A stretch of 64,000 nt of DNA, taken from a virus. A program made the translations under genes and the position numbers. The DNA is taken from positions 1 to 64,000 of the IMG/VR virus record IMGVR_UViG_3300009085_000028; one strand, written 5' to 3'. Under the pieces are notes generated by a model. That model worked only from the letters and a program-made list of their open reading frames with translations. It did no database searches and was not told where the DNA came from. Numbering within the stretch: the stretch's first letter is position 1; each line of letters opens with the position of its first letter. Positions 1 to 64,000 of the stretch are shown piece after piece.

Positions 1-159
1 AGTGAAACTCAGGGAGAAATAACAATAAATTGCATTTTTGATGCAGAAACAGATTTGATTAAAACTATTATCCCTGTTATTTTTGCTGAAATTGTTTCTT
101 TTCCTGAGACAGTTAAAGCAGATTATATGGATATTACGGGAAGATTTGGCGGAGGATAG
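1..159 (+). CDS. Partial hypothetical protein (C-terminal end)
   Basis: An open frame runs from base 1 to a TAG stop at 157-159, leaving the last 52 residues (ending DITGRFGGG). The start lies outside the window. The final GGA GGA codons also supply the ribosome binding site for the next gene, so the two are translationally close. No family recognised. Confidence 0.6.
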   Translation, partial: SETQGEITINCIFDAETDLIKTIIPVIFAEIVSFPETVKADYMDITGRFGGG

Positions 160-160
160 A

Positions 161-463
161 ATGACTAGGAATAGAAAAGGTGAGTTTAAAGCAGAAAAAG
201 ATCCTGTAATTTCTTTAATCTGCTTTTTAGCTAAACATAAACAATATCCAGTTACGGCAGTATTTTTGCCAAATGGATCACCAACATTGGGTATTTATGA
301 AAAGAAAGGAGATGATTATTTATTTAGAGAATTACCATATATAAATGATTTACTTCTTGAATTTGGATCTTTTATTCTTATTCTGCAAAAAGTACTAAAA
401 GAAGGATTTTTAGTATCGTGCGTATCAGAAAAACTATGCCAACAAGGATTTTTTGGAGAATAG
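161..463 (+). CDS. Hypothetical protein, 100 aa
   Basis: I choose the ATG at 161 because GGAGG lies at 151-155. The same frame is open further upstream to 83, but no comparable ribosome site is seen there. The protein begins MTRNRKGEFK and mixes charged and aliphatic stretches, with two cysteines near the C-terminus. No domain recognised. It sits one base after the preceding stop and 3 bases before the next start, so it is part of an operon. Confidence 0.65.
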   Translation: MTRNRKGEFKAEKDPVISLICFLAKHKQYPVTAVFLPNGSPTLGIYEKKGDDYLFRELPYINDLLLEFGSFILILQKVLKEGFLVSCVSEKLCQQGFFGE

Positions 464-466
464 AAA

Positions 467-742
467 ATGATTACTGCGAAACTAATTGTTATTGTTATTT
501 ATGTTATTCTTGGCGTTATTTATGCAACAATCGCCTATTTGCAAAAGTTTAGTCTACTTGAACATATGGATAAAGATCAGGCGTTTATTACCAGAAAGGC
601 ATTGACTAATCCATTTTATTTCTTTGCTCATTTTGTTCTTTGTTCTGCTTTTTGGCCTGTAATTTTTATTACGGATATTCTTAGTGGTGCAGAACTTCTT
701 ATTTTTCTTGCAGTAATTGCAGAACAGCAAAAGTCAAAATAA
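467..742 (+). CDS. Small membrane protein, 91 aa
   Basis: Two hydrophobic segments (about residues 3-25 and 50-82) flank a short polar loop containing MDKDQAF, suggesting a two-pass inner-membrane protein. GGAG precedes the ATG. It is the last gene before the hairpin terminator at 760-787. Function unknown; small membrane proteins are usual in phage early regions. Confidence 0.65.
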   Translation: MITAKLIVIVIYVILGVIYATIAYLQKFSLLEHMDKDQAFITRKALTNPFYFFAHFVLCSAFWPVIFITDILSGAELLIFLAVIAEQQKSK

Positions 743-759
743 ATAGAATAAAGTAAAAA

Positions 760-787
760 GAACTCCCGCTGAGGGAGTTCTTTTTAT
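760..787 (+). terminator. Intrinsic terminator-like hairpin 1
   Basis: An 8-bp perfect stem (GAACTCCC/GGGAGTTC) with a 5-base loop is followed by TTTTTATTTAA. Same layout as the hairpins at 1417, 2031, 2601, 3230 and 4340. Confidence 0.85.
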
Positions 788-808
788 TTAACAACAAAGG
801 GGGGAAGT

Positions 809-820
809 ATGAAAAACTAA
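809..820 (+). other. Mini-ORF (Met-Lys-Asn-stop) in leader
   Basis: AAAGGGGGG lies just upstream of ATG AAA AAC TAA at 809-820, in the untranslated leader before the gene at 881. The leader at 2641-2670 has a matching AGGGGG followed by ATG AAG TAA. Such minigenes can sequester ribosomes or control reinitiation (lambda bar minigenes are the known precedent). A role here is inference. Confidence 0.3.
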
Positions 821-880
821 ATAATATAATATAATAACACAACACACAATTCGATTCTATTTCTTGTAAAGGGGTTTGAA

Positions 881-1399
881 ATGAATAAGGTTGAAAAAGG
901 TTTTCTGTCTGTTGTAATGTTGGCTATTTTAGCCGTATTGATTCTTATTTTTCTAAAAGATTGTAATTGTTGTTGTGAAACAAATTGTGTAATGGAGTCA
1001 ATTTATGAAATTGTTCAAGTGACTCAAGTTGTTGAAGTAACAGAAGAAGTGGAAGTAACAGAAATTGTAGAAATTACAAAAATTGTAGAAATTACTCCAA
1101 CAACTACTCCTACTCCTACTTCTACTTTACCTGGATTTATTACTCCAATTATTCCAACAAGTATTCCAGTAACAAAAACTCCAGGATTTAATCCTACGCC
1201 AATTGTTCCAACAAATATTCCGCCAACAATTCAGCCAACAAATGTTGTTCCAACAAATATTCCTCCAATTCCTACTGAAGAAGATCATTGTAATAATGGT
1301 GTTGGAAATGGAGAAGATTGTCCAGTAAATGATCAAATTGATAATGATATTTGTGGAGATCATCCTTGCGCAAAAGAAACAGCAAAAGCTAAACATTAA
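881..1399 (+). CDS. Membrane-anchored Pro/Thr-rich surface protein, 172 aa
   Basis: An N-terminal hydrophobic segment (about residues 9-27) is followed by a CNCCCETNC cluster, then Val/Glu/Thr repeats such as VVEVTEEVEVTEIVEIT (about 50-75), a long Pro/Thr/Ile linker (about 75-135) and a cysteine-containing tail with CNNGVGNGEDC. This looks like a membrane- or lipid-anchored protein with an extended stalk. EVT-type repeats followed by Pro/Thr linkers are typical of exported proteins of Chloroflexota, which hints at the host. It has its own leader and lies between two hairpins, so it may be an independent cassette. A role in host-surface alteration or superinfection exclusion is possible but unproven. 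Confidence 0.7.
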   Translation: MNKVEKGFLSVVMLAILAVLILIFLKDCNCCCETNCVMESIYEIVQVTQVVEVTEEVEVTEIVEITKIVEITPTTTPTPTSTLPGFITPIIPTSIPVTKTPGFNPTPIVPTNIPPTIQPTNVVPTNIPPIPTEEDHCNNGVGNGEDCPVNDQIDNDICGDHPCAKETAKAKH

Positions 1400-1416
1400 T
1401 AAATAATTTATCACAT

Positions 1417-1453
1417 AAAACAGCGCCTAGAATAAAATCTAGGCGCTGTTTTT
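1417..1453 (+). terminator. Intrinsic terminator-like hairpin 2
   Basis: An 11-bp stem (CAGCGCCTAGA/TCTAGGCGCTG), extended by A/T pairs, is followed by TTTTTATTTAAGGAG. The ribosome site of the next gene begins directly at the end of the T tract, leaving no room for a promoter in between. Confidence 0.85.
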
Positions 1454-1471
1454 ATTTAAGGAGATATAAAT

Positions 1472-1657
1472 ATGCACAGTGTTAACGAAGATACTTTACA
1501 AAAAATTCTAGAACAATTGGATAGTTTTATGGGATTTATGGGGTTTGGTCGAGAATATGAAAAGATTGTAAAAATTATTCTAGAACTCTCAAAAGATCCC
1601 TCTATTGATTTTTCTAATTATCACAATATTCAATATGAATTGAGAAGGAGAAAATAA
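1472..1657 (+). CDS. Hypothetical protein, 61 aa
   Basis: Small, helical, charged protein with a short MGFMGFG stretch near residue 20 and a basic C-terminus (RRRK). AAGGAG starts immediately after the T tract of hairpin 2, so expression presumably depends on read-through of that hairpin. No family recognised. Confidence 0.55.
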   Translation: MHSVNEDTLQKILEQLDSFMGFMGFGREYEKIVKIILELSKDPSIDFSNYHNIQYELRRRK

Positions 1658-1659
1658 AA

Positions 1660-2022
1660 ATGGAACCAAAGATAGAAGGAAAAATCTTTTGTAATAATTG
1701 TGATGAGATCGTACCAATTTATTTTTTATTTATTGAACCAGCAGGAGAAGAAATAAATGAAGAATGGCATGATGGAATTATTTATGGGTATCAAAGCTGT
1801 AATTGTGGATTAAGCGGAAATAAAAAATTTACTACGAAAGAAGTAACAAATGTTATGCTTTCTTATTATTGTACTTATCTAAAGAGAAAAATAGTAATTC
1901 CGCTTGAAGAAGTGGATTATTATTTCTACTATTGTGATTTATGTGATTTTCACGGTAGAGCAATGAAAAATGTTTTTTGTGAATGTGGTAATGTTCACGA
2001 ATTTGAATTATTAAGTAACTAA
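1660..2022 (+). CDS. Cysteine-rich zinc-ribbon-like protein, 120 aa
   Basis: Four CxxC/CxCG-type pairs are visible: CNNC near residue 11, CNCG near 48, CDLC near 93 and CECG near 108. This suggests two zinc-binding knuckle pairs. The rest is acidic and aromatic. Start has GGAG upstream and follows the previous stop by two bases. Zinc-ribbon proteins recur in this phage (9754, 15100, 29251, 42221) and may bind nucleic acid or host proteins. Function unknown. Confidence 0.65.
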   Translation: MEPKIEGKIFCNNCDEIVPIYFLFIEPAGEEINEEWHDGIIYGYQSCNCGLSGNKKFTTKEVTNVMLSYYCTYLKRKIVIPLEEVDYYFYYCDLCDFHGRAMKNVFCECGNVHEFELLSN

Positions 2023-2028
2023 TAATAA

Positions 2029-2057
2029 AAACAACCCCTAAAAGGGGGTTGTTTTTA
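2029..2057 (+). terminator. Intrinsic terminator-like hairpin 3
   Basis: An 8-bp stem (ACAACCCC/GGGGTTGT), loop of 6, followed by TTTTTATTTAAGGAG. As in hairpin 2, the next ribosome binding site abuts the T tract. Confidence 0.8.
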
Positions 2058-2076
2058 TTTAAGGAGAAATAAAGAA

Positions 2077-2340
2077 ATGATAACAAAAGAACAACTAGAT
2101 TATGTGGAAGGAATTCTTTCTATTTTAGAAGAATCTAGAACTACTTTTTCTACAATTAGAAAGAATATTGTATTAGTAATCAAGGCTTTAGAAATTAATG
2201 GAGTACATGAATACTTAATAAGGGAAGATCCAGATGACTCTAACAGATTGATTGTTTATATAAATTGCGAACTATGGCAATTTTATGCTATCTATAATAC
2301 TTATGAGAATCTTTTATGGAGGAGCGTATACAATGATTAA
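2077..2340 (+). CDS. Hypothetical protein, 87 aa
   Basis: Soluble-looking protein, charged N-terminal half (helical), beta-like C-terminal half. AAGGAG precedes the ATG. The end overlaps the next gene by 8 bases, indicating coupled translation. No family recognised. Confidence 0.6.
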   Translation: MITKEQLDYVEGILSILEESRTTFSTIRKNIVLVIKALEINGVHEYLIREDPDDSNRLIVYINCELWQFYAIYNTYENLLWRSVYND

Positions 2341-2593
2341 TATTTCTTTGCGTTCTCGTGTAATTGCTTTACTTCTTATTTCTTGGAATAAGAAAGGTCG
2401 TGCTAATTCAGAAAGTTATTTCAATATCTGTAATAAGATTATTGAATTGGGAGGAGAAGAAGTAAAAGATGATTGGTTTGTTCAAGCAATTGCTGGTGGT
2501 AATTCAAAATTTCCAGAAGATGTTTTAGATGTAGCTTTACGCTATATTGAAAAACAATATCCTGGATTGACTGAACATTTAGAATCACTATAA
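2333..2593 (+). CDS. Hypothetical protein, 86 aa
   Basis: The ATG at 2333 is preferred because GGAGGAG lies 8 bases upstream. An upstream start at 2285 lacks a ribosome site. The sequence is helical with conserved-looking WNKKGRANSE and a C-terminal AxRYIEKQYPG. It ends just before hairpin 4. Function unknown. Confidence 0.6.
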   Translation: MINISLRSRVIALLLISWNKKGRANSESYFNICNKIIELGGEEVKDDWFVQAIAGGNSKFPEDVLDVALRYIEKQYPGLTEHLESL

Positions 2594-2600
2594 AGTAAAT

Positions 2601-2634
2601 AAAAGAACCTGGATTTATTTCCAGGTTCTTTTAA
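2601..2634 (+). terminator. Intrinsic terminator-like hairpin 4
   Basis: Perfect 12-bp stem (AAAAGAACCTGG/CCAGGTTCTTTT), loop of 8, then TTTTAATTTAA. Confidence 0.85.
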
Positions 2635-2661
2635 TTTAAGAACAAATAAAAGGGGGTTATT

Positions 2662-2670
2662 ATGAAGTAA
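2662..2670 (+). other. Mini-ORF (Met-Lys-stop) in leader
   Basis: AGGGGG at 2651-2656 precedes ATG AAG TAA in the leader of the gene at 2733. It parallels the mini-ORF at 809-820. Possible ribosome-stalling or standby element; inference only. Confidence 0.3.
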
Positions 2671-2732
2671 TAAATAAATATTTTCCTGTAAATCGTCAAA
2701 TCCAATACTCAAAAAATAAGGAGAATATAAAA

Positions 2733-3206
2733 ATGGTTGCTGTTATTACTTTTCCGTTTAAACTGATCTTTTGGATTTTTCAGGTGCTTTTCAGTATTCT
2801 AAAATTTATTTTTTCTCCCACAGGTTTGATTGTTTGTTTATTGCTTGCAGTTGTAGTAGTAGGAATTAATATTTACAATACTAATGTTTCTCATGGTGAA
2901 TCTAAACACGGTGCAGATGCAATTTTAGCACAAAATTGTTTTGATCAATTTGGAATTGATTTAACAGTAAGAGACGATGCAACAAATAAACAAGCAGAAT
3001 ATTGTTTAGATGAAGAAGGAAGAATTGCAATTCGAATTGTAAAACTAATTAGTGGAAGGGCAGAAGAAATTACAAAATTTGTTCGGCATGACAAAGCATA
3101 TACATTTGAAGAATTAATTGCAATTGCTGATGAAGAATATGGAAAGTATGGTTATATTTCTTTTATTGGTGAGAGAGTGTATCCATATATTATTATTCTT
3201 CCGTAA
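2733..3206 (+). CDS. Membrane protein with extracytoplasmic domain, 157 aa
   Basis: Two adjoining hydrophobic segments (about 5-25 and 30-48) are followed by a soluble, mixed alpha/beta domain with a Cys pair (NCFDQ and EYCLDEEGR) that could form a disulfide. AAGGAG upstream. Preceded by a leader with a mini-ORF and followed by hairpin 5. No family recognised. Confidence 0.65.
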   Translation: MVAVITFPFKLIFWIFQVLFSILKFIFSPTGLIVCLLLAVVVVGINIYNTNVSHGESKHGADAILAQNCFDQFGIDLTVRDDATNKQAEYCLDEEGRIAIRIVKLISGRAEEITKFVRHDKAYTFEELIAIADEEYGKYGYISFIGERVYPYIIILP

Positions 3207-3229
3207 ATAAAAATTAAATATCTTACTTT

Positions 3230-3261
3230 AAAACAGCCCGGAAAAAATCCGGGCTGTTTTT
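3230..3261 (+). terminator. Intrinsic terminator-like hairpin 5
   Basis: Perfect 13-bp stem (AAAACAGCCCGGA/TCCGGGCTGTTTT), loop of 5, then TTTTTATTTAA. Confidence 0.88.
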
Positions 3262-3282
3262 ATTTAAGTAGTTGCAAGGAAT

Positions 3283-3300
3283 ACACAAATTGATTTGTGT
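3283..3300. repeat. 18-bp inverted repeat, possible operator
   Basis: ACACAAAT-TG-ATTTGTGT is a perfect inverted repeat with a 2-base centre, located between hairpin 5 and the gene at 3339. The tiny centre favours a dimeric protein-binding site over an RNA hairpin. No promoter was identified next to it with confidence. Confidence 0.4.
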
Positions 3301-3338
3301 AAAGGTCTTATTCTTTTATTCAAAAAAGAAGGAGTAGA

Positions 3339-3521
3339 ATGGCTAAAGGAAAAATTAGAGATTTCGGTAAAAACAATAAAACTATAGGAAATTACAAACT
3401 TTGGAAACAAAAAATACCGGATATAGAAGTAACACCAAAAGAATATATTACGTGTACGTTATTTCTAATTTTTGTATTTTTTGTTCTTCCGGCGCTAATT
3501 CAAATTTATATTGTAAAGTAG
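3339..3521 (+). CDS. Small membrane protein, 60 aa
   Basis: Basic N-terminal half (KGKIRDFGKNN) followed by one transmembrane segment (about residues 38-58). GAAGGAG precedes the ATG. First of a run of four tightly packed small membrane genes. Function unknown. Confidence 0.6.
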   Translation: MAKGKIRDFGKNNKTIGNYKLWKQKIPDIEVTPKEYITCTLFLIFVFFVLPALIQIYIVK

Positions 3522-3527
3522 GATGTT

Positions 3528-3611
3528 ATGCCAGTAATGTTGATTCTTTGGTTAGTTGTTTTGGTTTCAATCATTCTTCTATTTGTTGGTAAAGTTCTAA
3601 GGTGGTTTTAA
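3528..3611 (+). CDS. Membrane micropeptide, 27 aa
   Basis: A frame between its neighbours encodes MPVMLILWLVVLVS then more hydrophobic residues and a basic end (VLRWF). AGGA lies before the ATG, and the TAA overlaps the next ATG (TAATG). The packing with both neighbours supports it as a real gene. One membrane span; function unknown. Confidence 0.5.
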   Translation: MPVMLILWLVVLVSIILLFVGKVLRWF

Positions 3612-3784
3612 TGAAACATTTTACTTGTTTTATTGTTTTGGTAATTGTTGTTATGCTTATTCTTTCTGTAGCTCCTGTTGTTAAATGCGCAATGTATGCT
3701 AATCAACAGAATACTACCTATTCTTATGAAAAGGGAAAATGTTTTGTTGAAACAGAATTTGGAAAAACGGAGGTTTCATGGTAG
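3611..3784 (+). CDS. Small exported or membrane protein, 57 aa
   Basis: Start ATG at 3611 has AGGTGG upstream. Residues about 4-26 are hydrophobic (IVLVIVVMLILSV), followed by a short polar region with two cysteines. Likely a single-span or signal-anchored peptide. It overlaps the next gene by 7 bases. Confidence 0.55.
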   Translation: MKHFTCFIVLVIVVMLILSVAPVVKCAMYANQQNTTYSYEKGKCFVETEFGKTEVSW

Positions 3785-4005
3785 AAAAAATTATTTTGGT
3801 TATTCTACTTATTATTGTTTTGGCTTTAGTTGGTTATTTTTTACCAATTATTGCTGAAAGTTCTGGTGAAGATTATTGTAAATCAAGAATGGAGCGCCTA
3901 GGATATAATTATTATCAGTATTCAAGTTCTCAAGGTTGTTTTATTTTGGGTGATGATGGTAATTGGTATAAACCGGAAAATATTCCCACTAGATCTGCAC
4001 CGTAG
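3778..4005 (+). CDS. Small membrane-anchored protein, 75 aa
   Basis: N-terminal anchor (about residues 4-25), then a soluble tail with two cysteines (DYCKSRMERLGY and QGCFILG) that may pair. GGAGG upstream of the ATG. Function unknown. Confidence 0.6.
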   Translation: MVEKIILVILLIIVLALVGYFLPIIAESSGEDYCKSRMERLGYNYYQYSSSQGCFILGDDGNWYKPENIPTRSAP

Positions 4006-4016
4006 GAGAAATAAAA

Positions 4017-4331
4017 ATGAAATATATTGTTACTGATAAGATTGGTAATCTGTATAGTATGTGGTCGGATGAATTAACAAACGATTGGAAAAAAGTTTTC
4101 AAATATTCTTCTAAAAGCTTTGCAGAAATGCAGGCAAAAAAAGCAAATGGTCATGTATTTGTAATTAGTAGTCTACAAGAAGTAGAACAAAAAGAACTTT
4201 TAGCTTTTATTTGGGGTTTATTGTGTATAATATTCGGAATGGTCGCTAGTGCTTTAGATTTTGGATTTGCTGGAATTGTTTCTACAGTTATTCTAGCTTA
4301 TGCTTTATATCTATTCATGGTAAGAGAATAA
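4017..4331 (+). CDS. Membrane protein with soluble N-terminus, 104 aa
   Basis: Residues 1-60 look like a small cytoplasmic domain (MKYIVTDKIGNLYSMW); residues about 62-102 form two membrane spans. GGAG precedes the ATG. It ends the first block of small genes and is followed by hairpin 6. Confidence 0.6.
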   Translation: MKYIVTDKIGNLYSMWSDELTNDWKKVFKYSSKSFAEMQAKKANGHVFVISSLQEVEQKELLAFIWGLLCIIFGMVASALDFGFAGIVSTVILAYALYLFMVRE

Positions 4332-4339
4332 TAAAAGAT

Positions 4340-4368
4340 AAAGCTCCCTGATAGGGAGCTTTATTTAT
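4340..4368 (+). terminator. Intrinsic terminator-like hairpin 6
   Basis: Ten-bp stem (AAAGCTCCCT/AGGGAGCTTT) with a 3-base loop followed by TATTTATTTAAGGAGG. The AAGGAGG that follows has no good start codon at normal distance, so it may be a relic of the cassette pattern. Confidence 0.8.
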
Positions 4369-4388
4369 TTAAGGAGGCAAGCTTATAA

Positions 4389-4411
4389 GATAAAAATAAA
4401 ATATTTTTATC
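4389..4411. repeat. AT-rich 10-bp inverted repeat in leader
   Basis: GATAAAAATA-AAA-TATTTTTATC is a perfect inverted repeat in the leader of the amidoligase operon, 42 bases before its first gene. It could be a weak hairpin or a protein site. Confidence 0.35.
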
Positions 4412-4452
4412 CGATAATAAAGATACTATTCTATAAAAGGAGATAAAACAAA

Positions 4453-4995
4453 ATGTATGATGATTTTCCTCAATTTGATGTTCTTGCAAGATATAAACCG
4501 GGACAAATGACAAAAGAAGAATTAACTCCATTTCTTACTGAATTTCTTAATCGTGTAGGTGTAGAAACAAACAATAAAAACTTTGCCTTGACTCCATATA
4601 ATGATGATGAAAATTTAGGGTTTAATTTTAGTGCAGTAACACTTAGAATTGATTATTATGATGAAACACAATTTCAACTTAGGTTTAATCTACAAAGATT
4701 TCTATCTAATTGTGGAATTTGTATTATTTCCGATCTCTCAATTAAACGTAGGCATCCTACTTACGGTATTATGGGTACAACGGATATAAATGATTATATT
4801 GTTTTCTTTAAATTATTGGAGAATCTACTCTATAGTTATAATTTTTCTGTGCTTATGTATACTACATTATCAACATCTAGATATAATCTAATGAATGAAA
4901 CTTTTTCTCAATTGAACTGGACAAGGACAGGAGAATTTCTTAATCCTAGATCAGGTAATACAAATTATATTTGGCAGAAATATATCAGGAGTTAA
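4453..4995 (+). CDS. Hypothetical protein, possibly GNAT-like, 180 aa
   Basis: First gene of the long plus-strand operon; AAAAGGAG upstream. The C-terminal third (FSQLNWTRTGEFLNPRSGN, near 155-173) resembles the end of GNAT acetyltransferases, where a late helix is followed by a Gly-Phe strand, but no acetyl-CoA loop could be pinned down. GNAT-type enzymes accompany amidoligases and ATP-grasp ligases in published predicted systems, so context fits. Function otherwise unknown. Confidence 0.55.
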   Translation: MYDDFPQFDVLARYKPGQMTKEELTPFLTEFLNRVGVETNNKNFALTPYNDDENLGFNFSAVTLRIDYYDETQFQLRFNLQRFLSNCGICIISDLSIKRRHPTYGIMGTTDINDYIVFFKLLENLLYSYNFSVLMYTTLSTSRYNLMNETFSQLNWTRTGEFLNPRSGNTNYIWQKYIRS

Positions 4996-4999
4996 TAAG

Positions 5000-6067
5000 A
5001 TGCCCAGACAAAATTACGCAATTTTAGATTCATTTGGATTAGAAATTGAAACAGAAGGTATTATTCGTGGAAGTTTACCTAGGGAATTTAGAGCTTATTT
5101 TTCAGAAGATCATGATGCAAGTATTGAAACGCCTGTTTTTAAAGATCCAGAAATTGATGATATATATTTTATAGAAAATAATGATAATCAGAATCTTCTT
5201 CCAATTACTGTTGGTGATGAATTAGTTTCAAGGGTTTTAGATATTAATGATCCAGAAGTTCCTAAAATTTTAGGTAGATTAACAGAATGGTTATATGAAA
5301 ATGGAGAATCAGAGGAAAGTTTTCGTGCTGGTACTCATATTCATATTTGTATGCCATATAATTTAGCAATTCTTCAAAACTTTGTACGTCTAGTTAAATT
5401 CTCAGAACAGATCTTTTATTATATTGGAGGTCAAGGTTATCAATTCCGAGGAACTTTAAATGATTTTACTTATTGTAGACCTATGACTTCTTTTGGACCT
5501 TCTGTTATTCATACTACTCCTCCAATTCAAGCTTTTAATCTTAATAATATGGAAAGAGCAAAAACATTAGAGCATTTCTTTGATAGTTATGGAATGAATT
5601 ATAATAATCCTCCTGGTAAATATAATCCTTCCAGGTATAATTGGTTTACTTTTTATCCGTTGCTCACAAAAGGTACAGTTGAATTGCGAGTTCTAAATAA
5701 ATCTTTAAATCCTGGTTATATCATGGCGGCTGTTCATTTATTTAGAGCTTTTTGTGCAAGAGCAATTAATACTGTTCCTGAACTTCCAACTAATTCTATT
5801 TATGACGAACATAATAAAGATAAAGTAACTTATGATTTAGGGTTGCTATTAGATCTTTTAGGTTTTGATAATAATAAAGTAGTTCGCACCCTGTTTAATA
5901 TTATTAAGCGTACTCCTGATATTGTGATAAATAAGGAATATATTTATACGCATCTAAGACCTGGAAGATATAGTACCTATGTGCCTAATTATTCTAAGGT
6001 GGAAACACTTGAGTTTAAAGAAATAAAAAATCCAAATTTTGTTGATATTCATACTCTTGGGAGATAA
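5000..6067 (+). CDS. Amidoligase-family enzyme (GCS-like), 355 aa
   Basis: Family hallmarks of the glutamate-cysteine-ligase-like amidoligases (Amidoligase_2) are visible: FGLEIETEG at 12-20, GTHIHI at 111-116, and a late GTVELRVLNKSLNP segment where the conserved basic residue normally lies. Such enzymes join a carboxylate to an amine using ATP. The substrate is unknown. The gene sits four bases after its upstream neighbour and three before a glutamine amidotransferase, the pairing expected when ammonia or an amide is the nitrogen source. Length is within the family range. Confidence 0.8.
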   Translation: MPRQNYAILDSFGLEIETEGIIRGSLPREFRAYFSEDHDASIETPVFKDPEIDDIYFIENNDNQNLLPITVGDELVSRVLDINDPEVPKILGRLTEWLYENGESEESFRAGTHIHICMPYNLAILQNFVRLVKFSEQIFYYIGGQGYQFRGTLNDFTYCRPMTSFGPSVIHTTPPIQAFNLNNMERAKTLEHFFDSYGMNYNNPPGKYNPSRYNWFTFYPLLTKGTVELRVLNKSLNPGYIMAAVHLFRAFCARAINTVPELPTNSIYDEHNKDKVTYDLGLLLDLLGFDNNKVVRTLFNIIKRTPDIVINKEYIYTHLRPGRYSTYVPNYSKVETLEFKEIKNPNFVDIHTLGR

Positions 6068-6070
6068 TTT

Positions 6071-7234
6071 ATGTGTCAATTAGTTTTATCAAATCTTAGA
6101 AGTCCAGCGCTAAATAAGACTCATATGTATAATCAATTTATTCAAGATACTACTACATCGAATAGAGATGGATTTGGAGCTTTTTGTGCATATAAATTAA
6201 ATAAATCAAAACTGGATGTAAATCTTGTTTCTAATTTTGGTGTTTGGTTTAGAGATTTAATTCTTGATAGTGTTTGTCCTGTAATTGGTCACGTAAGATT
6301 AGCAACTCACGCTGTAGGAAAGAAAACAATTGATGATAGTTCCTCGCATCCATTTGAAACAAATAAATTAGTTTTAGCACATAATGGAGTACTGGAATAC
6401 AAAGATTTAGAAAACGAAAAGAAACATAAAGATATTACTGTTGATACGCAGATGTTTTTAGCAGAATTAGATGAAAGATATAACGGTAATAATTTTGTAG
6501 CGGCGTTACAAGAAACTATGGAATTGTTTTATGGAACGTTTGCATTTCTTATTTATTCTAAACTTGAAGATCGTTATTTTATTGTAAGGGGTAGAACAAA
6601 ACAATTAAATGTTTGTACTGTTTCTTATGAAAATAGAAATCATGCAATGGTTGCAGGTATTGTTGTTAATACTGACGCATTAGATCTTGAAAAAGCAATT
6701 AAGAAAACAAAAGCGCTTGCAGAAATGAATTTAATGGTACGAAATTTTGAACATGGAAAAACAGAATTACTTAAATCAGAAACAATTTATGAATTAATTG
6801 CTAATCAAAGTGTATTATTAGAACTTGGAACTATTAAGGAGAATGACCGGCCAGTCAAAACTTTTTTTTCTGGGACCAATACTACGACAGCGATTACTAC
6901 TGTTGTTAAAGATAATAAATTCGCCAATAAAATAGTAGAATTTCTAAGAAGTTCCGGCCTGTCAATTTCAGAATTAGATTATTTAGTGTATGTAGCTTAT
7001 GAAAGTTGTTTCTTTGAAATGACAGAAGAACAATTTGATGAATTAACTTCAGTTTATACTAAAAAGATTAAGCCGTTTCAGAGTAAAGCAAAAGAAGAAA
7101 TTTGGATTCAGTTAGTTAAGATCTTTCAAAATAGTATGGATATATATAAGCTACATCCAGAAATTAAGTTTCCACATTGTTTAAATAGTAAAGATACCTT
7201 AAAGAAAGTTCTTAATAAGTATACAAGGGGTTAA
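6071..7234 (+). CDS. Class II glutamine amidotransferase, 387 aa
   Basis: The protein starts Met-Cys2, the N-terminal nucleophile of Ntn-type (GATase class II) amidotransferases, and carries the typical HVRLATHAVG, SSSHPFE, AHNGVLEY and VDTQMFLAEL segments within residues about 75-140. It should hydrolyse glutamine and supply ammonia. No synthase domain such as asparagine synthetase or a sugar isomerase is attached; the C-terminal half is unassigned. It is flanked by an amidoligase and an ATP-grasp ligase, its likely partners. An N-terminal methionine aminopeptidase step is implied. Confidence 0.85.
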   Translation: MCQLVLSNLRSPALNKTHMYNQFIQDTTTSNRDGFGAFCAYKLNKSKLDVNLVSNFGVWFRDLILDSVCPVIGHVRLATHAVGKKTIDDSSSHPFETNKLVLAHNGVLEYKDLENEKKHKDITVDTQMFLAELDERYNGNNFVAALQETMELFYGTFAFLIYSKLEDRYFIVRGRTKQLNVCTVSYENRNHAMVAGIVVNTDALDLEKAIKKTKALAEMNLMVRNFEHGKTELLKSETIYELIANQSVLLELGTIKENDRPVKTFFSGTNTTTAITTVVKDNKFANKIVEFLRSSGLSISELDYLVYVAYESCFFEMTEEQFDELTSVYTKKIKPFQSKAKEEIWIQLVKIFQNSMDIYKLHPEIKFPHCLNSKDTLKKVLNKYTRG

Positions 7235-7236
7235 TA

Positions 7237-8025
7237 ATGAAAACAAAACTTACTAGAATTTTAACTGCAAGCGGAAGTTTTCCTTCTGCTAGATTAATTC
7301 GTGATGCTATTCAAGAGATTACTGGAAAAAAGTATTATATTATTGATGAATCAAAAGATACAGATATTTTATTTCGTTATGGTAATAGTGTCAGTGTAAG
7401 CGGTAATGATCCTGGATATAATTCTGTTGATTTTATTAATCTTTGTCGTGATAAATATAAGTTTTCTAAGTTTTGTATTAAGAATGGAATTTATACTCCG
7501 GTTTATTTTACTACTGAAATTCCAGAAAAGTTTCCTGTTATTATTCGTACCACTATGACAGGATTTGGTGGTGCGGGTATTATTATATGTAATAGTATGG
7601 AAGAATTTAAAGCTAAAATGCGCCAAGGATGTTATTGGACATATTTTATTACTACTTCATTTGAATTACGAGTACATTTATTTGATGAAACAGTTAGTCG
7701 TTTAGTAAAGAAAGTGAAAAACGATGCAGAAGAAGATAAATATCCTATTAGAAATTCTCATAATGGTTATCATTTTTCTTTGCGTTCTGAAGAAAATCTT
7801 AGTAAGAATTATGAAAGAGCTTTGGAAGTAGTAGGAAGATTAGCTAAATTATTTGTACCACTTGGTGGTCATTTTTCTGGAATTGATTTAGGATATGATC
7901 CAGAAAGAAAAGAATATATTGTATTTGAGGCTAATTCTGCTCCTGGATTATCAGAAAATAATGCAAGGGATTATGCTAATTTTATTGTTTCAAATGTTAT
8001 CCAGAAAGGATTAGGTAATGGCTAA
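7237..8025 (+). CDS. ATP-grasp ligase, 262 aa
   Basis: RimK-like ATP-grasp signatures: IIRTTMTGFGGAGI (about 105-118, the flexible ATP-clamping loop), a central FELRVHLF strand, and SGIDLGYD with FEANSAPGL (about 217-237) providing the Mg-binding Glu and Asn. These enzymes form an acyl-phosphate and then an amide with an amine, often adding amino acids to a peptide or protein. Together with the adjacent amidotransferase and amidoligases, it forms the core of a predicted amide-bond-forming pathway. Substrate unknown. Confidence 0.82.
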   Translation: MKTKLTRILTASGSFPSARLIRDAIQEITGKKYYIIDESKDTDILFRYGNSVSVSGNDPGYNSVDFINLCRDKYKFSKFCIKNGIYTPVYFTTEIPEKFPVIIRTTMTGFGGAGIIICNSMEEFKAKMRQGCYWTYFITTSFELRVHLFDETVSRLVKKVKNDAEEDKYPIRNSHNGYHFSLRSEENLSKNYERALEVVGRLAKLFVPLGGHFSGIDLGYDPERKEYIVFEANSAPGLSENNARDYANFIVSNVIQKGLGNG

Positions 8026-8807
8026 TGATTTTTATCGGACAAAAACATATTTGGGAAGAACTTAGTTATATTATTCCTGAATTACAACGTGGCAAAAATG
8101 TAAATATTATTATTAGAGCGCCTTCTGGTTGCGGAAAAACAAAACTTGCAATAATATTAGCTAATTTTATTTCTGAGAATCATATTACCTATTATATTCC
8201 TGATGATGATGGAAGATTAGACTTTGAACCAACAACCAGGATTATAATAATTGATGAAATTCATACGTTAACGCAACCAGAAATTCTTTATCCTTTCATG
8301 GATTCAGGAAATCATATTTTTATTCTATGTTCAAATGAATTTGGAGAACTAAAAGAGCCATTAGTAAATAGATGTATTGATCTTAACTTTGAAGAATATA
8401 ATACCGCTGAAATCGCAGAAATAATTAACCATGACTTTCTTGCAATGGGGATTCGTTTAACAAATGATGTTCTGCGAGAAATAGCAAGTAATTGTAATGG
8501 TGTTCCTAGAATAGCCAGACAAGTTACGCAAAGATTATCATTTATTTTTAATGTTCGCGGTATTCCAGAAACAGTAGAAGAAGTAAGAGATGTTCTTATA
8601 AATATACTTCAGATTGAAAATGGATTAAATGTATTTCATCGTAAGTACTTAGATTTTTTACAGAAAACAGAAAGGGCCAGTTTAGATCTTATTTCTTTTG
8701 CTACTAGAATAGATAAGAAAACAATTCAAAAAGAGATAGAACCGATATTGTTACAAAGAGGTTTAATTTCTATTACATCAAGAGGGAGAAAACTAAATGT
8801 CAGTTAG
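8025..8807 (+). CDS. RuvB-like AAA+ ATPase, 260 aa
   Basis: Walker A at about 32-40 (APSGCGKTK), Walker B at 73-80 (IIIIDEIH), a sensor-1 Asn in LCSNEFGEL, an arginine-finger-like VNRCIDL and a sensor-2 GVPRIARQV. The C-terminal winged helix ends ILLQRGLISITSRGRK, very like the end of RuvB. Shorter than RuvB (about 335 aa). It could be a branch-migration motor or a loader. It is oddly placed inside the amidoligase operon and overlaps both neighbours by 1 and 11 bases. Confidence 0.8.
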   Translation: MIFIGQKHIWEELSYIIPELQRGKNVNIIIRAPSGCGKTKLAIILANFISENHITYYIPDDDGRLDFEPTTRIIIIDEIHTLTQPEILYPFMDSGNHIFILCSNEFGELKEPLVNRCIDLNFEEYNTAEIAEIINHDFLAMGIRLTNDVLREIASNCNGVPRIARQVTQRLSFIFNVRGIPETVEEVRDVLINILQIENGLNVFHRKYLDFLQKTERASLDLISFATRIDKKTIQKEIEPILLQRGLISITSRGRKLNVS

Positions 8808-9741
8808 AATTACTAAGAATTATTCTACTTTTACTGATTCTGTGCCCACTTTGTGGGATTATACAAAAATGAAAGAGGGATCATATTATTATTATACGGG
8901 AGCAAAAGATCAAGAAAAAATTTGTATTGTTAATCCTGATGAAGAAATTTTAACTTCACAATTTGATTCTGCTAATTGCGATTATTTAGATAGGCGCGTA
9001 GATGAGATTTTACAAGCATATAGAAATAAAGGTCTTTCTGGTTGTAAAGTTTTGGTAGCATATGAATCAGAAATTGATTTTATTTATAACTTTACAACCA
9101 ACGACTGTCTAACAGAATATATTAGTTACACTCCTAATGTGTTTTCTTCATCTATGATTTTTGTTTTAAATAGTCAATACAAGCCGTATAGGGTAAATAA
9201 AGCTAGAGTTCCTGGTATTACTATGTTAAATTATACTGATGCTATGCTTACTGGTAATATTTACGCAGATAATGTTGAATTGTTTTTTGAAGTAGTAAAG
9301 CAATTGCATACTTTATCATTTAGTCCAATGGATAGAAAAGATTTGGGTAATATGATTCTTCCAATTGCAGAACCTGCGCTTAAAGATACGCAAGTACATG
9401 ACATTGCTGTTTATTTTGCTAAAGTAAAAGGAAAGAAAACAAAAAGTGCATTTGAGGAATATGAAGATTTAGTTAGTGAGAATGTATATTCAAACGGGTA
9501 TAACCCAGATAAAATATTGTTTTCAGAATTATTGGGTACTGGCGTACCAATGGTAGATAAAGAAGTAGATGTTGATATAGATATTTATATTGACGGTTAT
9601 GGAATTAAAAGTTGTAAGATTCTCCCATCCGGTAGATTATTATTTCAAATTAAAATTGAACATGGTGAAGAATATGATGTAAGAAAAATTGAAGAAATGT
9701 TAGGCCATAGTGAATATACTCTTGAATTCATTGTTTCATAA
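8797..9741 (+). CDS. Hypothetical protein, 314 aa
   Basis: No family recognised. The protein is soluble, Tyr-rich at the N-terminus (SYYYYTG) and strongly acidic near residue 265 (DVDIDIYIDG). Mixed alpha/beta composition. It overlaps the RuvB-like gene by 11 bases, so the two are probably co-translated and may work together. Confidence 0.65.
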   Translation: MSVRITKNYSTFTDSVPTLWDYTKMKEGSYYYYTGAKDQEKICIVNPDEEILTSQFDSANCDYLDRRVDEILQAYRNKGLSGCKVLVAYESEIDFIYNFTTNDCLTEYISYTPNVFSSSMIFVLNSQYKPYRVNKARVPGITMLNYTDAMLTGNIYADNVELFFEVVKQLHTLSFSPMDRKDLGNMILPIAEPALKDTQVHDIAVYFAKVKGKKTKSAFEEYEDLVSENVYSNGYNPDKILFSELLGTGVPMVDKEVDVDIDIYIDGYGIKSCKILPSGRLLFQIKIEHGEEYDVRKIEEMLGHSEYTLEFIVS

Positions 9742-9753
9742 GGAGTAATAAAA

Positions 9754-10101
9754 ATGTATTTCCATAGGAATTGCGGCGGTCCTGTATTTGTTGTAAAACA
9801 AGTTATTGTTACTTGTGGTTTAAATATTACTGCTGGTGGCCTTCAAATTGCTGGAAGTGGTAAACTTAATAAACAAAGGAATTCTAGAACTACTTTTATT
9901 TGTGGGGTATGTAATAAAGAACTTAGTTCATTTACAGATGAAGTTGTTTGTCGTTGTTCAGAATGTGGAGAAAACTTTTCAGCAGATAATTTATATGTAT
10001 TAAACGCTGTAGGTGGAATTTATTGCGGTGAATGTGCCGAAAATCAATATTCTGGTACACGCCGAACTAAAGTTTCAACTATTATTTCTAAGGCTATGTA
10101 A
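9754..10101 (+). CDS. Zinc-ribbon protein, 115 aa
   Basis: Three Cys pairs: CGVC near residue 51, CRCSEC near 69, and YCGEC near 89, plus a His/Cys pair at the N-terminus (HRNCGG). Probably two zinc ribbons. AAGGAG upstream. Function unknown. Confidence 0.65.
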   Translation: MYFHRNCGGPVFVVKQVIVTCGLNITAGGLQIAGSGKLNKQRNSRTTFICGVCNKELSSFTDEVVCRCSECGENFSADNLYVLNAVGGIYCGECAENQYSGTRRTKVSTIISKAM

Positions 10102-10116
10102 AGGAGATTAAACAAA

Positions 10117-10995
10117 ATGAATACAAATCTAACTTTTGGTACCGATCCTGAATATTTTATTGTGGAAAATATTAATGAAAAAGAGTATGGTGTTCCTGTT
10201 CCTCATTTTATTGAAAATCTTGGTGTTCCAGAAATTGGATATGATGAAACGCGCAAACATCCTGTAATTATTAAAGAAGATAATTACCGTATTATGATGG
10301 ATGGAATTGCCGCAGAATTTACTGTTCCTCCAGTTAAAACTGCAATTGAAATGTTCAATAATGTAAATGCTGGTTTGGATCATTTGCGCAATTTTTCAAA
10401 ATCATTTGGTTATGATATTTCTGTAAAACCTACTGTATATTATGATTTTTATAAGTGGTATCGTGAAGATAATAAAGCACTAGAATGGTGTGGTGTATTT
10501 GGTTGTGATCCTGATAGGGATGCAATTCTTGAATTTTATAATTCTCCTACTATTGATGTAACTACTCATCCTTATAGGTATGGTGGAGGACATTTACATA
10601 TTTCTGATAATAATCAAATTATTAAAGATCTGCCTATTCCATTTATTCGTTTGCTTGCCTGTACTGTAGGAAATTATTCAATTGCAAGTTCTCCATATCC
10701 TGAGCTAGAAAAAGCAAGAATGTTTAAATATGGACAGCCTGGACGTTATCGTGTTCAGAATTATCCTGATGGTAATATTGGTGTAGAATATCGTAGTCCT
10801 TCTAATATTTGGACGACTAATTTGGAATCAATTGAAGGAGTATTTTATTGGGCAAATAGAGCATATGAATTACTTCAAGATCGTGATCGCGCAATTAATA
10901 TTTTAGAGACATTCCTTGATCTTACTATAGAAACAATTCAGGCTGTAAATCAGGAACAGGCTAAATACATTCTTGAACAAATTGAAAGGATGTAA
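10117..10995 (+). CDS. COOH-NH2 ligase type 2 (phage amidoligase), 292 aa
   Basis: Matches the phage COOH-NH2 ligase family typified by phiEco32-like phages: FGTDPE at 7-12, an acidic MMDGIAAEF at 60-68, GGGHLHIS at 156-163 and a late VEYRSPSNIW near 232. These belong to the glutamine-synthetase/GCS fold and are predicted to make amide bonds on peptide or cell-wall-like substrates. It is a distant paralogue of the enzymes at 5000 and 17248. AAAGGAG upstream. Confidence 0.85.
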   Translation: MNTNLTFGTDPEYFIVENINEKEYGVPVPHFIENLGVPEIGYDETRKHPVIIKEDNYRIMMDGIAAEFTVPPVKTAIEMFNNVNAGLDHLRNFSKSFGYDISVKPTVYYDFYKWYREDNKALEWCGVFGCDPDRDAILEFYNSPTIDVTTHPYRYGGGHLHISDNNQIIKDLPIPFIRLLACTVGNYSIASSPYPELEKARMFKYGQPGRYRVQNYPDGNIGVEYRSPSNIWTTNLESIEGVFYWANRAYELLQDRDRAINILETFLDLTIETIQAVNQEQAKYILEQIERM

Positions 10996-10999
10996 TAAA

Positions 11000-11416
11000 G
11001 TGGCTAAACTTAAAGAAATTGAAATTTATTATTTTGATCTAGAAAAGCATGGTCATAAAATTGTTGAATCTGTTGTGTATAAGAAAAAGTTTTATTATAA
11101 AGTAGAAGTTGGGGGAGTTTCTGGTACTTTATTTTATGATTATTACGTAGAAAATGGCCCAGGAAAAATAGTTATTACTGCTAAATCTGGTGAGTGGTAT
11201 CGTCCAATGACATTAAAATTAGTCGATGATACAGAATATTATAGAGCAAAAAGATTAAGTAAACTTGAAAGAATTATTAATAATATTAAAAATTGTGATC
11301 TCGTTAATAATATGTTTTATTTTCTTTCTATATTGTGGCTTTATCTTATTGTATTAGGTGCTAGTGCAACCATTGTTATTGCACTTTTGGCTATTTTTGG
11401 TTTTCTAGGTAAATAA
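11000..11416 (+). CDS. Membrane protein, 138 aa
   Basis: A GTG start at 11000 is chosen because GAAAGGA precedes it; the in-frame TTG upstream lies inside the previous gene. The N-terminal two thirds is soluble and Lys/Tyr-rich; residues about 105-135 form a long hydrophobic tail anchor. It may tether a member of this pathway to the membrane; inference. Confidence 0.6.
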   Translation: MAKLKEIEIYYFDLEKHGHKIVESVVYKKKFYYKVEVGGVSGTLFYDYYVENGPGKIVITAKSGEWYRPMTLKLVDDTEYYRAKRLSKLERIINNIKNCDLVNNMFYFLSILWLYLIVLGASATIVIALLAIFGFLGK

Positions 11417-11428
11417 GGAGAAAATATA

Positions 11429-12265
11429 ATGACCGAAAACATGAATAATCTAACATGGAATGAAGATCTGGATGATCTTATGGAAAATATGCCAGAAGAA
11501 ACTGAAGAAGAAATGGAAGAAAATCCAGGATTTGAATTTGCAAATCCAGATCGTATTAATAGGCGAAGTATTTTTAATATTGCTGCTATTCCTGTTGTTG
11601 GTCCTAATACTCTTGAATATCAATTTAGGGATTTAGTTACCTATAGGAAAAATCCAAAAAGAAAAGGAAAGAAAGTTGGTGTAGCACACAGGTCATTCTT
11701 TCATTCTGTTAAAGCACATATTCCTAGTGCTGAGCTTATTATGGATTATGATGCAAATAATATTAAAAAGTATGATCTAATTATTTTTACTGGTGGAGAG
11801 GATGTTAGTCCAACCTATTATAGTGAAGATAATCAATATTGTCATGGTGTAAATAGTAATAGGGACCAAATTGAATTTCATATTTTACGTGCGGCACAAT
11901 TGTTTAATAAACATATTGTTGGTTTTTGTCGTGGTCTACAATTAATTAATGTTGGTTTTGGTGGATCTTTGTATCAAGATTATAATATTGCTGGATTTAA
12001 ATATCATCCAGGAGATCACCCACTAGAAAATGTTGTTTCTGGTAGTGTAATTAAACAATTTTTTGGAGATCATACTGTTGTTTCTGCTCACCATCAAGGA
12101 ATTAAAATGTTGGGTGAGAATTTAAATCCTAGTTCTTCTTATAAGGGAATTATTGAATCTATTGAAACAGATCACGTAATTGCTACACAATTTCATCCAG
12201 AATTTGAATCTTCTTCTGAAGAACACGTTAAAAATTTCTTTAAATTTCTAGTAGAGGAGTGGTAA
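11429..12265 (+). CDS. Class I glutamine amidotransferase / C26-like peptidase, 278 aa
   Basis: Catalytic triad is readable: nucleophile Cys167 in VGFCRGLQLIN, and His256/Glu258 in QFHPEFE. TGGEDVSPTYY (121-131) is typical of the gamma-glutamyl-hydrolase/PuuD branch, which cleaves gamma-glutamyl amide bonds. A very acidic N-terminal extension (about 1-45) precedes the domain. In context it may hydrolyse or transfer a gamma-glutamyl group made by the amidoligases. Which of amidotransferase or hydrolase it is cannot be decided from sequence. Confidence 0.85.
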   Translation: MTENMNNLTWNEDLDDLMENMPEETEEEMEENPGFEFANPDRINRRSIFNIAAIPVVGPNTLEYQFRDLVTYRKNPKRKGKKVGVAHRSFFHSVKAHIPSAELIMDYDANNIKKYDLIIFTGGEDVSPTYYSEDNQYCHGVNSNRDQIEFHILRAAQLFNKHIVGFCRGLQLINVGFGGSLYQDYNIAGFKYHPGDHPLENVVSGSVIKQFFGDHTVVSAHHQGIKMLGENLNPSSSYKGIIESIETDHVIATQFHPEFESSSEEHVKNFFKFLVEEW

Positions 12266-12267
12266 AA

Positions 12268-12990
12268 ATGGGCATCTTTTATAAGAATTTTGAAAATGAT
12301 CAGGTTGCATTAAATTATATGGATGCAAATTTTATGGATAAAGTTCCATATACATATATGTGTTTTGGTGCATTTAATGCTTATGCAAAACCAAAAGATG
12401 GTCCAATTTATTTATCTACGGCGTGTGATAGGAAATATGCGCAGAAGATTATTGATTTGTTTAATGCTGAATTTACTAATATTCAAATTAGAGTGCTTGC
12501 TTTTTATGAATATAATTCAAATGCGTGGGGTACTACTGGCAGAGTACATACTGGTAAGCTTTGTTATATATTCTATACAATTGAATTTAATGAACGTTAT
12601 AGTAATTTTCTAAAGCATATTCTATATGTAATGATTGGGGAACTTATTCGAAATATCAACATTGAATATACTGGTTATGATCGTATTGAAACGTTTGCTG
12701 ATTATTTTGATTATGAAAAAACTGATTCTTTAGCGGGACTTACATTTTATGTAAATGTTGATTACAGCGAATTTAAGTTATTTGATAACGTGGAAGAAAT
12801 TACAAAAGTATTTACCGATGATAGTGTTTATCCTGGATTATCTCCAAAAGAACAATCAATTCTTGGTGCCTGTCAATACGCATATCGTTCTTATCAAGTA
12901 TCATTAGAATATATCGAAAAAGGTTATTTTATTCCACCAACTCGTGCTATTCTTGCTTTACGTCAATATTATTTCAAGGAGGTATTATAA
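12268..12990 (+). CDS. Hypothetical protein, paralogue of the next gene, 240 aa
   Basis: ATG at 12268 is preferred over the GTG at 12259 because GAGGAG is then 8 bases away. It shares with the following gene a region around FNAEFTNIQIRVL, a later TIEF strand and IGELIRNINIEY, so the two arose by duplication. No known family. It ends one base into the next start. Confidence 0.65.
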   Translation: MGIFYKNFENDQVALNYMDANFMDKVPYTYMCFGAFNAYAKPKDGPIYLSTACDRKYAQKIIDLFNAEFTNIQIRVLAFYEYNSNAWGTTGRVHTGKLCYIFYTIEFNERYSNFLKHILYVMIGELIRNINIEYTGYDRIETFADYFDYEKTDSLAGLTFYVNVDYSEFKLFDNVEEITKVFTDDSVYPGLSPKEQSILGACQYAYRSYQVSLEYIEKGYFIPPTRAILALRQYYFKEVL

Positions 12991-13757
12991 TGGGAAGTTT
13001 CCATTATTCTGGTTATAGTAGTGATGAACAATTTTTAAAATATCTAGATTATAAAATGGAGCGTAATAAAATTCCTGCTGATTGGCCTTGTTTTGGTGGA
13101 ATACATGAGGCGTTTCAATATGAATTTCTAAATCCATATATTACACAGATTTGTAATTCTCAATTCTTTCATCATTTTGTTAATGAATTTAATAGTAAGT
13201 TTAGGCACATTAGAATTAGAATTGTAAAGGAATATAAAATTTGTGGAAGTGATGACGGTTATGGAGTTTATGTATTTCAAGAAAAAAATAAGGAAGATTT
13301 TATCCTACGATATAATCTTAAAGAATTAGAATATTCTAGCCTGTTTGGTTATACTGTTGAATTTGATCCAGGATATAATAAATGTGTTCAACTGTGCTTT
13401 ATTCCCATTATTGGAGAACTTATTCGAATGGGAAATAATCTAGAATATCAAAGACTATATGAACATACAACCTCATTACTTAATCCAGATGAAAATCTAA
13501 TTCCACAATTGATTCGAATCTCTAACAAGATTGGTAAAAGTATTCCAGGAAATCCATTTTATGTTCCAGTAAAGGAGGAAAACTTTTATTCTTTTGATGA
13601 TATTTATAGGATGGCTATTTATTTCAAACCCGATGCTACAATTCCTGATATAGAAAAAAGTGGATATGTTATGCACAACACGCGTATTAAACTAACAAGA
13701 TTTTATCCTCCGACTCAAATAATGTTATACTTGGAAACATCTACTGTAGAGGAGTAG
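12990..13757 (+). CDS. Hypothetical protein, paralogue of the preceding gene, 255 aa
   Basis: Shares FNSKFRHIRIRI, YTVEFD and IGELIRMGNNLEY with the gene at 12268. AAGGAGG upstream; TAATG overlap with that gene. Function unknown. Confidence 0.65.
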   Translation: MGSFHYSGYSSDEQFLKYLDYKMERNKIPADWPCFGGIHEAFQYEFLNPYITQICNSQFFHHFVNEFNSKFRHIRIRIVKEYKICGSDDGYGVYVFQEKNKEDFILRYNLKELEYSSLFGYTVEFDPGYNKCVQLCFIPIIGELIRMGNNLEYQRLYEHTTSLLNPDENLIPQLIRISNKIGKSIPGNPFYVPVKEENFYSFDDIYRMAIYFKPDATIPDIEKSGYVMHNTRIKLTRFYPPTQIMLYLETSTVEE

Positions 13758-13760
13758 AAA

Positions 13761-14006
13761 ATGAAAAAACTAGAACCAGTAATTATGTTAACACAAGTTA
13801 TTATGAATGCAAATGATATTACAGAAGAAGTGCAATATGCTTTTGTTTTAAAACAACTTACAGAAGATGATAATAAACTTATGGATTGGTGGAGTAATAT
13901 AGAAGATTATCATGAAGGACTCGATATAAAAGTTCTTTGTGATGATATAATTAAAATTGAAGAAGTAGAATATAAACTATGTAGATTAATTTGGAGATGG
14001 GGATGA
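13761..14006 (+). CDS. Hypothetical protein, 81 aa
   Basis: Acidic helical protein ending in an RLIWRWG motif. GAGGAG upstream. Its stop overlaps the next start (ATGA). No family recognised. Confidence 0.55.
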   Translation: MKKLEPVIMLTQVIMNANDITEEVQYAFVLKQLTEDDNKLMDWWSNIEDYHEGLDIKVLCDDIIKIEEVEYKLCRLIWRWG

Positions 14007-14086
14007 AACACTTTTTTGTAACAATTCTTGGTTTAGCAATTATAATTCTTTTAATCTTTGGTGTAGCTACCGCTGTTGGTATGTAA
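14003..14086 (+). CDS. Membrane micropeptide, 27 aa
   Basis: MKHFFVTILGLAIIILLIF plus a short tail: one membrane span with a basic N-terminus. The ATG overlaps the preceding TGA (ATGA) with GGAG upstream, and the following gene has its own AAAGGAG right after the stop. The spacing supports translation. Confidence 0.5.
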   Translation: MKHFFVTILGLAIIILLIFGVATAVGM

Positions 14087-14098
14087 AGGAGTATTATT

Positions 14099-14455
14099 AT
14101 GGACGTAATTGATTTAAAGTGGATGCGAGAAAATAGAGAACATTTACGCAGGCCATTTGAAGAATTAACAAGTTTTCCTAAAATAGAACCCAACCAAGTT
14201 TTTATTTCTCATGTGGGTGATGGAGAATATACTTTTAATGTATTTGGTTCTGTTCACACGAATATGGAAGTATTCCTAAACAAAGTATTATCTTATTATT
14301 CCTATTATAATATAAAACGAGAAGAACTAATTATTTTATGTGAGGGTAATGAATATCTTGTTATACACCCACACAATAATTCTTTTTCTGTTATCGCAAG
14401 ATTAACTCTTGCAACAATTAATCCAGAAACTTTTCCAATTGAAAGTGAGATGTAG
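14099..14455 (+). CDS. Hypothetical protein, 118 aa
   Basis: AAAGGAG precedes the ATG. Mixed alpha/beta, soluble; ends with TINPETFPIESEM. No family recognised. Confidence 0.6.
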   Translation: MDVIDLKWMRENREHLRRPFEELTSFPKIEPNQVFISHVGDGEYTFNVFGSVHTNMEVFLNKVLSYYSYYNIKREELIILCEGNEYLVIHPHNNSFSVIARLTLATINPETFPIESEM

Positions 14456-14456
14456 T

Positions 14457-14630
14457 ATGTCATGTAATTATAGGATATTTAATAAAGATAGTACTACTGA
14501 TCTTGAACAAGTGGTTCATGATTTTATTGTAGAATTAGAATCATATTCTGCTGGTGGTAAAAAATCATTTCAAATTCTAGATGTAGTGTGGAAAGATAAA
14601 CAAACAATTGTATATTATGAAAAACTATAG
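14457..14630 (+). CDS. Hypothetical protein, 57 aa
   Basis: Start placed at the ATG two bases after the previous stop; the frame extends upstream only through the previous gene. The ribosome site is weak. The small protein (MSCNYRIFNKDST...) could be dinucleotide-binding-size or a subunit; nothing recognised. Confidence 0.5.
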   Translation: MSCNYRIFNKDSTTDLEQVVHDFIVELESYSAGGKKSFQILDVVWKDKQTIVYYEKL

Positions 14631-14639
14631 GAGTAAATT

Positions 14640-14801
14640 ATGGCTAGGTTAATTTGTTTATTTGGATCTGTAATTGCATTTGTTTGCTCTGGATTATTCT
14701 TGAATTACCAAGGATATAGTTCTCCAATTTTAACTGTCATTGGTTATATCCTGATTATAATTGGAGCCGTTTTAATTCTTTGCGCAGTATTTGGTAAGTA
14801 A
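14640..14801 (+). CDS. Two-span membrane peptide, 53 aa
   Basis: Begins MARLICLFGSVIAFV and has two hydrophobic segments split by a polar NYQGYSSP turn. TAGGAG lies before the ATG, and it fits exactly between neighbours, each with a good ribosome site. Confidence 0.55.
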   Translation: MARLICLFGSVIAFVCSGLFLNYQGYSSPILTVIGYILIIIGAVLILCAVFGK

Positions 14802-14816
14802 AAGGAGTATAATATT

Positions 14817-15128
14817 ATGGTTGCACTACGAAATAAATTTACTGGTCTCTATTTGAAAAAGGGAAGATATACTTATGATTATGCCAGTGACAAAACTAAA
14901 GCTGATTTAGCATACACAGATAATATTAATTTGGCAAAAAGGTTTACTCGTGGTGGTCTTGCCAACAGTTTATATAATAAAGCTTTCCTTGCAAAAAATA
15001 CTGTACATTATCCTGGTAATATTGCATCGTTTACATCTTATCAAGTATATTGGGGATTTGATAAAAGCTTTTTTGAAATTGTAGAATTAGGTGAAAACAA
15101 TGAAAAGAATGATAATGTACAGTCCTGA
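14817..15128 (+). CDS. Hypothetical protein, paralogue of 15582 gene, 103 aa
   Basis: Shares with the gene at 15582 an N-terminal TGLYLKKGRY, a middle YTDNINLAKRF and a C-terminal FFEIVELG, so the two are duplicates separated by a zinc-ribbon gene. AAAGGAG upstream. The compact beta-rich pattern suggests a small ligand-binding fold. Function unknown. Confidence 0.6.
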   Translation: MVALRNKFTGLYLKKGRYTYDYASDKTKADLAYTDNINLAKRFTRGGLANSLYNKAFLAKNTVHYPGNIASFTSYQVYWGFDKSFFEIVELGENNEKNDNVQS

Positions 15129-15573
15129 AAAAGGAATGATAACTTTAGGAGGACTTCTAGAAATAAATACTGTTATAATTAAACCAACCAACCTTGATGA
15201 TTTTATTTGTCCTAATTGTAAAGAGACTATGTTTACATATAAACAAATTGCAGAAGAAGAATTGTATGAAAAAGTTTTAAATCTTTTTTGTAAATGTGGC
15301 TGGTCTGATACTATTGTTTTTACCGAACCAAAGTTTATTATTAAGGATGGTCAGGTTGGAATGTATAGAGAAGATACAGGAGAATTATGGATTGATTTAG
15401 ATGAATATGGTTCGTGCGCAGGTAATGATCCAGAATTATTTATTTGTCCGGCCTGTAGAAAAGTTGTATTAACAATGAGACATATTAGAAAAGAAAATTG
15501 GTGGGGAACAACACGAGAAATTAATTGTACTTGTGGTTGGAACGAACGAGTATTTTTATTTTCCCATGAATAG
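15100..15573 (+). CDS. Tandem zinc-ribbon protein, 157 aa
   Basis: ATG at 15100 is chosen since AGGTG lies six bases before it; it overlaps the previous gene by 29 bases. Two homologous halves each carry CPxC followed by CxCGW (CPNCKET...FCKCGWSDT and CPACRKV...CTCGWNERV), an internal duplication of a zinc ribbon. Likely a nucleic-acid or protein adaptor. Confidence 0.65.
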   Translation: MKRMIMYSPEKGMITLGGLLEINTVIIKPTNLDDFICPNCKETMFTYKQIAEEELYEKVLNLFCKCGWSDTIVFTEPKFIIKDGQVGMYREDTGELWIDLDEYGSCAGNDPELFICPACRKVVLTMRHIRKENWWGTTREINCTCGWNERVFLFSHE

Positions 15574-15581
15574 GAGTAACT

Positions 15582-15890
15582 ATGTATATTGTAAAGCATA
15601 TCCCTACTGGAAAGTATATTAAGAAAACAAGGTACAATGTACTTTGGGAATTAAATAATCCTAGTATGCACCATTATGCACTAACAGATGATATTAATAA
15701 AGCCAGAATTTATAGATTAATGAGTCATATAACCAGTTCTCTTGGTACTCAACCTATTATAAAAAGAGAAATGAAAGAAGTTGTAGAATATGGTGGAAAG
15801 AAAGTAATTAAAGAAGTAATTATCTATGGAGAAACAAGAGTTAATCCAGAAGTATTTGAAGTTATTGAAATGGAGATGAATATAAAATGA
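15582..15890 (+). CDS. Hypothetical protein, paralogue of 14817 gene, 102 aa
   Basis: TGKYIKKTRY, LTDDINKARIYR and FEVIEMEM line up with the gene at 14817. TAGGAG upstream. It contains an extra hairpin-like insert (EVVEYGGKKVIKEV). Function unknown. Confidence 0.6.
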   Translation: MYIVKHIPTGKYIKKTRYNVLWELNNPSMHHYALTDDINKARIYRLMSHITSSLGTQPIIKREMKEVVEYGGKKVIKEVIIYGETRVNPEVFEVIEMEMNIK

Positions 15891-16144
15891 AAACTTTGCT
15901 TAAAGTATTATCTTTATTTATTACTGTACCGCTAGCTATTACAATTTCATTGTACGGTCTTTCTGGTTCATTATATTTAATGACTACACTTCCATCATTT
16001 GTAACAATTGAACCTTTGTTTATATTTGTTTCTGTATTTTTTGGTATGATTGGTGTAATTGGTATGTTATTATTTTCCATTGGTATGCTATTAGGGTTCA
16101 TATGGTTTTATTTTGGGGTTGTATTTCCATATAAGGAGGCATAA
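15887..16144 (+). CDS. Membrane protein, 85 aa
   Basis: Nearly all hydrophobic: two or three spans (about 7-30, 38-60, 62-80) with a basic first residue pair. Overlaps the upstream stop by four bases. Function unknown. Confidence 0.6.
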   Translation: MKTLLKVLSLFITVPLAITISLYGLSGSLYLMTTLPSFVTIEPLFIFVSVFFGMIGVIGMLLFSIGMLLGFIWFYFGVVFPYKEA

Positions 16145-16147
16145 TTT

Positions 16148-17233
16148 ATGCGTACTTTAGCATCTATTCAAAAAATTGTAGCTATTAATCCTATCCAAAA
16201 TGCAGATAAAATTGAAGTTGCTACTGTACTAGGATGGGAGTGTGTAATTGCCAAGAAAGATAATCTTAAAGTTGGTGACCTAGTAGTTTATATTGAAATT
16301 GATTCTATTGTACCAGATAAACCAGAATTTGAATTCTTGCGAGAACGTAAATTTAGGGTACGAACTATTAAACTTCGTGGTCAAGTTTCTCAAGGTTTAG
16401 TACTACCATTATCTGTATTACCAAATAAAACTTGGAAAGAAGGAGATGATGTTACTGATATTATTGGTGTAAAGAAATATGATCCAGAAGGGGAAGAAGA
16501 AGAAAAAATTGCAAAGGCTTTATCTTATAAAGAAGATAATAAAATTAAAAAGTATCTGCTACAAAATAAATGGTATCGTAAATTATTCTTGAAAAAGGAA
16601 TGGCGTGGTTGGCCTAAGTTTATTGCTAAAACGGATGAAACGCGTATCCAAAATTTTCCAAATTATTATGATAGGTGGAATGATCGTTTATTTAGTGTAA
16701 CAGAAAAATTAGATGGGCAATCTGCAACTTATTTTTTAGTTAAAGATGGATTTTTTATTTTTACTAAATATCATTTTGGTGTTTGTAGTCGTAATATGCG
16801 TAGAGGTAAACCAGATAATAGTAGTTATTGGGAGGTTGCTAAGAAATATAATATTGAATCTATTCTACGAGGTCTAATTAATAATCACAAGTTTGTTGCA
16901 ATTCAAGGTGAAATTGTAGGCCCAAGGATTCAAGGAAATAAATATGGATTAAATGAAAATCAATTCTTTGTATTCAATCTTATTTATCCAGGTACTTCTT
17001 ATCCTATCGTTAGTGGTCTAGCAAAAAATATTCTAGAAAAAGAAGGATTAAATTTCGTACCAGTTTTAGATCAAGTATTTGAATTACTTCCTACTATGCA
17101 AGAAATGGTAGAATATTCTAAAGGTAGATCTGTAATTAATCCTGATGTTACTAGGGAAGGAATTGTAATGCGTTCTGGTGGAATTAGTTTCAAAGTTATT
17201 AATCCTGATTTTCTTTTGGAGCATGGTCTATAA
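16148..17233 (+). CDS. Rnl5-type RNA ligase (DraRnl-like), 361 aa
   Basis: N-terminal OB-fold-like region (about 1-110) followed by a nucleotidyltransferase domain: motif I EKLDGQSA with the nucleophile Lys187, a motif III-like FFVFNLIY, motif IV EGIVMRS and motif V SFKVIN. The order, with the OB fold first, is that of the Deinococcus DRB0094 RNA ligase group, which seals nicked RNA in duplexes. It should repair cleaved RNA; a natural target is anticodon-nicked tRNA or the tRNA-like RNAs of this phage (inference). AAGGAGG upstream. Confidence 0.85.
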   Translation: MRTLASIQKIVAINPIQNADKIEVATVLGWECVIAKKDNLKVGDLVVYIEIDSIVPDKPEFEFLRERKFRVRTIKLRGQVSQGLVLPLSVLPNKTWKEGDDVTDIIGVKKYDPEGEEEEKIAKALSYKEDNKIKKYLLQNKWYRKLFLKKEWRGWPKFIAKTDETRIQNFPNYYDRWNDRLFSVTEKLDGQSATYFLVKDGFFIFTKYHFGVCSRNMRRGKPDNSSYWEVAKKYNIESILRGLINNHKFVAIQGEIVGPRIQGNKYGLNENQFFVFNLIYPGTSYPIVSGLAKNILEKEGLNFVPVLDQVFELLPTMQEMVEYSKGRSVINPDVTREGIVMRSGGISFKVINPDFLLEHGL

Positions 17234-17247
17234 AAGGAGATTATAAA

Positions 17248-17955
17248 ATGAAAATCGTAAATAAAATTGGATTAGAATTTGAATATTTTCTTGTTAATCC
17301 TAAGACTAATACACTGGTTATTCCAGAATTATATGATTTGGAATGTGATGATTTTATTCTATTGGGGGAAGTTAGACCTGATCCAGGAATTTCTACTTCA
17401 GAAGTAATCGGTAATTTTTATAAAGCACTAATAAGAACTAGGAAACTTGTAGCAGAAGATAAACTGGTAATGGATTTTTCAGGAGTAAAAGAAATTACTC
17501 CACAATTTAAAGCAGAAATTCTACGCAAGATTGGAACAAAAGAAATAGCACATGCAAAGAATATATATAAAACAGATATTCTTAATCTATCAGACGATGT
17601 TGTAGAAGATGGTAGAGTTATTACTTGTTATGTTTCCACAGGTTTGCATGTACATTTTTCTAGATCAGCAGAAGAAGAATGGGTAGATAAAGATAATAGA
17701 AAACAATCTTCAAAAATTAATCTTCTTACTACGTCACAAATGTTTTCTATTATCCGGTCTATGGATAAGAATATTCTACCTAAACATAATCTTGGCGTAA
17801 ACTTAAAGTATAGAAATCCTGGATTTTATGAATTGAAATCTCATGGGGGTTTTGAATATAGAAGTTTACCTATGTACAGTAACTTCCTAAACCTAGAAGA
17901 ATTGGAAAGTTTAGTAGATTATTCTTTTGGTCTTCTAAAAAAGCTAGATAAATAG
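17248..17955 (+). CDS. Third amidoligase-like (GCS-fold) protein, 235 aa
   Basis: GLEFEYF at 8-14, GLHVHFS at 132-138 and a late GGFEYRSLPM strand match the N-terminal Glu, His and basic-residue signatures of the GCS-like amidoligases. It is shorter than its paralogues at 5000 and 10117 and may be a minimal version. It is the last gene of the operon, before the bidirectional terminator. Confidence 0.75.
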   Translation: MKIVNKIGLEFEYFLVNPKTNTLVIPELYDLECDDFILLGEVRPDPGISTSEVIGNFYKALIRTRKLVAEDKLVMDFSGVKEITPQFKAEILRKIGTKEIAHAKNIYKTDILNLSDDVVEDGRVITCYVSTGLHVHFSRSAEEEWVDKDNRKQSSKINLLTTSQMFSIIRSMDKNILPKHNLGVNLKYRNPGFYELKSHGGFEYRSLPMYSNFLNLEELESLVDYSFGLLKKLDK

Positions 17956-17961
17956 TTAAAT

Positions 17962-17996
17962 AAAAAACCCCGGAGGAAAACTCCGGGGTTTTTTTG
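17962..17996. terminator. Bidirectional terminator between convergent operons
   Basis: CCCCGGAG/CTCCGGGG stem (17968-17975 with 17981-17988), extended by A6 on the left and T7 on the right. It lies between the plus-strand operon ending at 17955 and the minus-strand operon ending at 18029, and the flanking A and T tracts let it work in both directions. Confidence 0.9.
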
Positions 17997-18028
17997 TTTA
18001 ATTTTACGGCAAAAAATTTTCGCAATTT

Positions 18029-18472
18029 TCAAGCAGTAAATTCTGGAATTATACGAACAATTAAACTTTTATATCTGAACTTTAGGCAGAGAAGATCAAT
18101 GTCCGGCGGTACTATGGGTAAAGTAAATACTTCTATTTGATCTAATCCAGCAATATATCCAGGATGATATTCACCCAGAGTAGATTCTAAATAGCCAAAG
18201 AATTTTACGAACCAAATACAATATTCTTCTTGTTCTTCTGGACAATTTAATATTGATATTTCACCACCTAGTATTCCATATAATAAATCTAATCTTACAA
18301 TTCTTCGTATAACTTGTTCAAATAATTCTGGATCATCCTGGTAATATACTTCTAAATTATCTGAAGTATAATCCCTCAATGCCCATAGCTCTTTTAGTAG
18401 TTCTAAATTATTGTTAGTAATGGCGAATTCGTTGCATTGGAAAAATTTGGAATTTGTATTTATCTCTGTCAT
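18029..18472 (-). CDS. Hypothetical protein, 147 aa
   Basis: ATG overlaps the ribonucleotide reductase stop (ATGA). Helical, acidic; contains DIDLLCLKFRYKSL near the end. Its position after the reductase suggests a link to nucleotide metabolism, but no family is recognised and it lacks a thioredoxin or NrdR signature. Confidence 0.6.
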   Translation of the reverse strand: MTEINTNSKFFQCNEFAITNNNLELLKELWALRDYTSDNLEVYYQDDPELFEQVIRRIVRLDLLYGILGGEISILNCPEEQEEYCIWFVKFFGYLESTLGEYHPGYIAGLDQIEVFTLPIVPPDIDLLCLKFRYKSLIVRIIPEFTA

Positions 18473-20445
18473 ATTGCACACGAATCATTTGAGCAGTACT
18501 TCTCTCCCAAACTTTCTTGGGAAAAGGAATGTGAGAAATCCAAGGGTAGTAAATTCTTTGACATTTCTTCATATCTCTCCTTGGTAATTTCCTCATAAGG
18601 CATTTGAGGATAAGCACCATAAGAAATCTTTGGTAGAAAACTTACTGCCTTTAATTTGAATTGGAAATAATTCAAAGCATTAGCAATATCTTTACCTTCT
18701 TTTTCTGGATCAAATGTTACGGTAACTGAGACTGAATTATCTGCCCAATTTTCCTGTGCAAATGCAGCTAAAGATAATTGTTCCCACATAGATACTTCTT
18801 TTAGTGTTCGGATATGTTCTCCTAGACATACTGGAAATTCTACTACTACCGTTGAATCTTCTTGTCCTACTGCTGGTTCTACATGAAAACCTGCGTTCAA
18901 TAAACTTTCTACATATTGAGAGTTCTTAGCAAGTCTAACTCTACGAATATAATATCTAGATTCAGGGAAATGAATTCCTGGTGTTACTCCTGCCAATAAT
19001 GATAATGTTCCTGATGGTTTTACTGTGGTAACTTTTATTGACTGTGGTACAGCAAACCACTCTGAATAAACTTTATCATAATACTTGGCTGTATTATATC
19101 CATGTTCCATCCATTCTCCTAGCTCCCTTATTCCATAATCTGAAACAAATTGTGCTATGCCCGTCATGGACAAACCAATTCTTCTATTTCTTAGCATTAC
19201 TCTATTTGTATCTTGCCAATGTGTATTGAGTAATGTAATTGTTTTAGCAAATAAATAAGCATACTTGATTGTTGTTTTAAAGTCTTCTATTGTTCCGTGA
19301 TTAGTTGGGAATAGTTCCACTAAATTACACAATTCACCAGACTCTAAAGTAATTTCTCCGCAAGGATTTAGACCACGTACTCTGCGATCCTTATGGTCTT
19401 TCTCGTCCTCTCGCATTCTGCTATAAAGGCGAGCATTGTTTACCCAAAAAATTCCAGGTTCCCCATTTTTCTGGATACGTTCTGCTATGTCTGTGTAGTC
19501 CATACCTACATCAGCAAATACAGAATTATTAGATGCCCACCCATACTCCATGCGGTCAGGGTTCTTTTCGTAATCCTTTAAATCTAGGAATGATTTATCA
19601 TTAAAACCAAGAATTATCTCAGCAGATCTTCTAACATTCCCGGCTATAACTGCTCTACCAATAAGATTAAATATATCAGTAATATCTCTGGCGTCTAGCG
19701 TACTGCCAGTTTTATTTTGTAAAATCTTCTCTACTCTTTCATGTAAATCTTTCAATGGAGCCGGACCAGATGCGGTACCTCCAAATGTTTTTATTGGTTC
19801 TCCCTCTGGCCTAACTAAACTATAATCAAATTCTAATCGTTCCCTACCATGCACATAATTATTAATTAGTGTATATAAACTATGAACCCAACCTTCTCTA
19901 CTATCATCAACTACGTAGGATACCTCTTTTGAATTAGTACCTTTTATTTTTACAGAACCGGCACCTAATACATCAGCACCAACACCAACACCGCACATTA
20001 GAAAATCCATTGCATTAGCGAATACTTTTCCTGGATCTTCTTCCATATCAATTGTACTTAGGAAAGAACAATTATATAATGCCTCTGCTAATCCCTTTTC
20101 CATAATTACAGGAGAACCCATTGCCCATAAACTTCTTCCTGCCGGTAACATTTTAAAATTAAAGATCCGATCATACATTTCTTGTGCAGATCTTTGTGCT
20201 TTACCCTGTTGCCATCCTAAACCAAAATCTTCTATGTGTTGTTTTTGGATAGAATAAATTCCCTCTACTACCCTTCTAACTGTTTCCCACCATGTTTCAT
20301 TTTTACCATCTGGCTTTATTCTACTGTAAGTTCTCATAAAAACAAATTCACCTAAACCATTGAAACCAAACGGTGGCTTTTCATTTATATATTTACTAAT
20401 AAACATTTCTGATAGTTTAAATTCTTGCTTGATTGGGAATTGCAT
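18469..20445 (-). CDS. nrdJ: Adenosylcobalamin-dependent ribonucleotide reductase (class II), 658 aa
   Basis: Reduces ribonucleotides to deoxyribonucleotides using a B12-derived thiyl radical. Visible features are NCSFLSTI (first redox Cys), the NPCGEITLESGELCNLVEL active-site loop with radical and second redox Cys, PSGTLSLLAGVTPG, and a C-terminal CSNDSC pair. Size and lack of an iron-binding small subunit fit the monomeric triphosphate-reductase branch (Lactobacillus leichmannii type). It works in oxic or anoxic cells but needs host cobalamin. Tail of the replication operon, with ThyX, dUTPase and dNMP kinase upstream. Confidence 0.93.
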   Translation of the reverse strand: MQFPIKQEFKLSEMFISKYINEKPPFGFNGLGEFVFMRTYSRIKPDGKNETWWETVRRVVEGIYSIQKQHIEDFGLGWQQGKAQRSAQEMYDRIFNFKMLPAGRSLWAMGSPVIMEKGLAEALYNCSFLSTIDMEEDPGKVFANAMDFLMCGVGVGADVLGAGSVKIKGTNSKEVSYVVDDSREGWVHSLYTLINNYVHGRERLEFDYSLVRPEGEPIKTFGGTASGPAPLKDLHERVEKILQNKTGSTLDARDITDIFNLIGRAVIAGNVRRSAEIILGFNDKSFLDLKDYEKNPDRMEYGWASNNSVFADVGMDYTDIAERIQKNGEPGIFWVNNARLYSRMREDEKDHKDRRVRGLNPCGEITLESGELCNLVELFPTNHGTIEDFKTTIKYAYLFAKTITLLNTHWQDTNRVMLRNRRIGLSMTGIAQFVSDYGIRELGEWMEHGYNTAKYYDKVYSEWFAVPQSIKVTTVKPSGTLSLLAGVTPGIHFPESRYYIRRVRLAKNSQYVESLLNAGFHVEPAVGQEDSTVVVEFPVCLGEHIRTLKEVSMWEQLSLAAFAQENWADNSVSVTVTFDPEKEGKDIANALNYFQFKLKAVSFLPKISYGAYPQMPYEEITKERYEEMSKNLLPLDFSHSFSQESLGEKYCSNDSCAI

Positions 20446-20478
20446 TCTACTGATCTCCTAAAATAAATTTCTCTTTCA

Positions 20479-20757
20479 TTAAAATACCTCGATGACTTTT
20501 CCTTGTTCAATGCTGTATTCTGAAACTAGAACTTCATAGCTGGTCTGCTTCCCAATTCTAAAGTAATCTACCTGGAAGAATAAAGCAATGTTTGTGTTGT
20601 CACCGTAATCGAAGTAAAAATTAATTAGATTGGATTGTCTACCAACAGCACAGTAACTATTTATAAAAGCCCTGGCCGCAGATTCTAGATCATTTTCAAA
20701 CACAACATAGTGTGCAGGATCTTCTGGAAACTTTTCAGAAAAAATAAATAAGCGCAT
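20479..20757 (-). CDS. Hypothetical protein, 92 aa
   Basis: Start set at the ATG with GGAGG five bases upstream (MRLFIFSEKF); a longer frame has no ribosome site. Alpha/beta, soluble. Sits between a methyltransferase and the reductase. Unknown. Confidence 0.6.
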   Translation of the reverse strand: MRLFIFSEKFPEDPAHYVVFENDLESAARAFINSYCAVGRQSNLINFYFDYGDNTNIALFFQVDYFRIGKQTSYEVLVSEYSIEQGKVIEVF

Positions 20758-20758
20758 G

Positions 20759-21280
20759 TTATCCTCCATAGTTATCAATGATTACCCTGTAATATCCCCT
20801 GAAATATTCCGGAGGATAGTTTCCGATAAAGCTAAATAAAAATCTTAGCTCTGACTTATTAAATACTTTATTAAACATCTTGTGCATCGTATCATAATAC
20901 CCATCATTGTGTGGGATGCACCACTTCGGATTTGTATATGCAGTATTTCTAACTGTAAAGATTGCTTTCTTTTTTGTAAGGTCTAGTACACTACATATTG
21001 TATCAATCCTCCTATCAAATCCGGGAATAACATTTAACACATAAAAACAAGTTACATAATCGTATTTCTTAGTAGGATACTCTGGAAAGAAATGTGGATC
21101 GTACCTATCACATTCATAACCTAATGATCTAAGATAGTCTGTATCCTCGCCAAATCCACAACCAAAGTCTAAAAATGTTTCTGTAATCGCGGGTCTATAG
21201 GAATTCAAAAAATCCAGGATACAGCGGGATGGCCCATTTCTTCTTCTAGCAGTATTAGATGAAACAATATCCACTGTCAC
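20759..21280 (-). CDS. SAM-dependent methyltransferase, 173 aa
   Basis: Rossmann-type motif I ETFLDFGCGFGEDT and a motif II acidic strand (YDPHF), followed by YDYVTCFYVLNV. I place the start at a GTG behind AAAGGAGATAT; this overlaps the preceding gene by 26 bases. Target unknown; its neighbours are the PAPS-reductase-like enzyme and ribonucleotide reductase, so a nucleotide, DNA or small-molecule substrate is possible. Confidence 0.7.
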   Translation of the reverse strand: MTVDIVSSNTARRRNGPSRCILDFLNSYRPAITETFLDFGCGFGEDTDYLRSLGYECDRYDPHFFPEYPTKKYDYVTCFYVLNVIPGFDRRIDTICSVLDLTKKKAIFTVRNTAYTNPKWCIPHNDGYYDTMHKMFNKVFNKSELRFLFSFIGNYPPEYFRGYYRVIIDNYGG

Positions 21281-22085
21281 ACATATCTCCTTTCGGATCT
21301 TCCTTGATATACTTATCAAAGTCAGCGGTTTCTAAAGGCTCTTTCTTTGAGAATAAATATAGCTGTTCATTAAACCCACGCTGTATCATTCTTTCTGGTG
21401 GAGTGCGGATCTTATTATCAAATTCTACAGCCTGTTGAAATTCATCTGGACTTCTTTCTTTTAGATCCTTCCAGCGTACAGCAGAAGTATATGGGCAACC
21501 AATACAAGCGCTCTTAGGTGGAACTGGTAATCCTAATTCTTTTAGTAAACGAATACAATCCGATCTTGACATATTCATATCTACTAAAGGATATTCATTC
21601 TTTATCCAAGTTACATCAGCATCCGCCATTCTTTGTGCTTCATCTGTAGAAATACCTAGATACATATACACAGAATTTCTTTTTGTTCTACCGTGTCCAT
21701 CTTGTCTCAATCCAATAATCTCTCTTATCTTTCTACGGATTGGATCTATTTTATAATGTACAGTACATTGTCTGCGTAAAGGAGCGCCACCAGAACCGTA
21801 CCATAAAGGTAGGTCAGAATGATCTCTATCTTTGTCTGTTCTAATATTTCCAGCGGTTACTTTATAAACATTTATATCACGTTCTACGAACCATTTTGAA
21901 TACCAATCAAACACTTGATAAGTTTCTTTATGTTCCCACTGAGGATCAGCAAAGATTAATCCATCAACCTTTCTTATTTTTCCTATTGCAGATAATACAC
22001 CCAATGTAGTAGACTGAACTCCTAAACCCCAGGAAATAAAATACCTGGGGTTCTTTTCCTCAGTCAATGTATATACCTTTCTCAC
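21255..22085 (-). CDS. PAPS-reductase-like ATP pyrophosphatase, 276 aa
   Basis: A variant PP-loop (SWGLGVQSTTL, about 18-28) and the downstream LRRQCTVHYKIDPIRR and KSACIGCPY cysteine motifs place it in the phosphoadenosine-phosphosulfate-reductase-like family common in phages. True assimilatory reductases use a C-terminal ECGLH that is absent here. Relatives activate substrates by adenylation and often move sulfur, as in DNA phosphorothioation (DndC) or tRNA thiolation. No Dnd partners are visible. Start is GTG, overlapping the TGA of the previous gene. Confidence 0.75.
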   Translation of the reverse strand: MRKVYTLTEEKNPRYFISWGLGVQSTTLGVLSAIGKIRKVDGLIFADPQWEHKETYQVFDWYSKWFVERDINVYKVTAGNIRTDKDRDHSDLPLWYGSGGAPLRRQCTVHYKIDPIRRKIREIIGLRQDGHGRTKRNSVYMYLGISTDEAQRMADADVTWIKNEYPLVDMNMSRSDCIRLLKELGLPVPPKSACIGCPYTSAVRWKDLKERSPDEFQQAVEFDNKIRTPPERMIQRGFNEQLYLFSKKEPLETADFDKYIKEDPKGDMCDSGYCFI

Positions 22086-22249
22086 CCCGTACCTACTTTG
22101 GTTCTGGTATAACCATACCTTTCAGTAGCCCCGCAAATGTAGCAGAAACGCACATACCAAGACTCATGGTATACTCCGTCTGAATATTCTACGTATTGGT
22201 ATTCTTGTTGCCAAGGTGACCAGTTATGTTGGTGTTGATCTGTCGACAT
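22082..22249 (-). CDS. Small Cys/Trp-rich protein, 55 aa
   Basis: Frame fills the gap between two genes: begins MSTDQHQHNWSPWQQEYQY and contains FCYICGATERYGYTRT, a one-knuckle zinc-like motif with upstream histidines. It overlaps the upstream gene by 26 bases and the downstream GTG. GGAG is 13 bases before the ATG, a little far. Confidence 0.5.
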   Translation of the reverse strand: MSTDQHQHNWSPWQQEYQYVEYSDGVYHESWYVRFCYICGATERYGYTRTKVGTG

Positions 22250-22949
22250 AATTATTTTTAAACTCCATTATAGAACTATATAAATCCCTTGCTAATTTAA
22301 CAGTTGATTGTCTAGCTACGGATACTGGAACTTCAATTTGTATAGCCGCCGTATTACCACTCATATGGCTTTCAATATTGTAACCACCGTTGAAGTAAAT
22401 GGCATTATCTTTTGGGCTATGAATTTTATAACCTTTAGCTTCTAGCGTATTCTTTAGACTATGTTCACCAAAAACTAAATCATATAAGCTATGATTTTCT
22501 TCAACAGCTACAATAGAAGAACCAGCGGATGTAATGGACCTATTCATTAATTTGTTATAAGATTCGTTTTGAATATCATAGCCAAGATGAAATTCATCAC
22601 TATCATTATGAGAATGAATATCTATGTAAAGAGTTTTGCTATTTGCCCCACTAGTAGTACAATAAGTATCTAATAAATTATGCCAGGTATACCATAACTC
22701 TTTTGCTTGTGGATTACCTTGCGCACCCATCTCAACATCTCTGTTGAAGTCCACCCTGCTTCTATGTATCTCAGAAATAATATAATACATTCCATATCTT
22801 ATCATATATGTAGCAATAGAGTAACTGTAAGTATCTCTAACTGTTCTACCATACTTTCTAAATGGAATATCTTTTGGTCGTTTAGACCCGCCATGTGGGG
22901 CAGTAATAACTAAATTATAACTACCAGTTCCGCTAAGTAAATAATTCAT
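22224..22949 (-). CDS. N-formylglutamate-amidohydrolase-like metal hydrolase, 241 aa
   Basis: VITAPHGGSKRP near residue 11, SEIHRSRVDFNRD near 58 and DIHSHNDSDEF near 109 match the zinc ligands of the N-formylglutamate amidohydrolase family, which cleaves C-N amide bonds. Phage members are of unknown substrate. It could act on the same glutamyl chemistry as the amidoligase operon, or on peptidoglycan. The ATG overlaps the preceding TGA. Confidence 0.7.
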   Translation of the reverse strand: MNYLLSGTGSYNLVITAPHGGSKRPKDIPFRKYGRTVRDTYSYSIATYMIRYGMYYIISEIHRSRVDFNRDVEMGAQGNPQAKELWYTWHNLLDTYCTTSGANSKTLYIDIHSHNDSDEFHLGYDIQNESYNKLMNRSITSAGSSIVAVEENHSLYDLVFGEHSLKNTLEAKGYKIHSPKDNAIYFNGGYNIESHMSGNTAAIQIEVPVSVARQSTVKLARDLYSSIMEFKNNYVDRSTPT

Positions 22950-23578
22950 TTCAAGAACTCAAATATATATTGTGTATAATCTGGTGGGATAGCTTCTGCT
23001 AGTGACTTGCGTTTGGTCATCCAGGGACAATTCATAGCAATTCTCCATGCACCTAGATCACAAGTGGAGTCATACTTTCTTCTGCCTCCACCATTTCCAA
23101 ACACGCTGATTACCCTACCATCCCCCGCATGACCTTTGTGTGTAACATGCTTAGGCTGAGGTACTGTAAACCCATGTATCTCAAATACTCTATGTCGTCT
23201 AACAACGTATTGCTTATCCGCGCCATTAAACATGCCCATACAAAGCATTATATCTTTTCGTAATGGTGATCTAACAACATTCTCCAAAACAAACGGTTTC
23301 CCTGTAGCTAATAATCTCTGCCTAATAATGTCCACATAGTCTGGATATTCCTTTCCTGCCTGTCTCCATTGAGCAGTAGAATATGAATATGCCTGACAGG
23401 GTGGGCTAGCAAAGTAAGCATCATATCCATCTAATGAAACTGTACGAGCATCATCCTGATAGAACATAAAAGGATAATCAGGTTGGGGGTTTATATCCAC
23501 TCCCTCCACTGTATGACCCGCTAGAGAAATGCCCATAGATGCCCCACCAGCACCACAGAACAAATCTAATATCTTCAT
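22946..23578 (-). CDS. DNA C5-cytosine methyltransferase, 210 aa
   Basis: Motif I DLFCGAGGASMG (4-15), catalytic SPPCQAYS motif IV near 58-65, ENV motif VI near 98, and a QRRHRVF-like RRHRVFEI motif VIII. The protein is about 100 residues shorter than typical enzymes: the target-recognition region is minimal, so its sequence specificity may be unusual. No restriction nuclease is adjacent; a self-protective or regulatory role is likely. Confidence 0.82.
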   Translation of the reverse strand: MKILDLFCGAGGASMGISLAGHTVEGVDINPQPDYPFMFYQDDARTVSLDGYDAYFASPPCQAYSYSTAQWRQAGKEYPDYVDIIRQRLLATGKPFVLENVVRSPLRKDIMLCMGMFNGADKQYVVRRHRVFEIHGFTVPQPKHVTHKGHAGDGRVISVFGNGGGRRKYDSTCDLGAWRIAMNCPWMTKRKSLAEAIPPDYTQYIFEFLK

Positions 23579-24051
23579 TCTACGCTTTCAATACTAGCCA
23601 TAAAGGAGGCTTGCTTATACTGTGCCGTAATCCCGCCAGTATCCCCACGTTCAGATGCCTCTTGGTAAAGGCGATCTTTACCTGTCTGAAAAACTTTGGG
23701 TGTTTCAATTTTCTGAATAAGCATTTGTGCAATTGCTTGCCCTTGCTTGATTACAACACGATGATCAGTAGGATTAATAATCTTTACTAAGATCTCACCC
23801 TGATAACCAGCATCAATTACACCACCGCCAATAATGAAATCATACTTGCTCTTAGGCCATATTAGACCAACGTAACCCTTCTCAAGTTCAACATAAGCAC
23901 CTGTAGGAATGATAACTGCTTGGAACGGTTCAATAGCATACTGACTGTATCCAGGAGGTAGGTAGGCATATAAATCAATCCCGGCATCATCTTCGTGCTT
24001 TCTGCTAGGAAGTACTGCACCGTCTTCAATGGCTACTTTAATTTCTTTCAT
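23575..24051 (-). CDS. dut: dUTPase (trimeric), 158 aa
   Basis: Five dUTPase motifs in order: DAGIDLYA, a variant PKSKYD in place of PRSG, GVIDAGYQGEI, GQAIAQMLIQ and RGDTGG. The enzyme removes dUTP and supplies dUMP to ThyX. The altered motif 2 is worth noting but the serine is kept. ATG overlaps the TGA of the upstream gene. Confidence 0.88.
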   Translation of the reverse strand: MKEIKVAIEDGAVLPSRKHEDDAGIDLYAYLPPGYSQYAIEPFQAVIIPTGAYVELEKGYVGLIWPKSKYDFIIGGGVIDAGYQGEILVKIINPTDHRVVIKQGQAIAQMLIQKIETPKVFQTGKDRLYQEASERGDTGGITAQYKQASFMASIESVE

Positions 24052-24587
24052 AAAATCTCCTTTAATTGTAGAACACTATTAAGAACAACACAACGCTTTG
24101 AAAGATCTGGCAATGCAAATTCATTATAAGGCTGACGAATAACAATTGTATTTATATCAGCGTCTAATAATTCAATAACATTGTGTACTCTGTCTTCTAC
24201 CATTAGATGAATATCAACTGAGTTACATACAGCAGGCTTATCTTTTGTGAAGATAAGATTTCTTACATAAGGAAACTTATATCTGTTTAGCCAATTTCGT
24301 GTGGTGTCTGCAACCTGGACAGGGCGATTAGTAATATAATAAATAGAATATCTTCTTCCAATATTCTGCACCATTTCCACAAGTTCTTTACTAGGAACTT
24401 GGTTTCCGTAAAGGTGTCGTAGATTAACTAAATACTCCCAAAACTTTTTTGTTTTATATGTTGTATATATAGAAGACCAGAACTCGTGGAAATCTACGTC
24501 GAGGTCTTCATAAATTTGTAACTCTGTATAGACAGCGTTATGCCAATTATACAAAACCCCATCCAAATCCAAACCCAAGCGTTTCAT
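24048..24587 (-). CDS. HAD-family 5'-nucleotidase-like phosphatase, 179 aa
   Basis: HAD motif I GLDLDGVL (5-12), motif II ITNRP, motif III lysine in FTKDKP and motif IV VEDRVHN. The compact size and cap match 5'(3')-deoxyribonucleotidases, which dephosphorylate dNMPs. It fits in the nucleotide pool block. Confidence 0.78.
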   Translation of the reverse strand: MKRLGLDLDGVLYNWHNAVYTELQIYEDLDVDFHEFWSSIYTTYKTKKFWEYLVNLRHLYGNQVPSKELVEMVQNIGRRYSIYYITNRPVQVADTTRNWLNRYKFPYVRNLIFTKDKPAVCNSVDIHLMVEDRVHNVIELLDADINTIVIRQPYNEFALPDLSKRCVVLNSVLQLKEIL

Positions 24588-24766
24588 TTGTTTTCCTTCC
24601 TAATTAGTTTCTTTGTTCCATCTTCGTATTCAATTTCTACCGCGCCACACTTTACACAATCCCGTTGCCACCAAGATTCTTCATCATAGTGTGCATAAGA
24701 ATATGAGCAGAAATACCACTGTGACCACTTGTGTCTACAAAAGAATTCTTTAATTTTTTGTAACAT
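24584..24766 (-). CDS. Zinc-binding small protein, 60 aa
   Basis: ATG overlaps the ThyX TGA (TGATG) with GGAGG upstream. CRHKWSQW and CVKCGAVE supply a likely Cys/His zinc site. Function unknown. Confidence 0.6.
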   Translation of the reverse strand: MLQKIKEFFCRHKWSQWYFCSYSYAHYDEESWWQRDCVKCGAVEIEYEDGTKKLIRKENK

Positions 24767-25494
24767 CAAGACCTCCGATATAAATTCCACGCCTCACAAG
24801 ACCAGGGAGCTACCCCCTGTAACATTGTATACATTGCATCAGAATAAACTCTTGTTTCATACTGAGCATGTGGATCTGAGCGTAACTCTACAAAGTGTAG
24901 AAAGTTTCTTAGGTTGCCGGTCATATAAAACATCGTGTATAAATTCTGAGGTAAAACCATACGTGCTTGTTCTCTAGCCACGCCCTGCTTTAATAATGTC
25001 TCATAGTTGTTTACTGCATCGTGACAGATACTATGAATGTAATTGTACACAGGAAGGCCAATTACATAATCATCTTCATCATTAGTACTTTCTACTTCGA
25101 TGTAAATCTTATCAAGTTCTTGTTCTGTGCTACCCTGCTTATTTACTACATCCTGTAGACGTAATGTTTTTGGAATATAGAAATCGATCTGTTCTTCTGT
25201 ATATCTACGAGAAACTTCATTGTAACTAAACGTTCTATGCCGCATAATTTGAGAGCGAACAAACAATGGTGTCCTCAACCTAAAGCGTAGAATAACTTGT
25301 TCAAAGGGGCTATCATGTTTATTCTTCATCAGGTAATGGATAAGTTTCTTATCTGATTCTTCTCCCTTACTTTCCTTTAGGGTGGATACTCTAGCGGCCT
25401 GACAAATAGTTTGGTCATTGCCCATTGACTCTAGTAGTTCTACAAATCCTTTGTCCAAAACATTTACTAATCTTGACTCACCCGTTGCTTCCAT
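24766..25494 (-). CDS. thyX: FAD-dependent thymidylate synthase, 242 aa
   Basis: Contains the ThyX signature RHRTFSYNEVSRRY (the RHRxxSxNxxSxR motif) and the usual SPFEQVILRFRL segment. It makes dTMP from dUMP with methylene-tetrahydrofolate and FAD, avoiding the need for dihydrofolate reductase. AGAGGAG upstream. Length is typical. Confidence 0.93.
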   Translation of the reverse strand: MEATGESRLVNVLDKGFVELLESMGNDQTICQAARVSTLKESKGEESDKKLIHYLMKNKHDSPFEQVILRFRLRTPLFVRSQIMRHRTFSYNEVSRRYTEEQIDFYIPKTLRLQDVVNKQGSTEQELDKIYIEVESTNDEDDYVIGLPVYNYIHSICHDAVNNYETLLKQGVAREQARMVLPQNLYTMFYMTGNLRNFLHFVELRSDPHAQYETRVYSDAMYTMLQGVAPWSCEAWNLYRRS

Positions 25495-25507
25495 ATAACT
25501 CCTCTTG

Positions 25508-25603
25508 TTAGTGCATTGTCAGTAACCAAAGTGCAAATACTCCACCCGCTAAGGCAACCACAATACAGAACTTAGCGAACTCTATCAAAAGTTTTCTTAT
25601 CAT
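25508..25603 (-). CDS. Membrane micropeptide, 31 aa
   Basis: Begins MIRKLLIEFAKF and continues through one hydrophobic span to LWLLTMH. GAGG lies at good distance before the ATG. It starts inside the last codons of the primase gene in another frame and ends before the ThyX ribosome site, filling what is otherwise a 77-base gap. Confidence 0.45.
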   Translation of the reverse strand: MIRKLLIEFAKFCIVVALAGGVFALWLLTMH

Positions 25604-26483
25604 CTTTTACCTCAAAAGCATACTTACCACCAAACTCTATTAGCTGTAACAGTCCGTCTTTAGTACCACCATCAATGAAGTAATCATCTACAGCAAATCC
25701 TCTGGCATCAAACTCATCAAAATTGTACAAAACACATCTAGTTTCTCCGAGTATCTTGGCTGTGCGTAGCGCACCTTTCCTTCCAGCTAGATCATTATCA
25801 AACAGAATATAAATTCTTTTCTGGTAAATAAAATGCTTTATCCATTCTGGCATAAACCCTTCACAACCAATGTTCATACTAACCGCAGGCAAACCATTCT
25901 GCATAAGAACTATCGCGCCCATCAAACCTTCTGTAATATAGATCTCGTTGGTAATGCGAAGAATATCGGAATTGAATAATAGTGGGCCAACATCTTTATA
26001 ATAATTCTTGATTAGCTTCGGGCTATCTCTACGCATTTGAAATTGTTTGAATACACCATCTTGAAAGATTGGTACAGTGTAGAAATTATTGTAATAGCCC
26101 AACTGAAATCTGCGTATAGATGTATCATTAATTGTGCGGTTATAAAAATAGGTCTTATCACTCTCTAGTAAATTCTGATGAAACACTTCTACTAGTTTTG
26201 GGTAAACAATAGTCTCTGTGCCATCTTTAATCTCTTGTACAAATGTGCCAGAAAATCCAGAATGTTTTAGAATTTCCTTAGCATTAGCATGATCCAGCCC
26301 TCTAACTTTTGTTAGATATACGTAGGCATCCCCACGCAAATCCCGAGAGTTCCAATAGAATAATTGTTTCTCTCTATCTACTACAAGAGAGTCGTGTTCA
26401 ACTGCCCTGGCCCATAATCTACCATTCAGATCTAGGCCATAATCTTCCTCAATCAGTTGTTCCAGTAGGCTCAGATTGCTCAT
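25572..26483 (-). CDS. DNA primase, TOPRIM domain, 303 aa
   Basis: N-terminal half resembles the DnaG catalytic N-subdomain; the TOPRIM core shows YITEGLMGAI (catalytic Glu) and ILFDNDLAGRKGA (DxD). No N-terminal CHC2 zinc ribbon is present and no helicase domain is fused; DnaB is separate at 33906. It should synthesise RNA primers for the phage fork. GAGGAAAACA precedes the ATG. Confidence 0.85.
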   Translation of the reverse strand: MSNLSLLEQLIEEDYGLDLNGRLWARAVEHDSLVVDREKQLFYWNSRDLRGDAYVYLTKVRGLDHANAKEILKHSGFSGTFVQEIKDGTETIVYPKLVEVFHQNLLESDKTYFYNRTINDTSIRRFQLGYYNNFYTVPIFQDGVFKQFQMRRDSPKLIKNYYKDVGPLLFNSDILRITNEIYITEGLMGAIVLMQNGLPAVSMNIGCEGFMPEWIKHFIYQKRIYILFDNDLAGRKGALRTAKILGETRCVLYNFDEFDARGFAVDDYFIDGGTKDGLLQLIEFGGKYAFEVKDDKKTFDRVR

Positions 26484-26670
26484 TGTTTTCCTCTATAGCC
26501 CTGATTCTTTTTTGTTCTTCCGCATACTTTAGTATTTGTTGAACAGCATTAGCCATGAAATCTAACCATTTCTTTTCTTCTTCTGTAGAAGTATCACCCT
26601 TCAAAAAGAAATGTTCTACCGTTACATTTTTACCAGTATCATTAAAGTGCATCACGTAAGTTGCTGTCAT
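26449..26670 (-). CDS. Hypothetical protein, paralogue of the next upstream gene, 73 aa
   Basis: ATG at 26670 is chosen for its AGGAACAAG ribosome site; the longer frame runs through the preceding gene. TEEEKKWLDFMANAVQQIL lines up with TEAEQKWLFEFRSYLRNLF of the gene at 26642, so these adjacent genes are duplicates. Function unknown. Confidence 0.55.
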   Translation of the reverse strand: MTATYVMHFNDTGKNVTVEHFFLKGDTSTEEEKKWLDFMANAVQQILKYAEEQKRIRAIEENNEQSEPTGTTD

Positions 26671-26854
26671 CTTGTTCCTCCTTACTAGCTGGCTTACCTT
26701 CAAACAGATTTCGCAAATAGGATCGGAATTCAAATAACCACTTCTGTTCTGCTTCCGTAGAATCCATACTAACAATTGGGAAATCCTCAATAACTGCTCT
26801 TTCCTTTCCATCTTCTTCTTCAACACTTATCTTAATTAGGTATGCTATACTCAT
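26642..26854 (-). CDS. Hypothetical protein, paralogue of 26449 gene, 70 aa
   Basis: N-terminal beta-like segment (MSIAYLIKISVEEED) then a helix sharing TEAEQKWL with its neighbour. Overlaps both the methyltransferase gene end and its paralogue's start. Function unknown. Confidence 0.55.
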   Translation of the reverse strand: MSIAYLIKISVEEEDGKERAVIEDFPIVSMDSTEAEQKWLFEFRSYLRNLFEGKPASKEEQDDSNLRDAL

Positions 26855-27788
26855 CGTTTATCCTTTCTACTGCTAATGAAAAATAATGTTCACTCTTTTC
26901 GATACCAACGAAATCAAATCCTAGATTTTGACAAGCTAATCCTGTAGTGCCTGTTCCAAAAAATGGATCTAATACAATTCCATCTGTTGGAGTAACTAAT
27001 GTTATTAAGTACTCCATAAGTGCTTTAGGTTTCACAGTCGGGTGATTACAAGCAATTCCTTTTTCTTTCTTAGAAGGTTTAGCACAATAGAAAAACCTGG
27101 ACTTATCATCAAGAAATTCATCTTCTAAAAGTAAATTACTAGGCCATCTACCCTGTGTGTTTATTGTTTGCTCATAGTCTGGCCTAATCTCCTGACCAAA
27201 GCCCGACCACTTTTCTAGTTTATTAATTGGTACTACTTCATCATCTTGAATAGGAATTCTACTCTCTCCAATATTGAGTCCGCCTGTACCAAATAAATCT
27301 TTATTAGCTCTATTTGTTTTTTCAGAAATTGGTTTTCTCGCCATAACAATAGGTTCCAGAGCAGGCTTGAGAGCAGTACCCCACCCATCACCAAGATCGT
27401 GAGACTTTGGAAATCCTTGACCATATAACCATCCTATCATATCCCTAATTTCAAATCCAGCGTCTTCAATTGCTACTGCAATTCTATGATAAGTTCTAGC
27501 CCCACCAAAGGCTAGTAAATAAGCGCCGGGTTTCATTACCCTTAGAACTTCTTTCCAGAATGTAGGATCTTTTTCAATGCCTGTACCATCCCACTCTTGT
27601 CCTAGGAAACCTTTAGATAGTCTACTAAATCTACCATCTTTTCCTTGTTTGGCTGGTGCTGAATTCTCATTACCAAATCTTTCTGTAATAGAAGTTAGAC
27701 CATACGGTGGATCAGTTACGCAAGATGCGAAATAATTTTCTGTAAAGCATTGTAATACTTCCCTGCTATCACCCTTGATTATTTGCAT
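26832..27788 (-). CDS. DNA adenine-N6 or cytosine-N4 methyltransferase, 318 aa
   Basis: Catalytic DPPYG at 26-30 and the SAM-binding DPFFGTGTTG near the C-terminus, in the order of class beta amino-methyltransferases. I choose the ATG at 27788 because AAAGGAGG precedes it; the longer frame runs through the tRNA region. Reaction is N6-adenine or N4-cytosine methylation; the Tyr in DPPYG occurs in both. No nuclease partner. Confidence 0.85.
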   Translation of the reverse strand: MQIIKGDSREVLQCFTENYFASCVTDPPYGLTSITERFGNENSAPAKQGKDGRFSRLSKGFLGQEWDGTGIEKDPTFWKEVLRVMKPGAYLLAFGGARTYHRIAVAIEDAGFEIRDMIGWLYGQGFPKSHDLGDGWGTALKPALEPIVMARKPISEKTNRANKDLFGTGGLNIGESRIPIQDDEVVPINKLEKWSGFGQEIRPDYEQTINTQGRWPSNLLLEDEFLDDKSRFFYCAKPSKKEKGIACNHPTVKPKALMEYLITLVTPTDGIVLDPFFGTGTTGLACQNLGFDFVGIEKSEHYFSLAVERINDEYSIPN

Positions 27789-27807
27789 TACTACCTCCTT
27801 TGATTTA

Positions 27808-27890
27808 AATAAAAAGTCCCCCCTGTTTGAATTGAACAAACTCCTGCTCCTTATAAGAGAGACGTACTGAACCTTTATACTAAGGGGGGT
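27808..27890 (-). terminator. Possible terminator or structured leader after tRNA-CAU
   Basis: On the minus-strand RNA, CCCCCC (complement of 27884-27889) can pair with GGGGGG (complement of 27818-27823), followed by ACTTTTTATTTAAA and then the AAAGGAGG of the methyltransferase. A GTTTG/CAAAC inverted repeat lies in the loop. The post-hairpin TTTTTATTTAA is the same element found after the plus-strand hairpins. Confidence 0.45.
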
Positions 27891-27892
27891 TA

Positions 27893-27963
27893 TGGCGGGA
27901 GTGAGATTCGAACTCACGTAGCAAGGTTATGAGCCTTGTAAGTAACCACTACTTTATCCCGCT
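27893..27963 (-). tRNA. tRNA with CAU anticodon (Met or Ile2)
   Basis: A full cloverleaf is readable on the minus strand: acceptor AGCGGGA/TCCCGCC, D stem AAGT/ACTT with GG in the loop, anticodon stem CAAGG/CCTTG around CTCATAA, 4-base variable loop, and T arm GTGAG-TTCGAAT-CTCAC. The first acceptor pair is an A-C mismatch, an initiator-like feature, but the anticodon stem lacks the three G-C pairs of initiators. No CCA is encoded. It could be elongator Met or lysidine-modified Ile2. Confidence 0.85.
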
Positions 27964-27969
27964 ACGTAT

Positions 27970-28233
27970 TTATTTATTGTGTCTTCGGAAATATTCAGAC
28001 CAAACTGCTGTCCGAAATTCCTTCTCAAATGGAGCTAGAGCGCGGGTAAGGGCACGTTTACGGCCCACTGATCTGTCAAAGTTATCTTCTGGATGACAGA
28101 TAGAAATACCAATCACAGCGCCCTCTGGTCCTTCCACAGTACAAACAGTACCGCGCCGAACTGTCTCGCCATCCGATGTTGGATGTTGGAACGAAACATT
28201 GAACTCACTTTCTTTATACTGAACCTTGAACAT
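27970..28233 (-). CDS. Hypothetical protein, 87 aa
   Basis: AAAGGAG lies upstream of the ATG. Beta-rich N-terminal half, basic helix at the end (GRKRALTRALAPFEKEF). Positioned between a tRNA-like fold and the CAU tRNA. Unknown function. Confidence 0.6.
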   Translation of the reverse strand: MFKVQYKESEFNVSFQHPTSDGETVRRGTVCTVEGPEGAVIGISICHPEDNFDRSVGRKRALTRALAPFEKEFRTAVWSEYFRRHNK

Positions 28234-28263
28234 CCTTTACTCCTTTACTAAGATTTTGTTCAG

Positions 28264-28337
28264 CGCCCCAGGAGAGATTTGAACTCTCATCGTCCGTTAT
28301 GCACCACATGCTTAGAAGGCAGGGCCAATACTAGGGC
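28264..28337 (-). tRNA. Non-canonical tRNA or tRNA-like RNA
   Basis: The minus strand gives a 7-bp acceptor stem (GCCCTAG/CTGGGGC, one wobble) and a perfect T arm (GAGAG-TTCAAAT-CTCTC), total 74 nt, normal tRNA size. The D and anticodon arms do not fold normally. The best anticodon loop, CTTCTAA (anticodon UCU), would leave a 7-nt D region and an 18-nt variable region; a GUG reading has a stem mismatch. It is either a degenerate tRNA or a tRNA mimic. A promoter and a hairpin lie immediately upstream. Confidence 0.5.
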
Positions 28338-28342
28338 TTGTT

Positions 28343-28363
28343 GATGGAGTTTCTATCTCCATC
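28343..28363 (-). other. 5' hairpin before tRNA-like element
   Basis: GATGGAG-N7-CTCCATC, a perfect 7-bp stem with 7-base loop, starts within a few bases of the expected start of transcription from the promoter at 28372-28400 and precedes the tRNA-like RNA by six bases. No T tract follows, so it is not a terminator. Confidence 0.5.
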
Positions 28364-28371
28364 ATGTATAC

Positions 28372-28400
28372 ATTATATCACAACATTATTCAGTTGTCAA
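28372..28400 (-). promoter_or_regulatory. Sigma70-type promoter, minus strand
   Basis: TTGACA (complement of 28395-28400), 17-bp spacer, TATAAT (complement of 28372-28377): perfect consensus. It lies inside the end of the small basic gene at 28386 and points into the tRNA-like RNA at 28264. Confidence 0.8.
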
Positions 28401-28553
28401 GAGGCCAACTTCCTTCTCTTTTCTCCTGCGTTCCCACTCTGCTTTCTTGCGCTTTTCTTCTTCTAGAACGAAAATGTTTTTGTTATCAACCTGCATACCA
28501 CTAGTACGCTTGTTCCGTTTACGTTCTCTACGTAACGCTTTATCTAACTTCAT
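28386..28553 (-). CDS. Small, highly charged basic protein, 55 aa
   Basis: Start ATG overlaps the TGA of the deaminase gene (ATGA). Sequence is dominated by Lys/Arg/Glu (ALRRERKRNKR and WERRRKEKE), predicted as one or two charged helices; might bind nucleic acid. Its 3' end contains a promoter. Confidence 0.55.
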   Translation of the reverse strand: MKLDKALRRERKRNKRTSGMQVDNKNIFVLEEEKRKKAEWERRRKEKEVGLLTTE

Positions 28554-28939
28554 GTTCTCTCTACTCTCCAAAACGGGTATGTATCAGTACTATAATAAAT
28601 TGTTCTAACGCCGAACTCGATTAGTCTTTTCATGCAATCTTCGCAAGGTCTAGCCATGCCGGGATTTCCATTTTTCTTCTCCCGATAAATATATGCTGTA
28701 GAATTTTTTATATAGTCTTTACCAGATGTTCTTATAGCAGATACCTCCGCGTGTATTGTCTTTCTCCAAGGATTAGCATATACCTTGTGGTACTTTGCTT
28801 TATTAAACCCGACACTGATTGGCTTATTACCCTTTGTAATAACACATCCAACTTGTATTCTATAATCACTATGTTTAGAAATATTTTTAGCAAACCTTAG
28901 CCACCGCAGATGCGGGTCATCTTCCTCATTTATTCCCAT
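28550..28939 (-). CDS. Deoxycytidylate deaminase family protein, 129 aa
   Basis: Zinc motif HAEVSAIRTSG and ARPCEDCMKRL are the HAE and PCxxC signatures of the cytidine/dCMP deaminase fold. It would convert dCMP to dUMP, feeding ThyX together with dUTPase. Start placed at MGINEEDDPH, since the upstream frame overlaps a small membrane gene. Confidence 0.85.
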   Translation of the reverse strand: MGINEEDDPHLRWLRFAKNISKHSDYRIQVGCVITKGNKPISVGFNKAKYHKVYANPWRKTIHAEVSAIRTSGKDYIKNSTAYIYREKKNGNPGMARPCEDCMKRLIEFGVRTIYYSTDTYPFWRVERT

Positions 28940-28943
28940 AAGT

Positions 28944-29051
28944 TTACCTACTACAGAGCATACAAAAGAACTCCAAGAATGCACAATAAGTACATGCAAC
29001 AGCACCAACAAATACCACACATAACGATGTATATAAAAGAAACCTACTCAT
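28944..29051 (-). CDS. Cys-rich membrane micropeptide, 35 aa
   Basis: Begins MSRFLLYTSLCVVFVGAV, one span, followed by CTYCAFLEFFCMLCSR. The ATG overlaps the previous TGA (ATGA), and the stop lies five bases before the deaminase start. Good operon geometry for such a short frame. Confidence 0.5.
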   Translation of the reverse strand: MSRFLLYTSLCVVFVGAVACTYCAFLEFFCMLCSR

Positions 29052-29254
29052 TCTAGCCTACCATATTTACTACGTAAGAACTTGAATATTGTTACCAGAT
29101 CTTCTTTATCAAACGAAATCCATGTTTCTATTTCGTGCTTATCATCCTTGATAATCAGTAGAGTATTATGTTCATTCTCATTATCTTGTCGTAACTCAAA
29201 GGTTGTGTTACAACCATTCATCCCACAAGAACAATCACCACTCAAAACTTTCAT
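29048..29254 (-). CDS. Hypothetical protein, 68 aa
   Basis: CSCGMNGC near the N-terminus gives a possible metal-binding cluster; the rest is a beta strand plus helix (KEDLVTIFKFLRSKYG). ATG overlaps the TGA of the zinc-ribbon gene. Unknown. Confidence 0.6.
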   Translation of the reverse strand: MKVLSGDCSCGMNGCNTTFELRQDNENEHNTLLIIKDDKHEIETWISFDKEDLVTIFKFLRSKYGRLE

Positions 29255-29430
29255 ATCTCCGGCCCTATCATCAGAATAATATTACGTTTTACATCAGCAT
29301 CTTCGCATATCTTTTGCCCTCCTGGTATCACTTTATACACAGTTCTGCAAAGAGTACAATAACGATATAACTCACCATATATCCAGATAAGACGCAAACA
29401 ACTATGACATTCAGGACATTTTGTAGCCAT
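29251..29430 (-). CDS. Zinc-ribbon protein, 59 aa
   Basis: Starts MATKCPECHSC and has CTLCRTVYK further on: a four-cysteine ribbon. AGAGG lies upstream and the stop overlaps the next start. This is the first open frame after the promoter and tRNA-like RNA at 29454-29581. Confidence 0.6.
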   Translation of the reverse strand: MATKCPECHSCLRLIWIYGELYRYCTLCRTVYKVIPGGQKICEDADVKRNIILMIGPEI

Positions 29431-29453
29431 TACAACCTCTCGATATTTTTTAT

Positions 29454-29508
29454 AAAGTCCGTAGGGTGGACTTGCACCTTCGTCACATGCAGACTTTTAC
29501 TGCCTACG
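29454..29508 (-). ncRNA. Compact tRNA-like fold upstream of zinc-ribbon gene
   Basis: On the minus strand, CCGTAG and CTACGG (complements of 29502-29508 and 29459-29465 regions) form a 6-7-bp closing stem around two hairpins: GCAG-TAAAAGT-CTGC and GGTG-CAAGTC-CACC. GGTGCAAGTCC resembles the T-loop sequence GGTTCAAGTCC. It is about 55 nt, too short for a tRNA, lacking one arm. It lies in the leader of a strong promoter. Interpretation as a tRNA mimic is tentative. Confidence 0.4.
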
Positions 29509-29509
29509 G

Positions 29510-29532
29510 TTTGTCTAAGGAGACTAGACAAA
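29510..29532 (-). other. 5' hairpin with UCUCC loop
   Basis: Perfect 8-bp stem TTTGTCTA/TAGACAAA; the RNA loop reads GUCUCCU, and UCUCCUUA matches the end of the anti-Shine-Dalgarno tail of 16S rRNA. It begins about 15 bases after the predicted transcription start and directly precedes the tRNA-like fold. Possible ribosome-site sequestering element; inference. Confidence 0.45.
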
Positions 29533-29552
29533 ATGAATTCAAATCTAGATGT

Positions 29553-29581
29553 ATTATACAACACTTCTAGTGTGTTGTCAA
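29553..29581 (-). promoter_or_regulatory. Sigma70-type promoter with operator-like repeat
   Basis: TTGACA (complement of 29576-29581), 17-bp spacer, TATAAT (complement of 29553-29558). The spacer holds an inverted repeat, ACAACAC-N7-GTGTTGT, overlapping the promoter core, a position suited to repression. Confidence 0.85.
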
Positions 29582-29590
29582 TACCCTAAA

Positions 29591-29917
29591 TTACTTTGCT
29601 TCCTGAACTCTCTTGTAGGCAAACAAGCCCTTCACGCCATCATAACCAACAAGAGAAACAACAGCGCCAATAGCAATGCGCAGTACGTAAGTAAGTACAC
29701 CCTGCCAAGTCATGCTTAGTACGGGATCGTTTGAGGGGAACCCAAGAAACACTAGAGCAAAGGGAGCAACCGCGTTTAGTACTGGTAGCATGATTGCATA
29801 GAACGCAAAAGGAAAATCAAACTCTGGATTTTTGGCAAGCCATCGATAAGCCAACTTGATTAGCTGTAGGGCGGCAGAAGACAAGGCACCAGCAGTTAAA
29901 ACTAAAGAACCATCCAT
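29591..29917 (-). CDS. Membrane protein, holin candidate, 108 aa
   Basis: Three hydrophobic stretches (about 5-27, 38-62, 70-98) and a short basic tail (YKRVQEAK). Size and topology suit a holin, but it lies far from the endolysin at 51755 and inside the replication region, so the assignment is only by shape. GGAGG upstream. Confidence 0.6.
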   Translation of the reverse strand: MDGSLVLTAGALSSAALQLIKLAYRWLAKNPEFDFPFAFYAIMLPVLNAVAPFALVFLGFPSNDPVLSMTWQGVLTYVLRIAIGAVVSLVGYDGVKGLFAYKRVQEAK

Positions 29918-29932
29918 AAATAAACCTCCAAA

Positions 29933-30505
29933 TTAGTAAGTATTTTCTGAAACAACTAAACTCATAATACCATCAAGTTGATTGTAAAGATGCTCCTTAG
30001 ACTTTGTATTATCTAAAACAAATTCAAACTTTTGATAGTCATCAAGAGACGTTTCACTAATATCATTATAGGCAATAGAATCTTTTAGAATTTCTCGTTC
30101 CGGGGCTAAAATCCTAGCTCGATAAACTCTATACATACTACGGTTAGAAATAAAATCGTATTCGTTTGGAAATCTCCAATCATCTACTAATATTAGATCG
30201 AACGGAAATCTTTTGTCAGCAGGTAGTAAATGTTCAAACATGAGTTCTACCCAAATATTCTCATTATATTCCCTACCAGCTTGCCCTATGTTCTGTAAAA
30301 GCTTTCTACCTTTGCCATCTTTTACATTATCCCAACCAAAACTGTTCTGTGCTGTGAGCTTAACACCAGTAGCTATAGGAGCAATCTTCGCCATTACTTC
30401 TTTAGAATAAATATCATATACCCGTTGGGCACACGTAGTTTTACCTACTCCTGCTTTACCAGAAAATAAAATTACCACTGACTTTGAAAATGTATTTGAA
30501 GCCAC
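29933..30505 (-). CDS. Deoxynucleoside monophosphate kinase-like, 190 aa
   Basis: Walker A FSGKAGVGKTT (about 14-24), then GRKLLQNIGQAGREYNENIW, the typical lid/substrate segment of phage dNMP kinases (T4 gp1-like), and DLILVDDWRFPNE. It phosphorylates dNMPs to dNDPs. Start is a GTG behind AGGAGG. Confidence 0.8.
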   Translation of the reverse strand: MASNTFSKSVVILFSGKAGVGKTTCAQRVYDIYSKEVMAKIAPIATGVKLTAQNSFGWDNVKDGKGRKLLQNIGQAGREYNENIWVELMFEHLLPADKRFPFDLILVDDWRFPNEYDFISNRSMYRVYRARILAPEREILKDSIAYNDISETSLDDYQKFEFVLDNTKSKEHLYNQLDGIMSLVVSENTY

Positions 30506-30519
30506 CTTTAAGATCCTCC

Positions 30520-30729
30520 TTACTCGCTAAGCTCTGACAGAATACCCTCAATAACTTTCTTATCCATAAATCCACCCTGGATAAGAAACTTGATCAAAAA
30601 AGCCAAAGCAGAAACTTCAATTGAAATAACATTATACGCAGAAACAAAGAAGGAAGGTTTACCAATCTGTCTAATGATCAGTGTATTTTTACCTGGCAAT
30701 TTTGTTACTTGTATCTTTACTTCATCCAT
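30520..30729 (-). CDS. Hypothetical protein, 69 aa
   Basis: Beta-rich start (VKIQVTKLPGKNTLIIRQIG) and hydrophobic helix (SALAFLIKFLIQGGF). Ribosome site AAAGGG. Function unknown. Confidence 0.55.
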   Translation of the reverse strand: MDEVKIQVTKLPGKNTLIIRQIGKPSFFVSAYNVISIEVSALAFLIKFLIQGGFMDKKVIEGILSELSE

Positions 30730-30739
30730 AGAAAACCCT

Positions 30740-31474
30740 TTATGTAGACTTGCGGGTGAATTTAGCGAACGGTTCCAAACGATTGTGCAACTGTTCTAAT
30801 ATCTCAACATCACCAACATTGTGTGAGATAACTTCGTTTAGTGCGGCTGGATCTCCGTACTTAGCCCTACGCCACATCTCTTTATCAATTGGAGTCTTGC
30901 CCGGAATACCCAAGTAATCACAGGCATTATCTAAACTCTTTCTGGAAATGCAAAGCTTTGATTTTACTACATAGAACAAATCAAAATGATATAGTTCTGG
31001 AACAGTAACGATCTTTGTATTACCATTTTTTAGCAATTGTTCTTCGTTTATATACGAAGGAAAGTATTGATTGTAGTGTAAAGCTTTTGCACGCAAGAAT
31101 GGAACATCAAAACCAGTACCGTAATAAGTAACAATAATCTTATATTTCAGCATCTCATTTACACAAGACTCTACAATGCGCTGATCAGATACACCAGAAA
31201 ATAATTCATCTTTTGTTACAGCATCAAATGTAACCGGACCGTCCTTCTCCTTAATACACCAAGAAAGCATTGTTGAAAAGTCAGCCTTTAGCCCATCAGA
31301 TTCAATATCGAGATAGCCAATTTTTAGTCCATCTAAATGATACCAGGGCTTTCCATTCTTTTCGTATAATGTGTTGGCTTGGTCTTGATTTACCTTTCCC
31401 GCTAGAAAACATGAAGCGTGGTGATCAATATCATGACGATGCACGCAACGTAAAAGATTATTTATAAATTTCAT
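30740..31474 (-). CDS. DnaQ-like 3'-5' exonuclease (RNase H fold), 244 aa
   Basis: ExoI YLDIESDGL (DxE), ExoII YYGTGFDVPFLRAKA and ExoIII-like HNVGDVEILEQL. Resembles the YprB-type ribonuclease-H-like family. Probably a single- or double-strand nuclease in recombination or proofreading, next to a Cas4-like nuclease. Confidence 0.8.
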   Translation of the reverse strand: MKFINNLLRCVHRHDIDHHASCFLAGKVNQDQANTLYEKNGKPWYHLDGLKIGYLDIESDGLKADFSTMLSWCIKEKDGPVTFDAVTKDELFSGVSDQRIVESCVNEMLKYKIIVTYYGTGFDVPFLRAKALHYNQYFPSYINEEQLLKNGNTKIVTVPELYHFDLFYVVKSKLCISRKSLDNACDYLGIPGKTPIDKEMWRRAKYGDPAALNEVISHNVGDVEILEQLHNRLEPFAKFTRKST

Positions 31475-31893
31475 TAGTTCTCCTTGTATGGTTTTTTCAT
31501 AATTGCAAATCTATATTCTGAGCGCATAAATTTCTCAAGTCTTTTTGTTTGCTGATCATTAAGATTATATTTTATTCTTAGCTTTTCAATAAAGCCAGCG
31601 TCAGTGAATGCTCCACCTAATACTTCTGCGACTCTATCGCAAGTTCTACCAAAAATCTTGAACATAAAATCACTTCTATTAGGAACAAAAGAAGATGTTG
31701 ATTTCGTGCCAAAGTCATCCAGGTTAATTACTAGGTCTAGAACTGCTAGCTCTGAATCTGATATTAGGTCTGCCCTAATAAGATTATTCAGAGCCTTTTC
31801 CACAGTTAATAAATCCAAGTATTCTTCTGATTCAAAATCTGAGGTTAGTTTTATTTTCTCCCTATTCAAAAGTAAATATTCTACGTACCACAT
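31474..31893 (-). CDS. Hypothetical protein, 139 aa
   Basis: Helical; contains DLVINLDDFGTKSTSS and C-terminal KRLEKFMRSEYRFAIM. Its TAA overlaps the next ATG (TAATG). The RDxxFKIFGRTCDRVAE pattern could be an HTH, but this is weak. Unknown. Confidence 0.6.
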   Translation of the reverse strand: MWYVEYLLLNREKIKLTSDFESEEYLDLLTVEKALNNLIRADLISDSELAVLDLVINLDDFGTKSTSSFVPNRSDFMFKIFGRTCDRVAEVLGGAFTDAGFIEKLRIKYNLNDQQTKRLEKFMRSEYRFAIMKKPYKEN

Positions 31894-31905
31894 TGATATT
31901 CTCCT

Positions 31906-32583
31906 TTATGGATCTCTACTACAGACACCTATGAAGTTGCATCGATAACATCCTCCGTTGTAGTATCCCTCCTTGTAATATTTATTCTTCTTTATACTGT
32001 CTACCATCTTTGGTATGATGGAGTCGAACAGCGTGTCAACATAAACTTTTCTAGGCCAGAATAAACTAAAGTCAGACCTAGCAACGTTTACCTGATATAC
32101 CTTTGGGGTCTTTTCAAATATCTTTTGATATGCCCAATAATAAATAATAAATTGTATATCGTTGCTAATGTCTCGCTTTGTTGTGCCTGTTTTCCAATCA
32201 ATTACTGTATCCTCTGTAGGGATCACCCGATCCATCTTACCAGAAATGGATACTTCTTTATTTAGTTTTACATTGAACTCATGTTCAATAAGATCACTAT
32301 CTGTCATCATTTCTAGAAAGCCACCAAAGGTCTGCCGTATATTATTTAGACAGGCATAGATTTTACCCTGCCCGGTCAGATCTATATCGTACTGGCTGAT
32401 TAGTTTAGCGGCTTGTTCCTCATAATTAGGGTCTTTCCAGATTGTCTCTGCAACTTTGTGAACAATGGTTCCTACCGCCGCTTCTTGTGAAGTAACACTT
32501 TCTTCTGGAAATGCCCTGCGATAAAAGAACATCTTACTACATTTCAAATAATCTTTTATCGCTGTCGGACTTAATCTAATCAT
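31906..32583 (-). CDS. Cas4/RecB-like PD-(D/E)XK nuclease, 225 aa
   Basis: LSPTAIKDYLKCSKMFFYRR at the N-terminus, GTIVHK, VIDWKTG (catalytic DxK) in the centre and a C-terminal CYRCNFIGVC: together the four cysteines typical of the iron-sulfur-cluster Cas4/AddB-type exonucleases. No other CRISPR component is present. Probably used in recombination-dependent replication. Confidence 0.85.
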   Translation of the reverse strand: MIRLSPTAIKDYLKCSKMFFYRRAFPEESVTSQEAAVGTIVHKVAETIWKDPNYEEQAAKLISQYDIDLTGQGKIYACLNNIRQTFGGFLEMMTDSDLIEHEFNVKLNKEVSISGKMDRVIPTEDTVIDWKTGTTKRDISNDIQFIIYYWAYQKIFEKTPKVYQVNVARSDFSLFWPRKVYVDTLFDSIIPKMVDSIKKNKYYKEGYYNGGCYRCNFIGVCSRDP

Positions 32584-32936
32584 AATGTAGCTATCCTTTT
32601 ATTAGCTGATTCTGTTCTGTAAACATCTACCATCATCTTCATAATATCAAAAGTAATTCTTAGCATTTCAATATCAGCAATAGCCTCAGATAGTTTCTCT
32701 CGTAGCTCAATAAGTTCACCATCTAGTCCTGTGAACTCATATGCTGATTTAATATAAGTGGCTGATGGTGGTTTATTATTAGAGAAGTACCTACTGTCTG
32801 TAGATGTAATCTTGTAGATCTCACTCTCTCTGGCTTTGATTACAGCGTCTAGATGATCTCTAATTAGCATCTTCTCTCTAATCTGTCGAGCAATATTGAT
32901 CATCTCATCGAAATCAGGAAGGTCAGCAGTTGGCAT
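32580..32936 (-). CDS. Hypothetical coiled-coil protein, 118 aa
   Basis: Long charged helices (IARQIREKMLIRDHLDAVIKAR; ELREKLSEAIADIEMLR). Overlaps both neighbours. Possibly a nuclease partner; no family recognised. Confidence 0.6.
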   Translation of the reverse strand: MPTADLPDFDEMINIARQIREKMLIRDHLDAVIKARESEIYKITSTDSRYFSNNKPPSATYIKSAYEFTGLDGELIELREKLSEAIADIEMLRITFDIMKMMVDVYRTESANKRIATL

Positions 32937-33315
32937 AATATTTTTCTATTTCCTTTTCTATTTGATCTAGTCGTTCATTTATTTGAAATGATTTCTTTAT
33001 CATATCATAATCTGTAACGGGGTCTAGTGCAGTTGCTCTATCTAGATAAATATATTTATTATATCTGTATCTATTATACAACACTCTGCAATCAAAGTCA
33101 AGATCTAATCTAAATCCACAAAAGCCAAAGAACTCTTTGATACATGACTCTATATATTCCTCATCTATTTCCAGCTTTTGTGATATATAAGAATTAGATT
33201 TTCCCGAACAGCACTCTTTTAATATATCATAGACAGCTATGTAATCTAATACTTTGTCACTGTCTAGGTGGTGTACTTGTCTGAGTACTCGTTTTAGTAG
33301 TATCCATGTATCCAC
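32923..33315 (-). CDS. Hypothetical protein, 130 aa
   Basis: Start set at a GTG with GGAGG about 10 bases upstream; it overlaps the resolvase-like gene by 58 bases. Contains KLEIDEEYIESCIKEFFGF, reminiscent of an HTH, in a mostly helical protein. A promoter lies within it at 33073-33101. Unknown function. Confidence 0.55.
   Translation of the reverse strand: MDTWILLKRVLRQVHHLDSDKVLDYIAVYDILKECCSGKSNSYISQKLEIDEEYIESCIKEFFGFCGFRLDLDFDCRVLYNRYRYNKYIYLDRATALDPVTDYDMIKKSFQINERLDQIEKEIEKYYANC
33073..33101 (-). promoter_or_regulatory. Sigma70-type promoter, minus strand
   Basis: TTGACT, 17-bp spacer, TATAAT inside the gene at 32923, directed at the Cas4-like and exonuclease genes. One mismatch in the -35 box. 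Confidence 0.55.
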
Positions 33316-33769
33316 GTTTTTTGGCTTCCTCCAAGAAAACAAATAATTTGTCGAAGTCCTGTTTTAATTCTGTGTACTCATTTAGAATTTCGATAAAAAA
33401 GTTTAGATCTAATACTACAAAATGTTTCACACCAGACCTTGCACCAGAAAATTTACCAAACAAAACTGGTAAAGCATTCAAAGCTTTTGCTTCTTCACCA
33501 ATTTTATCTAGCCACTCTTTCTTTAGTGTAAACTGTTTTACTTCTTTGTTAGTAGAAGAATTATACCCGGCTTTACATTCTGCCTTTACCTTTTTATAAA
33601 ACCCTTCAATATCCCCTTTTACATCACCCGTAAGTAATGGTTCTCCTAGCGTAGTTCCCATTGCTCCACTAGCTGGAATTTTTTTCCACACCGAATTAGC
33701 AACGTGTTTATTTAGAAGTTCTACTACTAATCTTTCCCAATCATCTCCCTTGATTTTTTGTTTATTCAC
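33257..33769 (-). CDS. Holliday-junction-resolvase-like nuclease, 170 aa
   Basis: GDDWERLVVELLNKH, ASGAMGTTLGEPLLTGDVKGD and VKAECKAG give the E...GD...ExK order of the PD-(D/E)XK resolvases (Hjc/RecU-like). The start is uncertain: a GTG at 33769 or 33772 behind GGAGAG. It should cut branched DNA before packaging, in keeping with RecA and RuvB-like genes. Confidence 0.75.
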   Translation of the reverse strand: MNKQKIKGDDWERLVVELLNKHVANSVWKKIPASGAMGTTLGEPLLTGDVKGDIEGFYKKVKAECKAGYNSSTNKEVKQFTLKKEWLDKIGEEAKALNALPVLFGKFSGARSGVKHFVVLDLNFFIEILNEYTELKQDFDKLFVFLEEAKKRGYMDTTKTSTQTSTPPRQ

Positions 33770-33789
33770 CACTAATCTCTCCAATGCTT

Positions 33790-33909
33790 TTAGTAATAAC
33801 GATAGTCATACAGACCACACGAAGAACACCTGTATGCGTGTCCAATTAGTTTTCCGTAGTTATTATAAACATAATGACTGAATACCCAAATATGATAACA
33901 CTCGTTCAT
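33790..33909 (-). CDS. Small zinc-knuckle protein, 39 aa
   Basis: Begins MNECYHIWVFSHYVY and ends in YRCSSCGLYDYRYY. The ATG overlaps the helicase TGA (ATGA), and the frame fills the gap to the resolvase gene. Two Cys/His pairs could bind zinc. Confidence 0.5.
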   Translation of the reverse strand: MNECYHIWVFSHYVYNNYGKLIGHAYRCSSCGLYDYRYY

Positions 33910-35207
33910 TTCTTACTTACCTTCAATGTATCTAATCCAAAATTATACCAAAGAGATCCTGTTGGACCATTACGGTGTTTCCTAATGATATGTTCCATCT
34001 CACCTTTGTTTAGAGACTTCTGATTATAATAGTCATCTCTGTACAAGAACATAACCAGGTCAGCATCTTCTTCAATATTACCAGACTGTCTCAAATCAGA
34101 TAATACAGGTCGTTTATCTTCTCTTAGTTCTACCGCACGATTTAGCTGTGAGAAAAGAATGGTTGTGATACCCAACTCATTCGCCAAAATCTTTCCCATG
34201 CGAGTAAAGCGACCAATCTCCGCAGTTTGGTTAGCGTCTCTTTCTGAAGCTAATTGGATGTAATCAAAGAAAACAATTCTTGTCCCTTTAGTCTTATTGT
34301 ACTTACGTACCATAGATGCAAAGTATTGATCATCGGTATCAAAGTTAGTATCAATGTATAATGGCAAGTCTTTTAGTTTCTTGATTGTCTCAGCCACTTT
34401 CTGTAGCTGATCATTAGAGATTGTACCTAGTCTAATATCTGCTAGTGGTACGCCCGACTCCATTGAAACCATACGTTCTGTTAAGCCTATCTTATTCATT
34501 TCTAGAGAGAAGATTTGTACAGATTGTCCCTTACCCTCTTGCTGTAAACTCTTAGCAACCTCAACGGCGGAGTTACACATTACAGCGGTCTTACCCATAC
34601 CAGGACGACCAGCAATGATCCATTCATCACCAGCAACGTAGCCTCCCGTAATGAGATCGGTAGCATCAAAGCCAGTAGGAATACCACGAATACCGGGGTT
34701 TCTTACTCTGTTTACTAGGTCTGTCCACATACCTTCTAGGGCAGTACCTAGATTGACTACTTGCTCACCACCCTCTGTTTGGTCTAAGCTATCTAGATTG
34801 TGCTTTAGATCACTGATAACTTTATCAACATCCCCTCCCTCAAATACTTTGGAATTGATTGTTGATCCAATCTTGACTAGTGACCTAGCCCTGTAACCAT
34901 TTCTTAGTTGCTTTTCATATTCCTTTTGGTTACTCTTATCAAACTGTAGGTTCTTGATGTGTAAAATATAATCAGCGCCACCAGCATCTCGTAGCTTACC
35001 CTTACTATCTAGATAAGAGCAAACCATTGAATACTCTGGTATCGCGTGTTCAGCCACAATCTCAGTAATTGTTTGTGCAATTAGTTGGTGAGATCCGGTG
35101 CTGAACATAAAAGGTTTGATTGTAGAGTTGAACGCAGTATCAGGATTATTTAGAATAATACTTAGAACTGCTAACTCTGAGTCGTTCATAAACAAATCAT
35201 TTGTCAT
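33906..35207 (-). CDS. dnaB: Replicative DNA helicase, DnaB family, 433 aa
   Basis: N-terminal DnaB domain (NDSELAVLSIILNN), RecA-like core with Walker A IIAGRPGMGKTAV, FSLEMNK, Walker B VFFDYIQLA, and SQLNRAVELR/DLRQSGNIEEDAD followed by IIRKHRNGPTG, which are the usual DnaB motifs H1-H4. It unwinds DNA at the phage fork with the separate primase. ATG at 35207 behind GGGAG. Confidence 0.93.
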   Translation of the reverse strand: MTNDLFMNDSELAVLSIILNNPDTAFNSTIKPFMFSTGSHQLIAQTITEIVAEHAIPEYSMVCSYLDSKGKLRDAGGADYILHIKNLQFDKSNQKEYEKQLRNGYRARSLVKIGSTINSKVFEGGDVDKVISDLKHNLDSLDQTEGGEQVVNLGTALEGMWTDLVNRVRNPGIRGIPTGFDATDLITGGYVAGDEWIIAGRPGMGKTAVMCNSAVEVAKSLQQEGKGQSVQIFSLEMNKIGLTERMVSMESGVPLADIRLGTISNDQLQKVAETIKKLKDLPLYIDTNFDTDDQYFASMVRKYNKTKGTRIVFFDYIQLASERDANQTAEIGRFTRMGKILANELGITTILFSQLNRAVELREDKRPVLSDLRQSGNIEEDADLVMFLYRDDYYNQKSLNKGEMEHIIRKHRNGPTGSLWYNFGLDTLKVSKK

Positions 35208-35565
35208 CAAATGGACTCCCTATATTGATTGGTAATTTCACGCCGTTTATTTTATCAAGCCTTTGCTTTACTAAATCGACCAAAGAATTTGGAGGAACTA
35301 CCTCGCGCTTTTCTAGCTGTTTCTTACAAACATAGGTAAGTAACCCGACAATGTTTGTATGATTTAGATCGCTATTAGAAGAAATTTCTACTATAGAACT
35401 GAATACAGTTTTCCTACCATACAGTTTAACTAAACGATTGAACATTTTTATATGCGTTACAGAAAATGGTAACTCAAAAATTTCGCAATAGAATTTAGTA
35501 AGAAGTAGTCCAGGATTTGTATCTTCCTCCAATAATGACAAGTAGTGTCCAATTACATTTTCCAT
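35197..35565 (-). CDS. Hypothetical protein, possible helicase loader, 122 aa
   Basis: Helical; FSVTHIKMFNRLVKLYGRKTVFSSI and a late DLVKQRLDKING. The small protein immediately upstream of, and overlapping, dnaB is often a loader or primosomal adaptor, which is the only basis for that suggestion. GGAGG upstream. Confidence 0.55.
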   Translation of the reverse strand: MENVIGHYLSLLEEDTNPGLLLTKFYCEIFELPFSVTHIKMFNRLVKLYGRKTVFSSIVEISSNSDLNHTNIVGLLTYVCKKQLEKREVVPPNSLVDLVKQRLDKINGVKLPINIGSPFDDK

Positions 35566-35584
35566 GATCCTCCTTTATAACAAA

Positions 35585-35695
35585 GTTGGTGAGAAGGACT
35601 CGAACCTTCTCTAAGAACGGGATTATATCCAGATGACTACGGGATATTTATGTTAGGCCAGAACAACCGTTCGGTTTTTCCGTAGTCTCACCAAC
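35585..35695 (-). ncRNA. Large tRNA-like structured RNA between ssb and helicase operon genes
   Basis: The minus strand gives a 9-bp terminal stem GTTGGTGAG/CTCACCAAC and a canonical T arm GAAGG-TTCGAGT-CCTTC next to it. The interior is 111 nt overall, too long for a tRNA and without a standard D arm or anticodon arm. Instead GACTACGG pairs with CCGTAGTC to make an 8-bp internal stem enclosing an AACC-GAAC-GGTT hairpin. The extra pair at the end of the acceptor is a tRNA-His-like feature. It starts seven bases after the ssb stop. Confidence 0.5.
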
Positions 35696-35701
35696 CAGAA
35701 A

Positions 35702-36481
35702 CTAATTGTCGAACAAGTCTGCCATCTGGTTAGATAGCTCACTCGAAGGGGTGGAAGTTGTCTTCGTCATTTCCCTACGAGCCGCAAAAATATCAGACAG
35801 ATTTACACCGCGAAGTAGATCCTGAATTTCGTTTACCTTTAGAACGATGATAGCCTTTTCTAGATCGAATAGCTGATCTTCTGGAACAGTAACAACATCA
35901 TTCTTTTCTGGAAGTGGGCTAGCTACGGGAGCAGTTTTGCCACCCATTGCTAAAACGTTTAGATCGAAGTTCTGAATACCAATTGGTGTCTGCGTTTCCT
36001 CATCAAGAACTGTGGCATTATGAAAATCTAGCTGTTCAAAAAACTGCTTGCCTTTTGATAGAACCTTTACTTTGTTTAGTGGTGCGGCTTTTACTTCTGC
36101 TAAAGAAGCATTGCACTTTGGGCATGAGCCTGGGAACAGTCCGTTTACTTTCTTTACTTCTGCCTGACACTTTGCACATACCTTGGTAGGAGTACGGTCA
36201 AGCACGTTTAGATATGCAACCTGCCGCCTAGTAACAAAACCAGGGATTGTTGAGATATTCTTTTCGCTAGGATTTTCTGCACGTAGTCTAGTATTGTTAT
36301 TACAGATTGGGCATTCATCCCCTAGACATTTAATTGTAGCGCCACGAATGTAATGAGTATCATGTACTACAGCTTTTTCAGTAAGAATACGAAGGATATG
36401 TGATCCCGGAGAGAGATCAATAAACTCTGTTCTGCGAAAATTAGATTGTTTATTTGGAGTACGAAAGTCTGCCAACGACAT
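35702..36481 (-). CDS. Zinc-containing ssDNA-binding protein, 259 aa
   Basis: Positioned with RecA and helicase. Two Cys clusters: CLGDECPIC near 49-57 and CAKCQ...CPKC near 104-125; between them an OB-like region. The C-terminus ends with acidic MADLFDN, typical of the protein-interaction tail of SSBs such as gp32. Very likely the phage SSB. Confidence 0.75.
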   Translation of the reverse strand: MSLADFRTPNKQSNFRRTEFIDLSPGSHILRILTEKAVVHDTHYIRGATIKCLGDECPICNNNTRLRAENPSEKNISTIPGFVTRRQVAYLNVLDRTPTKVCAKCQAEVKKVNGLFPGSCPKCNASLAEVKAAPLNKVKVLSKGKQFFEQLDFHNATVLDEETQTPIGIQNFDLNVLAMGGKTAPVASPLPEKNDVVTVPEDQLFDLEKAIIVLKVNEIQDLLRGVNLSDIFAARREMTKTTSTPSSELSNQMADLFDN

Positions 36482-36483
36482 AG

Positions 36484-36774
36484 TTATTCTCCTTTAGAAT
36501 TTGATAATAGGGTTTTTAGTTCGTCCATTACATTAGCGCGTTCTTCAATGAGCAACAATAATTTTTCTGTTCCGGCCTGTTGCTCTTTTCGTGCAAGTTC
36601 TGCATAGCGCTCATAAACAATATCGACACTTACTAGTTGTAGGTAACGAATAAGATCAACCGCGTGTGTATCCATTGCGACTTCTTCAGGAAGATCATTG
36701 ATATAATCCGTTACCTTTAGATTTTTATAGTCGCCCAAGCTATACAAACGCTCAACACCAAGATTTCTATTCAT
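36484..36774 (-). CDS. Hypothetical protein, 96 aa
   Basis: Acidic helical protein (ARKEQQAGTEKLLLLIEERAN). It overlaps the recA stop by 8 bases with GGAG upstream; the promoter at 36821-36849 lies just ahead. Unknown. Confidence 0.6.
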   Translation of the reverse strand: MNRNLGVERLYSLGDYKNLKVTDYINDLPEEVAMDTHAVDLIRYLQLVSVDIVYERYAELARKEQQAGTEKLLLLIEERANVMDELKTLLSNSKGE

Positions 36775-37783
36775 CCAGTTCTCCTTCCGTTTCAGATTGA
36801 TTATTGTATTTACCTACGATATTATAGCACATTTCTTTTATTTTGTCAAGTACCTCTTGATTACTTTCAAGAAAATCCATTGTGGCTACAACACCTTTAC
36901 CTAGCATTGTTTCTCCAAAACGATAATATGGACCAGCCTTTTGCAATACACCTAGAAACTCTGCATAACTAATTAGATCCCGCATACTATCAATTCCTTT
37001 ACCAAAGATAATAGGAATTAGATACGATCTAAAAGGTGGAGCCATTTTATTCTTTTTGATTGTAAACTTAGTCATAATACCAATTGTAGATTCTCCGGCT
37101 TTTATTTCTTGAGCCTTGGAAATTGGAATTAGTAAACTAGAATAATGCAATAAAGCGTGACCTCCCGGCATTGTGTAGGTTTTTACATAACTACCAATAC
37201 TATCCCTAACCTGATTGATAAATAAAATAGCAATGTTTTTCTCACGAACCTTATAGGCATTTCTACGGAAGAACTTAGAAAGATCTCTAGGAATGATTGC
37301 CATTGTTGACTCATCAAACTTCTTTTCCATTTCTTCAGGCGTAGCTAGGGCGGCAATTGAATCTAGCACAACCAAACTAAAGTCGCCAGAATTTATAGCC
37401 GCCTCTAAAATATTGAAAGCATCATCAGAAGTTTCTGGTTTAGATATTGTGAATAAACCACCATCACTAAATGATTCTCCTAGTAGCTGTTCAATATAGT
37501 CCATGAACATTTGGTTCTCAACATCAATGTATAAAACGCGCTCACCTTTTCGCATTGCTTCTCTACAGATTGATAGAGCGATTGTACTTTTACCACTTCC
37601 CTCTGGCCCGTAGATAGTGGTAAATCTTCCCTTTGGAATACCACCAATACCAATGCTAGTATCTAGAGAAAGTGCCCCGGTTGGAATTGGTTCCACCTTA
37701 TCCTCTCCGGTAATAAACACCTTGTTGTAATCATCACCATAAAGATCCTGCATCTTATCTGTAAACGTTTTTGCTTTAGCCAC
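36767..37783 (-). CDS. recA: RecA-type recombinase, 338 aa
   Basis: Walker A YGPEGSGKSTIALS (about 48-60), Walker B VVLDSIAAL, loop FINQVRDSIG and PGGHALLHYSS. Promotes strand exchange. Start GTG behind GGAG. Length near bacterial RecA. Confidence 0.92.
   Translation of the reverse strand: MAKAKTFTDKMQDLYGDDYNKVFITGEDKVEPIPTGALSLDTSIGIGGIPKGRFTTIYGPEGSGKSTIALSICREAMRKGERVLYIDVENQMFMDYIEQLLGESFSDGGLFTISKPETSDDAFNILEAAINSGDFSLVVLDSIAALATPEEMEKKFDESTMAIIPRDLSKFFRRNAYKVREKNIAILFINQVRDSIGSYVKTYTMPGGHALLHYSSLLIPISKAQEIKAGESTIGIMTKFTIKKNKMAPPFRSYLIPIIFGKGIDSMRDLISYAEFLGVLQKAGPYYRFGETMLGKGVVATMDFLESNQEVLDKIKEMCYNIVGKYNNQSETEGELDE
36821..36849 (-). promoter_or_regulatory. Sigma70-type promoter at the end of recA
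   Basis: TTGACA, 17-bp spacer, TATAAT (complements of 36844-36849 and 36821-36826) within the last codons of recA, driving the hypothetical gene, ssb, the tRNA-like RNA and dnaB. Confidence 0.8.
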
Positions 37784-37958
37784 TTGCTGTCTCCATGTAG
37801 TCTAAACTATATTCATAAAATTTAATTGTGGCGGTGACAATACAAGTATCCTCATTGTTCCTCGGATCTGTTGAGATAATTTGAATTTCACCATTAGGTA
37901 GATACCTAAACGGTACTGGCTTTCTTGTGTACTTATTAATAACAGTAACAAATTTCAT
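37776..37958 (-). CDS. Hypothetical protein, 60 aa
   Basis: Beta-rich (MKFVTVINKYTRKPVPFRYL), AAAGGA upstream; overlaps recA start by 8 bases. Unknown. Confidence 0.55.
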   Translation of the reverse strand: MKFVTVINKYTRKPVPFRYLPNGEIQIISTDPRNNEDTCIVTATIKFYEYSLDYMETASG

Positions 37959-37971
37959 CTTCTGTTCCTTT

Positions 37972-39873
37972 CTAGTGTACCCAACACTTATCTAGTTTTC
38001 CATCAACTGCCGCAGGTACTACGTCTTGTAGGTACTGTCTCTCTGTCTCGATCATAATATTTTCTACAAATTCTTTAGCTTGCTCAGCTATATCATCAGA
38101 AACCTCTACAACAATTTCATCATAGACCTGGATTAGAATTTTTAGTTTATCCCCAAAAGGATTTTCATAATAAATTCTACATAAAGATTTCTTGATAATG
38201 TCTGCCCCTGTTCCCTGAATAATGTGATTGAAGCCTTCACGAACTACAGCGGCATCATGCTTCTGGCGTTCTCTACTTCCACCAGGAAAGAATTTCTGTT
38301 CTTCAAAGAAACGTTTGCGACCCGTCATTGTTGTAGAATAGCCATGCTTTTTAATTAGCTTGCCAACAAGTTCCTGTGCCTGTCTAATCTCTGGATAGGC
38401 ATCTGTATAAAAGGCATCAAGTAACTTGCGACCTTCTTCAATTGGAATACCAAAGTTTTTATAAAGACCCCATTCAGTAGAACCATAGCCTACTGCAAAG
38501 TTTAGTGACTTTGCTTTTTGACGTTGATCTTTATCTACTTGCTCAATCGGTATACCATAAACATTAGCCGCTGAAGCCGCGTGTAGATCTAGATTTTGTA
38601 CGTAAGCATCAATCATTTTCTTTACACCCGCAAACTTAGCAAGTAGTCTTAGTTCCTCTTGACTAAAGTCTACAGCAAGGATCTTATGTTCAGGACGAGC
38701 AATAAACGCATTACGATAAACGGAGTCCCTAGGAATGTTCTGTAGGTTAGGGGCACTACTAGCAATTCTACCTGACTGTGCGCCTAGCTGACGGAACTCA
38801 GTATGAATTCTACCAGTAACAGGATGAATTGCCTCAATGAAATTATCTCCGAAAGAAGATACTTTCTTTGCCTGTTCTCTATAGTCTAACAAACGTTTGA
38901 TAATTGGATGTTGTGTGAGATACTTATTAATAATCTTTTCGTTTGTTGACTCGATTGGGATACCATAAACATCCCGTAACATAATCAACATCTGATCAGA
39001 AGAATTAATATTAAATGTTTTGATTAGAAAGTCACTAATATAACTAGCATCAGTAATTTGTTCTAGTGGGGCACGATCACGTTTTGTTTTGATACCAAGC
39101 TTTAGAAAATCAACCATTTCTAAAGCATTTGAAAACCTATCACTATACTTACTAATAAAGGTTTCAACAAATTCTGTGATCAATTCCTGCCTAAGTCTAT
39201 CTGCTACAATAGCGGCGTCACCACCTAACTCTCTCCACTTTTCCTGATCAATTGCAACTCCCTCTAACTCCATACTACAAATTACAGGAAGTGTTAGCAT
39301 TTCTAACTGTAAGATAGCTAGTTGTTTTTGGTTTGCTAATTTTGCTAGCTGGTAATCTTTGATTGTTTTTAGAAAGGTTACGTCAGTTGCGGCATATAAT
39401 AGATGTTCTTCTGTAATCTCTATATTCGGATTAGAAAAGAAATCCTTTCTGATTTCTTTATTTAGTTTGGTGCCACAATAATCTTCTACTAAATCAGCAA
39501 GTGAATAAAAGCGATCTTTACCTTTTACTATACCATTAGTAATCAAGATCTCAGCAAGCATTGTATCATACACTTCTGTTAGTAGTTCACCATAGTTTGT
39601 GTAAAGCATCTTCATATCAAACTTGATGTTGAACCCTACAGCAGTTAGCTTACAGTCCTTTAGCAACTGAACTACATACTTAGTCTGTCGTTCACCTAGC
39701 TTCCTAGTATCAAAAATATAAACTGTATCACCAAGCTTTACTTGAAGTAAAATAATTTTATCAACAAAGAAGTCTAATCCAGTTGTTTCTGTATCTAAAT
39801 AGTATTCACTATTAGATTGTAAGTCTGGTATAAAATTTCCAAACTCCTCTAGCTTGGTAATGTAGTGATACAT
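37972..39873 (-). CDS. polA: DNA polymerase, family A, 633 aa
   Basis: N-terminal 3'-5' exonuclease (YLDTETTGLDF, FNIKFDMKML, YAATDVTFL) followed by a polymerase with motif A AVDFSQEELRLLA, motif B RQKAKSLNFAVGYG and motif C VYDEIVVE. Motif C has Tyr where His is usual (VHDE). There is no 5' nuclease domain. The main replicative polymerase of the phage. Confidence 0.94.
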   Translation of the reverse strand: MYHYITKLEEFGNFIPDLQSNSEYYLDTETTGLDFFVDKIILLQVKLGDTVYIFDTRKLGERQTKYVVQLLKDCKLTAVGFNIKFDMKMLYTNYGELLTEVYDTMLAEILITNGIVKGKDRFYSLADLVEDYCGTKLNKEIRKDFFSNPNIEITEEHLLYAATDVTFLKTIKDYQLAKLANQKQLAILQLEMLTLPVICSMELEGVAIDQEKWRELGGDAAIVADRLRQELITEFVETFISKYSDRFSNALEMVDFLKLGIKTKRDRAPLEQITDASYISDFLIKTFNINSSDQMLIMLRDVYGIPIESTNEKIINKYLTQHPIIKRLLDYREQAKKVSSFGDNFIEAIHPVTGRIHTEFRQLGAQSGRIASSAPNLQNIPRDSVYRNAFIARPEHKILAVDFSQEELRLLAKFAGVKKMIDAYVQNLDLHAASAANVYGIPIEQVDKDQRQKAKSLNFAVGYGSTEWGLYKNFGIPIEEGRKLLDAFYTDAYPEIRQAQELVGKLIKKHGYSTTMTGRKRFFEEQKFFPGGSRERQKHDAAVVREGFNHIIQGTGADIIKKSLCRIYYENPFGDKLKILIQVYDEIVVEVSDDIAEQAKEFVENIMIETERQYLQDVVPAAVDGKLDKCWVH

Positions 39874-39876
39874 AAA

Positions 39877-40131
39877 TTATTCCTTTGGCTCTCGATGAAG
39901 CATAATACAAAACTTTGCATACATACTTTCCAGGTTTAGTGTGCTGTCCTCATACGCATCACAAAACTCTTGCATCACTGTTTCTGCTAGATCAACACTA
40001 TCAGAAAGTGACGCGATTGTTAGCACAATATTATCTAGGAAATTAGAATATAACATCTTAGACATTGTGAATTGATTTACAATACTGTTGATTGCTTCCT
40101 TACGATCTACTGGTACTGGTTGGTTATCCAT
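39877..40131 (-). CDS. Hypothetical protein, 84 aa
   Basis: Helical and acidic (DSVDLAETVMQEFCDAYEDS). GGGAG upstream. Its ATG directly abuts the TAA reached when RNase HI is read with a -1 shift. Unknown function. Confidence 0.6.
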   Translation of the reverse strand: MDNQPVPVDRKEAINSIVNQFTMSKMLYSNFLDNIVLTIASLSDSVDLAETVMQEFCDAYEDSTLNLESMYAKFCIMLHREPKE

Positions 40132-40535
40132 TTACATCTCCCTTAGTGTCCTAATATCGGAACAATTACTTTTCTTGATACCCAGGTTAATTTTACATTA
40201 CCTAGTACTCTCATCAAGTCTACTGCCATAAGTCTGCGTTCTTTTAGATTTTCTGCCTCTAACCTCCATCCACCATTTACTTGGTTTACCATCAGTTTTG
40301 AATCAGAATGGATTTCAATGTGGTAGGTATTATACTGCTTTTCTAATAAGAATTCAAGTAGGCAAATTAAGATCTCATACTCTGCCTCATTTGAGGTAGA
40401 GCAGTTATCAAACTCTATTCGTTGTCTATGAAGTTCTGTCATGCCATCATCAGATGGAGTACGCACCACAAAGCTTCCATAAGCATTTGACCTTGTTTTA
40501 TTATTACACCCTCCATCACAATAACAGACTAACAT
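40132..40535 (-). CDS. rnhA: RNase HI, apparently needing a -1 frameshift
   Basis: Frame 0 gives 130 residues with RNase HI motifs YCDGG (Asp7), SNEAEYE (Glu52) and HSDSKLMVNQ (Asp78), then ends WVSRKVIVPILGH at 40143. A -1 slip at AAAA (complement of 40170-40173) instead continues SRKSNCSDIRTLREM and stops at 40132-40134, right against the next ATG. Only the shifted frame carries the expected NxxD motif with the fourth acidic residue. Either programmed frameshift, assembly indel or a broken gene. It removes RNA primers. Confidence 0.75.
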
Positions 40536-40538
40536 AAG

Positions 40539-41069
40539 TTACTCCTGATAGGTTGGTGGATTAATCAAATCATGTAAATCTTCCATGTATGTATCATCCA
40601 CCCAAATAAAACCAAAAGTAGGCAAGCTTGTGTAAGCGGTAGTAAGAGCAGATACAAGTCTTCCAATTTCTAGATCTTTTGAAGTAACTACTTTCCAACC
40701 AACTGTCTTTAGATAATCTACCAAACAAATAGCTTCTACACAATTTGCTAAATAAGCTGTCTGTCTACCAATCATTGAATAAACATTTCGATAGGAAACT
40801 GTAGCCATATCAATTGCATATAAAGCCACGCCACGAGAACCTAAAGTACGAATAAGCAAAAGATCATCTGAATTATCATTACTCTGCAAAATCCAAGACT
40901 GTTGAAAACGGTTTCTAATTACATCCTGAACAATCCCAATAGTTGTGTATTCACTCAACTCTATAACCTGTCCAACTGGTACAGCCAAACGATCTGCGCT
41001 CATACCAGCACAACTGGTTAGTAGAACAATAACTAAAAAGATCCAAGGTAATTTAATAAGCTTTTCCAT
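40539..41069 (-). CDS. Lipoprotein, 176 aa
   Basis: Signal peptide with lipobox (IFLVIVLLTSCAGM, about 10-23), so the mature protein begins with a lipid-modified Cys. The soluble domain is alpha/beta with no known family. Placed within the replication region; possibly a superinfection-exclusion lipoprotein. It overlaps the previous gene by 17 bases. Confidence 0.7.
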   Translation of the reverse strand: MEKLIKLPWIFLVIVLLTSCAGMSADRLAVPVGQVIELSEYTTIGIVQDVIRNRFQQSWILQSNDNSDDLLLIRTLGSRGVALYAIDMATVSYRNVYSMIGRQTAYLANCVEAICLVDYLKTVGWKVVTSKDLEIGRLVSALTTAYTSLPTFGFIWVDDTYMEDLHDLINPPTYQE

Positions 41070-41415
41070 TACGTACTGCCTCCCTTATTTTGATTAGTTC
41101 TTCTAGTGGCCTCTTTGTATCTGTTTCATAAACAATTCTTGCTGGCTCTCCATCAACCAAACCTTCTTCTGCATGAACAAGTCTTACAGGCTGAACTTGA
41201 ATAGCTCTACTGAATTCATCAGACTGTTGACATTCTTTTATTTTTGTGATATAATTAATTTCTTTATCACTTAGTTCTTTATTGTTCATTAGTTTATAAT
41301 AAATAACAATTAGATTATTCCTCACATCCTTTAGCTCAAACAAATCTTCTACAAGGTGAAGTCTACCATTATCATAAATAAGTAGACCGGCTACTACATC
41401 CTTTAAGTTTTCCAT
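41053..41415 (-). CDS. Hypothetical protein, 120 aa
   Basis: AAAGGAG upstream. Contains DNGRLHLVEDLFELKDVRNNLI and a central VRLVHAEEGLVDGEPARI. Unknown. Confidence 0.6.
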   Translation of the reverse strand: MENLKDVVAGLLIYDNGRLHLVEDLFELKDVRNNLIVIYYKLMNNKELSDKEINYITKIKECQQSDEFSRAIQVQPVRLVHAEEGLVDGEPARIVYETDTKRPLEELIKIREAVRNGKAY

Positions 41416-41427
41416 TTCTTTTCTCCT

Positions 41428-42183
41428 TTACATAACCGTTTCAAAATTATGGTGCTTCTTACTTTTACCATCTGCTTCTTCTGAGTAGGGGCGAAATTCA
41501 CCGTCATTGAAATCAGGATTGTGTTCTACCCAAGCATTCACATCTTTAGTTAGTTTATTTAGACCACTTACAATTGCATTGATATAATAACCGGCTAGTT
41601 TTTTATTCTCCTTTGTTTTAGTTAGGTTGATAAAAGTATTCCAGATTGATCGGAAAGCATCCTGTAGAACTACATCTGTTTCACCGTCCTTGAAGAAGTT
41701 GATACCGTCTTCTGTTTTATATTCACGTTCTGCCTTGACTGTATCTTCATACTCACCATCAATTACTTCTTCTTCACCATTCTCTAGGTAACGGTTGGTT
41801 GGTGCTTCATAACGAGTACCATCTGACATTACACGGGCAGGAAGTTGCTTAGGTTCTTTTTCTTCTTTGATAATTTCTAGTGCTTCTCTGATTGATGTAG
41901 CATTCTCTAGCAAATGTGGCGCGCGCGCCACATTTGAGGCAAGCCTCATATAGCGAACAGCCTGATACCTACTAAATTCACAATTACTCATAACCCAAGG
42001 AATAAAATCACCATGTTCAAGACTGCTCTTTACTTCTTCCAAAATCTGACCAATCTCAATTGCGTACTGAACCATATTCTGTGCGGAGGAAACAATCATG
42101 CTTTGTAGTTCGTTTACTCGCTCGGCTCGTTCTGTATTCAGAACTTCTAGATCAACAACTTCTGCTTTCACGATTTCGCTCAT
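41428..42183 (-). CDS. DUF3102-like protein, 251 aa
   Basis: The ATG at 42183 has AAGGAG upstream; the longer frame starts inside the previous gene. The N-terminal part carries IEIGQILEEVKSSLEHGDFIPWV and SRYQAVRYMRLA, matching DUF3102 proteins, phage and plasmid factors with an HTH-like segment. A 26-bp GC palindrome lies in the coding sequence at 41911-41936, so the gene may contain its own binding site (inference). Confidence 0.7.
   Translation of the reverse strand: MSEIVKAEVVDLEVLNTERAERVNELQSMIVSSAQNMVQYAIEIGQILEEVKSSLEHGDFIPWVMSNCEFSRYQAVRYMRLASNVARAPHLLENATSIREALEIIKEEKEPKQLPARVMSDGTRYEAPTNRYLENGEEEVIDGEYEDTVKAEREYKTEDGINFFKDGETDVVLQDAFRSIWNTFINLTKTKENKKLAGYYINAIVSGLNKLTKDVNAWVEHNPDFNDGEFRPYSEEADGKSKKHHNFETVM
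41911..41936. repeat. 26-bp perfect GC palindrome
   Basis: CAAATGTGGCGCG is followed at once by its exact reverse complement. The eight central alternating G/C bases are unlike anything else in this AT-rich window. It is inside the DUF3102-like coding region (encoding SNVARAPHL). Candidate protein-binding or replication site. Confidence 0.7.
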
Positions 42184-42219
42184 ACTCAGATCTCCTTTTG
42201 AATTTGTTTTCTTAGCTAT

Positions 42220-42247
42220 ATTATAGCGAGTCTTTTTCATTTGTCAA
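42220..42247 (-). promoter_or_regulatory. Sigma70-type promoter, minus strand
   Basis: TTGACA (complement of 42242-42247), 16-bp spacer and TATAAT (complement of 42220-42225), overlapping the end of the zinc-finger gene and firing into the DUF3102-like gene. Confidence 0.75.
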
Positions 42248-42430
42248 TAGGCAATTTCGGAGGAATTCAAAGTTAATCCCATGATAAGTTGTCTTGCCAC
42301 ACACAGTACAAATGAGGTATGCTCCCCCCGTCATTGGGTAAAGAGATACAGTACCACAACCACATTGCTCACAAGTACTTGTTACGCCAGTAAGACTTTT
42401 TTCTACAACATCTCTATCGAGAACAGTCAT
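42221..42430 (-). CDS. Zinc-ribbon protein, 69 aa
   Basis: CEQCGCG near 20-26 and CTVCGKTTYHG near 42-52 form a four-cysteine ribbon. AAAGGAG upstream. First gene of the minus-strand operon after the divergent promoter, so a possible early regulator. Confidence 0.65.
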   Translation of the reverse strand: MTVLDRDVVEKSLTGVTSTCEQCGCGTVSLYPMTGGAYLICTVCGKTTYHGINFEFLRNCLLTNEKDSL

Positions 42431-42495
42431 AACAAACTCCTTTATATAAAATATAATTTATACTCTTTATTTTTTCCTCATCAAGACCAATTATT

Positions 42496-42524
42496 ATTAT
42501 ATCACGACTTTTAAAGTTTGTCAA
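42496..42524 (-). promoter_or_regulatory. Divergent promoter, minus-strand arm
   Basis: TTGACA (complement of 42519-42524), 17-bp spacer, TATAAT (complement of 42496-42501). Back to back with the plus-strand promoter at 42532; drives the replication operon. Confidence 0.88.
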
Positions 42525-42540
42525 GGGGGTATTGACAAAC
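42516..42540. promoter_or_regulatory. Inverted repeat joining the two -35 boxes
   Basis: GTTTGTCAA-GGGGGTA-TTGACAAAC: 9-bp arms that contain both -35 boxes, 7 bases apart. RNA polymerase cannot easily occupy both sides, and a dimeric regulator could control both. Confidence 0.6.
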
Positions 42541-42560
42541 CCATTAGAATGTGGTATAAT
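42532..42560 (+). promoter_or_regulatory. Divergent promoter, plus-strand arm
   Basis: TTGACA at 42532-42537, 17-bp spacer, TATAAT at 42555-42560, followed by an inverted repeat CATAGT-N7-ACTATG at 42570-42588 near the transcription start, a possible operator. Confidence 0.88.
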
Positions 42561-42612
42561 GTTGTATGACATAGTATAGCACACTATGAACCATTTGTCA
42601 AGGAGGAATTTC

Positions 42613-42861
42613 ATGCCAATCAAAGCTAAGAACGGTGAGTATCAATGTATGTTCTGTAACTTCACTCACCCAAACGTATTCAATCTAGATCAGCACCAAA
42701 GGGAAGCTCATGAATACTACCTTGTTCCTCTACTTAAGGAGGAACTTGTTAGGTTGCTTCAGTATTTTAGAACTGGTGACCAAGAACTAATCACCAAGAG
42801 AATGTATGACACAATTAAAAAGTATGCTACATATAGGATTAAGCCACCAGAAGAAGACTAA
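42613..42861 (+). CDS. C2H2-type zinc-finger protein, 82 aa
   Basis: CMFCNFTHPNVFNLDQHQREAH (about 11-32) is a near-standard C2H2 finger. The ATG at 42613 has AAGGAGG upstream. It sits directly after the plus-strand promoter and faces the zinc-ribbon gene, so it could be a transcription factor for the early-to-late switch. Confidence 0.72.
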   Translation: MPIKAKNGEYQCMFCNFTHPNVFNLDQHQREAHEYYLVPLLKEELVRLLQYFRTGDQELITKRMYDTIKKYATYRIKPPEED

Positions 42862-42865
42862 TAAT

Positions 42866-42907
42866 GGGTCATATTCATGAAAATATGTTATAATTAATAT
42901 ATAATGA
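42866..42907 (+). promoter_or_regulatory. Phage-specific late promoter candidate A
   Basis: GGGTCAT at 42866-42872, 16 bp, TATAAT at 42889-42894, then TAATATATAATGA at 42895-42907. The same combination occurs at 56693-56736. Upstream of the late operon. Confidence 0.6.
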
Positions 42908-42935
42908 GAATTAATTGAAAGGAATAAGAAATTAT

Positions 42936-43616
42936 ATGACAAGAGGACGCAATAAAAACTCATTTAGAAACATGAGACAATATAAAGATTTGTCTGATGA
43001 TGAATTTGATAAGATATACAATGAGATGGTTTTTGGTGTAGAGAAGGATGAAGTTATCCAGGACAAGTTTGATAGAATTATGGGTGACTTTGAGAACGAA
43101 TATGATCTTTCTGAGTTACTACCAAATGATAGAATTGTTCTAAAGAGTCTAGTTAGTGCAATGATTCAACTACAAGATTATGAAGTGTTTCTAAACACAG
43201 CCTCTAAAGAAGGTGTAAACAGTAACAACATTGTTACAGTAGAAAAGATTAGTAACATTTGCAAGAGTCTTAGAAATGATATTTCAAATATGCAGAATGA
43301 CTTGGGCATTACTCGTAAGACTAGAAAGAATGATAAAGAACAAAATGTTCTGAGTTTTATTGAGGATCTAAAAAAGAAAGCTGCTCAATTCTCACAACAG
43401 AAAATGCAGTATATCTTCTGTGAAAAATGTGGTGTACTACTTACTACTGTTTGGTGGAAGAATCCAGAGACAAGTAAGAACAAGATCGTTGTACATTGTA
43501 ATAGAAAATTAGAAGACGATGAGGTTTGTGGTTGGTCTAAATCATTTTCTTCTAAAGAGTTAGCAGAACTAAATGGATCTAATAGATTGGACTTGATGCC
43601 AGAAAGTATGAGATAA
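42936..43616 (+). CDS. Hypothetical protein with zinc site, possible small terminase, 226 aa
   Basis: ATG at 42936 chosen over a TTG lacking a ribosome site. Helical N-terminal part, coiled middle, and C-terminal FCEKCGVLL...HCNRKLEDDEVCGW forming a zinc ribbon. First gene of the late operon; small terminase subunits often occupy this place, but terL is 10 kb away. Unproven. Confidence 0.55.
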   Translation: MTRGRNKNSFRNMRQYKDLSDDEFDKIYNEMVFGVEKDEVIQDKFDRIMGDFENEYDLSELLPNDRIVLKSLVSAMIQLQDYEVFLNTASKEGVNSNNIVTVEKISNICKSLRNDISNMQNDLGITRKTRKNDKEQNVLSFIEDLKKKAAQFSQQKMQYIFCEKCGVLLTTVWWKNPETSKNKIVVHCNRKLEDDEVCGWSKSFSSKELAELNGSNRLDLMPESMR

Positions 43617-43617
43617 C

Positions 43618-44337
43618 ATGCTAACATTTAGTAAACTAGGTGATTACGGTAGATTTGGTAATCAATTATTTCAGATAGCCAGCACAATTGGTATTGCCAC
43701 GAAGAACGATCAAACATATGGATTTCCTAAATGGAAATACCAAGAGTACTTTAAAAATCCTCTACCTATATTTGATTCTACTATAACCCATGTAATTGAA
43801 GAAACAACAACTAAATACAAAGATATTGTTCTAGACAAAAGTTTTGATCTTAGAGGATACTATCAAAGTTATAAATACTTTGATCACTGTAATAGTCTGA
43901 TTAGATATTACTTTATGTTCTCAGAACCAGATGCTTTAGTTAGGGCTTGTGCTGTCCATGTAAGAAGGGGCGATTACGTTTCACTCAGCCATATACATCC
44001 TAATTTATCTCCTGATTATTACAGAAGGGCTATGAATTTATTTCCAAAGGATACGCCATTTCTAGTAATGTCTGATGATATTAATTGGTGTGTAAACAAT
44101 ATAAATTTTGCTGATAAAGATATTGTCTTTTTCTATAACGATGAAATCAATTCTTTTCGTGTTATGTCTCAGTGTGAACATAATATTATATCTGCCAGTT
44201 CTTTTTCTTGGTGGGCTGCTTATCTAAATAAAAATCCAAATAAAAGAGTAATTGCTCCTAGCGTATGGGCGTTCAATGAACCTAAAGAAACTATAGAAGA
44301 TAGATTACCTCCTGATTGGGAAAGGTTAGAATTATGA
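43618..44337 (+). CDS. GT11 alpha-1,2-fucosyltransferase-like, 239 aa
   Basis: GRFGNQLFQIAST (about 11-23), VHVRRGDYVS (about 118-127) and ISASSFSWWAAYLN are the three motifs of family GT11, which transfers fucose or related deoxyhexose from GDP. First enzyme of the glycan cassette. Substrate may be phage glycan or host surface. Confidence 0.82.
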   Translation: MLTFSKLGDYGRFGNQLFQIASTIGIATKNDQTYGFPKWKYQEYFKNPLPIFDSTITHVIEETTTKYKDIVLDKSFDLRGYYQSYKYFDHCNSLIRYYFMFSEPDALVRACAVHVRRGDYVSLSHIHPNLSPDYYRRAMNLFPKDTPFLVMSDDINWCVNNINFADKDIVFFYNDEINSFRVMSQCEHNIISASSFSWWAAYLNKNPNKRVIAPSVWAFNEPKETIEDRLPPDWERLEL

Positions 44338-44921
44338 AGATTAATGAGCGTGGTTTTTGGGAGAACAATTCAACTGAGGGTCACGGTGTTGACCAGGGAC
44401 TAATGAAAGGTTTAGCAGATTTCTTTCATTCTAATTCCTACCACAAAGTAGTAATTGATATTGGTTGCGGTGAAGGATCATACACTAAGTATCTAAATGA
44501 ACATGGAATTTATTGTGAAGGTTATGATGGTAATCGGTATACTCCTGTAATTACAAATGGTCTTTGTCATGTTGCTGACTTCTCACAAGAGCAGCATCTA
44601 GGATCTTACGAATGGGCTATGTGTCTAGAAGTAGCAGAACATATTCCAGCAAAATATGAGGACATATTCTTAGACAATCTGCACAGACATAACGTAGATG
44701 GGATTGTTATCAGTTGGTCTATTCCTGAGTTTGGTGGTGACGGTCACGTAAACCCTAAGCCTAACAGTTATGTAATTGATAAGTTTATTTCTATGGGTTA
44801 TCTCTACGATGAAAACTCCACCACTATACTAAGATACTCCTGTGCAGAATACCCTAATCCTTGTTGGTGGTTTGGACACACGATCTTTGTGTTTCGAAAA
44901 GGAGAAGTAAATGGACTATGA
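44334..44921 (+). CDS. SAM-dependent methyltransferase, 195 aa
   Basis: VVIDIGCGEGSYTKYL motif I and the YDGN acidic strand. ATG overlaps the fucosyltransferase TGA. Likely modifies a sugar. Confidence 0.72.
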   Translation: MKINERGFWENNSTEGHGVDQGLMKGLADFFHSNSYHKVVIDIGCGEGSYTKYLNEHGIYCEGYDGNRYTPVITNGLCHVADFSQEQHLGSYEWAMCLEVAEHIPAKYEDIFLDNLHRHNVDGIVISWSIPEFGGDGHVNPKPNSYVIDKFISMGYLYDENSTTILRYSCAEYPNPCWWFGHTIFVFRKGEVNGL

Positions 44922-45543
44922 GATGGTAGGTAATTGTCAAGTAGAAAATCTAAATCAAATATACTTGGACTATTTTGGTTACAAAACTGATGGGGTATTC
45001 GTAGAGGTTGGTGCATATGATGGTTATAACTTTAGTAACACTTGGGGATTAGCTAGGGCTGGATGGAAGGGATTTTATATTGAACCCATTCAGGAATATG
45101 TACAAGCCTGTATGAATAATCATAAGGGTCATAATGTTTCTGTCATACAAAAAGCGGTAGGAAACTTTAGCGGTACAGTTAGAATGCAGATAGCGGGTAC
45201 ACTATCTACCTATGATGACTTTTATATCAAGTCCTCGGTGTGGGGTAGCCAGTATAAAAACAATACAGTCGAGGTAGACATAGATACTCTAGATAATATT
45301 TTACTCACTAGAGTTATCCATGATGAGATAGATGTTCTGGTTATTGATACTGAAGGTTCAGAACTAAAAGTTCTAGAGGGCTTTGATCTAGAATATTGGA
45401 GGCCCAAGATGGTAATTATAGAGGCACACGAAAAGAACCCCTATAAAGAACTAACCTTACTAGTACCAGATATTGATAACTACTTTTCTAGCTACCGTAA
45501 AATTTATGCGGGGGAAGTGAACAGTATTTATGTTATTAATTAA
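44911..45543 (+). CDS. FkbM-family methyltransferase, 210 aa
   Basis: VFVEVGAYDGYNFSNT motif I, FYIEPIQEY motif II and VLVIDTEGSELKVLEGF, the FkbM signature. FkbM enzymes O-methylate sugars or polyketides. AAAGGAG upstream. Confidence 0.82.
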   Translation: MDYEMVGNCQVENLNQIYLDYFGYKTDGVFVEVGAYDGYNFSNTWGLARAGWKGFYIEPIQEYVQACMNNHKGHNVSVIQKAVGNFSGTVRMQIAGTLSTYDDFYIKSSVWGSQYKNNTVEVDIDTLDNILLTRVIHDEIDVLVIDTEGSELKVLEGFDLEYWRPKMVIIEAHEKNPYKELTLLVPDIDNYFSSYRKIYAGEVNSIYVIN

Positions 45544-46201
45544 TTATGCAACAGAAAACTATAAAGCACAGCAAGCAGCTTTATCAGCGGAAGCACACAA
45601 CGCAGGTTTCCAAGTAATAGAGTTTTCTCCAATAGATATACCAGAAGATTATTATCTGAAACATAAACTGATCCTTGATCAGAAACGTGGTGCTGGTAGT
45701 GCCTTGTGGAAACCCTACATCATAGAGAAAACCATGATGGAGCTTAGAACTGGCGCTAAACTTTTGTACATGGATTGCGGAGATAAAATAATAAGAAATG
45801 ATTTCCGTAATTACATTGAAACCAAATTAGATAGTTATCCTTTCTTCTTTGTTCAGAACACGCATCTAAATAAACATCATACTCGCAGGGATTGTTTTAC
45901 GCTTATGGATTGTGATGATGAATACTATTGGAATTATCCAATTCTTGAAGCGGGTATTTGTGGGTTTGAAGTTACCAACAGAACAATAGCTTTTGTAAAC
46001 GAATGGTTACGGTGGAGTGAGCAAGAGGATGTTATCATGGATGTAGAAAACAAAAACCTTTTTGGTAAAGGCAACCTAGAGGGATACACAAATCACAAAT
46101 GCGATCAATCAGTTCTGACAAATCTCGTAGCCAAGGGTAGGTACAATACAACTCCTATTCAAGAGGTAATGCACTACGTTAGTTATAATTACAGAGGGTA
46201 A
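45530..46201 (+). CDS. Glycosyltransferase-like protein, 223 aa
   Basis: GAGSALWKPYIIEKTM and LLYMDCGDKI (acidic metal site) with EAGICGFEV are typical of GT-A-fold enzymes annotated as hypothetical or capsule glycosyltransferases. Overlaps the FkbM gene by 14 bases. Confidence 0.65.
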   Translation: MLLINYATENYKAQQAALSAEAHNAGFQVIEFSPIDIPEDYYLKHKLILDQKRGAGSALWKPYIIEKTMMELRTGAKLLYMDCGDKIIRNDFRNYIETKLDSYPFFFVQNTHLNKHHTRRDCFTLMDCDDEYYWNYPILEAGICGFEVTNRTIAFVNEWLRWSEQEDVIMDVENKNLFGKGNLEGYTNHKCDQSVLTNLVAKGRYNTTPIQEVMHYVSYNYRG

Positions 46202-46202
46202 T

Positions 46203-46964
46203 ATGATTAGTATAGTACTTACAATACACAACCAGGCAGATATACTACCATTTGTTTTTGAGGGAATAGATAAATCTAGTAATTTAGTAAAAGAATTTAT
46301 TGTTATATTTGATGGATGCACAGACACTTCTGAGCAATGCTTTTCTAATTGGTACGTACCAAACACATATAGTTTTGAATTCAAAGTTCTTCATTTGCCA
46401 AATGTATTTGAAACCAGAGCTAACAACGCAGGACTAAAAGAAGTAACACAACCTTATGCTATTATTGTTCAAGATGATTGCGCAATAAAAGAATTCTTTT
46501 GGGACAAGCAATTACTAGAGCCTGCACTAAAATGGTCTAACGTGTTTGCAGTATCAGGTAGAAATGGTCACAGCATTATTCCTAGTGGTGACATAGTAGA
46601 TTATACAAATGTAGTTGGTTGGGGAACAAACAAGAATGACCCCAATAAATTCTATGTTAGTCAAGTAGTAAACAGAGGCCCACTACTTCTAAAGATGGAG
46701 GTAGTAAAGCAACTAAATTATTTTGATGAAGCATTTGTACCGCAGAACGGTGATGACCACGATCTGTGTTTGAGAGCTTATAGAGAAGGATATATCTGTG
46801 GGTGTCGCCCAATTGACTTTGTTTCAGAAAGAGATTGGGGTGGTACACGCAAAGGTAACGGTAAGTGGATAGCTGACGCGATAGATAAGAACATGCGTAT
46901 CATTCACAATAGATATATTGATTTAATCTCTAGGGATTATCCTGTAGAGGAAAGGGATCTATGA
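46203..46964 (+). CDS. GT2 glycosyltransferase, 253 aa
   Basis: ISIVLTIHNQADILPFV N-terminal strand, QDDCAIKE (DxD-like) and NGDDHDLCLRAYREGY, the usual catalytic region. Start behind GAGGG. Confidence 0.8.
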   Translation: MISIVLTIHNQADILPFVFEGIDKSSNLVKEFIVIFDGCTDTSEQCFSNWYVPNTYSFEFKVLHLPNVFETRANNAGLKEVTQPYAIIVQDDCAIKEFFWDKQLLEPALKWSNVFAVSGRNGHSIIPSGDIVDYTNVVGWGTNKNDPNKFYVSQVVNRGPLLLKMEVVKQLNYFDEAFVPQNGDDHDLCLRAYREGYICGCRPIDFVSERDWGGTRKGNGKWIADAIDKNMRIIHNRYIDLISRDYPVEERDL

Positions 46965-47563
46965 ACATAAAGGAACTAATAACAAGACCTAACCCGGTGA
47001 TATTTGAGATAGGTTGTAATGATGGATCTGATACAGAAAAGTTTGTAGCTGATTTTCCAGATGCAACTATTTATTGTTTTGAACCAGATCCAGAAACCGT
47101 AAAAAGATTTCTAGAAAGAAAGCTAAATGTAAAATTATATCAGGCTGCTATTTCTGATGTAACTGGCTTTACAACATTCTCTCCTAGTAATAACAATGGT
47201 TTATCCGGCTCTATTGTAAATCCAAAGATACATCTAGAAGTATATCCACAAGTTAAATTTATTGCACCAATAGAAGTTGCTACTTATTCTTTAGATGATT
47301 TTGTTTCTGCTGCTGGAATTGATTTTATAGATTTCATTTGGGCAGACGTACAAGGCGCTGAAGAAAAGATGATACGTGGTGGAATGAACACACTTACTAA
47401 GAAAGTAAAATATTTATTTACTGAATTTAGTAATGTGGAACTTTACGAGGGCGCTCCTACACTACCAAGAATATTGGAACTATTGCCAAGCTTTGAACTT
47501 GTTGAAGTTCCCTGGCAATGGTGGGCAGATGGGAATTGTTTACTAAGGAATAAGAACCTATGA
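46961..47563 (+). CDS. FkbM-family methyltransferase, 200 aa
   Basis: VIFEIGCNDGSDTEKF, FEPDPETVKRF and DFIWADVQGAEEKMI match the FkbM family. Paralogue of the gene at 44911. ATG overlaps the preceding TGA. Confidence 0.82.
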   Translation: MNIKELITRPNPVIFEIGCNDGSDTEKFVADFPDATIYCFEPDPETVKRFLERKLNVKLYQAAISDVTGFTTFSPSNNNGLSGSIVNPKIHLEVYPQVKFIAPIEVATYSLDDFVSAAGIDFIDFIWADVQGAEEKMIRGGMNTLTKKVKYLFTEFSNVELYEGAPTLPRILELLPSFELVEVPWQWWADGNCLLRNKNL

Positions 47564-48528
47564 ATATTTTAGTAACTGGTTGCGCAGGATTTATCGGTAG
47601 TGTAGTTACAGAGCATCTAGTAAATGCTGGTCACGCCGTTATCGGGGTTGATAATTTTCAAAGTTCATACAGAGAGTCTGTACACCCCAAGATCAAATTC
47701 TACGAAGGAAGCATTGGTAATGACAATCTGCTAGGTGCTATTTTCAGAACAGAGAATGTGGATCTAGTTTGTCATCTAGCAGCAGAAAGCGTGATAGGTA
47801 AAGCAAGCTCTGATCCATACATTTTCTTTAGAGACAACGTTGAGTATGGAATGAGATTGCTAGAGGCCATGCGCTGGTATAACTGTAATAAGTTAGTAAT
47901 GAGTTCTACGGGATCATCTTATGGTGAGCCTGTATACTTACCAATGGATGAGCAACACCCGCAAAATCCTATAAATGCTTATGGAGAATCTAAGTACATT
48001 TACGAACGTATTATAAAATGGTATGCTAAATCCTACGGGCTAGAATACATGATGTTCCGCTACTACAACGTTGGTGGTGCTACAGAAATGAACGGCGAGA
48101 GAAGAAGAAATGAAACTCGTCTAGTTCCAGTAGCGCTGAAAGCTTTGTATGAAAATTTAGCTATGACTATTTACGGAACGGATTACCCAACTAAAGATGG
48201 TACTGCAATTAGAGATTATCTCCACGTAAAAGACGTAGCACAGGCACATCTACTGGCTATTGAAAAACTAGTAGCCGGTGATAAGAATAAGATATACAAC
48301 CTGGGTAGTGAGAAGGGGTTTACTGTATACGAAATACTTTCACGCATCCAGGTGTTATCTGGAAAAAACATAGCTCTGCTTTCTGGCCCAAGAAGACCAG
48401 GAGATCCAGTTAGCCTAGTAGCGTCAAGTAAATATGCGAAAGAGGATTTGAAATGGAATCCACAATACTCAGATCTAGATACAATCCTAGAAGATTCTAT
48501 TTCATGGTATGAAAGGAAGATGAGATGA
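47560..48528 (+). CDS. NAD-dependent sugar epimerase (GalE-like), 322 aa
   Basis: Rossmann TGCAGFIGS (6-14), the catalytic Ser/Tyr/Lys set SSTGSSY and YGESKY, and a late RDYLHVKDVAQAH plus RRPGDP segment. It would epimerise UDP- or ADP-sugars for the cassette. Confidence 0.87.
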   Translation: MNILVTGCAGFIGSVVTEHLVNAGHAVIGVDNFQSSYRESVHPKIKFYEGSIGNDNLLGAIFRTENVDLVCHLAAESVIGKASSDPYIFFRDNVEYGMRLLEAMRWYNCNKLVMSSTGSSYGEPVYLPMDEQHPQNPINAYGESKYIYERIIKWYAKSYGLEYMMFRYYNVGGATEMNGERRRNETRLVPVALKALYENLAMTIYGTDYPTKDGTAIRDYLHVKDVAQAHLLAIEKLVAGDKNKIYNLGSEKGFTVYEILSRIQVLSGKNIALLSGPRRPGDPVSLVASSKYAKEDLKWNPQYSDLDTILEDSISWYERKMR

Positions 48529-49454
48529 TTATTTCTGCAACTCCTTTGAGGGTGTCTATTATTGGTGGAGGAACAGATTTACCCGAATGGTTTATAAAAA
48601 ATACGGGGTGCGTAGTTGGATCATCTATTGATAAATATGTCTACGTAATTGTCAATAAAAGATTTGATGATAAAATTTATGTTGGGTACACTAAACAAGA
48701 AATCGTAGATTCTGTGGATGAGATACAACACGATCTGATAAGAGAAGCAGCAAAAGCAGCGGGACTAACAAAAGGTTTTGAAGTAAAAACTATGTCGGAT
48801 GTTCCATCAGCAGGATCAGGATTAGGATCGTCTAGTGCATATCTTGTTGGTTTACTAAACGCCTTCTACCACTACAAGAATAAACCCAAAGAAAATAAAT
48901 TACTTGCGTATGAAGCTTTTGTTATAGAAAGATATTATCTTAATAGAAGCGTTGGTATGCAAGATCATTTACTCTGTGGCCTAGGTGGACAAAACAGAAT
49001 TACATTTACTGATGATCTACCGACTTGGGAAGAAATAGAACTTAGAAAAGACAATCTATTTATGCACTACACTGGCATTACTAGAAACGCAAATGATATT
49101 CTAAAGCAACAAGTCTTGAGTGTAGAAGAAAAATACTCTTACTACGCAGAGCTATCTGATAAAGCTATTCAATTTGAACAATCTAATTTAGAGACAATAC
49201 TAAAAGCAGGATGGGAAATCAAGAAAGCCCTATCTCCTGACATTTCTAATGAGGCTATTGAACAGATGATTGGTGTCGCTAGTGGGGGTGGTGCAACAGC
49301 TTGGAAGATTTTAGGTGCTGGTGGTGGAGGCTTTCTACTATCATATGTACCAAAGGAAAACCAAGAAAGGTTTTCATTGGCAATGAGAGACTATAAAGAA
49401 ATGCCATTTGCTTTTACAAATTATGGAACAAGGATTATTTATAATGGATTATAA
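48525..49454 (+). CDS. GHMP kinase, heptose-7-phosphate kinase-like (HddA), 309 aa
   Basis: TPLRVSIIGGGTDLPEWF at the N-terminus and PSAGSGLGSSSAYLVGLL in the ATP loop, with LGAGGGGFLL near the end, match D-glycero-D-manno-heptose-7-phosphate kinases. Paired with the isomerase that follows. Confidence 0.82.
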   Translation: MIISATPLRVSIIGGGTDLPEWFIKNTGCVVGSSIDKYVYVIVNKRFDDKIYVGYTKQEIVDSVDEIQHDLIREAAKAAGLTKGFEVKTMSDVPSAGSGLGSSSAYLVGLLNAFYHYKNKPKENKLLAYEAFVIERYYLNRSVGMQDHLLCGLGGQNRITFTDDLPTWEEIELRKDNLFMHYTGITRNANDILKQQVLSVEEKYSYYAELSDKAIQFEQSNLETILKAGWEIKKALSPDISNEAIEQMIGVASGGGATAWKILGAGGGGFLLSYVPKENQERFSLAMRDYKEMPFAFTNYGTRIIYNGL

Positions 49455-49917
49455 TATTAAACTTATTGCAGATAAAATCGCTAGTTGTAAAGGGATTGTT
49501 TATACCTGCGGTAATGGTGGTAGTTCTTCTACGGCTTCACACTTCACACAAGATCTAATAAAAGCCTGCCAAATTCGTTCCATTTGTCTAACAGATAATG
49601 TGCCATATCTTACTGCTGTAAGTAATGACGATGATTATGACAATGTGTTTAGCAGCTATTTGAAATTGTTCTGGCGTAAAGGCGATTTGCTTTTTCTGAT
49701 TAGCGGTAGTGGGAACAGTAGGAACGTAATTAATGCCGCTGATGCTATGAGAGATGCTATAGAAACTATCGCTCTGGTTGGATTTGATGGTGGTCAACTA
49801 AAGTACTGCGTTGATTATTGTATTCATTCTGCTATCCATGATATGCGAAAGGCAGAAGATGAACATATGAAAATTATTCATCAAATTATTGAGAGTATTA
49901 CCAATGGGACCGTTTGA
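49444..49917 (+). CDS. Phosphoheptose isomerase (GmhA-like), 157 aa
   Basis: SIS fold: YTCGNGGSSSTASHFTQDL, LISGSGNSRNVINA and C-terminal DEHMKIIHQIIE. ATG at 49444 behind AAGGA. It converts sedoheptulose-7-phosphate to heptose-7-phosphate. GmhB and the nucleotidyltransferase are not in the window, so host enzymes must complete the pathway. Confidence 0.83.
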   Translation: MDYNIKLIADKIASCKGIVYTCGNGGSSSTASHFTQDLIKACQIRSICLTDNVPYLTAVSNDDDYDNVFSSYLKLFWRKGDLLFLISGSGNSRNVINAADAMRDAIETIALVGFDGGQLKYCVDYCIHSAIHDMRKAEDEHMKIIHQIIESITNGTV

Positions 49918-51112
49918 TTATTTTGATAAAATCTATTGCATAAATTTAGATAGTAGACCAGACAGATGGGAATTGGCTAAGGAAGAATTTCAAAAGGCTT
50001 GTATACTTGATCGGGTAGAAAGGTTCTCAGCGGTAGCTATGCCAGAAAATCCAGCGAGAGGTAATCATCTTAGTCATGCACAATGTATTAGAAAAGCTAA
50101 AGAAGCTGGTGCAAAAAATGTTTTAATTTTTGAAGATGATATTGAATGGCTAGACAATCCACTAGAATTAAAAAGAGTTATTCCAGAACTAAAGGAATGG
50201 GATCTTCTTTATCTAGGTGTGAATACAGAACGGGTTTGTTATCAAGAAAGTTATCACCTTGCTAGGTTAACGTTTGCTTACTCTACGCACGCCTACGCAA
50301 TAAACAATACACTATTTGATACGCTTATTGAATTGAATGAAGACCCGAAGACATTACATAACGATGTAAGAATGTCAGATGAAATTGTACCCAAGTACAA
50401 ATGCTACGCTACCATACCCCTACTGGCAGGACAAAGAAAAAGTTTCTCTAATGTTATGAATACGGTGATGGATTCAAATCCAGTATTTCTAAGTCGTTTT
50501 AAAGACAACCTAGTAACCAAACAATTTCCTGTAGCTGAACCTACCTTTGTCACATTTATTATTCCAACAATGGGTAGAAGCACACTAGCAAGAACAGTTG
50601 ATAGTATCATAGCACAATCAGCGTGGAACTGGAAAGCGATTGTAATGTTTGATGGTAGAGATCCAAACTACAGCACAACTAACGATCACGTTTCTATTTA
50701 TAAAAGAGAACAGAAAGGTCACGCCGGTCTAGTTAGAAATGATGCCATGAAGTATGTAACTACAGATTGGATTGCCTTTGTTGATGATGATGATTGGGTA
50801 ACTGATGATTACGTCCACACGCTCATGCGTTATGCTAATGATTACGATGTAGTTATATTTAGTTATAAGGACGTAACTAACGGTAATGTTCAGCCGCCAA
50901 GTAGTCACAGAGACTTTGTATACTGTAATGTTGGGATTAGTTTTGCTGTAAGAACAGACTTTGTTATAAGAAATAATATACAGTTTCCAGCGTTCTCTAC
51001 GGAGGATTTTGGTTTCTTAGATGCTTGTAGAAAAGCGGGTGCTAGATATATACTTACCCATGAGATAAAATATTTAGTGGGTGGAATTGGTGGGTGGAGA
51101 GAAAGGAATTAA
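49904..51112 (+). CDS. GT25-GT2 fused glycosyltransferase, 402 aa
   Basis: Residues about 1-190 resemble GT25 (DKIYCINLDSRPDRW, SHAQCIRKAKEAGAKNVLIFEDDIEW, YAINN). After a short linker, residues about 210-402 are GT2 (TFVTFIIPTMGRSTLARTVDS, VDDDDWVTDDYV). A single chain with two transferase domains could add two sugars in turn. Start at ATG 49904. Confidence 0.8.
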   Translation: MGPFDYFDKIYCINLDSRPDRWELAKEEFQKACILDRVERFSAVAMPENPARGNHLSHAQCIRKAKEAGAKNVLIFEDDIEWLDNPLELKRVIPELKEWDLLYLGVNTERVCYQESYHLARLTFAYSTHAYAINNTLFDTLIELNEDPKTLHNDVRMSDEIVPKYKCYATIPLLAGQRKSFSNVMNTVMDSNPVFLSRFKDNLVTKQFPVAEPTFVTFIIPTMGRSTLARTVDSIIAQSAWNWKAIVMFDGRDPNYSTTNDHVSIYKREQKGHAGLVRNDAMKYVTTDWIAFVDDDDWVTDDYVHTLMRYANDYDVVIFSYKDVTNGNVQPPSSHRDFVYCNVGISFAVRTDFVIRNNIQFPAFSTEDFGFLDACRKAGARYILTHEIKYLVGGIGGWRERN

Positions 51113-51113
51113 T

Positions 51114-51758
51114 ATGTTGACTTTGTGTATACCAACTTTAACAAGATATGATTTGCTAAAGACTTGTATTAAATCAGCAGAAAATGGAAATGTAAAACCA
51201 GATAAATACTTGGTTATTGATAACGGAAGCAGATTAGATTTCAAACATCCCAAGGTAGAAGTTGTTTCCTTTGGTAGAAATATTGGCGTAGCTGCGGCTT
51301 GGAATTATTTTATACAGAACTCAGATGATAATAGAATTATTTGTAATGACGATATTGCTTTTTATCCTGACTCAATTGAAGAACTTATGAAGTATCACAC
51401 AGAAGATGTGATCACATGCTCCAACGGTCTAACAACAAATGCGTTCTCTTTGTTTGTTATCAGTAATTTTATTATTGATAAGGTCGGCTTATTTGATGAA
51501 ACCATTTCTCCAAACTATGCCTACTATGAGGACAATGATTACTATAGAAGAATGCAGCTATTAGGTTACAATCTAAATAAAGTGAAGGCATGTAACGTAG
51601 GGCACTATTCAAGTGCTACACTTAAATCCTACAACTCTCAACAAACAAGAGAGCATCATATGAGATTTAATATTGCTACTGAAAACTATGTAAAGAAATG
51701 GGGAGGACTTCCGGGGAAAGAAATTTATACCGTACCGTATAATGGGAAAACAATATGA
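51114..51758 (+). CDS. GT2 glycosyltransferase, 214 aa
   Basis: LCIPTLTRYDLLKTCIKS, VIDNGSR, FGRNIGVAAAWN, ICNDDIAFYPDS and YEDNDYYRRM. AAAGGA before the ATG at 51114. Last enzyme of the cassette, overlapping the endolysin gene by 4 bases. Confidence 0.82.
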   Translation: MLTLCIPTLTRYDLLKTCIKSAENGNVKPDKYLVIDNGSRLDFKHPKVEVVSFGRNIGVAAAWNYFIQNSDDNRIICNDDIAFYPDSIEELMKYHTEDVITCSNGLTTNAFSLFVISNFIIDKVGLFDETISPNYAYYEDNDYYRRMQLLGYNLNKVKACNVGHYSSATLKSYNSQQTREHHMRFNIATENYVKKWGGLPGKEIYTVPYNGKTI

Positions 51759-53518
51759 ACAATGCTATTGGAATAGATGTGAGTACATGGCAAGATAATT
51801 CACAAACTCCACAGAGAATTGATTGGACAAAACCAAAACTCTATGATGTGAAGTTTGTAATTAATCGTGCTGTATTTGGTACTCTAACTGACGAAGATTT
51901 TTATTATAATTTCGCAGAACAAAAAAGATTAGGATATATTAGATCTGCTTATGGGTTTTTAGATTATAGAACTACTGCCCCTACGATTGCAGATCAGGCA
52001 AGAGCATTTGTCAACGTACTCAAAAGCGATCATGGAGATATGCCACTTGTATTTGTAGATTTTGAGCAAGCCAATTCTAACTGGCCTACTCTACCATCGA
52101 GAGGAGTATGCCTATCGATGCTACAAACTTATATGGGCATTGTAGAAGATGGGCTAGGAATTCAGTGTGGTTTGTACACAAGCCCAAAACATATCAAATA
52201 TAATTTATCCCTATTCTCTGGTGATACCTGCTTAATCCCTGTACCAGATTGGCTAAAAGATAAGAACCTGTGGGTAGCTGCTTGGCCTTCTGTTCCGGCG
52301 GGGGAAGATACGGAAGACTACATTGAGCGAACCGGGTGGCAACCGAACCTATATGGTCAGTGGGACTACTGGACTTTCTGGCAATACGGTACACCCGCAG
52401 AAGGTTTAGGAATGGGAATGGAAAGCAAAGAAATAGATAAGAACTATTTCATGGGTACCGAACAAGAACTAAAAGAATTCTGTAACTTAGATGATGATGG
52501 AGATCCGATAAAAATGTGGGAAAATAATGTAATGATCGCTTCCTTTGATAAAGCCAGCACATACAACTCACCTACAAATGTAGACTTTGTTGCTCTAAAG
52601 GCTGCTGGTTTTGACGCTGTAATGTTGCGGGCCGGAACTTCAGATGATAGATTGAACTACGATGACCCTAGTGCAGATTATGTACCTGATACCAGATTTC
52701 CATCGTTCTTCAATGCTGCTACTGCTGCTGGATTACGAGTTCTTATTGACTATGATTTCAATGCAATGCTAGATAGTACCAGAGGTTATGATGGTTTTTG
52801 GACACTAAGACATATCAACAATCTACTTAGTGGTGGATTTAAGCCTGCTGCTGGTGGGGCATTGATATTGAATTGTGAAAGAAATACTTGGTATGAAAGC
52901 ATTGCTTTTAAAACTTGTACCTCCAATATGTACGGCCAAGATTTACGTAGTGTATTCGATGCTATCTGGACACAGTTTAGATTAGTTCCAGGTGCGAGAA
53001 CCGGTACTTGGTTTCTAAACAAAAAGGATGAAGGTGGTGTAGTTATTAGTTCACAGTTACCCTGGTTAGATAAAGGCGAAGCTAATGTACCTATGTTCTT
53101 AGTTAGACTAAAGAAACCCATTGGTACATTCTTTACCGGTAATGTCCACGATCTAGTCGCTGATGTTCCTGATCCTACTACAACTTATATTACTGTTGAT
53201 GGTAAACCAGTAAAAGAACAATCTCTATACCTATACTTCGGTAATCAAACTAAGTGGAAAGGTTGGGAAGTTGCCTGGGTAAAGAACAATGCTGTAAAGG
53301 ATGCTCAGGGAAATCTAGCAGTATTTAGAGCGATCATTTGGGATGGAGATAAGAAAGCGTTTAATACTTACTTCAATTTCCCCGCTGTCAATCCAGATCC
53401 AGATCCTGACCCCGATCCAGATCCAGAACCAAATCCCGAACTAGAAGCAAGAGTAAAAGAACTAGAAGATGATATGGCACTACTTAAGTCATCTCTAAAA
53501 CCATTTGTAGAAAGCTAA
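51755..53518 (+). CDS. Endolysin or virion hydrolase with tandem GH25-like domains, 587 aa
   Basis: First domain (about 1-230) is GH25 muramidase: GIDVSTWQ, VFVDFEQ (catalytic acid) and WTFWQYG. A second, degenerate GH25-like domain (about 255-490, VMIASFDKASTY, FDAVMLRAG) lacks an obvious catalytic pair and may bind the wall. Then a Asp-Pro repeat linker and a C-terminal coiled coil (ARVKELEDDMALLKS). It should cut peptidoglycan at release. The ATG overlaps the glycosyltransferase TGA. Confidence 0.82.
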   Translation: MNNAIGIDVSTWQDNSQTPQRIDWTKPKLYDVKFVINRAVFGTLTDEDFYYNFAEQKRLGYIRSAYGFLDYRTTAPTIADQARAFVNVLKSDHGDMPLVFVDFEQANSNWPTLPSRGVCLSMLQTYMGIVEDGLGIQCGLYTSPKHIKYNLSLFSGDTCLIPVPDWLKDKNLWVAAWPSVPAGEDTEDYIERTGWQPNLYGQWDYWTFWQYGTPAEGLGMGMESKEIDKNYFMGTEQELKEFCNLDDDGDPIKMWENNVMIASFDKASTYNSPTNVDFVALKAAGFDAVMLRAGTSDDRLNYDDPSADYVPDTRFPSFFNAATAAGLRVLIDYDFNAMLDSTRGYDGFWTLRHINNLLSGGFKPAAGGALILNCERNTWYESIAFKTCTSNMYGQDLRSVFDAIWTQFRLVPGARTGTWFLNKKDEGGVVISSQLPWLDKGEANVPMFLVRLKKPIGTFFTGNVHDLVADVPDPTTTYITVDGKPVKEQSLYLYFGNQTKWKGWEVAWVKNNAVKDAQGNLAVFRAIIWDGDKKAFNTYFNFPAVNPDPDPDPDPDPEPNPELEARVKELEDDMALLKSSLKPFVES

Positions 53519-53524
53519 ATAATA

Positions 53525-53546
53525 AGGGGGAGAATTATCTCCCCCT
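53525..53546 (+). other. Hairpin between endolysin and terL
   Basis: AGGGGGAGA/TCTCCCCCT, 9-bp perfect stem with 4-base loop, no T tract, 11 bases before the terL start. Possible translational or processing control. Confidence 0.55.
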
Positions 53547-53557
53547 AAAGGAATTTT

Positions 53558-55108
53558 ATGGCATTAGTAGAACGTGTAACACATGAAGATTTATTATTGT
53601 ATGAGATACTTAGAAATCCAATACTTTGCACAGAGTTCCTAGAGAACTTTGATAAATTACCTACAGAAGAACCATTTGAATTAACTTGGTATCAAAAAGA
53701 TATTCTAGGAGATTTCAATAGTTACATTTCTATAATTGCTGGACGTTCAGCAGGTAAAACAGTTTCTCTAGTTTCTATTATTCGTTGGATCTTAATTTAT
53801 AAAGTATTTCCTACGGATTATATTGTTTACTTGGTTCCGAGTAAGGTGCATCTTGAACCGGTGTGGTCAGGCTTGGTTAGAACATTTAGATCGAATACAC
53901 TTCTAAAACATTTCATTGCTCCTAATTCTGGTATCAATTCAAGCGACTTTAAAATAACCCTGCTAAATCAATCCGTGCTGTTATGTCGTATTGCTGGTCA
54001 AACCGGTACAGGCGTTAGCGTCATCGGTCTACACACACCATTCTTTATGGTAGACGAAAGTGGTTATCAGCCTTGGGGATCATGGATTGAACTTCAGCCA
54101 ACAATCAATACCTTTACTCCTGGATTTAGATTGATGGTATCGGGCGTTCCAGATGGGCGTAGAGAGAATTCTGTTTGCTATCATTGTGACCAAGAGAACT
54201 CTAGTTATTCCAAACATAGAATAAGCTCCGATATGAACCCTCGTCTAACAGAGGATGATCGACAACGAGCAGTTGAACAATACGGTGGGGATGACTCAGA
54301 CGATTTCATTCACCTGTGGAAAGCTCAACACGGCAAACCTGTTTTCGCATTATTTGATAGAAACTCTTTCGCTTTTAATAGTGATCCGGTGTACAAGCTA
54401 GTACTTAATGGTATTCAACTAGCTGATAATATTTCCGAGTATGTTTCTAGGGTGAGACTATTTCCAGGATTACCGGACAGAAGTGATCCAGTTATTATGG
54501 GAGTAGACCTAGGTTATACTGAACCAACTGCAATTGTTATTTTATATTTAGATCGTTTGGGAAGATTGCGCTTTCATGGTAGGATTAGATTAGAAAAGGT
54601 TTCATTCCCTGTTCAAAAAGGTTTCATTGATGAGCTAGATTCTAAATTCAATCCTGTTATTATTGGCGTTGACCGGGGTGGTGTTGGTATTCCAGTGACA
54701 CAAGACTTGCTAGAGAACCTAGACTACGCACACAAGGACTACCAAAAAAGATTGATACCGATTGATTTTTCTTCATCGTTAGTTATTGGTATTGATACAG
54801 AGGGTAATGAAATAAAATCTAAAACAAAGCCGTTTGCTACTTCAATTCTACAAGAGTACGCAAACAATCACAAGCTAGTCTTTACCCATACAGATCTTGA
54901 AATGGTATCAGAACTAGAAAGAATGACCTATACAAAAACTCCTACGGGAGACATTGTATATAGAACGATGACAAACAAAGGTGGTAAAAAAGGCGAAGAC
55001 CACTTTACTTCTGCATTACTATGTGCAGTATTAGCCTACTATCTCAAAAACGATTTTATGTCTTATAAGCCTCAAACGGTAAGGCTTGCAAGACCTGGCT
55101 GGTTTTAA
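53558..55108 (+). CDS. terL: Terminase large subunit, 516 aa
   Basis: ATPase: Walker A AGRSAGKT (61-68), Walker B FFMVDES. Nuclease: GVDLGYTEPTA, GVDRGGVG and DHFTSALLCAV carrying the acidic metal ligands. It packages and cuts the genome. AAAGGA upstream. Confidence 0.94.
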   Translation: MALVERVTHEDLLLYEILRNPILCTEFLENFDKLPTEEPFELTWYQKDILGDFNSYISIIAGRSAGKTVSLVSIIRWILIYKVFPTDYIVYLVPSKVHLEPVWSGLVRTFRSNTLLKHFIAPNSGINSSDFKITLLNQSVLLCRIAGQTGTGVSVIGLHTPFFMVDESGYQPWGSWIELQPTINTFTPGFRLMVSGVPDGRRENSVCYHCDQENSSYSKHRISSDMNPRLTEDDRQRAVEQYGGDDSDDFIHLWKAQHGKPVFALFDRNSFAFNSDPVYKLVLNGIQLADNISEYVSRVRLFPGLPDRSDPVIMGVDLGYTEPTAIVILYLDRLGRLRFHGRIRLEKVSFPVQKGFIDELDSKFNPVIIGVDRGGVGIPVTQDLLENLDYAHKDYQKRLIPIDFSSSLVIGIDTEGNEIKSKTKPFATSILQEYANNHKLVFTHTDLEMVSELERMTYTKTPTGDIVYRTMTNKGGKKGEDHFTSALLCAVLAYYLKNDFMSYKPQTVRLARPGWF

Positions 55109-55111
55109 ACT

Positions 55112-56683
55112 ATGGAAATCAAAGCACAATCAGAATCTAATGTACAAGATCCAAATGCACAGCAGTTTATTACGTTAGCAAAAGCTGCTATTAATACATT
55201 GAGTGGTGGAACAGCGTCAAACCCCTGGACACCATCTGATGTAGATAAACTTGAGATTGATACTCCTGATTATGTTAAACTTATCAAGGCTTGTAGATTC
55301 TTCTACAAGAAAGATCCACTCGTTTCTTCTACAATAAACAAGCTAGTAGAAGTTGGTATCAACAAACTTGAGTTTAATAAAAACGGTTTATCAGAAAACG
55401 AATTCAGAATTTTCACTTCTATGAAAGATATGCTAGAAGAATTTGCTGAAGTCATGGCGCTAGAATTTTTAATTTCTGGTTTGGTTGTACCAGAAATTAA
55501 ATATGCTAGGGCAGATAAGAATACAATAAAACAATTAGGTATCAAGAAGTACGATACTCTAATTCTACCTGCTACTATGTTTATTAGAGATCCAGAAACG
55601 ATCAAGATTAAACAGAGTCCATTTGCAGACAAGCCATCTTATTTCCTAAAAATTCCAGCAGAACTTATTTACTTTATTATGAATAATGGTAAGTACTCTG
55701 ATGGTACACAGGATAAGCAGGCTTGGGAAATGTTACTTGCACTTTATCCAGAGTTTGTAGCACTCGTAAGAAGTGGAAAGAAAGAAATTCCAATAGAAGA
55801 TGATCATCTAATATTCCGCAGAAAGGTACAACCAAATGATCCATATCCAGTTCCTTATTTATCCGCTGCTCTAGAATCTCTAAAGCACAAAAGAAATCTA
55901 AGAAGAATGGATTATGCAATTGCCTCTAGAGTTATTGGAGCAATTCAACTATTCAAACTAGGGAGTGATGAATTCCCTGTTACAGAAGATAATGCTGAAG
56001 ATCAGTTTGGTGCTATCAAAGATCAAATGCTTTGGCGTGATTATTCTGGAAAAGATATAGAAAGAATTTTCCAATTGTTTGCTAACCATACACTAAACAT
56101 TGAGTGGGTTGTTCCAGACACACAGGCAATGCTAGATGAACAAAAATACATCAGCGTAAATCAGGACATTATCTATGCACTTGGTTTTCCAAGAGTATTG
56201 ATTACTGGTGAAGCTGAAAAGACAGGTACCAGTGATCCTCAGTATGCCATGATGAGTCCATCTAGAACTATGGAGAACTTTAGAAAGCGCGTACTAGATG
56301 TACTACAGGATATTGTAGATCAGGTAGCCGAACAGAATAAACTAAAGTCTTCTCCTGAACTTAAGTTCAAGCCTCTAACTCTATTCGATCACGCTACACT
56401 TCTAAAGAGTCTAGCCGATCTATACAATGCTGGTAATATTTCTAGACATACCTACGCTTCTGAACTTGGCTACAATTGGGATGACGAAGCAGAACTTAGA
56501 AAGGCAGAACAAGAAAAGATTACTGAGATGGGTATTGATGCTTTTGCTCCAAGACCATTTAGCAATCAACCTGGGCAAGAAGGCGGAGAGCAAGGTCCAA
56601 AAGATGCTGCTCCTGATAAGACTAATAAATCAAAGCCTAGTAACGTAAATAACAATTCCAATAACAAGAATGGTGACAATTAA
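55112..56683 (+). CDS. Portal protein, 523 aa
   Basis: Located right after terL, with portal-like features: DPLVSSTINKL, a clip/stem region with IRDPETIKIK, ASRVIGAIQLFKLG and YALGFPRVLITGE. C-terminal tail is polar (Asn/Lys/Pro-rich). Forms the dodecameric DNA gate. Confidence 0.88.
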   Translation: MEIKAQSESNVQDPNAQQFITLAKAAINTLSGGTASNPWTPSDVDKLEIDTPDYVKLIKACRFFYKKDPLVSSTINKLVEVGINKLEFNKNGLSENEFRIFTSMKDMLEEFAEVMALEFLISGLVVPEIKYARADKNTIKQLGIKKYDTLILPATMFIRDPETIKIKQSPFADKPSYFLKIPAELIYFIMNNGKYSDGTQDKQAWEMLLALYPEFVALVRSGKKEIPIEDDHLIFRRKVQPNDPYPVPYLSAALESLKHKRNLRRMDYAIASRVIGAIQLFKLGSDEFPVTEDNAEDQFGAIKDQMLWRDYSGKDIERIFQLFANHTLNIEWVVPDTQAMLDEQKYISVNQDIIYALGFPRVLITGEAEKTGTSDPQYAMMSPSRTMENFRKRVLDVLQDIVDQVAEQNKLKSSPELKFKPLTLFDHATLLKSLADLYNAGNISRHTYASELGYNWDDEAELRKAEQEKITEMGIDAFAPRPFSNQPGQEGGEQGPKDAAPDKTNKSKPSNVNNNSNNKNGDN

Positions 56684-56692
56684 TGTAATATT

Positions 56693-56736
56693 GGGTCATT
56701 ATTTTAGTTTTATGGTATAATATTAATATATAATGA
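56693..56736 (+). promoter_or_regulatory. Phage-specific late promoter candidate B
   Basis: GGGTCAT at 56693-56699, 16 bp, TATAAT at 56716-56721, TAATATATAATGA at 56724-56736. Matches the element at 42866 and sits before the prohead protease gene. Confidence 0.6.
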
Positions 56737-56762
56737 TGAAACAATCATTTTATAGAGGTATA

Positions 56763-57761
56763 ATGGACAGTGTAAATTTTGACATTAAAGAATTCGAATT
56801 TGTTACCGATGGAGATGGCGAGGGGGAAGCTTTTGCTTCCGTCTCCTTGAACCCCACCTTCCGTTGGTGCAAGTTCGTACTAACAGATGATTTACCAAAT
56901 GCTAATAGACAACGAATTCCGCAAGAGGAGTTTGATAATCTTATTAGAACAGGCATTAATGCTCCAATCAAAATGGCCGCAGGAGAGATCAAGCAAGGCC
57001 ACGATAACTCCATCCCGCTAGGAGTTATCACCCACCTAAAGAGAGAAAACAATTATGTGAAGGGGTTGGCTGCATTATGGTCGCTCGAAAGGCCGGAGGA
57101 CGTTGAACTAATCAAGCAACGTTATGACGAAGGCAAGCCATTAAATCTTTCTTGGGAAGTTCTTTATAGTGATGCTGAAGTAGATGAAAGTGGCGTAACT
57201 GCTCTGCGCAATACTGCTCTAAGGGCTACTACTTTTGTAGGTATGCCTGCATATGCTGGAAGAACACCTATCCTAGAAGTTGCTTCAGTCAAGGAGGGAA
57301 CCCAGGAGGAAACAGATTCTAATTTGGAGGATACTAAGTTGGAAGAACTAGAACAACTAAAGGCGCAGGTTGAAGAACTAACCGCCTCGCTTGCTCAGAA
57401 GTCTAGTGAACTTGATGAACTAAAGGCGCAATTTGATGCTATCAATGCTGAAAAAGAAACCTTAGCTGCGTTCAAGAAACAGATTGATGATGCAAAAGCT
57501 GAGGAAGAAAAGTTCTCTGCAATTAAAGTTAAATTTCAAGAAGCAGGTTTAGAAAGAACAGAAGATTATTTCTCTGGCAATCGTGATAAATTACTAGCCC
57601 TCGATGAAGGCGCACTTGAATTCATGATCCAAGATCTAGTTGCTTTTGCCGCTTCACAGAAGGTTGCTGAAAGTAAATCTTCAGTGATCCTTCCCCCACT
57701 CAGTAATAACAATGACAAGATTGATCCAAAAGATCTTGGTCGAAGACTTCGCAATAGATAA
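56763..57761 (+). CDS. Prohead protease fused to scaffold, 332 aa
   Basis: ATG at 56763 has AGAGG upstream. The N-terminal domain has KQGHDNSIPLGVI (His about 80) and PLNLSWEVLY (Ser about 130), the His/Ser pattern of HK97-type (S78-like) proteases. The second half is a coiled coil (LEQLKAQVEELTASLAQKS), acting as scaffold, ending in a basic DLGRRLRNR that may bind the capsid protein. Preceded by its own promoter. Confidence 0.8.
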   Translation: MDSVNFDIKEFEFVTDGDGEGEAFASVSLNPTFRWCKFVLTDDLPNANRQRIPQEEFDNLIRTGINAPIKMAAGEIKQGHDNSIPLGVITHLKRENNYVKGLAALWSLERPEDVELIKQRYDEGKPLNLSWEVLYSDAEVDESGVTALRNTALRATTFVGMPAYAGRTPILEVASVKEGTQEETDSNLEDTKLEELEQLKAQVEELTASLAQKSSELDELKAQFDAINAEKETLAAFKKQIDDAKAEEEKFSAIKVKFQEAGLERTEDYFSGNRDKLLALDEGALEFMIQDLVAFAASQKVAESKSSVILPPLSNNNDKIDPKDLGRRLRNR

Positions 57762-57777
57762 TAGGAGTTTAAAATAA

Positions 57778-58353
57778 ATGGAGATCAATAAAGTTAATGG
57801 CGACATCAAAGGTGTCGTGCTAACTCAAGATATTGTTGAAGGGCGCTTTGTATGTCTAACCAGCCACAGTTTCAATGCTGACTTCGGTTCTCAGACCGAC
57901 CTACCAGGCGTAAAGCTTCCTACCACAGCAGATGAAGCTAAGCGCGCTCGTTTCATTCTAACCTGGGCAGTAGACAATCGCACACCCCCATACTACAATC
58001 CTCAACCAGCTTATGCTTGGTCACTAAGACGCGGTGGATTTGGTGGAGCAGCTAATGTTCCATTCTCCGCAACTGTTTGGCTAACCTATCCTGGCTATCA
58101 GGACGGTGTAACAATTCCTTCCGGTACCTCAGCTCTAGCTTTTGGTGCTGGAACATTTACTGTACCATCCGGTGCATATGTTTATAACGCCAGCCTACAG
58201 ACTCCAGGGGCAGCCCTCGCAGTTTCGTACTCGGGCGCTTACGCAGGTATGTTGGAATATACAGCCACTTGGGATGCTTCCGTTGTTGTAGCAGTTGTTG
58301 ATGAATACAATAGCTCAACCGGGGATTTGACTGTTTCAACCAGAGAGTTCTAA
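57778..58353 (+). CDS. Head decoration-like protein, 191 aa
   Basis: Gene between protease and capsid protein; VVLTQDIVEGRFVCLT resembles the start of decoration proteins (gpD-like/head fibre). Beta- and Gly/Ala-rich. C-ending codons are more frequent than elsewhere, as in the capsid gene, suggesting high expression. Confidence 0.68.
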   Translation: MEINKVNGDIKGVVLTQDIVEGRFVCLTSHSFNADFGSQTDLPGVKLPTTADEAKRARFILTWAVDNRTPPYYNPQPAYAWSLRRGGFGGAANVPFSATVWLTYPGYQDGVTIPSGTSALAFGAGTFTVPSGAYVYNASLQTPGAALAVSYSGAYAGMLEYTATWDASVVVAVVDEYNSSTGDLTVSTREF

Positions 58354-58378
58354 TAAATAAGTGGAGGCTTTTTAAAAC

Positions 58379-59281
58379 ATGGATGCTGAACTAAAGCAAT
58401 CAGTTGCTTCTCTAATGAAAGATGCAAAACAGAGAGAAGCTTTTTCTGAAATGATGGTTGAATATATCGACCCTCAGCACATTACTACAGACTTTGTAGG
58501 TCTACTTCTAAATGCACGCGCTATGAAACCCGGTGACTCACTTGTGAAGAAAGTTCGCAAGGGCATTAGAGTTCACACTCTAGTTCCTGGATCGATCCCA
58601 CTATCCAGTGAAATCACTGTGTCAGAACGCATGAACTACATTCTCGATGGTAGCATCGTGAGTGTAACTGCTAATGAATGGGAACTACAATCAGGTGAAC
58701 TTGGCACCGTTGATAGCATTCGCAATGAAATGCAAGCTAAGCTACGTGACCACTTCATGAATAAAGTATTCACCGCCCTAACCACAATCTGGACCGCTGT
58801 GAATACTCCTAGTAACTTTACCAATATCGGTTCCTCAGTAACCAAGACAGCGCTTGATGATATGATTGAACACATCAATCAGACTACACCAGGGGCTAAG
58901 GCTATTGTTGGTACTCGCGCTGCTCTACAGCCCATCATGGCATTTGTTGGTTGGGATAGTTTCTCATCGACCAATGCAATGATTGATGGTATTGCTGAAG
59001 AACTCCGCAGAACCGGTTGGGTTGGTCAATATCTTGGTGTACCACTAGTGGTAGTTCGCCAGGAATATGACAATCCAGAAGATTACAACAAACTAATTCC
59101 AGAAGACAAGATCCTAGTTATTGGCGAAAATGTTGGTGAATTTGTCACCTTCGGTGGACCACAGGCAAGTGAATGGACTGATCCAAAACCAGTTCCTCCA
59201 CAGTGGTACTTCCGCCTCTACCAGCAATATGGTATGATTATCGACAATGCTCAGGGTATTGGTGTTCTAAAGGTTGCATAA
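58379..59281 (+). CDS. Major capsid protein, HK97-like, 300 aa
   Basis: Position after the protease and decoration genes, size near 300 and a final PPQWYFRLYQQYGMIIDNAQGI region are as expected for the phage major capsid protein. N-arm helix MDAELKQSVASLMKDA. Strongest codon bias to C-ending codons. GGAGG upstream; followed by a terminator. Confidence 0.82.
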   Translation: MDAELKQSVASLMKDAKQREAFSEMMVEYIDPQHITTDFVGLLLNARAMKPGDSLVKKVRKGIRVHTLVPGSIPLSSEITVSERMNYILDGSIVSVTANEWELQSGELGTVDSIRNEMQAKLRDHFMNKVFTALTTIWTAVNTPSNFTNIGSSVTKTALDDMIEHINQTTPGAKAIVGTRAALQPIMAFVGWDSFSSTNAMIDGIAEELRRTGWVGQYLGVPLVVVRQEYDNPEDYNKLIPEDKILVIGENVGEFVTFGGPQASEWTDPKPVPPQWYFRLYQQYGMIIDNAQGIGVLKVA

Positions 59282-59299
59282 TTTATTTCGGTAAGTTTG

Positions 59300-59342
59300 A
59301 AAAGGGGCGGGTATTTTTTGAAAACGCCCGCCCCTTTTTATT
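59300..59342 (+). terminator. Terminator after the capsid gene
   Basis: AAAAGGGGCGGG/CCCGCCCCTTTT, 12-bp stem with 15-base loop, then TTTTTATTTTAAA. Strong. Confidence 0.9.
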
Positions 59343-59371
59343 TTAAATAAAAGAAAGGAATTTTCTAAGGT

Positions 59372-59869
59372 ATGAATAAACAATATGATCCAGAAGTTTT
59401 CTCTGCTATGCAAACTGGTGATCCAGTAGCTACATATCAGAAAACTATTTTGGCAAAGGTTAGTATTTTGGTTTTGAATCCATTTACAGGCGCACCAGAA
59501 GAACTACTCTTATACGGTAAACCTGGGGAAGAAGAATCAATTATTAGAACTTGGTCAGTAGCGGAAGATGTTTTCTTCAAGCGAATGAATAAAAGACATT
59601 TTACTAGTGGCGTTATTATCAAGAAAGAATCAACTCAGGTAGTGGAAGAAACCACTTCTCTGGAACAATCTAGTGATGAAGATCTACTAAAAGTTGTGAA
59701 CAGTAAATTCTATGCCCTTCAAAGTGTTCTAAATAAAACTGAATCAGAAGCACTAGTAAATAGAATTCTGACTATTGCCAGGGAACAGGAAAAATCTGAG
59801 AAAATTATTAAAGCAATTGAAACTCGCTTGGCTGAGATTCAGTCTGCTCAACTCCCTTCAATGGAATAA
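59372..59869 (+). CDS. Hypothetical virion protein, 165 aa
   Basis: AGAAAGGA upstream. N-terminal beta part (KVSILVLNPFTGAPEELLLYG) and a helical C-terminal half (LVNRILTIAREQEKSEKII). In the head-tail connector region, so probably structural. Unknown. Confidence 0.6.
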   Translation: MNKQYDPEVFSAMQTGDPVATYQKTILAKVSILVLNPFTGAPEELLLYGKPGEEESIIRTWSVAEDVFFKRMNKRHFTSGVIIKKESTQVVEETTSLEQSSDEDLLKVVNSKFYALQSVLNKTESEALVNRILTIAREQEKSEKIIKAIETRLAEIQSAQLPSME

Positions 59870-59876
59870 TAGATAA

Positions 59877-60383
59877 ATGGCAACTACGACACTAGATTAC
59901 CTAATACCAGAATTGAGACTTAAGATAGGAGACTTTACTGAACCCTATCGCTATTTGGATCAATGGTTAATTGTGGCATTGAATCTTGGCGCTAAAAAAC
60001 TTCAACGGTATAACAAATCGAAATACCTAATTGATTCAAGTAATCTAGTTTCAAGAAATCCAAATAGTTTAATGTTTAGCACAGATGAAGCTACTGAGGG
60101 AGTAATTGAAAAGAAGGATGAATATATTTTTATTGTTATGGCAGCCTTTATTATTCTAGAAGGATCTTTAGAGAATTCTGCCTGGACAACAACTTCTTGG
60201 AGAGACGCAGAAATTAGTTTCAGTAACTTAGAATCTGGAAGACTAAAAGAAGGTGGGCTAGAAAGAATGATGAAAGAATTAGATGATCTTCTACTAGCTC
60301 CTACAAAACGTTTAGCTACTCCTGAGAAACAATCTCTCCCAGGATATTTGAATAACGATTACGAGAGAACAGGAGATTATTAA
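59877..60383 (+). CDS. Head-tail connector-like protein, 168 aa
   Basis: DYLIPELRLKIGDFTEPYRYLDQWLIVALNLGAKKLQ resembles the start of phage connector/adaptor proteins; placed just after the capsid genes. Helical N-terminus. Assigned mostly by position. Confidence 0.55.
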   Translation: MATTTLDYLIPELRLKIGDFTEPYRYLDQWLIVALNLGAKKLQRYNKSKYLIDSSNLVSRNPNSLMFSTDEATEGVIEKKDEYIFIVMAAFIILEGSLENSAWTTTSWRDAEISFSNLESGRLKEGGLERMMKELDDLLLAPTKRLATPEKQSLPGYLNNDYERTGDY

Positions 60384-60384
60384 T

Positions 60385-60648
60385 ATGCAATTAAGTGGTC
60401 AAATTACAGTTTTACAAACTTCCACTAAAGGACCAGACGTTAGTGGAAATATGTTCTTACTAAAGCCACACCCATCCAATACTGTAACTGTGTGGGTTGG
60501 TAATGTGGATAATGTTGTTACATCTGGCAATGGCTATCCAATAGCTTATGATGCTTCACCAATCATAGTACAAATAACTAATTTAGAGAGTTTATATTTT
60601 CTAAGTGGGAGTACAGGACAAAAGATTTGTTGGCTAATATTGGAGTAA
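60385..60648 (+). CDS. Small beta-rich structural protein, 87 aa
   Basis: Strands and turns (NTVTVWVGN, IIVQITNLESLYFLSG). Resembles minor decoration or tail-tip proteins. Function unknown. Confidence 0.55.
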   Translation: MQLSGQITVLQTSTKGPDVSGNMFLLKPHPSNTVTVWVGNVDNVVTSGNGYPIAYDASPIIVQITNLESLYFLSGSTGQKICWLILE

Positions 60649-60654
60649 AATAGT

Positions 60655-62343
60655 ATGAACAAGAAACGCTTACTACCAATAGTAGCTAATAATATACTAA
60701 CAACAACTCCGATCAGTTGGTTGTTACGAGATGAATTTTTAACTAATCTACCGGCAAGTGGTATAAATAATACACCAGCAGAGCCGGGACCAGGAACAAG
60801 AACTGTCATTGATACTAATAATATAATTAGTATAAATTCAGGAAACTTAATTATTAATGGAACTTCGGCGGCAGGTGATAGATTTTACTTGGATGGGATT
60901 ACACGAACAGCAGGAAGAATTTTATTCTTTACCGTACCAGTAAATACTAGTCATGCTACTAATAGCACAGATACAATTGGTTGGGCAAATGCTACTGCTG
61001 CGGGGTCAGTGGGGCACGCAATTGACACATCAACTGCATCAGGAAATTTTGTTGCAAGAGATAATGGTACTGCTGCGGGTCCGGTTATGATTTCCCAAGC
61101 ACTTCCTTGGAAAATTGCTATTGTACTGAGAAGTTCCGGTGCATTTTGGTTTTATAAAGGCGAATCAACAGGCAATAAGTGGGTCTTTCTTTGGTTATCT
61201 TCGCTAAACAACAGCGCAACAATGTATCCAAAAATAAATATGAGCGCTGCCAATGCAAAAAATTGGCAAGCAGGTTATTTTAGAGTTCCACTTAATGTGT
61301 GGCTACCAACCCCACTTGCATCTGATTCCTTTAATCGCTCTAACGGTGCATTGGGTAGTACAGATGGTGCGGCACATGCAGAGGCAAATGGTGGTGGTGG
61401 GTTGGCGTGGACAGGAGGTTCAACTTGGTCTATCAGCGGGAATAAGGTAATAAATACCCCCACACAAGGGATCGACACAGTTCTAAACGGAGGAATGGAA
61501 GATGGTGATCCTCCTACAAGTTGGGTCGCACTAAATACCCCCGTAACCCACGAAAGATCGAATGTACAGGCGCACAGTGGTTCTTATAGTGTACATGTTG
61601 TTACAGATGGCAACAGTGAAGGAACCCTTCAAGCTAATGTAACCCCCACTCAAAAGACTTGGTATTATTTTTCTTTATGGATGTACCGCGTTAATGGTTA
61701 TACTTACACAACCGCTGGTAATTATAATTTCTTGAGTCCAACATTAAATACATGGGTAAATTTAAGGGGAGTTTTTAATAGTGGAACCTCGGTCAACTTT
61801 GGTGTTGGCAATGACGGAACAACCACTGGTGAAATGTATATAGATGATGTGGTTGTAAAACCTCTCAATATAGCTGAACTGTTTTCGGGTCTAGTTACCG
61901 GATCTTCGGATGTTATTTCTGATGTAAATATAACTATTGCAAATACATCTCAAACACACTACCCAACCGGAATGGTTTTATGCTTGGACAATCCAAATAA
62001 TCCGCTGAATTATATTGTTGCCTATGTTGGTGGCGACTCTGCTGGTGGAAGCTCTGCGACTCTTGCAAAATGCATAGATGGCGTAATAACCAACTTGGTT
62101 AATGGTGCCATTACTCCTGTTGCCAATGCCACTTTAAGAGTTATTAAAAACGGACAAAACATATCTATTTATTATAACAGTGTCATAGTGGGAACGGTTC
62201 AAACTGTTGGCGACAATGCGATTATAAACAATAAAATTCATGGAATGTTTGCGACTCATCCAGATAACTCCCTAGATAGCTACGCTTGTTGGGCAATCGG
62301 AAGCGAAGGGCAATATTCTCTACTTGATAAATACACAAAATAA
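60655..62343 (+). CDS. Tail or fibre protein with carbohydrate-binding-like domains, 562 aa
   Basis: Gly/Asn/Ser/Thr-rich. A central segment, VLNGGMEDGD...YSVHVVTDG... and GEMYIDDVVVKPL (about 275-405), resembles a CBM4/9-type jelly roll; segments on each side resemble LamG-type folds (LASDSFNRSNGALG; LRVIKNGQNISIYYN). Probably binds host-surface glycan. TGGAG upstream. Confidence 0.68.
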   Translation: MNKKRLLPIVANNILTTTPISWLLRDEFLTNLPASGINNTPAEPGPGTRTVIDTNNIISINSGNLIINGTSAAGDRFYLDGITRTAGRILFFTVPVNTSHATNSTDTIGWANATAAGSVGHAIDTSTASGNFVARDNGTAAGPVMISQALPWKIAIVLRSSGAFWFYKGESTGNKWVFLWLSSLNNSATMYPKINMSAANAKNWQAGYFRVPLNVWLPTPLASDSFNRSNGALGSTDGAAHAEANGGGGLAWTGGSTWSISGNKVINTPTQGIDTVLNGGMEDGDPPTSWVALNTPVTHERSNVQAHSGSYSVHVVTDGNSEGTLQANVTPTQKTWYYFSLWMYRVNGYTYTTAGNYNFLSPTLNTWVNLRGVFNSGTSVNFGVGNDGTTTGEMYIDDVVVKPLNIAELFSGLVTGSSDVISDVNITIANTSQTHYPTGMVLCLDNPNNPLNYIVAYVGGDSAGGSSATLAKCIDGVITNLVNGAITPVANATLRVIKNGQNISIYYNSVIVGTVQTVGDNAIINNKIHGMFATHPDNSLDSYACWAIGSEGQYSLLDKYTK

Positions 62344-62355
62344 GGGATTTTTATT

Positions 62356-62793
62356 ATGCCAAAATGTTTGATGGTTTTACCGTTCTCAAATGGAAATATT
62401 TCCACTGATTTATCTAGGGTGGCAAGTTGGGTGATTGGCAGTTATGCTCCTCCCCCCGCTGGAACAGCGCCATATGTTTTAGTTTGGCTAGATGCCGATC
62501 AAACAGTAATTAATACCCTAACGGCAAGGACAGACTGTTTGTTTATCTGCAATAGAAATGATGATGGATCGTTTGAAACCGCCAATATAATGGCAACGGC
62601 AAGAAACGCTGTAAGAACGAAGATAGCCAACATGGGCTTTACTGGTTCTCAATATGGTCTTCTCAATGCCGCAATTCAATCAAGTCAAAATAGAACGGAG
62701 TTAGCTTACGCGCTTGCAACAAAAGCATTTTTTAGAGATGCAGATAAAACTCCTATGACACAAGAAGATGTTATGGGAACAAGACAAGGATAA
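62356..62793 (+). CDS. Hypothetical protein, 145 aa
   Basis: Follows the fibre gene. Contains VLVWLDADQTVINTL and a helical MATARNAVRTKIANMG. Possibly a tail component. Unknown. Confidence 0.58.
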   Translation: MPKCLMVLPFSNGNISTDLSRVASWVIGSYAPPPAGTAPYVLVWLDADQTVINTLTARTDCLFICNRNDDGSFETANIMATARNAVRTKIANMGFTGSQYGLLNAAIQSSQNRTELAYALATKAFFRDADKTPMTQEDVMGTRQG

Positions 62794-63085
62794 TAATGGA
62801 TTGGTTAACTTTATTAAATGTTATTATTTTAATTTTATCGGACGAAAGCAAGCACTTCTTATTGGCCTTATTTTCGGGGCTGTTGGGGTACTGCTTGACT
62901 TCGATCATGTTGTTTGCGCCCTATTGGGTTTATCTCCGTTTGACCCGCAAAGTGGAAGTTTCGGCTGTCGTTTATTTCATGCTATTTATAGCGACGCTAG
63001 CTGGTATTTGCTTTGCGGTACAATCGCATATTTACTTGGATGGTTTATCTACATGGCTTACAAAACCATTAGGACCAGGACTTAA
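62768..63085 (+). CDS. Overlapping membrane protein frame, 105 aa
   Basis: In the +1 frame over the gene at 62796, from about 62846 onward, the sequence GRKQALLIGLIFGAVGVLLDF then DHVVCALLG and WYLLCGTIAYLLGWFIYMAYK looks like a real multi-span protein, with A/T-ending codons more usual than in the 62796 frame. No good ribosome site for its own ATG at 62768. Dual coding or a frameshift are possible; see findings. Confidence 0.4.
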   Translation: MLWEQDKDNNGLVNFIKCYYFNFIGRKQALLIGLIFGAVGVLLDFDHVVCALLGLSPFDPQSGSFGCRLFHAIYSDASWYLLCGTIAYLLGWFIYMAYKTIRTRT

Positions 63086-63098
63086 TATTATACAGTAA
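62796..63098 (+). CDS. Small membrane protein, 100 aa
   Basis: AAGGA lies before the ATG, two bases after the upstream stop. Three hydrophobic stretches: WLTLLNVIILIL, FLLALFSGLLGYCL and VVYFMLFIATLAGI. A holin is one possibility, given late position. The next frame (62768-63085) also encodes a convincing membrane protein over the same DNA. Confidence 0.5.
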   Translation: MDWLTLLNVIILILSDESKHFLLALFSGLLGYCLTSIMLFAPYWVYLRLTRKVEVSAVVYFMLFIATLAGICFAVQSHIYLDGLSTWLTKPLGPGLNIIQ

Positions 63099-63113
63099 CG
63101 AAAGGATTAAATA

Positions 63114-64000
63114 ATGGATAAAAGAATAAAGGTTTTATTTTGGGGTGATGGTGTTATTGAAACAGGGTTTGCAAGGGTATTACACTCAATCGCAAAATAC
63201 TTACCCCAGGAGAAGTTTAATATTTCTTGGTTAGCGGTTAATTACTTTGGTGATCCTCACCCATATCATAATCTTAGGATTTATCCTGCTTCTTTGAAGG
63301 GGGATATTTATGGGCTGAAAAGAATTCCAGATCTAATTAATATTGAAAAGCCGGATGTTATTTTTATTCTAAATGATGCGTGGGTACAACATCCCATGCT
63401 CGATGCGATTAAACAAGCTTATGGTAATAATCCGCTGCCAAAAATTGTAAGCTATATTCCAGTAGATGCAAAAGATCATGATCCAGATTGGTATGCTAAT
63501 TTTGATATTGTAACTCATCCGGTTGCATATACAGAATTTGGTAAAATTGAAATAATAAAGGCACGGCCTGATCTTGAGAATAAAATAAAGGTTATTAATC
63601 ACGGGGTTGATTTGTCAGTATTTCACCCACTAAAGGATTCTAAAGAACAGGTCAAGAAAACAATTTTCCCTAACAGACCTGATTTTTATCAAGATAGCTT
63701 CATTGTTCTAAATGCGAATCGCAACCAACCTCGCAAGAGAATTGATATTACGATGGAAGCGTTCAAGCTATTCGCTGAGGGAAAACCACTAAACGTAAAA
63801 CTATACTTACACATGGGAGTTCAAGACTCTCATATAAACATTAGTAAGATGGCTAGTAGATTGGGTCTAGCAGATAGATTGATTATTACTAGCCTTAGAA
63901 ACGGTGTACAAACTGTAACCACTGAAAGGCTGAACCTAATTTATAATGCTACCGATGTGGGCATAAACACAGGTCTAGGTGAAGGATGGGGATTAGTAAA
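63114..64000 (+). CDS. GT4-family glycosyltransferase, partial at window end
   Basis: The ATG at 63114 follows AAAGGATTAAATA. At least 295 codons remain open. Features: RIKVLFWGDGVIETGFARV, IEKPDVIFILND, YIPVDAKD, VINHGVDLSVFHPL and NANRNQPRKRID, then GLGEGWGL near the end, typical of GT-B-fold GT4 enzymes. It probably extends the glycan system into the tail region. Confidence 0.82.
   Translation, partial: MDKRIKVLFWGDGVIETGFARVLHSIAKYLPQEKFNISWLAVNYFGDPHPYHNLRIYPASLKGDIYGLKRIPDLINIEKPDVIFILNDAWVQHPMLDAIKQAYGNNPLPKIVSYIPVDAKDHDPDWYANFDIVTHPVAYTEFGKIEIIKARPDLENKIKVINHGVDLSVFHPLKDSKEQVKKTIFPNRPDFYQDSFIVLNANRNQPRKRIDITMEAFKLFAEGKPLNVKLYLHMGVQDSHINISKMASRLGLADRLIITSLRNGVQTVTTERLNLIYNATDVGINTGLGEGWGLV

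Follow-up and report, generated by a model that had tools for sequence, protein, structure and literature searches.

The DNA analysed here (hereafter the window) is a 64 kb stretch of a 70,393-base IMG/VR virus record, IMGVR_UViG_3300009085_000028. Judged by its predicted genes, which include a terminase, a portal protein, a DnaB-like helicase, RecA/UvsX, PolA, a GH25 endolysin and a ribonucleotide reductase, the source is a tailed phage. A 111-nt tRNA-like element occupies the intergenic space between an ssb-like gene, whose stop codon is 6 nt upstream, and a gene whose ATG is about 20 nt downstream, and it leaves the Shine–Dalgarno sequence of the latter intact (Table 1). All of the genes neighbouring the element are carried on the minus strand, in agreement with the co-orientation noted in a preliminary description of this DNA. 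The ssb-like protein had no match in Pfam, PHROG or PDB and its predicted model was of low confidence, too poor for a fold search, so that 'ssb' is a positional guess only; a fold search with the 122-aa protein encoded downstream likewise gave no match.

No consensus promoter of the element's own was found. Perfect TTGACA-N(16-18)-TATAAT sites occur seven times in the window compared with 0.22 expected, mostly with TG preceding the −10 box, and from their sequence are probably phage early promoters for host sigma-70. Elsewhere in the window, an RNA ligase with a PF09414 match and a PHA02142 OB-fold domain, which is absent from the related phages G001–G003 described below, may possibly have a tRNA-repair function, as judged from its domains. 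Adjacent genes for tRNA-Ile and tRNA-Met overlap the long-ORF start of a DNA methyltransferase, the true start of which is therefore probably further in.

Table 1. Positions of the features discussed in the text (window coordinates unless a genome or contig handle is given)
Feature	Position	Strand	Remarks
Upstream ssb-like gene	35702..36481	-	Stop codon 6 nt ahead of element; name based only on position and Cys pattern
Whole tRNA-like element, 111 nt	35585..35695	-	5' end 35695, 3' end 35585
Acceptor 5' strand, G-1 (35695) and bases 1-7 (TTGGTGA)	35688..35695	-	Sequence, tRNA survey
Internal 8-bp hairpin, 5' arm GACTACGG	35680..35687	-	From element base 9; fold and shuffles
Internal 8-bp hairpin, 3' arm CCGTAGTC	35635..35642	-	37-nt loop between arms; fold and shuffles
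Small hairpin GGAT-ATA-ATCC	35620..35630	-	Pair probability about 0.5-0.6
T arm GAAGG-TTCGAGT-CCTTC	35593..35609	-	Five perfect pairs; sequence and fold
Acceptor 3' strand TCACCAA and discriminator C73 (35585)	35585..35592	-	CCA not encoded, TTT next
Shine–Dalgarno AAAGGAGG of 122-aa gene	35569..35576	-	8 nt past element
Downstream gene, 122 aa	35197..35565	-	All-helical, function unassigned; conserved adjoining helicase gene in relatives
DnaB-like replicative helicase	33906..35210	-	
Promoter-like TTGACA-17-TATAAT, perfect	36821..36849	-	Within recA; nearest consensus site upstream of element, same strand
Perfect TTGACA/TATAAT sites	28372-28400, 29553-29581, 36821-36849, 41227-41255, 42220-42247, 42496-42524, 42532-42560		Sequence pattern
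RNA ligase	16148-17233	+	
tRNA-Ile and tRNA-Met	27816-27964	-	
DNA methyltransferase, long ORF	26832-27917		
tRNA-Arg(UCU) without D arm	28264-28337	-	Third tRNA of window; Rfam score only 29.9 bits
Further D-armless members	L158:4778-4858, L154:11346-11428, L145:4380-4460, G011:58976-59138, G007:104261-104339, G008:184057-184136, G008:180745-180822		Found by model

The 111-nt tRNA-like structure proposed in the preliminary description is present, but on the reverse complement of the interval as it was given: the neighbouring genes are all on the minus strand, and only this strand yields the T loop TTCGAGT and can be read as the 3' half of a tRNA. In this direction the element consists of G-1, the acceptor strand TTGGTGA, GACTACGG, a 37-nt loop, CCGTAGTC, 25 nt with a small hairpin, the T arm GAAGG-TTCGAGT-CCTTC, TCACCAA and C73, and it is followed by TTTGTTATAAAGGAGGATC-ATG of the next gene. 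The T arm, the 7-bp acceptor and the G-1:C73 pair together form a perfect 13-bp minihelix. An acceptor-like stem of 9 bp had been proposed, of which eight pairs (G-1:C73 plus seven) hold and the ninth has to be given up: element base 9 is claimed both as the ninth acceptor base and as the first base of the hairpin, and base 103 both as the acceptor partner of base 9 and as the last base of the T stem. A 9-bp acceptor, a 5-bp T stem and an 8-bp hairpin thus cannot coexist, and the consistent reading is 8 + 5 + 8 bp. The perfect T arm, with its five pairs and TTCGAGT loop on the minus strand, and the internal 8-bp stem (pair probability 0.89–0.98 in the isolated fold) are as first described. The D and anticodon arms are gone from the interior, as also observed earlier, with no usable candidate for either in the right place, and the 8-bp hairpin with its 37-nt loop and the weak small hairpin are found there instead. 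GAACGG and CCGTTC are complementary and could form a pseudoknot that crosses the 8-bp stem.

The element exceeds chance expectation. Counting both strands of 64 kb, chance would produce 0.06 perfect 5-bp T arms with a TTC(R)A loop, and the combination of such an arm with a perfect 8-bp acceptor at a tRNA-like distance was not encountered in 2 Mb of simulated sequence, arithmetic giving about 1e-4 or less per window. Ten shuffled windows contained a single match to a tRNA descriptor, whatever its length, and 720 kb of unrelated viral contigs contained eight tRNA-like matches of ordinary length but no over-long one. An internal 8-bp stem flush with the acceptor arose in shuffles with P about 0.004. 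Folded in isolation, the minus strand had a z of −2.8 with none of 200 shuffles as stable, acceptor pairs 1–6 having a probability of at least 0.94 and pairs 7, 8 and 9 of 0.42, 0.27 and 0.02 respectively. When 60 nt of mRNA were included on each side, in a fold that ignores co-transcriptional folding and ribosomes, the T arm and the 8-bp hairpin persisted and the acceptor largely dissolved (about 0.08), its 5' strand pairing elsewhere.

Profiles of RecA and the ssb-like protein led to three related phages, G001 (87 kb), G002 (42 kb) and G003 (86 kb, found through its ssb-like gene), with aligned ssb-like and RecA proteins that show 37–49% protein identity. None of the three has the element between the ssb-like and 122-aa genes. 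Between the same two genes (35566-35701 in the window), L003 has no gap, L124 a 103-aa gene and L002 genes of 67 and 355 aa; the contents differ among relatives, and the gap is thus a variable cargo site. About 30 tRNAs are scattered among the protein genes of G001 and G003, and abnormally long tRNA genes of 113 nt (G001:49372-49484), 98 nt (G001:18578-18675) and 125 nt (G002:5895-6020) are present, with intact acceptor, D and T arms and an insert of 25–50 nt near the anticodon, too short for a self-splicing intron. The tRNA genes of this group evidently undergo insertion and remodelling. The 113-nt gene is the sole tRNA-Cys candidate of G001 in an otherwise nearly complete amino-acid set, and was read by ARAGORN as Cys(GCA) with a 43-nt insert, UGC also being possible.

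No homologue of the element was found in the phage, IMG/VR or GTDB-genome collections searched, so that a single copy is known. Against phages, blastn with the element and its flanking DNA matched only T-arm fragments of ordinary tRNAs, and the 122-aa and ssb-like proteins, each used alone in IMG/VR, likewise turned up no homologue. The exact 8-bp stem with a loop of 20–50 nt occurs at 85 places in IMG/VR, not one of which carries its own acceptor/T domain; a downstream T arm is present at four, all of which adjoin ordinary tRNA genes. The exact acceptor plus T loop is found nowhere in IMG/VR, and two places that matched it in 84,980 genomes were rejected, both lying inside protein-coding-like sequence without a tRNA.

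With canonical tRNAs the element shares a 7-bp acceptor and a 5-bp T arm with a TTCRANY loop. The covariance model RF00005 found no tRNA within 35400-35900 even at E 10, Rfam as a whole gave no relevant match for the element at E 10, and ARAGORN called nothing at its default threshold or in its mitochondrial-type and tmRNA modes. No D arm was present in the right place within the element, and no anticodon arm with a 7-nt loop, U33 and a purine at position 37, a weak candidate having C37. The sole anticodon-arm-like remnant is GG-ATATAAT-CC, with the anticodon AUA and a stem broken by two mismatches, and GUG is absent outside the acceptor strand. The anticodon being lost, a histidine tRNA is ruled out, and we are confident that the element is no working tRNA of any kind.

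At a threshold of 30–50%, ARAGORN does call a tRNA-Asn(GTT) with a 39-nt intron, that is, a tRNA from which an insert would be removed. The tRNA genes of 98–125 nt with inserts of 25–50 nt in the related phages, and the RNA ligase encoded by the phage itself, are in keeping with this. However, a D arm is missing, the loop has C37 and U38, the acceptor is mismatched in the Asn reading, the call disappears at the default threshold and insert sizes are far below those of self-splicing introns; moreover, the relatives with interrupted tRNAs have no match to RNA_ligase (PF09414) or RtcB. We therefore consider a removable insert extremely improbable.

A tmRNA combines a tRNA-like domain with a long helix instead of an anticodon arm, and the element is similar in having an acceptor and T arm with a longer helix filling the remaining space. 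Unlike tmRNA, it has no tag reading frame, no G3:U70 and no match to the tmRNA models of Rfam and ARAGORN, and this identity was rejected.

Where the acceptor came from is indicated by its end. The G-1:C73 pair is the identity pair of bacterial tRNA-His (PMC9976931). In a survey of 167 distinct phage tRNAs from the contigs analysed, C73 was present in four and G-1 in three, all of them tRNA-His(GUG), so that the combination was exclusive to tRNA-His and the resemblance to this tRNA raised in the preliminary description is borne out. The tRNA-His of G003 (G003:3608-3680) has the acceptor G-TTGGGTA/TATCCAA-C, and the element, with G-TTGGTGA/TCACCAA-C, is the same at position −1 and at pairs 1–4 and 7, has the same C73 and likewise lacks an encoded CCA. 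From tRNA-His to element, pair 5 goes from G-C to U-A and pair 6 from U-A to G-C; both differences are compensatory, and since each is changed on both sides, acceptor pairing has been kept. In contrast, the phage tRNA-His has D and anticodon arms, its interior does not align with that of the element and the element is about 37 nt longer. The G-1/C73 specificity and the acceptor similarity to the G003 tRNA make the element best read as tRNA-His-derived, and on this basis, namely two bases (G-1 and C73) plus acceptor similarity, an origin from tRNA-His is probable.

Descent from tRNA-His is equally the starting point of the main rival to a functional reading, in which the element is an inert pseudogene: a decaying tRNA-His gene that still has its acceptor and T arm only because its decay began recently, and whose RNA is neither excised nor used. 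The single copy, its absence from the relatives and the other broken or interrupted tRNA genes that these relatives hold are as expected for such a relic. However, decay should also have struck the acceptor and T stem, in which 13 of 13 pairs are intact, and the new, perfect 8-bp interior stem set flush with the acceptor. An inert, recently decayed gene thus appears somewhat unlikely, although it is the strongest competitor.

We also compared the element with the third tRNA of the window, a tRNA-Arg(UCU) that has no D arm. Its layout is an acceptor, a 7-nt linker TATTGGC, an anticodon arm with CTTCTAA, the 18-nt TGGTGCATAACGGACGAT, a T arm and the acceptor 3' strand, and a perfect TTGACA-17-TATAAT site (28372-28400, minus strand) ends 35 nt upstream. 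This layout is widespread in phages: pattern scans revealed it at 17 places in IMG/VR, and searches with blastn extended it to many isolate phages of Streptomyces, Pseudomonas, Mycobacterium, Rhodococcus and Alishewanella, the matching stretches often lacking a tRNA annotation or bearing another label such as tRNA-Ser or tRNA-OTHER. In an alignment of 23 members, double-change cells number 114 in the helices of the acceptor, anticodon arm and T arm compared with 32.5 in shuffles, and this excess of covariation supports the three helices. With a covariance model of the family, members score 71–87 bits and ordinary tRNAs reach no more than about 30. Further members found with the model, several per phage, have the anticodons UCU, CCU, ACG and UCG; one is an apparent tRNA-Ile(GAU) (G008:180745-180822), suggesting that the layout may extend beyond arginine.

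In all eight distinct classes of the family, the last bases of the linker pair in register with the bases before a conserved UAA-(Y)-GGA (first two positions 16/16, P 0.001; first three, P 0.0002); testing for a duplex without a fixed register gave no significant result (P 0.22). The register suggests that a short 'D-stem-like' helix would enclose the anticodon arm, with a D-loop-like GG(A) moved to the 3' side. No account of the family in phages turned up in a literature search, although this does not prove that none exists, and from its sequences the family looks like a new tRNA layout, stranger than the 111-nt element.

The element could in principle be a divergent, enlarged member of this layout, with the 8-bp hairpin in the position of the anticodon arm. 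The CTGGA after its hairpin recalls the TAA-(Y)TGGA of the family, and the post-hairpin CCGTAGTC-AT-CTGGATATAAT resembles members such as GTAGTAATTGGAACTGAAAT. Nevertheless, the match is short, there is no 7-nt anticodon loop and 10 extra nt precede the T arm; in addition, the family model R1 did not match the element at E 1, its only hits in the window being the tRNA-Arg at 81 bits and, at 15 bits, a canonical tRNA. Membership is accordingly very improbable.

The reading that we prefer, to which we give about an even chance, is that the element is a remodelled tRNA-His relic, carried as cargo in the ssb-helicase operon, and a substrate of RNase P and RNase Z. Cleavage by RNase P requires no more than an acceptor and a T stem-loop (PMC11143913), and in its sequence the element has this anatomy, the acceptor being stacked on the T stem-loop with a 5' leader. 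The element would be transcribed as part of the ssb-helicase mRNA, host RNase P would make the 5' cut in front of G-1, and the end after C73 would come from RNase Z or else from exonucleases with subsequent CCA addition; we infer these cuts because both enzymes read the acceptor/T domain. A small RNA would thereby be freed, with the ssb message ending 6 nt past its stop codon and the helicase message beginning 19 nt before its ATG with an intact ribosome-binding site. Cleavage by RNase P close to a phage ssb gene is not without precedent: among mRNAs, that of T4 gene 32 (the T4 ssb) was the first for which it was reported (PMC11143913). Points against this reading are the absence of homologues from the collections searched, the loss of the acceptor in the fold with flanking mRNA, and the possibility that ribosomes terminating at the ssb stop codon, 6 nt upstream, cover the element; for its role as a processing site taken alone we consider the case evenly balanced. 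That the minihelix is kept by selection as operon punctuation for the RNase P and RNase Z cuts, with the excised RNA receiving CCA and being charged with histidine, is a stronger proposal and in our view distinctly unlikely.

A freed RNA could alternatively act as a histidine-accepting decoy or regulator, which would receive CCA, be charged by HisRS and, by binding HisRS or EF-Tu, affect host or phage translation. HisRS efficiently charges 13-bp minihelices with G-1:C73 (PMC9976931), so that the freed element, which has exactly such a 13-bp domain, might be histidylated. Mini HisT, a D-armless tRNA-His made in E. coli, is accepted by HisRS, EF-Tu and the ribosome (PMC11551756); at 62 nt it keeps its anticodon arm, whereas the element has neither this nor a D arm. 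The anticodon, a secondary HisRS determinant, is thus absent from the element and conservation is lacking, and a decoy role seems quite improbable.

As a tRNA-derived, non-decoding phage RNA, the element has its closest known system in T4 species 1 RNA (rnaC, 139 nt), a small stable phage RNA adjoining the T4 tRNA genes (AF158101). Both are phage-encoded and longer than a tRNA, and rnaC, too, has at its end an acceptor-like 3' strand preceded by a perfect T arm (CCGGG-TTCGAAT-CCCGG). They are not homologous in sequence, the 3' T arm being what they have in common; unlike the element, rnaC sits in a tRNA cluster rather than between protein genes and has no G-1:C73, and by inspection only five of seven positions pair between its 5' end and the 3' strand. 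The tRNA-like structures of plant viruses resemble the element in their acceptor/T-type domain, possible −1:73 pair and recognition by tRNA enzymes (PMC9976931), but they are located at the 3' ends of RNA-virus genomes, whereas the element lies within an operon of a DNA phage and has a plain acceptor/T stack.

Taken as a whole, the origin from tRNA-His is well supported on sequence grounds, and RNA processing is plausible from the anatomy. If it is not processed, the element would be a snapshot of phage tRNA gene decay, in which the interior goes first and the acceptor and T domain last. In mitochondria, tRNAs serve as punctuation at which polycistronic messages are cut; if the element is processed, the phage would be using a tRNA remnant in the same way, to separate a single-strand-binding-type gene from a helicase gene within one polycistronic message. 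The freed RNA would then also be a minihelix that occurs in nature, is encoded in DNA and has histidine identity but lacks an anticodon, a natural counterpart of the synthetic ones with which tRNA evolution is studied.
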